The translations under genes were made by a program, and so were the position numbers. A stretch of 64,000 bases of DNA from Trichostrongylus colubriformis. Lineage: Eukaryota; Nematoda; Chromadorea; Rhabditida; Trichostrongylidae. The stretch covers positions 53,152,873 through 53,216,872 of the forward strand of contig OZ022257.1 of the NCBI GenBank assembly GCA_963978905.1, written 5' to 3'. Positions 1 to 64,000 of the stretch are shown piece by piece. Below the pieces are notes generated by a model. It had not been told where the DNA came from, made no database searches, and saw nothing but the letters and a program-made list of their open reading frames with translations. Every line of letters starts with the position of its first letter. Position 1 is the first letter of the stretch.

Positions 1-3000
1 ATAACGCAAAAGCAGGAACGGCTGAAATCGTCTAAAACGAGCTGTACTGTGATCATAACCCATACATTTTGCATTCTATGAATATGGAACCTTCATGTAG
101 CTTTATTTTCTTCATAAATATGTCAGGATACTGATTGCCATCGAACCCTTCTTCTTCAAAGAGGTTAGTATCATTTAGAATTTCAGTAAAGATAGGAAGG
201 AAAAACTCAAAAAAATTAGAAATGATAAAAAAACTTTATTTTGTTTCCTTTTTCATCCAAAAATTTGTCTCTACAGCACACGAAATTCAAGGAAAACTGG
301 CGTCGGGCCGAAAAAATTGAGTCAGCTTGGAACATCTGAGCATCCCACCCAATCCAGAACTGCCTAGGAATGTGGTGGGGAAAGGGAAGAGAAAGGTGGG
401 GAAGGAGGAGTGAGGAATGGATATAAAGTAGGTGGCACTGGGATTCTGGTGAGAGTGAGATATAGAGAAACTGAACAGATAACAAAAGGAATGAGATATC
501 GTGGAGCGTTCGCCAGAGCTGAAACTAAGTAAAACTGATTATACTGTTGCTGTAGTCTGCCCAGTATCTGTTTTTCATTTCATTGTTACAAAACATATGT
601 GACTTTATAATCTTCACAAACACCATTTAGAAAAGAGCAGTCAAATCTGCAATTCAGGATACCAGTAGTTCTCCTCTATCCTCATTTGAAATGGACGATA
701 ATTTTGATTAAGAACCTCAGTGCAAATAGGGAAAAACGCAGCATGCATGGAAAAAATACGAAAAACTGAAAAAAAACAGCTTTGTTCTGCCCCATTTTCG
801 TGCACAGCAATGTTCTTCTCGTAGCTCAACAGTGCACGGAAACCGACGAAACCTGCATCGATTCAAAAGAAAATCCTGCATCGGTTCAGAATTGCTGGAG
901 ATTAGGGAATAACGAGTATAGGCGCGGCAATATTCAAATTCATTAGCATATCCTAGACAGGTCCACTGCCCTGTTCCCATTCCTAAAACCAAGTGCATAA
1001 AGAGCTTTCTATGCATGCTAGGAATTGATCTGCTGAGCCGGTACAGTGTACTGTAGCGCATCCACTTCTTGCACCATTGAGAACTTCTAAAAAGATCACC
1101 TAACAGCGCTATGTACTTCATGTGTTGCTGTGAGTGTCATGGCAATATTTGTGTGCATTCAATTTGTCCCAAAAAATTGGTGTGACGTAGCGAGTTAAAG
1201 TCCTAGGCATTTCAGTATAGTGAAATAAATGGTCATAGCGAAGCATCACTACACGGTGGCTAACATCGAAACGCATCAAGTTTCAGTTAAAAAGCTGCTG
1301 TAGCATGACACATCTGCCTACTTGTGCTGAAGAGATCGCAAGTGCATGGCGGATCTTCGCCAACCTTTACGTTTGACACAGCTGCCTATTTTCTGACGCT
1401 ATCTAAACAAGTATACAATTAAAAACCTGTGAATAAACCAGGGAATGAAGCTGATTTTGGTAATATATCGATACAGGAAGGAACTGCTTCTTCAGTACTT
1501 ACTAGTATTTACGATCGACGACGCGGTGCTATTGATTTGCTTGGAAAAACGACCAGGCGTATGGCTATCACCTGGGAGTACATATGGACTGTTCCGGATT
1601 CAATCAAACTTTAGCCAAATAAGTATTTGCCCCAAGGGGATATGTAATAGTATCAAAAAGTCAATAAAGAAGTAAATAGTGAGTGATGATAAAACACTTA
1701 TCAGTACGTGGTCTTCGATCTCCACGGCGGTAACTGAGGCTGTGGAAATGGAGAAGAACTTAAGTTAATGATATCTTTCAAGACGTTCATATTTCAGTAC
1801 GGAGTTTTTCCTACGACGTTTCTAAGCTTTATTGGAGCCGTTCTATTGTTGAGCACTTGAATGATAGATTATTTCTAGATGAACGAGGTTGACGCGTTTC
1901 ACCTATCCACGGGTGGTATCACTGCAGCTTTCTTGACGGCGCCATGAAGTCGGTGCCATGAAAAAAACCAGAAGTCTAGGAAATCAGGCACCCACTTCGT
2001 AGAGTGAATCGATTTTTCCAGGAAAAAGAGAACTTCTCGCCTGATGGAAAAACAGGAGGATGGTGCAGATTTCGAGGAAAATAGCAGCTACCAGAAAAAA
2101 AATATGCGATCGGTATCTACCTTGGAATACCTCCTCACGCCAGACTGTCAGTCAAACGGATATAGAATTGAGCGGAAAGGCTAGCACGAGCCCCAAGGGT
2201 GGTGCTAAACAGCACAAGATCTGCTGATGTAGACGGTAAAAAGATGCGAGTCACATACACAAAGGCACACACAGCTCAGAGAATCCTGGTGCCGCAGCAG
2301 CAGGCCTGCCGCCGCCGGTTCGCCGCGTGACGCGATATGTGCGGCGTAAAAACGTCGCACGATCGCTCGCTCGCTGAAAAAGTCGCGCTCGCACCAGCAA
2401 AAAGCATAGAGCCGCTTTAATTGTGCGCGACAAAAAGTCGCCGCGGAGCGCCCGCCGCAGCCTGGTTGCACGAGCCGCAGAGACTCGATACCCGCCATGA
2501 GTAGGGGACGAAGGGGTTCTGGGCAGCAAGGAAATGACATGTGCATGAAAATCTGCTTATAAGAAAATCCTGCACTAGGGAAATCCGCTTCATAGGGTGA
2601 TGGTGAAGACGTATAATGGCAATCTATCCAAGAAAACCCATCTGTGCTATGGAAGATGAGCAATGGAAGATGAGCACACAAAATTTGCCCTGCGCACTTG
2701 GACAGAATTAAGATCAGAGGAGAACAACGACGACCAAACAAATTCGAACGAAGAGTTCAGAAAAGGAAATGGTTTGCTTTGCTTTTATTCGAAAAGATAA
2801 TCACCTATTCGTCAGCACAAAACCTCAACGAAAATTTATCGTCGTGCATGGCACGACCCTTTAATCAGTGAAATGATGTACTAGTATGCTTAGTTATGTC
2901 AACTAATTCGTATGATCTAGCTCACGACCACTCTAGGGATCGATGATGATCTGGCGGGAACGGGCGGCAATGGAGGCGACTCAGCATACAGTAGATAGCC

Positions 3001-6000
3001 TCATTGATCTCTGACACCTTTTTTGGACTGTTTATTTTGTTTCTCACATTTTTTGCAAGTTTAATTACCCAGTCTGAGGTTCGATAAAGAAGCATCCGTA
3101 TCTCGATCAAGTAACCTCACTCGGCATCACACACTGAACTACCAAGTTCTATCAATTCTCTTTTATGTGAAAGTAGTCTTTCATGAGTCTGCTTCTAGAG
3201 TATTACGAAAGCAGTGAATAAAAGTTTGCTCAAGCCGCGAAAAATCCGAACCTAATATTATTGATAGTCGTTCTCGGAAATGAATATATCAATGTGAACA
3301 CAAGTAAACCCCACCAAGGTGCTCACCTCGCAATAAGCCGTTTTTCAACACATTCGCTATATATCGAATTTTTAAGAAGTAATCCGTTATTGACGATCGC
3401 GTACATTCACGAAGTGAGTTATGACTGAAATTCTATCTCTTTTCAACTTTAAACCTTTTCAATCGAGTTGCATTCAAAATTGGAATAAATTCATTTTTTT
3501 AGTTTTTCGAATCATAATTCAGAATAAAATTAAAACTTTCAAATTGATCTTTACACATTAATTTGCTTTTCTCTCAACTCTAGAGAAAAATGTGGTAGAA
3601 CGTAAATCTAGAGTCAACTTAAGGTGGTCATGATCCACGGCCCCTCATTCACGCTGGAGCTGTTGCGGTATTTGCAAATGGGTGACAACTAAATTTCCTC
3701 TGAAAAAAAAGTCGTTTTTATCGCGGGCTACAGTTGGTGCAATTACTATGAACTGCTTTATGGAATCTCTGTAGCTTATCCATAAAAAGTTTCTGGAATG
3801 CTCCAACAAAACTGGGGAATAGTGTCGCAAGAATTATCCTTCAGCCGAATAGTTTGCTAGTTAGCCAGAACTTTTGCGATGAATTTGATCATTTTAGTAA
3901 AACAACAAAAATGGGATTGTAGAATCAAAAGCATTACGCTGCATTACACATTACAAAAGCATTACACCAAAAGCATTATCTACAGTAGTTTAGTCGAATT
4001 AGCCGAGTCAAGGCACGAGGTTAACTTTACATCCAACTTATTTTTTATGAGCGATAATAATATAACATTTCTGAAAAGGATCGATAAGCAACGAGGCCGG
4101 ATGCATCCAAGTCCCCTCCTTCCGTTTTCGAAATGCTTAGTTCCTACTGATCCAATTTTCATCAATAGTTAACAAGCACCCCGCCAATATTACATCGATC
4201 AAAGCCTTCAGATAACATATGTTTGAACATTGAAGGAATACCGCTTACGACTTTCAAACGCAAAAAAAAACTTACCATGAACCATTAATTATTTCAGAGT
4301 TCTCAAAGGGGTTGTATAACGGACAGGTCACTCACCCCTAAACGAACCTCAGAAGCGTGGATGTGTTGAAGCGATTACCCGGGATGTGTTGCTGATGACA
4401 GTAACTCGACCAAGCTGTTCCTTCCCAGGATGAAGCTGAGATTTGCTATGAAGCCATGGCTATATCCCCTTCCCATGCCCACCCCTCTAGCATAGATGTC
4501 ATCACTGATAATGACGGAGATGATGAGTTTATTAAACAATCCTAACCGAGAGCATTTTCAACAAATTCCGAGTACAACAATAGATTACCAGAGTGCCTAC
4601 CATGTATCGTGAGCATCTTCATACTCTCTATGGATATCATCTGATCCGAATTACATCCTTTCATCCACTGTGTTCTAGACTTTTCTTTAGAATTTTCTGG
4701 AAAAATATTGAGGTTCTCTTTCGATTGATTCCCAGCTTGCAGCAATGCTTTTGCATGGAATCCATTTCCTGTTTGCACCATATCATGAAAATTTGTACAA
4801 AAACAAAATAAGCTTTTGGAGGTAGGCCGTGGATTAGTTGGAGGAAAAAATGTATTGTGTAACATTTTTGTCACCTTTTGTCCTGCTACTCGCCACTTCA
4901 CAGCTCATAAATTATTGATTCTATTTTTGTTAGTTGCTGGTTTCGCCGTCAGCGCGGCGATGCGAAAGTTGGTACAAGTGAGTTACGGGCAAAATCTAAC
5001 AAATAAGCATCCTTGTCAGATAGAGAAAATCCAACTAGCTCTCCATTTTATCCACTTTGAATGAAATTATGACGGTCGGTGCAACCGTTTGCGCCCATTC
5101 ATCCATTACCAGATGTCGCCTTTTCAAAAAATGTGAGCGGTATTGTCGATCATCCCATCAGTTGTTTACCTATTATTGAATATCGGCATCTATTCAACTA
5201 GATTTGCTTCCGGGATCTGAAATGAATGCGGCTAAAGAATTTTTCAACGTCTTCGATAGCATCCGAAGTGATTGTGACGGTGGTTGCGGTTCTTTCCATG
5301 TTTTTAAGTGGAAACCCTGCTGTCAGAATGGTCGCTAGAGTGAAGTAAGCTTTCGTCTGCCCGCCGTTTTCACGTGTACATGGACTAAAAAACGTGCCTT
5401 CAAGTTGGCATTCAATAAACACATCTGCTCTCTAACAAATCAATTATTTGTGATAGTTTGCGAGATGCCTCGAAGAAAATTGTGGCTCTCAGTTGCGAAA
5501 TTTAGGATCACTGGTAAGAAGCTTGAGATAACTTTGAGCTGTTTGCTGTATATATTGTGACCCCTGCTTAGATGGGTACGGCTTTGAACCTGCACCAGCA
5601 AAAAGCACCCCTCGAAGCATTCTAATCCTCTCTGCTTTTCCTGTTCGCCTCTACTTAAACACTTGTGACGAAGAGTTTGGTCCTGACTGTGAATTGTGCA
5701 CCCCTCTCACAAGGCTCCAAATTTAGCACTATCTTCTGCTACACATGCAGGTTTAAGGGAGATGCTTTATCTCCACGTATGTCGAAGTCTAATGAACTCA
5801 CGCGTAGACTCTAGTGTGAGACAAACGCATGGCTATTCCAAAAGTCACAGCGTGAATTTCTTGGTATCCATAATTGCTGACATTTTTGCTTAAAGGAACC
5901 GGAAGGGGTCCGAAACAAGAGGAAGGTGCAAAGAAATGAGCGTTTTGTGACGAACACTGAAGGTTAGAAGCGATAATCAGCGAAAAAAACCCGGGTACAA

Positions 6001-9000
6001 AAGCGCGATGCTGCTGTGTGTATTCACATCCCATTCGCATCAACACACTGTATTTCCGAGTTGTCCGCTGTAGGAAACGGGCAGCGGGCCAACGTTAGTT
6101 GTAGCACCTGACTCCCAGCGCAGTGGAGTGGCCATTCCCACTACATTAGCATTCATGTAAGTAAATCTAGAAACAATATAAGAAAGAGCAAAGTAAAAAG
6201 TAAAGGAAAAAACAAAATTGCAATAGAAACATCTTATTTTGGCACCATGCGAAGGCGTCAAATTGGCGAGTCTGTGCAATGTCGCCCACTTAAACTCGTC
6301 CACACTACGTCTGTTCCACCGTGAGCCAAAATTATCCCCTTCTGGTGTCTTTAATTGGAAGCGTTACAGTAGGTTCGAGCCCCTCCACAAGAAAACTGGG
6401 GGGTGAATATCCAATTAAAGGAGATTGACGAAGAAATTCGATGGATTGTAACATCTTCTCTGTAACGTCTTGTATCTCCACTGCACTTAGAATGACGATT
6501 TTCGAAAAAAACGTAGTAGTAGAGAAAAGGTAATAATAATGTTCAAATTTTTAAATTGCTCGGAGTTTCCCCTTGAAACCTTTCAAAGGCTGAAAGTCTT
6601 GATCATAATTCAGCATCCTTGTGATACTAATAATAATCATTTCTCCATTTTTTTTGCTATTTCACCTCAACTCATACAAGCGTGTAGCCTTGCACACCTC
6701 TCAATTAAACATTCCTGGCTTCTCTGAAGTGCTAAAGCAAGTATGAAACTGAGATGAGAAGTTCATCTTTTTTCATTTATGTGACACTTGGGATATCTTT
6801 TTCTGAAACTGGCACAGGGGGCTTAGTCACAAGAAACACACTAATTTGCATGAATTTGGGTACGTATCACATTGTGCCAGCTCAAAAACTCGCTCAAAAA
6901 AGATTGAGCAGTGCAAGAAGAGCTTATTGTAAGCAGCTGAGAGAAGAACTCGGGGAAAAGATTAGTCTAATAGTAAGATCTAAAAAACAGGAGCTACACA
7001 AGAGCTCGTAGAGATGTGAGAATTTGTAAGAAATCAGTGATTCTGAGTAAAATTTGCTAAAAATTACTGAATTCGCCTAGGATTCGAAGCGGAGAAACTA
7101 ATAAGATTGGAGGAAGCGAGCATGCCCCCTATGAGCAAGCAGATGAAGTCGGAAAAATGGAAAGTCAAAGGTTACTCAGTTTTTATAAAAGAAATAACGG
7201 AATTTGTTCCCAGCAAAAACCATAATTTTTAACGCATTCATTTGCTGCACTAATTATGCGATAATAAAATAGAGAAATAAAAAGCAGTAGTTACGTCATT
7301 GCTCAGAAATCAATTTTGGTATGGTGTTATCCTTCTCTAGGCAAAAGTACATCATGTTCCTAAAAAAACTGGAATGGCTTTGCCTTGTTCCATCGAATAC
7401 TTAAACTTTTTCATGGATAAAGTGGGAACAAATCGATTCCTGCATTGCTTCTAAAAAGTTTCATGTCGCCTAGACATTGCGACAAATGAAATAAAAATGA
7501 TTGTGGAAAAATGAAAGGAATAGGGTAGAAACAGTAGAAATAGTTAATTACTTGAAGGACTTGACTTGACAATATGAAATAACGATGTCACCCTTCCAGA
7601 AGTTAAGAAATGCCTTATTGAGATGAAAGACTCTTTTAATAGCACATGAATAAGGTCACTGATGGCTGAGGCATGGACCCACCTGGAAAGTTTTACGAAT
7701 AAAATTTTATGAGAAATAATAAAGAGTTAAAGTCAGGAAACTTTTTTACAGACTGGAAGCTCGACTTTCGGGATTGCGAGACCAATCTGCTAGGGAAGGG
7801 CAATAAAGGAAATAAGGAACGGTTATTTTCGAAAAGGGTGCCCAAGGTTGTTTCTTGACCACGGAGACGTCATTGTCAGAGCTATCGGGGTAGGCAGTGG
7901 GAAACATATACTGGGCGCTGAACCGAATATAATGCCCACTTCGGCTAGTCGTTGATAACAGTATGTATTGCTTACGACATTGTTTACTTTGAAGATCTGG
8001 TAGTACGCATAGGAGCTGATGAGTCCTCAACATCACTTGAAATTCACGTTAGAGGCAAGCCATACATGCAACTTCTCTTCGGAATCGTGGTTGTATATCA
8101 TTGCTTTTCCGCCCTGTGTGCTTCTGATTTGTGAGAGCTGGCAAATGCACCACCATTGTTATGTTACGAATAGGTATGTTCGTTTATCACAAACTACGCA
8201 GAACCTAAAATTGGTCGATTCAATGAAAAGAGCTTAAGTTGGAACCTCGAATCATCGGATGATATGTAGCTGCACCCCTCACTACTGTCCCACCTTTGAG
8301 TCAGAACCCCTAGTTTAGGTCAGACCCTGTTTTGCGTGTTCAGTACCAGATTTTGCCGGAATGTAATGATTTGATGTTCGTTCTCTGTACTCTAATATCA
8401 GTTTTTTCTTCATAAAAAACCTCAATTCTATTGTCAATGGCTCGTGTTGCACACTATCCGAATAAAGCTTCCTAGAGATATCGATAATTCCACTTCAAAA
8501 CGCTCATCTGGTTGGCTAAACTGTGAGGGATTCGCGAAAAACCTAAATAGAGCGCAATAGGCGAGCTCTATAATACTGCATCTTTCTGGTCGATTTCAAA
8601 GTCGTGCGCGGGAAGGGTCCACTTTTTTACTTCTCTCTGTGCCTTCTCCCGAAAGAATGTTTTACTCAGAAGGCTTTACTTTGATTAACGATAGGCAGCG
8701 ATTAATTGTTGTCCTTCATTGTCTGTGCTCTCGCCGGCCAGGTAAGGACGCAGACCGGGAAGCGCGACGTGTCGCTGGACAAATATAACCCGCTGTTCCA
8801 GAATTTTATGTTAGTCTTTTTCTACTTGGTCCCTTCCATAGAAGACGATTATGCTACGCAAGATTATTTTCACCACGTCCTTTTCAGATGCTATGAACTA
8901 CTACAAGAAGCTGCTGTAGGAATGAAATAAGTAATGAAAAAGATTTCACCACGGGATTGCGGGTGTGTGCACTTATGACGGTAAATCTCGTGGTTGCTCG

Positions 9001-10379
9001 CGGCGAGCGGCTCGGCAGGTGTAAGTACCAGTGGCAGGGCATGGCAGCCTTCAAGCGAGGCAGTGTGGCATGGGTGGAGGAGGCGGGTAGCATGGGCGCG
9101 GAAGGCAGTGTGGCATGGGTGGAACTGCAGAGGTTACGTAGCCACGCTCTACCGGGCTTCCAAGGGCAATCGATTCGGCAACTCGTGCTGATGGCGCCGC
9201 GAGTGCGACGCCGCGAAGCGATTTCCCGTAATAAGTGCACACACCCCGAGATTGCAGTGTGCATCCCGCTTTCGTTGAGCCATGTGTAGGTGGAGTTAGA
9301 GAGGGAGGGGCAATTCACAGTGTTGGCGCCTCTACGACGAAGGGACAGGGGGTACACTGATGAGACTTCTCTAACTTATCTTCAAGGAACCGATCTTCAT
9401 CTAAGGAAACTGACACTTCGCCTAAACTTATTGAGATGGGAAAACCCATCTTCCTTCCGAGCTTTGAGTTTGAATGTGTGTAGTGACGGTGGCAGGATAC
9501 CATTGCTGTAAGGGGGCTTAGATGACAGGGCAAGAATCAGTCGTCTTCCTCTCCTCTCCAAATCTAGTAGCTTCTTATGTATCCTATACCACTAAAATGG
9601 GACTGACTTAAGCGAACACAAAAGGTATCGACAGATTGGAGTGAAATCCGTTCTCTCCGCAGGTTACCTACCTACTAAATTTTGACTATCAAGTGAGCCA
9701 GTTATAAGGCTCACTTTTTTAGGAAGAATTTTCTAGGAAGAGCTATGGGGCGTTGTGCGCTTCACTTCTGTCCCACTGGGCAACCAGACTAAACTTTTTT
9801 GAGTATTAATAGTGACAGACTTTTTCCGTGGCTTTCACTGCCAAGCACGAAAGGCCGTTGACGTTTTTCCTTGAGTTTCGTTCTGCTTTTCTCCACACTG
9901 ATGGGCACCAATTTCATTATTTTCTACGTGATTTTCTGCGTGACTCTTAATAGTTCTATCGTGTTCTCCACTTGAAGTGTGCGTGTTTGCAATGGCGTTA
10001 ATACGACTGATGACGGGAAAAAACCGACTGTTTTTATTTCTGACCAGCTATCGCCGTTTTTTACCGCTCCACCACCGAGCACGAGCCATTTTCGTAATCG
10101 TTTTTGTCATACTCCCTTACCTCGCGACGTGCCTGGTGCGGACGTGAGAAAAACGGGCGCCCATCCAAGAAAAAAACGGGGACGGACGCCGTCAGAAAAG
10201 CGTCCCCTGAAATTATTTCCTTTTCTCATATGTGACCGCGACATTGACTGACGTAGTCGTCAAAAGATTTACGGGGGACAGGGATGAGTACGACTGAAAT
10301 GGCTACGGATGACCCTCAAGGGTACGTGATGCTGGTTCAGCTGGCTATAGAAATGAAGGCGGGTGATGTGCAAGTGTTT

Positions 10380-10460
10380 CGACCAGTTTTTTGAGAGGGA
10401 CAAACCCACTGATGGGCGACGTAACCCCATACTAATCACCGGAACTCTTGCCACATACCC
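10380..10460 (+). repeat. Dispersed repeat, copy 1 (3' part)
   Basis: This segment shares the block around GGGCGACGTAACCCCATA and the following AATCACCGGAAC with the copies at 10,612-10,732 and 27,422-27,530. Only the 3' portion aligns by eye. It looks like a short interspersed element or MITE fragment. No terminal repeats or target duplications could be defined. Confidence 0.45.
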
Positions 10461-10611
10461 CCTTTTCTATAGATCGTATCTGCTTTCAGTTGAAAATTGT
10501 ATTTAATGGAAAATGTGACATTTTAATTGTTTATATTACATAAATCCGAGTTTATCACATAATGACCAAACAAATATCAGTCCTCATTCTTTAACATTCA
10601 TCTTGGACATA

Positions 10612-10732
10612 AGTAGACCAGCTTCGTAGCCAAGGTCTTGAAATCAGCAGCGAATCAATCGTCCTGCAAGACAAACCCTTACATGGGCGACGTGACCCCA
10701 TACCAAGCACCGGAACACTCACCATATACCCG
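10612..10732 (+). repeat. Dispersed repeat, copy 2
   Basis: This copy starts AGTAGACCAGCTTCGTAGCC and carries GGGCGACGTGACCCCATACC near its 3' end. It aligns over about 110 bp to the copy at 27,422-27,530 (AGTGGACCAGCTACGTAGCC). Two copies lie within 300 bp here and the third is in an intron of the micro-exon gene, so this is a mobile or dispersed family. The class is unknown. Confidence 0.5.
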
Positions 10733-11691
10733 ATTAAAGGCATAGTACATTTCGGGGTGCGATCCATCAAACATCTATCAGCTATGAAATCCCTGATGGC
10801 ATTGATCCTCATTCTACAGTCAGCAGACCGTGCGTACCCCTCCCCCATAGAAGCGCCGCTGCATAAACATTGCTACAGGCGCGAACTGTCACTTTCTATG
10901 CCTCTGCTGATCTGCAACATCTCCTGAACCAGTGAGTACCTTGTAAAGAACTTTACAGCTACGAACAGCATGGATGTTGTTGTATTCGAAAGGGTGTATT
11001 ATGTTATTTTATGAATTACCTCCTGAACTGACAGTCGAACTACCTTTGAGCCTCCAGAGTGTGTAGCCTTACTTCAAAATTTCGCACGACGACGAGCGGC
11101 GTGCGACGCAGTTTGTTCGAGTTATGCGCTTCGCGGTAGCTGGTCATAGAACGACTACACGCTAATGTTAGGGACGTGATACGCAGTTGATTTATAATCG
11201 CTTCGGGACCCAACAACATGTCGCCTTAAGCTCGTCCGCATTGCCTGGCTTGCGACATGCCACGGGGCGGAATCCTGACATAAGGATACACACCCACACT
11301 TCACCATAATGGGGTTGCAGCCTTCAAAATGAGCAAGAGCAGATACTGACTGACCCGATGTTTCTCACTGTAAAAGGACAGATCGGTTGATCTACACGGA
11401 TCGTATGCAATTGAAATTTCATACCATCAAGAATGAATGAAATACACCCTACGAAACAACAAATGACATCTTCTACAGCGAACAACTCGGAAAGGTGATG
11501 TTGCAGTTCGACGGGAGCGCGGGAGATGCGAATACGGACCATATCGTCGCGGTTTTTAATCCAGGTTTCTCTACCGATTATCGCTTCCATGTTAGAACAA
11601 TCATTTCGAAACAAACATTTCTTCCCATCTTCGTTCTCCTCCCGAGCCGGGAAGACGAGAGTCCTGAACCTTCCCGGCTTCTTTAAATGTA

Positions 11692-12563
11692 TTAGGCTGT
11701 CCCGAAAGTTCCGGAACACCTTGGCGGACAAGGGTTTTCGGGCCTTCCCGCAATGGTTAACCAGGGCATTTGTCGATTGACTTTGAGGAACGTTCCATGC
11801 CATAGGCATATAAGGATTCGCGCCTATCCACAAAAGGAATAGAGCTCGAAATGGACGAGACGTCACTCCGAGCATTGTACCTCTACGAGTTCTGCCGAGG
11901 CAGTTCCATAAGGGGAATGGTCCAAATAATCAGCGTCGCATGTGGAGCAAGCACAACTATCCACCGTTGGTTCACCCGCTTCCGTTCTGAAGATATAGCC
12001 CTGAAAGTTCAGCAACGCAGTGGCCGTCCATCTGAGCTGACGATCAGCTTTCCAGGAGAACTGTGCAGGAGAACCCCGCGGCAAGCACACGTGAAGTAGC
12101 CCTGCTACTCGGTTGTGGGAACACCACAGTCGATCAGCATCTCACTCGGCTGGGATACCGGAAAGTGCTCTCGACTTGGACACCCCATGCCCTATCCGAC
12201 AGCCGACATCTGGCAACATTCACCCGGGACACCTTGGCGACGCTAGGCTGGGAAGTGCTACCACATCCTCCATATAGCCCCGACCTCGCACCGTCTGACT
12301 ACCAGCTGTTCGCCCCTCTACAGAACTTCCTAAAGGGGAAACAGCTCAAAAAGCAGTGCGACATCGAGATGGAGGTCGAGCGTTTTTTCGCGAGGCAGTC
12401 TCAACAATTCTGGGCGGATGGTATTGGCAAGCTTCCGGATAGATGACAGAAGGTGATAGATAGTAATGGTGGATATCTTGTTAGCTGAAATGCGTTTATG
12501 TTGTAAAGAAATAAATTTGAAAAAAAGTGGTCGGGGTGTTCCGGAACTTTCGGGACAACCTAA
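11692..12563 (+). mobile_element. Internally deleted mariner element (872 bp)
   Basis: The ends are near-identical inverted repeats starting TTAGG(C/T)TGTCCCGAAAG and running into TTCCGGAACACC, flanked by TA duplications (11,690-11,691 and 12,564-12,565). Inside, on the plus strand, is the N-terminal helix-turn-helix part of a mariner transposase (frame from 11,851, ending around GRPSEL). A frame change leads to ENPAASTREVALLLG, and then comes a direct jump to the C-terminal part with HPPYSPDLAPSDY and WQKVIDS-like residues. The segment with the first two catalytic aspartates is missing, so it cannot encode an active enzyme. The ends look intact, so it could be mobilised in trans. The N-terminal half resembles the cecropia/Hsmar1-like mariners known in hookworms; that placement is from memory. 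Confidence 0.93.
11851..12446 (+). pseudogene. Mariner transposase remnant
   Basis: This is coding residue of the mariner at 11,692-12,563. The frame from 11,851 gives the N-terminal DNA-binding region up to about 11,040+1,000 bases (GRPSEL). A shifted frame from 12,063 continues with the second helix-turn-helix and then the C-terminal YSPDLAPSDY block, ending at the stop near 12,446. The remnant has one frameshift, and about 400 bp encoding catalytic aspartates 1 and 2 are absent. Confidence 0.85.
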
Positions 12564-12565
12564 TA

Positions 12566-13763
12566 GATGCAGCACAATTTGAGGAAAGATCAATTGCATG
12601 TTCGTGTTTCGTGTACTCGTCTAGGTGAAAGCCGAATAAACGGCGCATTCCATAACACACATGCTTCATTTCCAGATCACACATGCCTTCAGTTTTCAAA
12701 CTATGTTAGAGCACCAAAACCAATCTTTGGTTGCATAAATGAAGCTGTAAATTTCTTGATCTTATTTTACTAAACACAGCTGCTCTGAGTTTAGAAAATC
12801 CACTTGAAATTTTTTAAGGCAATATTTTTAGTGTACCGTAAAAACCATACTTTGTTTCTAGAAATGACTGGTCAATTCGCTCCACCGGCTGCACATGGAT
12901 GGTCTATATCATCAAAATGTGTAGCCCACTCAAATGATGATGTGAAGATCACTTGCTATCTTCATTTTATCCAGTGCGAATCGTTGTTTAATTCAAGAGA
13001 GAGAAACTCAACGTTCATGAGCGCTTTAGCTCAAGGAGCGTAGCAGATGCAGTTGTACCATTTCACTTTTTATTGCATGATGACAACAATTACATAAAGT
13101 AACGTGACAGATACACTTTATCAGATGAAAGCACTCCTCACTTATAGTAAAAAAGAAAACTGCAAAAAATGAAATAGTCATGCAATACAGTAAAACTGAG
13201 GTTTTCGACTGATCAAAATGTACATTACATGCTTTCTAGGGGTGCCCAGCACCTCGATCGTCATTGGCTGAAGAGCACTGAAACGCGTACCGCTATATGC
13301 TCCAATATACGCAGGTTTTACAAACTGTTTATAACAATTTTCCACCAATGGCGATCGAGATGCCTTCCATAGAGGGTATAATGTACATACATTTAACCAA
13401 GATAACTATATAGGGATTACGTTTGACCTAGAATGCAGTCAACCCCTGAATTGGCACCCTACTGTTTAGCTTTTGAGGAAACTGAGAGAAGTAATGTCGA
13501 GTGAGGAAGACTAAAAGAATCGTTCGCTTCGCCCAAATAACTCAAAATAATTTACTTCAAGGATATGTCAGAGCAGAGGAAATCTTGGAGAGCGAAAAAA
13601 ATAACACGCAGTCGCAAAAATGTTAACAAGGATCTTCAAGAAAGGGTAAATTGGAGTTTAGAAGATTGCCCAACCTGGTTGAGGACAAGTCTACGGTATG
13701 TTACTCGCCAGATATGACTGTGTTCTAGCCTTCTGATGAAAACACACACGCATAACTGAATAT
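12566..13763. other. Intergenic, no supported gene
   Basis: This stretch between the mariner and the 3' end of the protease gene has no supported exon. A weak imperfect inverted repeat (around CACCTCGATCGTCATTGG at 13,250 and CCAATGGCGATCGAGATG at 13,335) could be a small fold-back element. The 3' untranslated region of the protease must start here. No close AATAAA was found on the minus strand. Confidence 0.5.
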
Positions 13764-16700
13764 TTAAGCTAATATACCTATTGGTTCATCTTCGATACCA
13801 CATGCATTAATACCACGAGCAAAATATACATAACCGTGTTCAACACCCCATGTATCACCCCAACTGTTCTTCACGATCCAATACTTCTCCCCGGTTTCAC
13901 TCGTACCGTAACCGGTAATCAGCAATGAATGCAGTCCGACCACCTTAAATGAGATTATTCGCTAGAAGCTGTCCATTGGCAACTGTAGTGAAAACGAACC
14001 TTATTTTTACAATCATATGCACTTGGTGTGAACACACCACCTTTATAGGGTTTCATATCAGGTGTCACAGCGATTCCGATGTTGACTGGGCCAAATCCTA
14101 CCAGCCAATCAATCATCGACTGCTCGTCAGGATGGATAAAGTAGGCTACCTGAAAAAAAAACCTTCCTGATTTCACTACTATAAACAAAAGCAAATGGGC
14201 GGAGGTGGTGTAGTTACAGGTGGCGCACATTCTACTCTCATGGTGCAACGATCAAATCCCGCATGAACGCCCGCCAGGCTAACCATGCCTTCCATCCCTA
14301 CGAAGTCGGCAAGTCGGTACCAGACTTGTCTGGGAGGATAAAAGCACTGACTTGTACATTGGCTAGCCACCGCAAGTCATTGTATGAGCCACATCACATT
14401 CACCAGGCACCACGATTCTGATTGGAACTGGAATGTGCGGCGCATTCCAAGACAGGATAGATTAGCACTAGAAAACTTTGAACTTTATCCACTTGAACAG
14501 AGACAGCGAAGCTCTTTGAACCAGTCATTCCGGGAACACGCCATGTACTCAATGGCGCCCATTTTGCGATTGTTCAGGGAGTCATGAATGCTGCGGGGGC
14601 ACTTATGTAGCCCTCAAAAGAAGTTACAGAATTCAAAATATGTATGCTTACTTGAATTTTGGTTGTGTTTCCGTTGACATCGCATGTGTTCTGTCGATGA
14701 GCGACGTACGGCAAATCAGCAGCGAAAGCCAGACCATTCCGATGAATGTAACTAAATGAAATGTAATTTTGAGAAAAATCAGACGAAAAGTCATTATCAA
14801 GAAAGAAGCTCTGGCCATCTGCGGCCCTAACAACCCTAAAATGTCTAAAAATTCACCCGCAGAAAAACGAACTTAGCGGTGTTGTAAAAGTATCATCATA
14901 GCTAATAAATAGTGCATTAGTGTGAAAAGGGAACAGGGTCAGTTTTTGCCCATGGTATTTGAAATTCCGTTTCCGTATATTGAAGGAAGGGTAGAATCAA
15001 ACAATAAAACTGCTATCATTCACACACCGAAACGCCTTATCTTCGTCACCGCCATCGCAAGCGTTGTCTTGGAGATCGCAATCGAGTAGGGTTTGCTCGG
15101 AAAGATTTCGCATTTCCCCATGAGCGATCGCCCATGCAGCTTCTACAGTGGCCGTAGCAGCAAAAGCCCAGCAAGAGCCGCATTTCCCTGAAAATTTTAG
15201 TAATTTAAACAATAGTAATAGCAGAGTCATTATAGTAATTATTCGGGGTAAAACTCTGCTACCTTGTGCTTTTACTGGTGACACGACATTTCTTGCTCTC
15301 CAGTCGAAAAAGTCTGGAGGAGGAGCTGCTCGTTCCAGTTTAGGAGGATTGCTTTGAATGAATGTAGCTTCCTCTCGTAGCTTTTTATAAAACGACTTGG
15401 GTAAAAGCATCTGAAATTTTTTTGTATATTTTTCGTACATTGGTATTCTATGGACATGCTCACTTTTCTAAACTCCTCATCGGTCCAATCACTCAGGTCA
15501 TTTTCGCCAAGTTTAGCCTTGGGCTGTCCATTTCTGAAGAAAGGTACATTAAAAAACTTTTGGTAAAAGACGTTTTCAGAAAAAAAAAAGACTAGTAGCG
15601 ACTATGTCTTCCGCCTTTTTGAGGCTCTAAGCTACCGATAAACCGAGCAATGAAAACAAGGTTGCCCTGGTCCGACTCGCTCAAGTATATACATGAGTTC
15701 CGAGCACCTTTGCATCTGCGGCACTTTCATTACGGAAAGAGGCGGCTGCCGTACTTACGATCAGTGAGGGTCAACTGTTGATCAAGAAAATCCTGAGAAA
15801 GTGCCGATTCATAGACGAGAGGAATCTGCGGAGGGTAACTCAAAGGAATTGCCCACGAAAAAATGAGTTTCTTTGTTAGCCATATATTTAGTTGTATTCG
15901 CCGAATAAGGACCGCATGCAAAACATCACGCAGAAAATTGAGAATTCGGGTAAGATACAGCTCCCCATTTCTCTTCCGGGTGGGTGAGGCTTCCGAGTAA
16001 AAGACCCGTCCGTTCCCGCCGCGGTTGGGGACGTAGAGTGGGACTGTTGCCTGAATTTCTGTTTTGTTTTCTGTGTAACCTGAATTGTTACCTGAATCTC
16101 CGACCGCGACGGACGACGGGGTGGGCACTTGCTTGAAGGCCCACTCACCCGGTCGGGAATTTGTGGTGCCGTATCTTAGTTCGATTCACAGTTTTTTTCG
16201 GGTGTAACTTTGCATGTGGCCCACATTAGGCAAACATAGCATAATTATGTATATGGGTAATGAAAAAAAAACTTCTTTTTCTGTGGACGATTCCTTCAAG
16301 AGAAAATGGGTAAATCATTTTTCCTGATGAATTTAGGAAAATTACAGAGCTGTAGAGCTCTCTCCACTTGACACCCCTCTGAGGAGTTATTGCGTCGTAC
16401 GGTGGCTGTAAGTGAAGGGGGTCTTATTGTCATACCCTTCAGTTGGGGAATGCCTCGGTCAATTTCCGCGACATTTTTCTTTTCGATTTTGTCCTAATAT
16501 CTTACTTGTTTAATTGGCTGATTTCTCGCATATGCTTCTCGTATACTTTGAATCGTCTCAACATCTCTGCGTCGTCCTTATAGGTTCGGCCGAATCTGAA
16601 AATGAAGCATTCATATCTGTAAAAACCAATATGATAAGTAAAAATATACAGGTTGCTTGAGTTGCATTTATCAATCTTTCAGGTTTAAATACAAAAAAGA

Positions 16701-17277
16701 AGATAAACAATTGCACAATAAAAGAATTAGCAACCAAAGATATGATTCCAGCAATTCGGTAAAATTGGGTAGCTTCGAACTCACTTTTTCATGAACTCTA
16801 CAAAACGATCCGTGTATTCCGTCGAATCTTCTGGTGAAAAAGACATGTCCGCGAGAGGATGCTTCTGTAGCTCTTGATGATGTGACCCATCTCTAAATTC
16901 ACGATCAGATTCGATATACGATAAATCAGCAGATCAAGAAAATATACATGCGGAGCACTCACAGGAAAACACAATAGATCACTGTTGATAAGATGAGTAG
17001 TACGGCCACAGCTATTCGAAGGAGAATTTGTCTTCTGGAATAGATCTATCAATCATTTGCTAGTTTCAAAACGTTCTAGTAGAAACGGAATACGAATACC
17101 TGAACCGTACTGGTATGTTGGGTTCTGCTTCATGATTTTGCAGCTGCAGAGGCACTTCCACCTCTTTTTGATTGTTCAATCTAAAAAAAATAGTTGCTTC
17201 AAAAGTTGCAAGAAAAAGCGAAATTTGGTCGAGAAAAGAAAATAATAAAGTCATGAAGCTCACTTTATTCCGGTCAT
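13764..17277 (-). CDS. Membrane-anchored papain-family (C1A) cysteine protease
   Basis: This endopeptidase has 11 coding exons (minus strand, 5' to 3'): 17264-17277, 17100-17180, 16963-17034, 16785-16892, 16506-16595, 15464-15533, 15263-15410, 15028-15187, 14652-14751, 14000-14149, 13764-13943. All have GT-AG borders and the phases close to 390 aa. Residues 1-38 are a hydrophilic tail ending in RFRRQILLR. Residues 39-56 are a hydrophobic helix ([16 protein letters not shown]), so it looks like a type II membrane protein rather than a protein with a cleaved signal. Residues about 85-145 are the I29 inhibitor propeptide ([25 protein letters not shown]). The mature domain begins near DFFDWR (178-183). 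Oxyanion Gln194 and catalytic Cys200 (GKCGSCWAF), His336 ([10 protein letters not shown]) and Asn357 (KNSWG) are all present, so it should be active. CNGG appears as ACDGG. Known C1A roles include digestion, moulting and host-protein breakdown; the substrate here is unknown. A fold-back MITE fills the 15,534-16,505 intron. Confidence 0.95.
15843..16296. mobile_element. Fold-back MITE family 1, copy 1 (454 bp)
   Basis: Both ends read AAGGAAT..(C/T)CCACGAAAAA inward, and the arms pair over roughly 100 bp. They also share a CCATAT block and GCATGCAAA, with the right arm as reverse complement. It lies within the 15,534-16,505 intron of the protease gene. A related copy with the same arms is at 62,004-62,422 in a malic enzyme intron. 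No coding capacity is visible, so it is a non-autonomous element. Confidence 0.8.
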
Positions 17278-17300
17278 CAGGAGAAGGCTTCTTCTACTGG
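17278..17300 (-). promoter_or_regulatory. Probable trans-splice acceptor before the protease start
   Basis: Read on the minus strand, TTTCCCCAG ends at 17,297, about 20 nt before the ATG at 17,275-17,277. This spacing and sequence fit a nematode spliced-leader acceptor. The first coding exon is then only 14 coding nt (MTGI plus two bases), which is why the start is easy to miss. The start assignment is inference from phase and splice signals. Confidence 0.5.
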
Positions 17301-18150
17301 GGAAAGAGCAGAAAAAGTGCCGTCCATTCAAACTGATAACGCGCTTTATCTATGCCTGCGCCTTCGGCAGTAAAGATCATTGGAAACACCAGAATCACGG
17401 GATTTTTTTCTACGCTGCTTATAAATATCTTGTCATGTTACTGTGACACCATCGATGAAATCACTATCACTCGTCACAGTTTCGCTCATTGGGCTTCGGC
17501 TGAATGATTTAATAGTTTTGAAATACGCATTGGATCTTTTCATCAAACAAGAAGCATGAAACATTGATCGCAGTTTATCACCCCTATCCCTCTGTGGGAT
17601 GCGCTGCACAATTCACGATCAAAGATGGCCGCGGATAATAAATTAAACAGCCCTTCCGTTCCCACCTCCCTCCCCTCTCCCTCCTTCTCCATCTCCTCCT
17701 CCTCTTCCTCCCAGACGAACTGGTGCCAGTTCATGTATCGCAGATGGTTATAAGGTCTGGAGATAATCAAGCAAAAATTGATTCGATGTTTGGACCCATA
17801 AACATGAAAAATATGACGGTGTTGATCGAATTGTCTGCTGCTTCTGCTTTGTCCCAGCCCAAATATAGTCTTTACCATGTATTAACCCTGCATTCTCCCA
17901 TAGTAGGTGTGTGATCGGTATTATTTCCTTGATTACCGTAGTTATAGAAGAATTATGGCTTACTCAATTCTGACCAATTTGGGCAGTTTACCAGAGTGGT
18001 ATAGTTATCGTTACTCTCCCGGATCTCCGTTCTCTGATCCGTTTCTTAAATGAAGGTAGTTGTAGTGATAAGACTTGTTTATTGAAAAAATGACGGCTTA
18101 ACATCGAATACCAAACACCCGAGCATGTGCAGTAGGTTTCATTTTCTATC
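17278..18150. other. Divergent intergenic region between protease and micro-exon gene
   Basis: Two genes start on opposite strands from this 873-bp segment. It contains a strong polypyrimidine run on the plus strand at about 17,666-17,712 (CTCCCTCCTTCTCCATCTCC and similar). No TATA box or other named site could be assigned. It is likely to hold promoters for both genes, but that is only positional inference. Confidence 0.5.
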
Positions 18151-21100
18151 ATGAGACATTCCCCGACATCCGGCGATAGCAGCAACGATCTTGTAGCATT
18201 GCTGCTAGTGCTAATCATCGCCATACTCGCATACTGGTACTACTTGCAGAAGCAAAGGGAGGTAAGCACTTCTTTAGCTCTTACTGTGGGCTTCCTGGAC
18301 AACTACCTTCTTCCATTTACACTAACAGTTGAGCAGTAATACTGTAGCAAATGCCTGAATCGTACTGCACCTACCCTTGCTGTACCAATTCCTGACCACA
18401 GTGCTCTATTGAGGCCGAACTGACCACATTTAGTTATACTTTATAATAACGTCCATGCACAGTTGCCACATTTATTAACTGCCGTCCTTGCGTGACGAGA
18501 GCAAATCATGAAAGACTCCAACCGCGGCACGCGTTAACCGCACCGTCGCAAGTGGCCTCGCGCCTCAGATGAATCATCACACTGTATCCGCAAATGGTGG
18601 CCTAGTTTCCGTGCGGCTGCGAATGGTGTCTCAGCTTGAGCTTAATAATGCGCTATTGTAATGCTTCTGTATTGGAACACGTGCAATGCAAATTTCGCTA
18701 ACGTCCGACTTTGTTCTTCATTGGGGTCATGCATACAAACCATAACTATTAGAGCGTAGTCAGTGCCGTATAAAAACCATCTACGATAATGGTGGGACAA
18801 CCATGAATGTCACACCGACTGCTAGAGATAGCCCATTATGAAGAAGACTCGACTCGATTGCCGTGCTAGTAACAGTGTTAGTAATGAATGAAGTGATAAT
18901 TTATCGTTATATCGTTATAACTCAATCCTTTCATAGCATAGACCACTTACTTTGTGTGCCTTTTGTCGGTATGTCGGTCGGATTGTCTGTTGATACGTCT
19001 GGTCTGTCTGTTCGGGCGTGACTGATTGTGATGAAGGAATACTTTCACAGCGGGTTGAGCAGAAGATACATAGTGGCAATATCAATTTGAAACTGTGCTA
19101 GCACCTCTTGCTCATGTGAACCCTTGCTCGTAGCCACCATCAGGTTGTAGAGGTCGCACAGCTGCCAGTACAGAAGGAAGACGCACAGATATGGATTTGT
19201 TGTGGCAGATTGCCGTCTAGACTAGACCGGCTGAAGTTGTGGGCTGCTGTAGATCGCAAGTTTCCTATCAAGTCATGGGCAGCATCAGCTTGAACCACAG
19301 ACGGCCGCGAAATGGTAAAGGGTCACGGCATCAAAGCAGCTCAGACGCAACTTTAATATTTGTGAACACCGACGAGTAATGAATCCATATCGGCACTGAA
19401 CTGTCTACAGTCGCATTTGAATGTAACTACCAGCACTCTGTCCAGCAAGTCGATATTGAGTCTTCTTCTTCTCCTTCTTTTCCTTAGCGTTAGTCCCGCG
19501 CCGTCGCAGGGTCCGCTGTTCTTGTCGGACGTCGACCCTTCCTCCTCTCCGGGGCTTCCTCCGCCGTGGCCTACATTTCAGTGAAGTCACTCTTGATGAC
19601 GTCCCTCCACCTCTTCTTCGGGGCTCCCCGTGGTCGCTGCGCTTCAAACTCCAGCCTTTTTTTATCGGGTAGTCCTCTGATCTCCTCAGCCCGTATCCAT
19701 ACCATCACAGCCGTTGCTCTCGAAACTACAACTGGACGGGAGTAGTCTGCGTGATCGCTCTCACGTCCTCGTTCCTGATCTTGTCCAGTCGCGTTTAGCC
19801 GCGTCCATTCGTCCAGGGTAAGACTGGACCAGCCGTGGCTTCCCTCTTTGGGCTTTCGTTTCGAGCAAATTCCTCGTTCAGAAGCTCATCGAAGTACTCC
19901 TGCCACCTTCTTTTCACCTCGGCCGGCTTCCTTAGGATGACATCGTCATTGCTTTTTAGGGACTTTAGCTTCCTGGTGTCCTGGGTAGTCCGATATCGAG
20001 CTTTGGCCAGCCTGACGACGAACTTTTCCGCATCCCTTCCAACTTCTCGTACAAGGAGTCCATTTCCCTGTTCTTGGATTTGGCTACGGTTGCTTTGACA
20101 AGCCTCTTGCAACATTTGTACCCAGCGAGGTCTCCTTGGCTTCGCTTGTGCCAGCGTTTCAACATTTCCTTCTTCCGTTTCACCACTCGCTGAACCTCCT
20201 CGTTCCAGTACCAAATCGCCTTCCTCTAAGGCCCCCTCGAGTTTCACTCAGTATTTCCTTTGCGCACCGTAGGATTACCTTGGCGGCCCTATACCATGTC
20301 TTCTAAATCGCACCGCTGGGGTCTGAAAGACCAGCCTTCATTACCCTCCTTTTTAGATCATTCTTCTCTGCCCTGTGTAACTTCCACCATCGTATCCTAC
20401 GCTCAGTACTTACCTTCGTTTCCTTTGGAAGCTCTATGGCAATGTCCGCTAGGAGAGGCCTGTGCTGGGTGGCAGTGCCACACCTTGATGCTCTTTACAC
20501 TTTTGAGGAACGGTCTCTTTACGAGCACACGATCTATTTCTGTTTGCCTTCTCCCGCTGCTATAGGTTCCCTTTTGAGTCTCCCTTTTTGCGAAGAACGT
20601 ACTACAGACAGCCAGGTCATGGACTGTGGTCAGGTCAAAGATCCTCTCTCCCTCAAAAGTCCTTGCCTCAATGCCTCTGCCCCCGTGCACTCTATCTAGC
20701 CCTTTCCGGTCACTGCCGACATGGCCGTTCAGGCCGCTCGCTACGATGAGTTAGTCATTGTCCAGAACTGCCTTGATGGCCCATCGGGGCTCAGAGAGAA
20801 CTGGTCTTTTTCAACTTTGGGGCAGCCAGCTCGCGGTACGTACACTGTCATTATGGTCCAGTACTCCCACTTGTGTCTATCCTTACAGCTAGGAATCGCT
20901 CGCTCATCCTGTCCACTGCAGATACGCAGTCCTCGAGCCCCTGCTACGGCTACGGCTGCGGCGCTTCGTCTGGTGTCCCCTCCATTGTAGCAGCGTTTGC
21001 AAGTCCCGGGAAGTGGCTAACCTGATGAAATGCAGAGTCCTGGGTCTTGCCGGTCAGCGACTCCACATTAAAAGACCCGGTTCGAACTGACTTTTTTTGG

Positions 21101-24100
21101 CCGAAGTCGTTCACCCCTCGGTAGTCTTCGCCTACTGACCACAGACGGGCGAGGGTTCTGCGCGCCACTTTCGGGTGACGTCCTAGATAATAGCTGATCC
21201 TTTTTGCGACTCTATACATGTTGTTATGACTGGGGTTTTCCATCAGCCGGCCTACCAACCTGGGCCTGACGCTGGTAACGTCACCATTTTTGCAATTTCT
21301 CGCAAGGCACGGTTTTGTGCCTCGGAGGGGATCGAATCCAGTGCCCCTTTTCTCTCAACCACTTGGCTATCCCTGCTTCCAAGTCCATCGAATCCAGTGC
21401 CCCTTTTCTCTCAACCACTTGGCTATCCCTGCTTCCAAGTCCATGTTGAGTATTGTTACATTATGTCGCGGCTGTGGTGTAGCTAGGAGTAGAATGGATT
21501 ATATCCAAATAACTGAATGGAACTTTCGAATACCCATAGCTGCTACAATCTTTGCGGTCCTTGGACAACAGCTTAAGAGTTCAGCCTCACTATAATGAAC
21601 GTAAGGCAGCGTTCATGGTTTTGGAATTTGAGGAATCATGGAAATTGGGGAAAGGGATAAGATATATAATGATTGGGAGAATTGCTGAATTTACGTTTTT
21701 TATGGAAATACAGATTTGCGGAATATGTGGAAAAGCATTAGATACCTATTAATTCCCATACTACGAAGAGACAAGAGGATTAGAGAAACTAAGAAGCGCG
21801 ATTTTGCAGTTCCGCTAAATCCAAAACTATGAGCGCGCCCTAGGGCACAACGGCAAATTTAAGATATGCAAGCTGCAGCGTGATCATCAATATGGCGGTG
21901 ATCTTTAGTAGAAGTGTTGGTTTTCCAGAAACATGAAGAAGCAGAAGAAGAAGAAGAGCAGCAGCTCAAACATAAAAAGTGGGACCTACCAGTCGATAAG
22001 GTGAAGACATTCCCTTTAGATCAGGTGAGAGGGCTTTGAAATGAAATACTTTGACATTCAGCACTAGGTGACCCGGATCCAAGACGTGTATGTACATTCA
22101 CTTATTCTAGAAATCTCCCTCAGTTTCACCACCAAAAGAAGGTACACAATCAAAAAAGAAAACTCAATCGCAACAGACAATTCTACCACAACCCAATTTG
22201 CTAACGCCACAGGAAACTATCGAAATTGAAGTATGGTTTTTAACTATCGGAGCATTCGCAAAAATCATCTCAAGCAATAGCCTGTGTGTGTGGCTGGGTC
22301 TGTGTGCTACAGGTGATCCAACTGAGTGGAACAGCAGCATCACCGAATAGCGTGCTCAAGGCGAAACTGCTAGAACATCCTAAAGAGCAAGCATACTGGA
22401 ACCATTTCAACACATCCTGCTCGAAGCAGTTTTCAAAGCCTGGGTACTCACTTTGTGTGTTATGACTTCTTATGAACATTTTAGCCAAAGCAAGAAGACC
22501 AACCACCACCAGAAAGTGTGCAGACGGCACAGCCTCCCGGTCCTGTCGATGAAAGAGTAGGAATTACACTTCTTTAACGCAAACTGATATTTTTCAAGAT
22601 TGTTTCGTTTTTGAGATCTAGCTAACGTAGTATCCGGGACCTATGGACTCATTCTCAGTGTTCTGATTCTTTATGAACATTTTAGCCAAAGCAAGAAGAC
22701 CAACCACCACCAGAAAGTGCGCAGGCTGCACAGCCTCCCGGTCCTGTCGATGAAAAAGTAGGAATTACACACCTTTAACGCAAACTGATATTTTTCCAGA
22801 TTGTTTCGTTTTTGAGATCTAGCTAACGTAGTATCCGGGACCTATGGACTCACTTTCAGTGTTCTGATTCTTTATGAACATTTTAGCCAAAGCAAGAAGA
22901 CCAACCACCACCAGAAAGTGCGCAAGCTGCACAGCCTCCCGGTCCTGTCGATGAAAAAGTAGGAATTACACACCTTTAACGCAAACTGATATTTTTCAAG
23001 ATTGTTTCGTTTTTGAGATCTAGCTAACGTAGTATCCGGGACCTATGGACTCACTTTCAGTGTTCTGATTCTTTATGAACATTTTAGCCAAAGCAAGAAG
23101 ACCAACCACCACCAGAAAGTGCGCAGGCTGCACAGCCTCCCGGTCCTGTCGAAGAAAAAGTATGAATTACACAGCTTTAACGCAAACTGATATTTTTCAA
23201 GATTGTTTCGTTTTTGAGATCTAGCTAACGTAGTATCCGGAACCTATGGACTCACTTTCAGTGTTCTGATTCCTTATGAACATTTTAGCCAAAGCAAGAA
23301 GACCAACCACCACCAGAAAGTGCGCAAGCTGCACAGCCTCCCGGTCCTGTCGATGAAAAAGTAGGAATTACACACCTTTAACGCAAACTGATATTTTTCA
23401 AGATTGTTTCGTTTTTGAGATCTAGCTAACGTAGTATCCGGGACCTATGGACTCACTCTCAGTGTTCTGATTCTTTATGAACATTTTAGCCAAAGCAAGA
23501 AGACCAACCACCACCAGAAAGTGCGCAAGCTGCACAGCCTCCCGGTCCTGTCGATGAAAAAGTAGGAATTACACACCTTTAACGCAAACTGATATTTTTC
23601 AAGATTGTTTCGTTTTTGAGATCTAGCTAACGTAGTATCCGGGACCTATGGACTCACTCTCAGTGTTCTGATTCTTTATGAACATTTTAGCCAAAGCAAG
23701 AAGACCAACCACCACCAGAAAGTGCGCAAGCTGCACAGCCTCCCGGTCCTGTCGATGAAAAAGTAGGAATTACACACCTTTAACGCAAACTGATATTTTT
23801 CAAGATTGTTTCGTTTTTGAGATCTAGCTAACGTAGTATCCGGGACCTATGGACTCACTTTCAGTGTTCTGATTCTTTATGAACATTTTAGCCAAAGCAA
23901 GAAGACCAACCACCACCAGAAAGTGCGCAGGCTGCACAGCCTCCCGGTCCTGTCGAAGAAAAAGTATGAATTACACAGCTTTAACGCAAACTGATATTTT
24001 TCAAGATTGTTTCGTTTTTGAGATCTAGCTAACGTAGTATCCGGAACCTATGGACTCACTTTCAGTGTTCTGATTCCTTATGAACATTTTAGCCAAAGCA

Positions 24101-27100
24101 AGAAGACCAACCACCACCAGAAAGTGCGCAAGCTGCACAGCCTCCCGGTCCTGTCGATGAAAAAGTAGGAATTACACACCTTTAACGCAAACTGATATTT
24201 TTCAAGATTGTTTCGTTTTTGAGATCTAGCTAACGTAGTATCCGGGACCTATGGACTCACTCTCAGTGTTCTGATTCTTTATGAACATTTTAGCCAAAGC
24301 AAGAAGACCAACCACCACCAGAAAGTGCGCAAGCTGCACAGCCTCCCGGTCCTGTCGATGAAAAAGTAGGAATTACACACCTTTAACGCAAACTGATATT
24401 TTTCAAGATTGTTTCGTTTTTGAGATCTAGCTAACGTAGTATCCGGGACCTATGGACTCACTCTCAGTGTTCTGATTCTTTATGAACATTTTAGCCAAAG
24501 CAAGAAGACCAACCACCACCAGAAAGTGCGCAAGCTGCACAGCCTCCCGGTCCTGTCGATGAAAAAGTAGGAATTACACACCTTTAACGCAAACTGATAT
24601 TTTTCAAGATTGTTTCGTTTTTGAGATCTAGCTAACGTAGTATCCGGGACCTATGGACTCACTTTCAGTGTTCTGATTCTTTATGAACATTTTAGCCAAA
24701 GCAAGAAGACCAACCACCACCAGAAAGTGCGCAGGCTGCACAGCCTCCCGGTCCTGTCGAAGAAAAAGTATGAACTACACAGCTTTAGCGCAAACTGATA
24801 TTTTTCAAGATTGTTTCGTTTTTGAGATCTAGCTAACGTAGTATCCGGGACCTATGGACTCACTTTCAGTGTTCTGATTCTTTATGAACATTTTAGCCAA
24901 AGCAAGAAGACCAACCACCACCAGAAAGTGCGCAAGCTGCACAGCCTCCCGGTCCTGTCGATGAAAAAGTAGGAATTACACACCTTTAACGCAAACTGAT
25001 ATTTTTCAAGATTGTTTCGTTTTTGAGATCTAGCTAACGTAGTATCCGGAACCTATGGACTCACTTTCAGTGTTCTGATTCTTTATGAACATTTTAGCCA
25101 AAGCAAGAAGACCAACCACCACCAGAAAGTGCGCAGGCTGCACAGCCTCCCGGTCCTGTCGATGAAAAAGTAGGAATTACACACCTTTAACGCAAACTGA
25201 TATTTTTCAAGATTGTTTCGTTTTTGAGATCTAGCTAACGTAGTATCCGGGACCTATGGACTCACTTTCAGTGTTCTGATTCTTTATGAACATTTTAGCC
25301 AAAGCAAGAAGACCAACCACCACCAGAAAGTGCGCAGGCTGCACAGCCTCCCGGTCCTGTCGAAGAAAAAGTATGAATTACACAGCTTTAGCGCAAACTG
25401 ATATTTTTCAAGATTGTTTCGTTTTTGAGATCTAGCTAACGTAGTATCCGGGACCTATGGACTCACTTTCAGTGTTCTGATTCTTTATGAACATTTTAGC
25501 CAAAGCAAGAAGACCAACCACCACCAGAAAGTGCGCAGGCTGCACAGCCTCCCGGTCCTGTCGAAGAAAAAGTATGAATTACACAGCTTTAGCGCAAACT
25601 GATATTTTTCAAGATTGTTTCGTTTTTGAGATCTAGCTAACGTAGTATCCGGGACCTATGGACTCACTTTCAGTGTTCTGATTCTTTATGAACATTTTAG
25701 CCAAAGCAAGAAGACCAACCACCACCAGAAAGTGCGCAGGCTGCACAGCCTCCCGGTCCTGTCGATGAAAAAGTAGGAATTACACACCTTTAACGCAAAC
25801 TGATATTTTTCAAGATTGTTTCGTTTTTGAGATCTAGCTAACGTAGTATCCGGGACCTATGGACTCACTTTCAGTGTTCTGATTCTTTATGAACATTTTA
25901 GCCAAAGCAAGAAGACCAACCACCACCAGAAAGTGCGCAGGCTGCACAGCCTCCCGGTCCTGTCGATGAAAAAGTAGGAATTACACACCTTTAACGCAAA
26001 CTGATATTTTTCAAGATTGTTTCGTTTTTGAGATCTAGCTAACGTAGTATCCGGGACCTATGGACTCACTTTCAGTGTTCTGATTCTTTATGAACATTTT
26101 AGCCAAAGCAAGAAGACCAACCACCACCAGAAAGTGCGCAGACGGCACAGCCCCCCGGTCCTGTCGATGAAAAAGTAGGAGTCACACATCTTTAATGTAA
26201 AATGATATTTTTTCACGAATGCATACAGCCAAAAGAAGAGCGCACAAAGGAGGACACTGTGCGAACAGCTAAACTTCCTGAATCTACCGGGGAAAAGGTA
26301 GAAATCTGTCGGCGTACCTATGAGAATATAAGGTTCATAAAATAATTTTTTAGCCACAGCAGGACAGCGTGCGTACAGCAAAACTCCTCGGTTCTGCGGA
26401 AGGCAAGGTATTATAAAAACTGTTGAGTGTAGCTCGATTCGCGGTTCTCTGATTATGATCATTTCTAGTCGAAGGAAGAAGCAACACAACAGTCGCAGCA
26501 AGGAAGTACAGAAAAGGCTGTTTCTACTGGAAAAAAAGCAAGTTTTCAGTGTTCCGCAGAAGGGAAAAATATTGAAAACTGCATTCTAGCCACAGCAAGA
26601 GAGCGTGCGGACAGCAAAACTCCTCGCTCCCACTGAAGGCAAGGTAATGTTAAAGTTAAGTGTAGCTGGATTAGCTGTTCTTAGAATATGAAAATTTCCA
26701 GTCGAAGGAAGAAGCAACACAACAGTCGCAACAAGGAAGTACAGAGAAGGCTGTTCCTACTGGAGGAAAAGTAATTTCTCAGAGTTTCATAGCAGTGGGG
26801 ATATTAATAGCATTCTAGCTGCAGCAGGAGAGCGTACGAACAGCAAAACTCCTCGCTCCTTCTAAAGACAAGGTAACGTAAGTTTAGGGTACCGCCAGGT
26901 GCGTAGAAAACGAGTGACATATTCTGTACGAACAACAAGTCTGTACAGAAGAGATGATCTGCGTCGAAACTACTATTTAAAAAGCGTGCTTTAGGATCTT
27001 CACATCGATTTCCCGCGCATCATTTCGAGCTGCAAGTGATCACTATTCCAAGTTACTGTAGAGCGGATAACGTTCGCAGCTGGCTGTCTTAGCTAATCTA

Positions 27101-30100
27101 TCATCATTTACCCCCCACAGCTAGTGATGCAGACTGGGCGTGACGTGCAAGTCCGACAGTGTTCCAGGAGGTCAGGTTACCAGTATTGTGTGGGGGATAA
27201 TTTACTATAGAAACGACGATATTAGCATTTTTGTGACACTAAAACATTGTATTATGGACTGTTCAGTAACTAGCTTTCACCTTCGTCATAGATTGAATCT
27301 GCTTGCGGTTAGAGATTGTACTCATTGGAAGACGCCCTGACATTTAGGTAACAAATATCCGACTTTACTACATATTTGACTCCACAAATACCTTCACTTT
27401 TTGGCCTTTGTCTTTGACGTGAGTGGACCAGCTACGTAGCCAAGATCTTAGTAAATCAATCTACTCGTCAAGTAAAACCCCCTGGGTGACCTGACCCCAT
27501 ACTAATCACTGGAACACTTGCAACACACCCGCAGACTGGACAAAAGGGAGAGAGGATTTTGCTTTCCTATTTCTCGGGTTATTTAACGTTTTATTCTGTT
27601 TCTCCACTGTGACACTACTGTCATCAAGTCAGCCTTTACATTCCAAATTATCCCACAAACTGCCAGAAACGTCACTAACAGTGTTTAAAGGCACCAGTAG
27701 GGGTGAATAAAAACTGAGATCTGGGAGTAAATGTTCTCTGGAAACGAACCTCCTACTTCAGAAGATGTCATATGTGGCGAAAATTGCCACATATGACATC
27801 TTCTGAAGTAGAAGGTTGGCAAAACGCGGCTTGGGGTGTTATGACGACTGCGCAGCACGGCATCTCGTTCTGTGGTCCTGCGCCTAAGTAAGTCGGAGGG
27901 ACGGGAAAACGATCGCGGCCAACTGATTCAGTCTCTGCCGTGTCTACAGTCCAACCTAGTCAGAGACGCAGAGGGACGCGAGAGAGACGGAGGGATTTCA
28001 GGTTCCTATTCCTTGGTTTTTTCGCAATTTTATGTTGTTCTTTCTGTACTCTTATATTGCTGAGCACCTCTACTTTCATAATCTCCCGAATCGCCAAGTT
28101 TTCCCCTCCCGGTGTCTTTAAGTATAAATAGACTCGCTCGACTCAAACATTTCAGTCAAAGGAAGAAGCAACACAACAGTCGCAGCAAGGGAGTACAGAA
28201 AAGGCTGTACCTACCGAAGAAAAAGCAAGTTTTTAGTTTTTCGCAGCAGGGAAAAGTATTGAAAATTGCATTTTAGCCACAGCAGGAGAGCGTGCGGACA
28301 GCAAAACTCCTCGCTTCTGCGGAAGGCAAGGTAATATAAAACCTGTTAAGTGTAGTCCGATTCGCGGTTCATAGAATATGGTCGTTTTCAGTCGAAGGAA
28401 GAAGCAACACAACAGTCGCAGCAAGGAAGTACAGAAAAAGCTGCACCTACTGAAGAAAAAGTAATTTCTCAGAGTTTCATAGCAGTGGGAATGTTAAAAA
28501 TAGCATTTTAGCCGCAGCAGGAGAGCGTGCGGACAGCAAAACTCCTCGCTTCTACCGAAGAAAAGGTAATGCCAAAGCTCGGCATAGACAGACTCACCTC
28601 AAAATTTCCACATTTTACAACAAGGAAGTATAGAAAAGGCTGTACTTACCAAAGAAAAAGTGAATTTTCAGCTTTCATAGATGTGGGGAATTTTGAAAAT
28701 AACATTTCAGCCACAGCAAGAGAGCGTACGAACAGCAAAATCCATCGCTCCCACTGAAGAGAAGGTAATAATAACTATAAAGTGATTTACGGTCATCAAA
28801 TTCAGTATTTTCAGCCAAAAGTAGAAGCAACACAACAGAAGCAAGATGAAAGTGTACGAACTGCAATACCTCTTGCACCTGAAGAGAAGGTAATGTTTAC
28901 ACAGCCTAAGAATGGTTAGATTTTTAGAAAAATGTTTTCAGCCTCAGCAAGAAAGCGTGAAAACGGCAAAGCTAGCACTGCCCCCCGATGAAAAAGTATG
29001 ACTTCGCTGTCTAAATGCATTGCATATGAATAAAAATCTCAAGCATACTTTCAGCAAAAGGATGAGGGCAAGAAGTCTCAGCAGGAAAGCGTACGAACTG
29101 CAAAGCCCCTTGAAGCTAAAGAAGATCAGGTATTCTTCCAATGCATTTGTAAGCCCCAACACTTTTAGGTTGTAAGGAAAGTTTTGGCCGGGGCTCGCAA
29201 TTCCATTTTCAGGAGATCATAACTCGGCTCAGACACGTCTTTTCTCACAGAATAAGCACCATTTGATTCGCTACACTTTTGGTTATATCAAAGATTTGCG
29301 TATCTCATTCGGATGAAGAGCTGACGATATATTGCGCGAAATTAAAAAAAAAGTCTACTTCAAATCACCATTCTTTCTGAACACTCTGCTGCTGAAGGAG
29401 CTGTGCAGATGTTTGGGAAAGAGGGACTTAGTTAGCGTCTCTGGTGAGTATAATAGAGAGTTAGTGCTTCAGCCTACAACTGCTTCAATTACACGAAGAA
29501 GATTTGTAGAAAAGGGGCTCGCGCATAGCTGCTCCGGGGAGTCCCGCGCCACCTTTTTCTTGGGTTTTTCCAAATCAAAGCTACTAGAGGGGGCAACCAA
29601 GTTTGTGTGTTGAGAGCCAATACTTTTGGACATTTCCTGCAAGTATAGGCGCTCATCGCCTTCTGCTATTTAAGTTAGAGCGATTTCATCAGTTGAAAAT
29701 GCGTCATCTCATTCACATTTCTGTACTATGATACCGGGGACAAAGTATTCCATCTAATGCTCCACCCCCTCCCCTTGCAGCACTCACACTTGTGGTCACC
29801 TTCACTGGGACTCGGCTAAACAAGTTTTCTTGAGGTGAAATCATCTAAAAAGTGCCATTTTCGCAGTACTTTGAAATTTCCCTAATAATTCAAAAACCTT
29901 CTGGGATTCCAAATAAAACATATAGGCAGAAAGAGCAACTTTCAGTATATCTAAGGAGCATAATATGTAAGCTGATTCATGTTGACGCGATCTGAGATGA
30001 ATTTATCTTGTGAACGCGAAAAACCGGCTAGAACTTTCCTTACGACCTAATACAATGCATACAAACAAATGGCAGAGCCCATTTAGGTTTACTTTTTTCT

Positions 30101-33100
30101 CAGATTTTTTATTTCAGATTCACTATATAAAAAAGGTGCACTTTCGTTAATATGGTGGGAGATGGGGTCGTCAATGTATAGTTTCAGCCAAAAGTAGAAG
30201 CAACACAACAGAAGAAAGATGAAAGTGTACGAACTGCAATACCTCTCGAACCTGAAGAGAAGGTAATATTTGCACTACCTGAGAGAAGTTCGGGTTTTAA
30301 AAAAAGGTTTCCAGCCGCAGCAAGAGAGCGTAAGAGCAGCAAAGCCAGCGTTGCCTGTTGATAAAGAGGCATACTTTCTCTGCCTGTGCACATAAATAAA
30401 AATTCCAAGCTTATTTTCAGCAAAAGGATGAGGGGAAGTCTCAGCAGGATAGTGTGCACACTGCAAAGCCTCTTGCACCTACAGAAGAACAGGTATTTCT
30501 TCGATGGATTTGTAAAACCCAACACTACGGTACACAAATGGCAAAGCCAGATTTACTCACATATAAAGGAGTGTATTTTCGTTTATATGTGGGAGGTCGA
30601 GTCGTCAATGTATAGTTTCAGCCAAAAGTAGAAGCAACACAACAGAAGAAAGATGAAAGTGTACGAACTGCAATACCTCTTGCACCTGAAGAAAAGGTAA
30701 TGTTTGCACTACCTGAGAGTAATTTGAATCTATAGAAAACTATTTTCAGCCACAGCAAGAAAGCGTGAGAACGGCAAAGCCGGCATTGCCTACCGATGAA
30801 AAAGTAAGTTCTCCATTGTACTAGTGAGCTGCGGTCTTCAAAACACGCTTTTCAATAATACAGCCTACGATCAGCGATTCTAGTTCTACCTAACTATGAG
30901 GAAATAGTCTAAATACATTCCAGCCAAAGGAAGAAAGCAAGTCACAGGAGGGGAGTGTACGAACAGCAAAGCCTCTTACACCTACAGAAGAACAGGTATT
31001 GCTGCCGACGTGGAGACGCTTCGCGGTTCAAAATATAACCCCTGCCGAAAAGAGCCGAAAAAAGAGCTAAAAAGGAAACCCTTCAAACAGCAAAACCTCT
31101 TGCACCCGATGAGAGTTGTTGTACAACAAGGCTTCCTTCATCCGAGGGAGAGGGGCAGATTATTTTTACAAATGTCGGTGATGTCAGTCCATGGGCAAAA
31201 AAATGGGTTTTTAGGGAAGGGGTTAGCCTATCCACTGGGGAGCAAGGGATTGAGAAATACTGGAGAGGCTTCTGAAATTCTGACATATAATCCTTTTCAA
31301 AGAAAGCGACAACTTTCAAAAAATTTTAGTTAGCATTTACTGGGCAACAGGGGAATCTTTCGCGTTTTTAGGCAGATAAAGGCAAGCAACGTCACATATA
31401 TAAAAAGAATGAAGCATTCGTACCAAGCCCTGGTACAGAACACATGTTGACTGCCGTGTGCATCGATGATATAGGTCGAGATGTAAGGTTTTAAAAAATT
31501 GCAAACTTTCTCAATAAAGCAAAAAAAATACGCACTGAAATTACGGTATTCACTGCAGACTGCGCACAAGTACACGTTTCTGTCCAATTCTTCCAAGAGA
31601 AATGACGCTGTTCCATTCGCTGAAGAACTTTCCAATGAGGAATTGGAAATATATGTAAGAATCGAGTGGCTAGTTTGTGATCCACTGCAGAGTCAAGAGT
31701 GTCAAAGATGTTACAGGAAGGCATGAAGGTATGCCCTACCCAACAAGATGCATCCTACAGACGAAGGTTGGATGGCGTACTGATGTCTATGTTCGATAAA
31801 GCTAAAGAAGCAAGAACGAAGAGATCAACAGTGAAGAATGAAAAAGTGAAAGAACGTAAGTTTTCTTGGAATGAACCTTTCTCATGGAAGTAGATAGGCT
31901 CAAGAGGCAGTGTCGCTAAGTTCCTTCACCTACTACATAGAGGTACGCGATCTCGTACGAGGGATTTCCGTGCCACCTTTTCAAGCCCAAAACGCAATCC
32001 TAGACGGGGTAGAAACAATTGTGAAAATTCACCTTTCTTCGTCGGCTCTGTATCGCAAACTGTTCTCGATCACCTTTTCACCCTAGCTTGAAAGTTTTTG
32101 AGCTCGAAATACCACTGTAGACTGATTTAATAGGTGTTGGTATACCAATGTGGCCTACATGGTCGTCGATCAATCGAAAAGTTTTGCACTTCCTGCAGTG
32201 GTCCTGAAACAGTTGGTAAAAGAGTCCACCACCGGTGCTCACCAGGTGCGATCCCTTCTCGCTGATCAACCTTTGAAAATACCTCAACAAGAATCTTCTT
32301 GGTCTTGGAGGAGGGGAAGATATGCGCTGAAATGGAGTGCGTCTCCGCTGCAAGGCTCGATCGCATGGGTCTCATTTCCTCTGCAGATTGAGGGGCTACC
32401 GTCTGTAATCACTTGAGATCATACGGCTCAGGAATTTCGATGGTTTTTTTTTCACTTCCATCGATGGTCCTCATTTTTATCTATCTCTGAGTAGTAGACC
32501 TATGGGTTTGTCTCTAGCCAGAAAATAAGGGTAAGCTGTACGGCGTCAACTCATAATCATTGGAGCTTTCGAGGCCCTTTATTATTAGGTTACAGAGAAA
32601 GTTTTGGCCGATTTTTCGTGTTCACAAGATAAATTCAAATCTCAGAGCGCGTCAACATAAATCAGCTCACTTATTGTGATCCTTAGATAGATTCTCCTTA
32701 GATAGACAGAAAGTTGCTCCTTCCGAATATATGTTTCATTTGGAATGCCACAAGGTTCGAATCATTAGGGAAATTTGAGGGAACTGCGAAAATGGCACTT
32801 TTTAGATGACTTCACTTCACGCGTTCTTGTTTAGCCGAGTCCCAGCGAAGGTGACCACAAACGTGACTGCTGCAAGGGGAAGGGGTGATGCATTGGACTG
32901 AACACTTTGTCCGGTTTCAGAAGTGTAGATTTGAGAACGAGTTGCTCGACTTTTCAATTGATCAAGTCGCTTTAACTGAAACGGCAGAAAGCGATGAGCC
33001 CTCATACCTGCAGGGGATGAGCAAAAGTATTGGCCTTCAACACACAAACTTGGTTAGCCTCCGTAAGTACCTCCGTACGCGACCCCTCAAGGCAGCTATG

Positions 33101-35039
33101 CTCAAGTGCATTCTCCACAATCTTCTTCAGTAATTGGAGCAGTTGCAAGCTTGAGCCCTTACTCGTCCATTTTATTCACCAGATCTAGCGCTAAATAAGG
33201 TGCACTTTCCTAATTATGTGGACAGCTTCTTCAGCAGCAGTGTGTTCAGAAAGATAGTGATTGAAGTCGAGTTTTTTTATTTTGCGCTATATAAATCATC
33301 AGCCCTTCATAAAAATGAGATATGCAAATATCCTTGACTTTGCCAGAAGTGTAGGGAATCAAATGGTGCTTATTCTGTGAGAAAAGATGCAGTCTGAGCC
33401 GAGTTATGATCTCCCGAAGTTGAAATGACAAAAACCGGCCAAAACTTTCCTTACAGTCTAATCTGATTTTCCACATTCCTCCCTTCTCATTCTTTTCCCA
33501 GTACTCTGAACTTCCATCGGAGCTTTGCCTGTTAATGTATGCTGTGAACATTTATGGCTGTCATTGTTCAAATAATTATGATGGCTTCATTGGCACCGAT
33601 TGTAAGCCCAAGTGTTATATATGGGTTATGGTTATTCAAATTGAATACTCTGTGAGTATTATCTCGGATTAGGATGGGGGTTGTGTGCAAATTGTAGTTG
33701 CCTAAGTACGTTTCGCAAAGCGCGTATGCACCACCAGTACACTCAGATATTTGGGATCAGTGCATGGGACCATAAATCTTAGCCACGCCCCAACTGACGC
33801 TCGATCCCTCTTCGGATGGAGCTGATCCGTTAGTCTGGAGTTTTGCCGAGCTCACGGAAGATGAGCAGCTCGGTCTCTCTCGTAATCGAGCGGGGAGTTT
33901 CCCAATGCCGTCGCGAATGGCTTGGTGATGGACTCTACGTGGTAGGGGGCTCACCCTGACTCACGAGGTGTCGCGTGATGCGACCCTCTTTCTCTACGCT
34001 CGGTGAAGAGTGGATCTTTTCCCATGTGGAAAGTGTAGTAGTTCGCAGGATGCGACTGCAGGTGCAGATTGGCCTAAGCGTGGTCTACGCGATGGATTCC
34101 TTTTTGGATTCAAAATGAAGTGGATGACATTACCAATATCTGTTGAGCAGATTGGTTCATTGATCCAAGATGGCGGGTGAGCTCGTGGCCAACACCCTTA
34201 AAATCATTTCTCTTTGTCTGGTTGAAGTCTAGAATCCATTGGTGTAGATTCTAGTACTTTTAAGTACTGTGTGGCATTTTGCCATTCAATATTGCGGTAT
34301 ATATTCGCTTGACAAAAAGGTCAATCGCGCAGTGCTGCGTTATGTAATAAAAGGTGAAGACACTTTTACGTAGCACCCAGGTCTGATCACGAAACCGTGG
34401 ATCAAGTGGCTGTCTAGGCTTTTTGGATTTCCTCTCATCTCTTGGACGGTCCATTTCCAACACAAGCGGATATTATGTTCAGCTTCCCATTAAGATGAGA
34501 CTTTGTGAGAATAACGTTACGGTGACTCGCTTCTACTACATATTATAAATTTCTTGTACCTCTACTTGTCATTGTAGTACTAGAGTTTTTCATGCATTTG
34601 CAGCTAAAAATCGAAAAATTAAATCACGCGAAAGCAGCAAGGAGCGACGACGGAAAAGGAAATCTGCCGAGGAATTGAAAAAGCTCAATAAAAAAGAAAC
34701 TTCGAAGAGTTCAAAAAAGAAAGGAAAGCTTCGCAAGAGACTGTCAAGAAAAATTAAGTTGAAACAAAAGAAAGTCGCTGTGGTTTCAGACGTCGACAAT
34801 AGTGGAAGTAAGTTACTCACACGTTGAACTGATCTTATCCTTCCTTCTTCTTTCCAACCGAATTCGTAGCTTTGGCGATTCAGCCTTCGCTAGAATTTGC
34901 TTCACTCGCGAATCTGTTCATGCGCACGAGTCTGAACAGCTGCAGTTGCAAACAATTGCGTCCTGGTCTGCTGCAAGCAAATTTGGCTGCGGATGCTGCA
35001 TCATTGCCAAGTATAAATGTAGTAATGATGTTGAAGTAA
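18151..35039 (+). CDS. Unrecognised membrane-anchored repeat protein built from tandem micro-exons
   Basis: I do not recognise this family. About 47 exons are chained by consensus splice sites, giving about 1,245 aa. Exon 1 (18151-18261) encodes MRHSPTSGDSSND, a transmembrane helix (residues 14-32, VALLLVLIIAILAYWYY) and QKQRE. Exon 2 is 21929-22024 (acidic, EEAEEEEEQQ). Exon 3 is 22111-22230. Then follow 19 copies of a 72-nt exon, 20 exons of 54-75 nt, and five tail exons: 31372-31482, 31520-31654, 31708-31855, 34604-34807, 34870-35039. Every repeat exon is phase 0 at both ends, so copies can be added, lost or skipped without changing frame. The repeats are rich in P, Q, E, K, S and T and are probably disordered. 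Exon 34604-34807 is extremely basic (KERRRKRKS, KKKGKLRKR). The organisation resembles schistosome micro-exon genes, and triadin/RRBP1-like proteins with a helix before a repeat tail; neither is claimed as homology. The last exon could instead splice at GTAAGA (35,036). A LINE and two TIR elements sit in its introns. Confidence 0.8.
19405..21260 (-). mobile_element. RTE-type non-LTR retrotransposon relic
   Basis: Minus-strand frames give fragments of a LINE apurinic endonuclease. First comes RTGSFNVESLTGKTQ near 21,050. Then comes a block near 20,690-20,490 containing HGGRGIEARTFEGERIFDL and TYSSGRRQTEIDRVLVKR, the classic EN C-terminal signature. After it lies the linker before reverse transcriptase (VVKRKKEMLKRWHKR, 20,186-19,795). 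The RT core is absent; the sequence jumps to the element's 3' region (RRGGRVDVRQEQRTLRRRG) near 19,600-19,480. Stops and frameshifts are common, so it is dead. It lies antisense within intron 1 of the micro-exon gene. Confidence 0.8.
21332..21443 (-). repeat. 56-bp tandem duplication with tRNA-like box A
   Basis: The unit TCGAATCCAGTGCCCCTTTT… (56 bp) is repeated exactly at 21,332-21,387 and 21,388-21,443. On the minus strand it contains ATAGCCAAGTGGTTGAGAG, which fits an RNA polymerase III box A of a Ser/Leu-type tRNA. This is followed by a T-loop-like GGATTCGATCC. A tRNA-derived SINE or tRNA fragment just upstream (minus strand) of the LINE relic is likely. It is not a functional tRNA as far as I can fold it. 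Confidence 0.35.
22475..26174 (+). repeat. 201-bp tandem repeat, 19 copies of one exon plus its intron
   Basis: The period is exactly 201 bp (for example TGAACATTTTAGCC recurring at 22,473, 22,674, 22,875), with 18 full periods and a 19th exon. Each unit holds a 72-nt exon (first 22485-22556, last 26103-26174, step 201) between TTTTAG and GTAGGA/GTATGA, plus a 129-bp intron. The exon encodes 24 residues: PKQEDQPPPE, then SAQAAQPPGPVDEK. The outer copies are most divergent (QTA instead of QAA; DER in copy 1). The inner copies are nearly identical, introns included, which points to recent homogenisation. Copies 4, 8, 12, 15 and 16 encode VEEK instead of VDEK. Copies 4-7 and 8-11 form a duplicated 804-bp higher-order block. 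Confidence 0.93.
27422..27530 (+). repeat. Dispersed repeat, copy 3
   Basis: It aligns to 10,612-10,732 from AGTGGACCAGCTACGTAGCC to the GACCCCATACTAATCAC block. It lies in an intron of the micro-exon gene. The class is unknown, possibly a SINE or MITE. Confidence 0.5.
27753..27811. repeat. Perfect 26-bp hairpin, 7-nt loop
   Basis: CTACTTCAGAAGATGTCATA runs on into TGTGGC; it is followed by GAAAATT and then the exact reverse complement. One mismatch further out extends pairing to 27,747-27,817 (AACCT/AGGTT). A transcribed copy would fold strongly, since it lies in an intron of the micro-exon gene. It could be a short MITE or a small-RNA hairpin; nothing distinguishes these here. Confidence 0.85.
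28618..28659 (+). pseudogene. Degenerate repeat exon
   Basis: The 3' part of a 69-nt-type exon is present (QQGSIEKAVLTKEK, then GTGAAT). The first half of the exon and its TTTCAG acceptor are gone. It sits exactly where the sixth 69-nt exon is expected. It is probably skipped, which keeps the frame because neighbouring exons are phase 0. Confidence 0.7.
28815..30995 (+). repeat. Three-exon module array (25 + 18 + 24/25-aa exons, three modules)
   Basis: Module 1: 28815-28889, 28942-28995, 29055-29129. Module 2: 30188-30262, 30315-30368, 30421-30492. Module 3: 30622-30696, 30750-30803, 30924-30995. Exon types encode PKVEATQQKQDESVRTAI…, PQQESVRTAKPALPTDEK and QKDEGKSQQDSVHTAKPLAP…. All share an ESVRTAK-like core with the two-exon array, so both arrays derive from one ancestral exon. 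Modules 1 and 2 are split by an 880-bp TIR element. Exon 30315-30368 is followed by GCATAC instead of GT. A further decayed copy lies near 31,050-31,125. Confidence 0.88.
29168..30047 (+). mobile_element. 880-bp TIR element, copy 1 (TA target)
   Basis: The left end GGTTGTAAGGAAAGTTTTGG and the right end, read as reverse complement GGTCGTAAGGAAAGTTCTAG, are inverted repeats next to TA dinucleotides (29,166-29,167 and 30,048-30,049). A diverged copy lies inverted at 32,588-33,458; internal blocks such as TCGCAGTACTTTGAAATTTC match. No transposase is recognisable; the 93-codon frame inside resembles nothing I know. It is a probable non-autonomous Tc1/mariner-superfamily element inserted between repeat modules of the micro-exon gene. 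Confidence 0.75.
31050..31125 (+). pseudogene. Decayed repeat exon after the last module
   Basis: Text similar to the 72/75-nt exons survives (GCAAAACCTCTTGCACCCGA, equal to AKPLAPD). An in-frame stop, a poor acceptor and no clean donor suggest it is no longer used. It marks a former fourth module. Confidence 0.55.
31856..34603 (+). other. Late intron of the micro-exon gene (2.7 kb)
   Basis: The donor GTAAGT at 31,856 follows exon 31708-31855 in phase 1. The acceptor TTTGCAG ends at 34,603 and opens the basic exon in the matching phase. The intron contains the inverted TIR element copy (32,588-33,458) and otherwise no identifiable feature. Confidence 0.65.
32588..33458 (-). mobile_element. 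871-bp TIR element, copy 2 (inverted)
   Basis: This is the same family as 29,168-30,047 but in reverse orientation. Its ends carry GGTTACAGAGAAAGTTTTGG on the left and the complement of GACTGTAAGGAAAGTTTTGG on the right, next to TA. The two copies lie about 2.5 kb apart as inverted repeats within one gene, so they could pair in DNA or RNA. Confidence 0.72.
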
Positions 35040-35829
35040 GATGACGGTATCCATCAATGTCCTTCTGTGTGATCTTGTTGCGAAATGATCCGTAACATGC
35101 GATAATTGCTCAGGCGCGTGCTCATCGACGACGAAGGTGATGCAAGTATGTAGGGTCAATCATCGTGCTGAGAATTTTTTTTGAAAAAGTATGAGTTTTT
35201 TGCCCTTTTGCAATTCATCAAATACAAGATGAATGCAACGCAACAGGATTTCCCTGCAAACTTTCCATATTAGCTGCTCGGAGCTTTCGAACGACAAAAT
35301 ACTCCACTGGAAGCCCTCAATATGTAGTTCGACGGTGAAGATCATGCAACAGATAATCCAGTCAATGAAGCCAAAAAACAGGAATTTTATGCTATCAAGG
35401 TGTAATCTAAAAACTGGATATTTAAATCATGAACGGCCTAAGAGTGATTGGAATACGTCACGTGGAAAATACAAGATAATTTCAGTCTCAGTAGGTAATA
35501 CTGATCTATTGAAATTCACTTTCTGCTGTGGTAAATATGATTTCTTCAAAAGGGAAACAAAAACTGAAGATTTCTCGACTCGCGCTCAACAAATGAGATT
35601 TACTTCTTTTCCGACCACAACTACGACCTCCTGTTGAGGATTTCTTCAGCCCCTAATTGAATCTGGATGCAACCATTAGATTGTTCGGGATGGTCTGGCT
35701 ATTTTTGACCTCTAACTTCAATGCGCATATCAAACAAACTTTTACCAACCGGTATTAGAACCATAGAAAACCACACATTTTTGCCATTGAGACATGAGTT
35801 TGTTCATTTCGGTTCTTCAGAACTCTGAA

Positions 35830-36400
35830 GATCTAGAGACATAAACTCGGTGAAGGTCGTTTCAGTGATTCCTGTTGCTTCCCAAAGGGTTTCTCTCGAA
35901 AAAAAGGTGGGGCCAGTCAAATGATTATGGTGGTCCCGCATAATTTCGTAGCCCCGTTCATTCAACTTCTTCACGGTTGTTTGTGCAACATAGAGCTATG
36001 CGTACTCGTAAAAAGGAAGGTTCCTTCCTATTAACCACTACAGAGTTCACGATCTCAGTTTGTATGCATCTCGTCGAGTTCTTCGCAGTACTTTCCAGCC
36101 ATGAAAGCTTCGCTGAGATCCATGATTCTTTGGCGGATTAGACAAGCGCAGAGCACCATACCGTCGTTATGAGCTTTATATCCATACTGCTTAGACTGAG
36201 AGCTTGACCTTTGTCCAACCACCATGGAGATCGTCCTACAGAATCCGTCTTCATCATGTGTCACAATGCGACTACTAAATGGGTTGCTTTGGTGCCGAAA
36301 AAGAAGGGTGTGAAAGGGGAACGGTGCGGATCTCTCGCTCATCGATATTCTTCTAGAGACTTTAGAAAAGTTCAAAATTCATTTTGGGACGTAAACGATA
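35830..36400 (-). pseudogene. Decayed mariner transposase
   Basis: Read on the minus strand, conserved mariner blocks appear in order. First is SRIVTHDED near 36,260 (normally VTCDEKW). Then comes MAGKYCEELDEMHT near 36,070 (normally …AEKYCEQLDEMH). VNRKEPSF follows, and then a KLNERGYE-like remnant near 35,960. Frameshifts and stops separate them, and the catalytic HDN block is destroyed. It is an Hsmar1/bandit-like lineage, judged from remembered family motifs. Ends were not identified. Confidence 0.7.
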
Positions 36401-36534
36401 TTATGCCCAGATAGAGCGAGAAGCGGGCGATATGGTATAGGTAACCTCAGAGAAGAACCAAAAATTATTCGGAAAATGAACATTCAAACCGCAAGAACAT
36501 TCTAGAAATTGCAGAAAACCACACAGCACAAGAA

Positions 36535-36540
36535 TTTATT
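36535..36540 (-). terminator. Polyadenylation signal AATAAA, malic enzyme A
   Basis: This is a minus-strand AATAAA 219 nt after the stop codon of the 36,759-43,703 gene. It is the first canonical signal seen downstream and a plausible 3' end. Confidence 0.45.
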
Positions 36541-36758
36541 GGAAAAAACAAATAGTTATTATGCTGATAGTTCAGCCAGTATGCTTGGACCGTAATATAA
36601 AGCTTGAGAACAAAATAATAATTAATGGCTACCACTAACCGTATACAAGGGATGATTTGAAGAAACACAGACATTTGGGACGCTATTGTGATCACTTCTA
36701 CAGCGAGATTCAGAACGAACTTACAGCCACCGAACATTCCCTCTCATTAGCTACAACT

Positions 36759-43703
<6,945 letters not shown>

Positions 43704-43716
43704 CTCGGGTACCTGA
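43704..43716 (-). promoter_or_regulatory. Probable spliced-leader acceptor of malic enzyme A
   Basis: On the minus strand GATTTCAG ends at 43,713, followed by GTACCCGAG and the ATG at 43,701-43,703. TTTCAG nine bases before the start is a typical nematode trans-splice site. It supports the chosen start and the short first exon. Confidence 0.65.
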
Positions 43717-43973
43717 AATCGTTCAGTTATACTTATAAAGAGTATGACGAATGAGATGTGATTGTTTCGGAGGAGGGTAGAAAGGTGCGACAACACCTTC
43801 CCAAAAAAGAATATTGTCATGTGTGGCTTAAAATAAAAGACAAGAATGTGGCACAAGACAAGGCCTGAAATTGGGAGAGTACTGCGCATATATGTATACA
43901 CCACATTTCGGGAAAAAACGGCGATATCCATAGGCGATTCGAGCCTGAGGGCACATTCCGTGATAATCAGACA

Positions 43974-44227
43974 AGTCAAATTACTTTCTTGAAACAGTAG
44001 ATTCCTGAGTACCTAGTCGCGCTGCACCCTCTTACGAGTCGCCTGATTTCGCTACACCTGCTCGAACCCACTCCGACGCTACTTGAGTGGTCAACTGAAC
44101 AAAATTTGTGCGGTCAGAGTAAGTTCGAGCAGGTGTAACGCCGTCATGGCGCACCCTGAAGGCGCGAAAAAGGTGCAGCCCCAATAGTTACCCAAGAATC
44201 TACTCCGCAAAGAAGATAAATCGACTC
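43974..44227. mobile_element. Fold-back MITE family 2, copy 1
   Basis: The left arm (about CTTTCTTGAAACAGTAGATT … GCTGCACC … TACACCTGCTCGAAC) is the reverse complement of the right arm (GTTCGAGCAGGTGTA … GGTGCAGCC … AATCTACT). Arms are about 100 bp with mismatches. The same arms occur at 49,209-49,571. No coding capacity is visible. Confidence 0.75.
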
Positions 44228-46841
44228 ATTTCGTTATCGTGGAAGGCGCCCTTTAGCTAGTAGTAAAGGGTTCGGTGAAAATTGCGTACTAGACAAAGCT
44301 ACTAATGTTAGGCATGAATTCGTGAGTAAAAACAGGAAGTCCGACAGAAAGCAACTACTCTGTTGCCCTACCTGGCTAAGACCACTCGAATTCTATTATG
44401 GTAATGGCCTAGGCAAGAGAATTGATCAGCTGCTTGGCTTGAATAGCTTCCACCAAAAAGGATTGTGTGTGGAGTAAAAATTCGCCTGACCGGCAAGAAA
44501 AAGCTTGCTTGTGGCTTATTGATCGGCCACATGAAAGCATGAAAGAATAACCGTTCTCTGTTTCGAATACGAAAATGCATAGAAGAGATGTGAAGAATCG
44601 ATAATTTTAAACAAAATACCTAACCCTATTTCTAGAGAGCTGAAGCAGAGGAAAGGTTTGGAGGAGGGAGAGGAGCGAGGTCGGTGTGAGCCAAGTTTTG
44701 TAAAACAGTCCAGACATACAAATGACGCGTGCACACTTCAGAGATCGGCCACCATGTCCGCATTCCGAACGCATGAACTTGTGGAGCACAGGCGGAAGGA
44801 GGCTGGTTCCAATGATCCCTGGTGATACGTGGTATCTGCTCACATATGTGAAAGTCGTTTCGAGAAACCAAGTAGGCACTGGCACATATGGTCAAAAACC
44901 AGCCTTTATGACAGACTTTAGGATGTTGATCCGTTACTAACTTCCTGCTACAGTAACTCTAGAGGTGTAGGTCCACCGTATTGGTAGTGGATGGCGACTG
45001 AATGCCCCAAGAACGGCCTCAAAGTGGCCATCAAATGAAAAAAAAACTAAGGCGCTTGACCGCTCAATGCGTCGACCTCAATTTTTGCAGTGTCGCAATA
45101 ATAAGTGCATTGACGCCTCCCAGAGTGATGCATGCTCACAACGACGAGATCGTTCATGATTCACAAATGTTCTAGAAAAAACAATGAAGCTTGAGTGATA
45201 GCATTCACAGAAAAATCAATGGAGAGAGAAGCTTGGAAACGAAACTGTGGGAGAATCATTTTAGTTAAACCTCACTGGATAGAAACTGGAAAAATTTCTG
45301 GAAACCTGTTAAAATGACGACAGCACGTCAGTAAAGCACCATAGCAACAAATTATAGAATCGAAAATATCGCAATTTCAATGGACAGCGACGTTTCGCAC
45401 TGAAAAACTAATTCCACTTTTATAAACTTTTAATAGCATTTTGCTCCAAGATAACTGCTCTAGAGGTTTGTTATAAGTTGAGATCATCTGAAATTAACGA
45501 AATTATAACAACCAAAAGGTACTTCCATATTTGATATTTTTGGAAAGTATCTCGGATAATATCATGAAAATATCTCAAGAAAAAAGATCTTGAGAAATAA
45601 ATTCTAGCCTGTAACTAAATTCGGACGGCTGCGCAAAAAGCAACGCAAGGGCTGCCTCAGCTTTTGACAAAGATTCGGAAATAGGAGTTATAGTGAGTCA
45701 AAGGTGAACAATGCTCCACATGGATTGAGTAAAGAGCCAGCCGACGGCAAACCGTCCACAGCGGACTGTTACTGATCGTTCGCTACATTACCCCAACATG
45801 TAATTTTTAGACGTATCGCCCATTTACTGCAATACCGCCTACGGTGGGTGAAAGGATGGCGTTATCACAAAAGGCATCGTTATCGTGAGCATTGACGGAG
45901 AGTCAGATACCACAGCTCGCACAGGAAATGTGAGGCACGGCTAAATCATTGGTACCAAGGTCGCACAGAAGGACAAAACCTTTTTCTGCATGGACATTTC
46001 ACTGCATTTAGCAAGCACTCATTCGAAGCGTACCACAACTTCCAAAGAAAGTCCATTACATGGCGCATCTCAAAGAGTTTGATGACCCGCAGTTTGAATG
46101 GGTCTCACTTTTTATCTAATCGTCAGCTTGGAACTGAGTGTAACTTAACGAAGTCAAGGCTACATCGCGCTTTTTCCTAGCGTTTGAGGTAAAATCAATA
46201 ATTTGAGTACAACAAGATGTTAGACACAAGTATGTCAGCAAAAAGCGTTGAGGTGAGAAAACTGCTGCGCCGAGGTTCTCAGCGAAGGAGAGCTTTTCCC
46301 GCCGATCGATTAGAAAACTAGACGTGCACTCTTATTCGGCAGGACAGCATGGAAGAAAAGGCATCATGCTTAGTTTGACACATAAAATATTGATTTTTGG
46401 AAATATACAAGGCTGATGCTGAGTAAGCGTACTGATTGATGAGGATGTTGATTACGCTTCCCGTCTACTTTATAGCGGTACAGTCTGAAAGGAGTTCGAT
46501 TTATCATTTTTTGGGTTTGAAAAACTATCCCTGCGAAAATCCTTCAAGTTTCAGGGCAAAGTAGTAAAAAAGTGAAGACCGCTGTTTCCGTTTCTGGTGA
46601 TGGTTCAGTTCGTAACAAACAACATGAATAATTGCATCAATACTTACGTTGATTTCCGTTATGCAACCACATATTATAACTTAATGAAGGGTTGTGATTT
46701 AACAATGCACGAATAAAAGTTTTGTTGTAACTGATAGTTGTAATACATATCAGTTGACTGGTGCACACTACTGTGCGCGTAACACCCACCAGGCCGCAAG
46801 CGTCAGTAAGTCGTTAATTTTATTGAAAACAGAGTATTTCA

Positions 46842-47289
46842 GTGCACGCTCTGCCCATCGTGCGTGGAGCTCAGCGTGGTTCATGTGCTCTCCCATGCCC
46901 TACCATTTTCGAATTTACTCCATCTCCACCAGTTGTTTTTCATGTAAGCCCAAGCCCCGTTCACCACCACAAATGCTCCGCCCACTGTGCTCAGCATTCT
47001 TTCTTGAACTTCAGAAACTCATCGCTGATCAAGTCTTCTTCTCCCTACATTTGGGCACATTCGAATCCAATTACCCATTTTCGGTCAGAAAACGGAACAT
47101 TGCAGCGCACGCCCCGCCCATCTTGGGCGGAGTTTAACTCGGTTCATATGTACTCCTCACTTCTTGCTTTGCCCTACCCATGTCAAGCTTGTCCCCAGCT
47201 CCACAGATTGTTTTTCACGTTATGCCTAATTTCGTGACAGACACAGGAATGGTGGGACAGACAGACAGACGAAGCGTTTTATATATGGT
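46842..47289 (+). repeat. Imperfect tandem duplication ending in a GACA-rich tail
   Basis: Two diverged units spaced about 250 bp apart share a CACGC(T/C)C(T/C)GCCCATC block, GTTCATATG/GTTCATGTG, TGCCCTACC and GTTTTTCA(C/T)GT. The second ends with CAGACAGACAGACGAAGCGT, like the simple 3' tails of non-LTR or SINE elements. No protein domain was found. Confidence 0.45.
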
Positions 47290-47347
47290 AGTTTGCTCAA
47301 TTTCCGATACCTAGGCACCAAATGGTTCGAACACGGTATTATAGAAT
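47290..47347 (+). repeat. 58-bp direct repeat, copy 1
   Basis: AGTTTGCTCAATTTCCGATA … CGGTATTATAGAAT recurs without change at 47,721-47,778. The 373 bp between the copies show no known element. This may be an insertion with a long target duplication or a repair-associated duplication. Confidence 0.85.
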
Positions 47348-47720
47348 GGCAACATTTTCCCCTATCATTTGCTCTGGAAGGCTCTAGTAAGGAGTTTTCC
47401 AGCCTAAAATCAATGTTGTGGAGCATTTGTTGACTCTCCATTGTCTGTACTGGCAACCTGAGCATGACACTGCTACGTCATCACTTGTGCACTTTGGCAA
47501 AGCAAGACATCTCGTATTCGATCGTCAATGACGTCCATTGGAGTGGTGTAGGCACGAGAACCCCAACCGTAGCATTCGATTATCCCTGCACAGCTGATCG
47601 CAGAGTTCAGTGCTGTGCGAAAGCTTATTTCGTAATGTGTTTGGTTACTTTGATGGAAAAAGGGCAAAGCGGTATTCCGTACAAGCAATTCCGTACTCAT
47701 GAAAAATTCACCCATACTTC

Positions 47721-47778
47721 AGTTTGCTCAATTTCCGATACCTAGGCACCAAATGGTTCGAACACGGTATTATAGAAT
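47721..47778 (+). repeat. 58-bp direct repeat, copy 2
   Basis: This is the second copy of the repeat at 47,290-47,347. The intervening segment is unique in this window. Confidence 0.85.
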
Positions 47779-49208
47779 TTTAGCAAAACGTTAGGCTTCG
47801 CAATGCAGCAAAGTAATTAAGCGAAGTTGCTGGGAAAGAATCTTTTCGAAAAAAAAAGAATTACAATTTTATGAAGATGGATCACGAAAGTAAGGAAAGG
47901 TTCAAAGGGAAGAAAGAGGAGTAAGGCACAATGAAGAGTGAAGCCTCCAGTGAAAACCAGAGCTCAAGAAATATTTCTGAAGAATCCCAAACTCGCTCTC
48001 CTTTAACCGCTACATTAAAAAGAATGAACACGATCCCATTTAACCACTATGTTCACTTCCAAAATCATTAAAATCAATCCAGTGTCATTTTTTGCCCATT
48101 CGGCCTTAGGATTCAAGGCCGATGGATGCGATGGCCTCACTGTAGAGGAAGGTGAATGATCCTGAAAATGTGGCAGCCGTGGAGGTCAAAGGAGGATGAG
48201 AGCGGCTCAGCTCGCGGGAAGAAACGCTCTCTGAACTGTGCAACTACCGAGTCCGAATTTCCTCCACGTCACGATCCTACCCCAAGCGGCAGAAATCACC
48301 GACCAATGGTTGAAAGTACAGTGAACTGAATAATGGTGGATTCATACATTTCATATCGTCATGCTGCCGTATCGACTGGAATAACGTGGAGGGTGGCGTA
48401 AACTTTTGCGAAGAACTCGCCCACCACTTAAACGAATCATTTTTCATCAAAGTTAATTTTAGAAGGCAAAAAACTCGAACTGATCAGCAAACACAATAAG
48501 TATACAAAATCCAAAGCATAAAGGAGACACGTGAAACTGATGATTAACAACCATCAAATCAAATGGCTATTTCATATCTTCACTACAGCTGGTCAGCATG
48601 AAGCTCGGTAGCCCCGCCTACAGATTGAGTGGGATCTTACACGACAGGATGAGAAGCGGAAATCCTTGAGGAGGTTTCTTAACGAAAATGAAGTTGTGGG
48701 AATGGGTGGAACAAATACAAGAGGACTGCATTAAAAGGACAGCTAGAGGACCATGCAGAATTTTTAGCGGAAACCAACACTATGGGCTGTGCTAGGGTGA
48801 ATGGAAGCTTTGTAATTCGGGAAAGACTGGACACATAAGGATTACGGTGACCATATTAAATGCATTCCGGTAAGAAACAGGCAAACGGTGTTCTCAGAAA
48901 CAGTCAGTCAAAGAGCGAAAAGCGCGCAGTGCAGGCCTGTCATGAACTCGATGCTTTTGCCGCCTTGCAGCAGGATAAAATCGTGCAAATTAGTTTGTCA
49001 TGCGAGGGCTGAGAAATAATAGTGTTACAGCTTTAAAGATGCTTTGAAGCTGCTAGGCATGAAAGCGCTTATTCATTTTGATCGATTCGAATGTGAAAGG
49101 ACTTCCGTGGGCTTGCCGCCGCGATGAATCGAAGAGCGATGGTCTCCTAGCTTTGACGTGCAAGATAAGTTACTGTAGTGGTTATGGCAGGGTCAAAGAC
49201 ATAATGAT

Positions 49209-49571
49209 GAGCCGACCTATCTTCTTGAAACCGTAGAACCTTGGGTAATTAGTCAGACTGCACCGTTTTTGTCTCACCACGGTGCGCTATCACGGCGCTA
49301 CACCTGCTCGAACCTTCTCCGACGCCACGCATTTTGTTCAATTGGCCAATAAGGGAGCTCAAGTGGTTTTCCACTGCTTATTCTTAAGTTATCTACAGAT
49401 ATCATGGGAAGGGCTTTCTGGGTGGTCAAATGAGGCTTTCTGGATGGGTTCTGAGCAAAGTGAGTGGTCGACTTTTTGGAAAGTAGGTCCTGATCTGCCG
49501 TGATAGCGCACCGAAGTGACGCGGAAAAGGTGCAGCCTAGGATCTATTGTTTCAAGAAAATAAGTCGACCC
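49209..49571. mobile_element. Fold-back MITE family 2, copy 2
   Basis: The ends GAGCCGACCTATCTTCTTGA and (reverse complement) GGGTCGACTTATTTTCTTGA pair. GGTGCGCTATCACGGC is repeated inverted further in. It shares GCTGCACC-type arms and TACACCTGCTCGAACC with 43,974-44,227, but its centre is longer. Confidence 0.75.
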
Positions 49572-51912
49572 ATCTGATGATCGCGAAGTGTGCCTTTACG
49601 TAGGGGTCACTGACAGAACATTGAGGTTTGTGTCAGAATTGCGAACATACAAGTTAAATTAGAAACTAAATAAACTTCCGCATGGAATCGTTCTTTGTGT
49701 TAAACTCTGTTTTTCTCCCTGCGTGATGTATTTGCATCTGCATTGGCAACATTGGCACGTACGCAAGGATGACTTGTGGTTCCGTAAACCACCATCTAAA
49801 GACACCGGGAAGGAGCAATTTTGTGAACTCACAGGGTTTTTTAAATAAACGTCTTTTTTCTCATTTTTTCGCTTATTCTCTCTTTCAGTGTTTCACTTGT
49901 TTGCTGGTGTGTGCTGTTTTACAAGTTTAAGATCATAATTATTGAACACAATTTCGCTCTACGCGCCATCAAATGACAGCGTGCAGTGTGAGGTGAAGCT
50001 CGCTATGATCGCAGAAATACTCTGAATGAGCATTTTTCAACGCGATTTTCACTACACACTATCGTGTCTAAGTTCAAATGTTCGTAACTTCGGCCATGAA
50101 CTAATTTTTACTAAAATGACCGAGTCTACTACCATGATCTAATTAGTTCTTCGATATGATCCGATGGACAAAAACGATTTCCGAAATTTCTAAGACTTCC
50201 GGACGACCTTGTTCAAACTGAGGACAAAGGTAGTACGCACGCGCATTCGATGAGGTTACGTGGATCTTTTTTTCGTTTGGCGGCATGTAGAGCACGCTAC
50301 CGACAAGTGCAATTCTCAACGAATTCTCGACTGCCGCACGACGATCACAGTGGGTATACTATGTGAAAAACTATTTCGGAAGACCAAAGATATTACGGTA
50401 AAAGATTGTATTGCCTGCATAATAATATAAACAGTGACGTTATGCCTGCTTAATAATACATGCAATGACGTTAGCTGATATTCAAATTATTTTGAATAAT
50501 TCATCGGCTAGCCTTCCTGTAAGCCGTTGAGCAGTCACTACTAACATTTACCGTAATCATCTTCTCAATACAAACTGGCGACATCAGTATGCCTTCCCCC
50601 ATTGGATTGTTCCGATAAGACCCCCTTCGACAGGTTTGTTGTCCGTCCTTGATCGAGGCTGCTGAAGTTGTTCTAGGAGGCAGGAGAGGACGAGGAGGTG
50701 GATGTCCTATGCCGTCCCCCGTCCGGGGTACTGACCATGCTTTGAACTACCATACCTTCCGAAAGGGATCAAGATTTCGAGGGAGAGTTTTGCACTCTCT
50801 TCTCTGCTGCTTGTGAGGTTTGCGATACAATTCCATGTATGAGCGATGGGTTCCGGTACGACGACCCATCTCCTTACTGTGTAAGGAAGGGCTCGAACAG
50901 ATGAGGGAAGAAGCTTGTACTCATACCATACCCTTTTCCAACAATCCAGCTAGGACTCGCCCTTGAAAACATCACAATGAATTCCACTTTTAATGATCAC
51001 TGATGCTTTTATGATTCTTTTTTAACAAGCAAAAAAAGCGAACCCTTTCCTTCCAGGGGACTGAATATAACCCTTCTGCTTCCCCTCACAAGGTTGTGAT
51101 CTGATCCTTGAATAGTTCATAGCTGTCTAAGTTTGGAAGGTCCCCCAGAACTCCAATTTGGCTCATCTAGACATTTTTGGATTAGCGTATAACGACTTTC
51201 CTTGCGCCATTGCTCAAAAACTTGTAATGGTAGTCCTTTCAATGACATTGATTAATGGTTCAGGAACGATTCGTAGAAAGAAATGCAATATGCAGAAGAT
51301 TTCAGTGATTGAACGATCTTACTTTCTATTGCTGGAACCTGCAGAATTCTTACAAAAGATGAGCATCTGGAAAATAATCGATAAAACGAAAGTCGTAAAA
51401 ATGCCATCCACATGAACGTCTAACATAGAGTGAGCGCTGTGAGCGAATCACACAAGCTACAGCTGATCGTTAAAGAATGAATTATTCATAGAATTGCTGA
51501 AAAGTGTGTGAAAACACCATAAACATCTGGTTGCTTCTCTTTGGTTTTGCATCTTACTGGAGTTTTGCTCGTGGTTAATCCATGTTGATAGGAAACAGAT
51601 GGCTGACCATCACCAGAGGCATAAGCATGAAGTCTTTTGCTTACCTTTCAAATAGAGCTGGTAAAATTGAGACCCATCAGGACTTGACCCAGACGATAAC
51701 TCATTACTTCGTTCATTTGACTTTAAGCTTTAGGATTAGTAAAGCTCACAAGAGGAGCCCAAGTTGATCTCTGTGTTTACTATAATTGTAACCAAACATG
51801 TAAAGTGTGGCGCAATTACGGAAAGATAAGGCTCAAGGCTCTACTTTTTGCACTTTTGACCAAATCTGCAAGAGTGCAGGCGAAGGGCAATGGATGACTC
51901 ACAACAAGCCTT

Positions 51913-52000
51913 AGGCCGCGGTCATACTTTGCGCAGCTGCGTTAGTTGACGCCGGCACCGGCGTCAACTAACGCAGCTGCGCAAAGTATGACCGCGGCCT
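51913..52000. repeat. 88-bp near-perfect palindrome (43-bp arms, CA centre)
   Basis: The left arm, starting AGGCCGCGGTCATACTTTGC, is followed by GCAGCTGCG… and ends GACGCCGG. After CA the exact reverse complement follows. It is GC-rich (GCGCAGCTGCG, GCCGG) in AT-rich surroundings. It could extrude as a cruciform or be a very compact MITE. No second copy was seen in the window. Confidence 0.95.
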
Positions 52001-52263
52001 TAGCGAACATGCGATGAGCGGTCTCGCTGCTGACCCCATTACGAGCGTGTTCGAATCCAGTACATACAAAAAGGCTCTAGTGCATTTCCACCGTTATACA
52101 CTCAACCGTGGTTGAAACAAGTGAACAAAGCTCCTAGGTCTTCTTACAATAGGCCTGCACACTGATTACTGAGTGAGGAGGCTACGTATCACAGATCCGC
52201 CCAAGTTGAATCGATGGTTAGTAGCGCCCATGTTCTCCTTTGTTGAAACCTCGGCATGACTTG

Positions 52264-52545
52264 TCGACTGCCTTTCTTGTATATGCTAACACGAGTTTAG
52301 GTGTGGAACCTTTCAGTGGCCTAACGTTTCGATACTCTCGTCTTCCTCAGAGGCCTAAGATTCCACCGCAGCTCACGCCTTAATCACATGTGTCAGTAGG
52401 CGAAACGACCCATGTGATTGAGGCGTGAGCTGCAGCTACGCGGTGGAATTTTATGCCTTTGAAGAAAACGAGAAGGTCCAAACGTTAGATTAACGAAAGG
52501 CTCCACATCTAACCTCGTGTTAGCATATACAAGAAAAACAGTCGA
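52264..52545. mobile_element. Fold-back element family 3 (282 bp)
   Basis: The arms of about 125 bp read TCGACTG…TTTCTTGTATATGCTAACACGAG from both ends. They include ATTCCACCGC and GCTCACGCC(T/C), meeting near CACATG at 52,400. Mismatches show some age. It is a non-coding MITE-like element. Confidence 0.85.
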
Positions 52546-54356
52546 TAAGTTACTGCTGCGGCGCGTTAATTTAACTGCAAGATTTTTCAATAGATACCCT
52601 CTAAATCAGCCATCAAAACTCAGAACACCCAAGCACTTGACAGTTTGTCAAGTCGCGAAAAACGATGCCGGGTTCTGTAACTGCAAGCAGTAAAGGAATA
52701 TGGCTATTTCTAGGCCTTTTTTAATCACTGCTGCATAAATTGGAAGCTCTACTAGCATTCTCAAATCGGCCATATTACTGCACCCTCTTCCCTCAACTAG
52801 TGAGTTGGAGAGCACTAGCTCAGGATTCACTGTCGATGTGAGTTAGCGCGAGTGAATCAGCTGCATTCATTTGCAGTGAAGGAGGAGCGAAATGTGTTCC
52901 GCATTTTTAACACAATAATGTATAGAATTTCTCGTAGAATGCACAGAAATGATTGCGAAGATGCTGGACCAGTCCCGTGAGCTTGAACATTTGAATACCA
53001 AACGATCATGAATGGAGCAGTGCAATTTAGGATAGGGATTGAGTGAGGACAAGCGGCTTTTAATTCTCCACTATGACTCCGGAAACTGCCAGCCACTGCG
53101 ATGATTGCCTGCTAATGTGTTATTTTCATGCGACGCCAGCACTCGGGGACTCCCGTTCGGTTTCCTTTGTCACATTTATTGCAATCACTAGTTTGGGTAC
53201 GAACAGTGAGGCAATCGACAAACCGAAAAGCAGGCAGTAGACGGACAAGTGGACAAATAAGAAAAAAAAACCTGAAAGATTTTCGAAAAAGGCTAGTTTA
53301 TTGAAATTAGTTACGTGGTATGTTTTGCCTCTTTTCATATGTACCACTGTGTTTTTCACCAACCCCCGGGGCTGAACGGTGAATTGGAGCGATGGAAAAC
53401 AGAAGAATATTTCAAATAAGGTGAAAAATAATAAAGAAATGATTCATATAAAGGAGTTGTCTTTCAAATGGCGAAGACCATATGAATTGTGCGTTCTCCG
53501 CGGTATGGGCGCCTTATATGTACTGTCTAAGAAAAACCAGAGCCGCCTATCGACCAACACAGTGGTAAGCAATTCAACGAGAATTTTCTGAGTGCGAGGG
53601 AAGTTTCGCTCAAAATCCATTTCTCACCAAATTAAACTGAAGCTGACCGCCTCGGTTACCACATAGCATCAAGATGATTCATCGATGAACGTTTCTACTT
53701 TCATGGTTACTTCACCTCTGGAATTTTGTGCATTTACACTTTCAAAAAGCTCAACACTCTGTTACCTCCGGTCATAGTAAGGGACGACAGCATGGGGATT
53801 CACCAACAACTCTGAAAGAAAACTTTAAGGCATGGTAATCTTACGTGCAATAGCATAGCGCAGTGTTTATAGGTTCTATGATCAATAGCGACGTCACTTG
53901 TACCCTGCGAGAACTAAAGCACAACAAAAAACATTGTATAAACAATGTTAAAAGGGCGGCAACACGAAAAAAGCTGACGGGTGCCAGCTCTTGACTGACG
54001 CGAAATGCATTCACGATTGACAATGACAAACAGACAGACTCTACAAAACCAGCAATTGTCCTGGTCCCATTTTCACCGATTAAGCAAAGTTCACGCTGGA
54101 AATTCAAGGGAAAGACTGAGGAATGGAAGACGATTCCGTGAAATGAACCACGCTCCGGTTATGAATCAATATTTGTGGGTGCTTGAATACGCGTGAAGGC
54201 CATGTAATGTCTACGGAGCCATTAATTCTTGTTTCTTCAGTGATGAACAAAATTAAAACGTTATTTGATAAATGTCCGTTCACACTGCCTTTCCGCAATG
54301 TTATCAAAAAGAGTAATCAATTGCCAAGGGACTATTGCAAGAGAGATAGTTGAGAG

Positions 54357-54425
54357 CTGATTGGCGCAGAGGCTAAGCTTCCAACTGCGATGCGATTACC
54401 GGTGAGTTCAAATCTGGCCTGTGAC
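54357..54425 (+). repeat. tRNA-like SINE candidate
   Basis: GATTGGCGCAGAGGCTAAGC fits a polymerase III box A. GTGAGTTCAAATCTGG about 35 nt later fits box B. The downstream text shows no tRNA acceptor pairing, so this is more likely the head of a tRNA-derived SINE than a tRNA gene. No other copy was found here. Confidence 0.35.
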
Positions 54426-55536
54426 GAATTGTGCAGGGGTCCTGAAATCGGCCTCTATGTGAGCCGACGATGCCTCCCGACTGAGAACGTCGGGTTCCAT
54501 GTTGGGAGGTGTTGGAAAGACAGCACTCCACCGAGGTCACCTTGTTTTGACTGCCATTTTCATTCTTTCTTACGAAATTGGTGAGATTGATCCAAAATAA
54601 GTGTTCCTCGTTTCCTCACACAGCTGTTTTTATTTGAAAAAAAATTTTATAGTGTTCCATCATGTCTTGTAGGAGCAGTTTCAGACTACTGTTTTATCAA
54701 TTTTTTTTTTGATTCTCCGTCCCATGGGTCCCTGTCATTTGGATGCTTGTTCATGGGCTTGCCTATCGCCCCGATCCAGTCTTACATCATGGGGCGAGCT
54801 TTTTTATTCTCCTCTCATAACATCAGCATTTTTTAGGTGAGGGTTTGTTTGACTGCCTTTCTTCCGCATGCTTGTCTACCAGTATTGACTAGCGACCATA
54901 ATAATAGAAATACCATAAGAAACTGATGGCTCACAGAATCGACGAATCAACTGATCGTGGAGCGTACACCACCATGAATTGATAGAGGTAATTTTAGCTG
55001 ATCGTTGAGTATGTAAGTATAGGAAGAAGAAGGAGGTACATGTTAATGCAGAGCTGAGAGAGAAGGGATTGAAACGGCCAAAAACCAGAAAAAGGTGATC
55101 TCACTCCGACCATTGATCCTTATGAGGGAAGGGTCCTATAAATCACTGGTGTTACGGGGTAAAGGCCATGCTAAGCCATAGGAGTACCTCTCACACCACT
55201 GCTGTTCAACCGGCTGCCCCTCCACGACGCCCGGGTACTACGGCAAGACCACGGATAGGAGCTAAAGGGGCGGATTCCATCGCGAGTTGCGCCACAGACC
55301 GTCTCTCCGGTATTCGTACGCTCGTTTACACGGAACCTGCCATCCTAGTCCTGATGACCGTAGCTTCTACCATTCATGTGATGCCGTGCAAGGATATCAG
55401 CACATCAGCGCTGGATGCGTACCACATACATCAAAAGAAAAGCCCGACGGGCATAGAAGAACTCAAAAATCTTATTTTGTTATTTGGATTTTGCATTTTT
55501 GATTTTTTTGTTTTCGTTTTTTGTCAGCTGGGAAGG

Positions 55537-55610
55537 GGTGTCGCTATTGTAATGGATTAGCTCACATGCCCTGAAAGCATGAAATGCGGGTTCGAGTCCC
55601 GTCCGACACC
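55537..55610 (+). tRNA. tRNA-like sequence, possible tRNA-Ser(UGA) pseudogene
   Basis: The 74-nt sequence has a 7-bp acceptor stem (GGTGTCG with CGACACC). It has a 5-bp anticodon stem (CATGC/GCATG) with loop CCTGAAA, and a T arm GCGGG-TTCGAGT-CCCGT. A TTTT run follows at 55,616. Against a functional tRNA: position 33 is C instead of U, the D arm (ATTGTAATGGATTAGCTCA) pairs poorly, one extra base follows the T arm, and a serine tRNA should have a long variable arm. It may be a tRNA pseudogene or SINE head. Confidence 0.4.
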
Positions 55611-55830
55611 GAAGCTTTTGCCTATAACTCAGCATCCTTGTTGTAAAAGTCTTAGTTCAAAAAATAAGACTTTCAAATAAGGACCGATCGCTCCACAACA
55701 GATTTACAGAGAATATTTTCTAAGAGATTTCGACGGTTACGTGTAAATAGGTTTCTTGCAGCCGTATCGTTTTTTTTTTGATAGCAGATTGTTGAAGTTT
55801 ATAGCAGATTGTTGATGTTGACAAAATAAA

Positions 55831-55836
55831 TTTATT
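55831..55836 (-). terminator. Polyadenylation signal AATAAA, malic enzyme B
   Basis: This is a minus-strand AATAAA 99 nt after the stop codon at 55,935-55,937. Position and sequence fit the 3' end of the second malic enzyme gene. Confidence 0.6.
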
Positions 55837-55934
55837 AATCCCATCCAAACAAACAGTTTTATGCATCTTTCGACTCTTATTTATAATGCATATTATGAGT
55901 AAAAAACTTGTGAAAAAACATTTAGTCAACATTT

Positions 55935-64000
<8,066 letters not shown>

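Follow-up and report, generated by a model that had tools for sequence, protein, structure and literature searches.

The DNA analysed here (hereafter the window) is a stretch of 64,000 nucleotides from the strongylid nematode Trichostrongylus colubriformis. On its forward strand, between positions 18151 and 35039, a chain of 48 exons with usable splice sites can be read from an ATG at 18151 to a TAA at 35039; the chain was built by hand from exon candidates. A first exon encoding a hydrophobic helix is followed by three linker exons, then by 39 repeat exons (19 in a tandem array and 20 diverged), and finally by five C-terminal exons, termed c1-c5. The predicted product of the full chain has 1263 aa (about 138 kDa), and the predicted protein without the 39 repeat exons has 382 aa. 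The features of the chain are as follows, all on the forward strand.

18151-18261, forward strand: exon 1, with the start codon and the sole strongly hydrophobic stretch (MRHSPTSGDSSND-LVALLLVLIIAILAYWYY-LQKQRE); an in-frame TAG lies upstream of the ATG
18262-21928, forward strand: intron 1, 3667 nt
21929-22024, forward strand: exon 2, E/K-rich linker; further in-phase donors exist
22111-22230, forward strand: exon 3, S/P/K/Q-rich linker
22313-22390, forward strand: exon 4, uncertain; end set by phase, weak GC donor
22485-26174, forward strand: tandem array, spacing 201 bp, of 19 repeat exons, each 72 nt long (22485-22556 for the first and 26103-26174 for the last); most frequent peptide PKQEDQPPPESAQAAQPPGPVDEK
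26229-26407, forward strand: diverged repeat exons 24 (26229-26297) and 25 (26354-26407)
26469-26872, forward strand: two-exon blocks 26-27 (26469-26537, 26590-26643) and 28-29 (26702-26770, 26819-26872)
28156-28565, forward strand: two-exon blocks 30-31 (28156-28224, 28277-28330) and 32-33 (28392-28460, 28512-28565)
28711-28764, forward strand: exon 34, a diverged repeat exon
28815-29129, forward strand: three-exon block 35 (28815-28889), 36 (28942-28995), 37 (29055-29129)
30188-30492, forward strand: three-exon block 38 (30188-30262), 39 (30315-30368; weak GC donor picked for phase), 40 (30421-30492)
30622-30995, forward strand: three-exon block 41 (30622-30696), 42 (30750-30803), 43 (30924-30995)
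31372-31482, forward strand: exon c1, C-terminal region, phase 0
31559-31654, forward strand: exon c2, phase 0
31693-31855, forward strand: exon c3, ending in phase 1; acceptor 31693 picked for phase, 31717 fits too
34604-34807, forward strand: exon c4, K/R-rich; phase matches c3, frame without codon-usage support
34870-35039, forward strand: exon c5, with the TAA at its end; codon usage not above the null

The original prediction had described about 47 exons with proper splice sites on one strand, among them some 39 repeat exons of 54-75 nt with phase 0 at both ends, and both descriptions hold: the exon count is 48, and all 39 repeat exons (72 nt in 21 cases, 54 in nine, 69 in five and 75 in four) are in phase 0 at their 5' and 3' ends. 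Its description of the exon boundaries as TTTTAG/GTAGGA-like fares less well at the donors, since GTAGGA is found in only 14 of the 39, alongside six GTATGA, three GC donors and 16 other GTAxxx. The 38 introns between repeat exons are mostly short (15 of 48-61 nt and 19 of 129 nt, the others being 120, 145, 1058 and 1283 nt). Introns 1-45 are in phase 0, and introns 46 and 47 are in phase 1; this run of 45 consecutive phase-0 introns, a few of whose ends were picked for phase, compares with 6 of 12 in a malic enzyme gene nearby. Preservation of the frame decided where exons 4 and 39 stop, both at weak GC donors (gcatac), and where c3 begins, so that phase agreement at these junctions is not independent evidence. 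Phase guided the fitting of the outer parts of the model, exon 4 and c1-c5, which are its least certain parts.

The malic enzyme gene lies on the reverse strand, with exons between 43712 and 37933 and 12 introns resolved against the T. colubriformis protein, to which it is identical at 426 of 427 residues (the odd one falls at a manual join); the nematode origin proposed earlier for this DNA is supported by the match. Within its 1586-nt intron is an ORF (41266-42034) that we take, from its signature, to be a mariner-like transposase, although Pfam returned nothing in 41611-42018. Two forward-strand ORFs, 12036-12446 and 61113-61880, are presumably fragments of mariner-type transposases as well; neither 12036-12446 nor 61470-61880 gave a Pfam match. 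An exon of a papain-family cysteine protease (Pfam PF00112) occupies 14997-15467 on the reverse strand, and a tRNA-Ser (TGA) gene occupies 55537-55611 on the forward strand.

Several introns of the chain carry sequences of their own. Intron 1 contains what we take to be a broken LINE on the reverse strand, in whose three ORFs there was no Pfam match, and a perfect 56-bp tandem duplication (21331-21444). In intron 29, a 71-bp stretch (27747-27817) matches its own reverse complement at 90%, and nearby 27288-27531 matches 10469-10732 at 67%. An element of about 0.9 kb is present in two copies that are 76% identical and oppositely oriented, one in intron 37 (29165-30052) and one in intron 46 (32583-33461).

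Coding constraint and splice sites

The proposed frame is open in all 39 repeat exons, and the other two forward frames are open in 33 and 12 of them. Among 18 of the 20 diverged exons (exons 24 and 37, which lack a partner of equal length, were left out), the pooled pN/pS ratio comes to 0.31 in frame as against 0.93 and 1.21 out of frame, and none of 1000 column shuffles reached 0.31. Variable columns make up 32 of 90 third codon positions and 30 of 180 first and second positions (p 0.0007, which serves as a guide only, the columns not being independent). By these measures the diverged repeat exons are coding and evidently under frame-specific purifying selection, and the earlier claim that the repeat exons encode peptide is upheld by this constraint; in the array, variable columns are too few to reveal selection. 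Codon usage was scored against the malic enzyme gene with a null of 300 nt whose 95th percentile is 0.000; c1-c3 and the diverged exons (0.025 each) and one array exon (0.049) exceed that percentile, and exons 1-4 (-0.029), c4 (-0.102) and c5 (-0.045) do not.

Exon-like sites, defined by a TTYYAG acceptor, an open 48-81 nt in phase and a GTA, GTG or GCA donor, number 38 on the forward strand of 22440-31000 (8.56 kb, 4.4/kb) versus 11 in the remaining 55.4 kb (0.20/kb), a density about 20 times that of the remainder, although the copies are related and the sites are thus not independent events. The reverse strand has 17 over the whole window (0.27/kb), one of them opposite 22440-31000.

Raw similarity gives a mixed picture. 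Copies of the three-exon blocks share 96-97% identity in their first exon and 73-77% in the intron right after it, where the baseline for introns is 64% at random with a 95th percentile of 75%; the second exons (36, 39, 42) are 70-87% identical and the introns after them 75-80%, and the third exons (37, 40, 43) are 80-86% identical. In the two-exon blocks, first exons are 88-93% identical and introns 75-94%. Conservation of exons above introns does not hold throughout, and it is therefore the frame test, not raw similarity, that bears the argument.

At the donor +5 position, G is found in 19 of 19 array exons, 4 of 20 diverged exons, 7 of 8 other exons and 9 of 12 malic enzyme donors, and is rarer in the diverged donors than in malic enzyme (p 0.004). 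No difference in U1 pairing energy is seen between the diverged donors and those of malic enzyme (p 0.83); the array donors, which represent one lineage, have a mean of -4.2 versus -6.35 kcal/mol. Four introns are GC-AG (after exons 4, 26, 30 and 39; 22391-30420), two with gcaagt and two with gcatac. The first base is C or T in every repeat exon (39/39) and A or G in 11 of 12 malic enzyme exons. For 18 of the 19 array exons a CAG is present 27 nt upstream, and splicing at it would introduce an in-frame stop every time. Alternative or weak splicing of the exons would fit these features, which do not amount to proof of it; weak donors were considered as proof of skipping and set aside, the U1 energies of the diverged donors being no different. 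The symmetry of the exons, on which the original prediction rested its idea of exon skipping, stands as a matter of structure: with phase 0/0 throughout, any subset of the 39 can be removed without a frameshift.

Growth of the repeats at a single locus

The tandem array has a period of 201 bp, with 18.7 copies at 97% homogeneity, and among its 17 internal copies 2 of 72 exon columns and 9 of 129 intron columns vary. The diagnostic variants of the copies are arranged in a four-unit pattern. Three features bear on the gain and decay of repeats.

22856-24774, forward strand: four-unit higher-order repeat, a 1115-bp perfect self-match at 804 bp lag
28618-28659, forward strand: fossil repeat exon, only the 3' part; no acceptor seen
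31051-31113, forward strand: fossil repeat exon without a good acceptor; frame open beyond it, to 31152 in the match

The diverged exons fall into blocks, with a likeness of 84-90% between the two-exon blocks (26-27, 28-29, 30-31, 32-33) and of 82-84% between the three-exon blocks (35-37, 38-40, 41-43). The array exon and the diverged exons are apparently related (4 of 2000 shuffles were as good). Exon 4 was also tried as a diverged repeat and rejected, its likeness not being significant (139 of 2000 shuffles as good). The four-unit duplication together with the two fossil exons suggests the birth and death of exons, although the fossil at 31051 might instead belong to an alternative last exon. 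From these patterns we infer growth by repeated unequal crossing-over or conversion, with a unit of one to four exons, the older copies having probably spread as two- and three-exon blocks. A change in copy number, proposed earlier as a source of isoforms, is substantiated as a recent event by the 1115-bp perfect match at the four-unit lag.

In the 331-Mb, 52-contig assembly, with the best candidates scored, all matches fall in this gene (3 of 3 for exons 1-3, 3 of 3 for c1-c3 and 32 of 32 for repeat peptides), so that these tested parts have a single locus. In the protein database, the 247-aa tail found no match at E<=1 among 1163 candidates (proteins of about 136-432 aa), and a shortened chain of 608 aa found none at E<=0.1 among the best 7996 candidates by shared words (about 334-1064 aa), searches that would miss any relative lacking annotation, exceeding about 1064 aa, strongly diverged or absent from the 7996 scored candidates. 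As a control, pieces of malic enzyme found the T. colubriformis protein first, and the 120 matches listed were mostly from nematodes; since T. colubriformis and strongylid proteins are thus found, an annotated relative within the searched length ranges is unlikely. The database entry for the T. colubriformis malic enzyme is incomplete and derives from a contig of 28.9 kb, and the annotation of the species may therefore be missing the repeat-exon gene.

Pfam gave no match above its cut-off in exons 1-4 with two array exons, in the 20 diverged exons or in the tail (the best below it, FAM163 at E 0.003 and SARAF at E 0.004, lie in the helix region); NCBIfam gave none above its cut-off either (its best, at E 0.0002, scored 21.8 bits where 80 are required), the tail matched PDB entries only at E 0.26-0.45, and two scans of viral contigs yielded pattern matches without a confirmed relative. 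The earlier statement that no homologue could be named agrees with these results, none having been found within the length and candidate limits of the searches.

The predicted protein and its interpretation

The predicted protein comprises a short N-terminal segment with one helix, a low-complexity arm and a basic tail. Hydropathy peaks at 2.58 in exon 1, and no other 19-residue window exceeds 1.4. The arm, of 881 aa and pI 4.6, is formed by 39 related repeats of 18-25 aa composed largely of P (19%), Q (14%), E (14%), A (11%) and K (11%); Cys, Asn, Met, Phe, Trp and Tyr are absent from it, and with no Asn the repeats therefore contain no sequons. Disordered chains typically have a composition of this kind. 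The 54-nt exons raised the possibility of collagen-like exons, which was rejected as no Gly-X-Y is present (by eye). The tail (247 aa, pI 10.1) holds the only sequon of the predicted protein. The helix is preceded by a flank charge of -1 and followed by one of 0 across ten residues (+2 for the first seven of these, by eye), which may lean, at most slightly, to a cytosolic C-terminus. The outward display from a membrane anchor that the original prediction envisaged finds no support, given these flank charges of -1 and 0 and repeats without Cys or sequons.

We propose, with a probability of about 0.5, that this is a one-locus strongylid gene for a protein of up to 1263 aa, in which a membrane anchor carries a disordered arm of adjustable length and a basic tail. 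Its exons, c1-c5 included, would be spliced into one mRNA. Each repeat would correspond to one phase-0 exon, so that whole repeats could be gained or lost by unequal crossing-over or conversion, and skipped in splicing, without a frameshift; the arm, more likely on the cytosolic side, would serve as a disordered spacer and tether, holding the basic tail at an adjustable distance from the membrane. A further reading, which we hold only tentatively, is that the gene is lineage specific and the exon a unit of rapid copy-number evolution, such that alleles differ, many in-frame lengths exist and the tether varies individually; if this were true, one locus would set the length of a membrane-bound tether that differs between individuals of one species. 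With its 39 phase-0 copies, a four-exon duplication identical over 1115 bp, older blocks and dead copies, this nematode locus offers a readable record of growth, and it allows a direct test of whether exon number varies a parasite protein.

Micro-exon genes (MEGs) have been described from schistosomes and, seemingly, tapeworms (PMC4413821), and it is conceivable, though unlikely, that the present gene is their functional counterpart, its repeats being exposed on the outside or secreted, and exon skipping or copy-number change supplying varied products where parasite meets host. Both come from helminths and have short symmetric exons whose lengths are divisible by three, making frame-safe skipping possible, as in MEG-4/Sm10.3; schistosome MEG exons are given as 6-81 bp in length, most of them divisible by three (PMC10526429), a range that includes all 39 repeat exons here (54-75 nt, phases 0/0), and a 1988 paper cited for Sm10.3/MEG-4 reported tandemly repeated exons with 81-base repeats (PMC3961193). 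The recent copy-number change in the array would also suit such a role. However, most MEGs are described as bearing a signal peptide (PMC10526429, PMC4413821), where here a single hydrophobic helix is predicted; antigenic variation of the kind found in unicellular parasites is seemingly absent from parasitic worms in the account of a 2014 survey (PMC4413821); and the diverged repeats are constrained (pN/pS 0.31) rather than diversified. MEGs also differ in scale, the longest being put at 189 aa, with introns of 100 to almost 5000 bp (PMC10526429), whereas the present gene, from another phylum, encodes up to 1263 aa and has 15 of its 38 inter-repeat introns below that range, at 48-61 nt, the 19 of 129 nt among the others lying inside it. 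No sequence relative among MEGs appears in the matches of the tail or of the 608-aa chain, a search in which MEGs fall below the length range of the longer query and repeats are hard to match. The likeness to schistosome micro-exon genes drawn in the original prediction stands as one of gene shape, in symmetric tiny exons, and does not establish membership in the MEG family.

It is similarly doubtful that the gene is shorter, with exons 1-43, or only some of the array, forming one transcript, perhaps ending near 31051, and c1-c5 being separate or not all exons. Such a gene would account for the fossil exon inside the 376-nt intron that precedes c1, the transposon-like element inside the 2748-nt intron that precedes c4, the frame of the 31051 fossil that is open past its end, and the poor codon usage of c4 and c5; yet the junction phases fit (0 into c1, c2 and c3, the c3 acceptor having been picked for phase, and 1 into c4 and c5), and codon usage in c1-c3 is above the null. 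More improbable still is a decaying or non-coding array, a satellite or pseudogene open by chance, or an array created by assembly error: the 97% homogeneity of the 201-bp array, the two fossil exons, several weak donors and the overlap of exon and intron similarity in some blocks would suit this reading, but it is opposed by the frame-specific purifying selection across diverged copies, the 39 of 39 open frames, repeat peptides that match no other place in the assembly (best candidates scored) and the diagnostic variants that the copies bear in a four-unit pattern; the array length in the assembly may nevertheless be wrong.

Among the matches listed in the literature, no paper dealt, in the parts available, with this gene or a similarly shaped nematode micro-exon gene. 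Such genes are described as hard for standard annotation in papers on MEGs (PMC10526429) and on titin PEVK exons (PMC6469411), and others may therefore be overlooked.

For a membrane-anchored, length-adjustable arm, a likeness in layout may be drawn with p180 (RRBP1), in which a membrane anchor at the N-terminus is described as leading into an extended arm of tandem repeats, with a separate domain at the C-terminus (PMC12491259); p180, however, has basic decapeptides (pI 11) and an acidic C-terminus, where the present arm has repeats of 18-25 aa and pI 4.6 and the tail pI 10.1. The exons of titin PEVK are comparable to the proposed arm: the region is reported to hold 74-109 short, repetitive exons across 41 mammals, and its most repetitive part, the authors argue, gains and loses exons by duplication (PMC6469411). 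Both thus have tens of short repetitive exons, PEVK peptides being rich in P, E, V and K. The Ig/Fn3 muscle-protein context of titin is not seen here, with no Pfam family above cut-off in the tested parts, and the arm would instead be the body of a putative membrane-anchored protein. P, E, V and K together make up about 49% of the 881-aa arm, compared with a cut-off of 54% for PEVK exons, and 13 of 24 residues (0.54, by eye) of an array exon.
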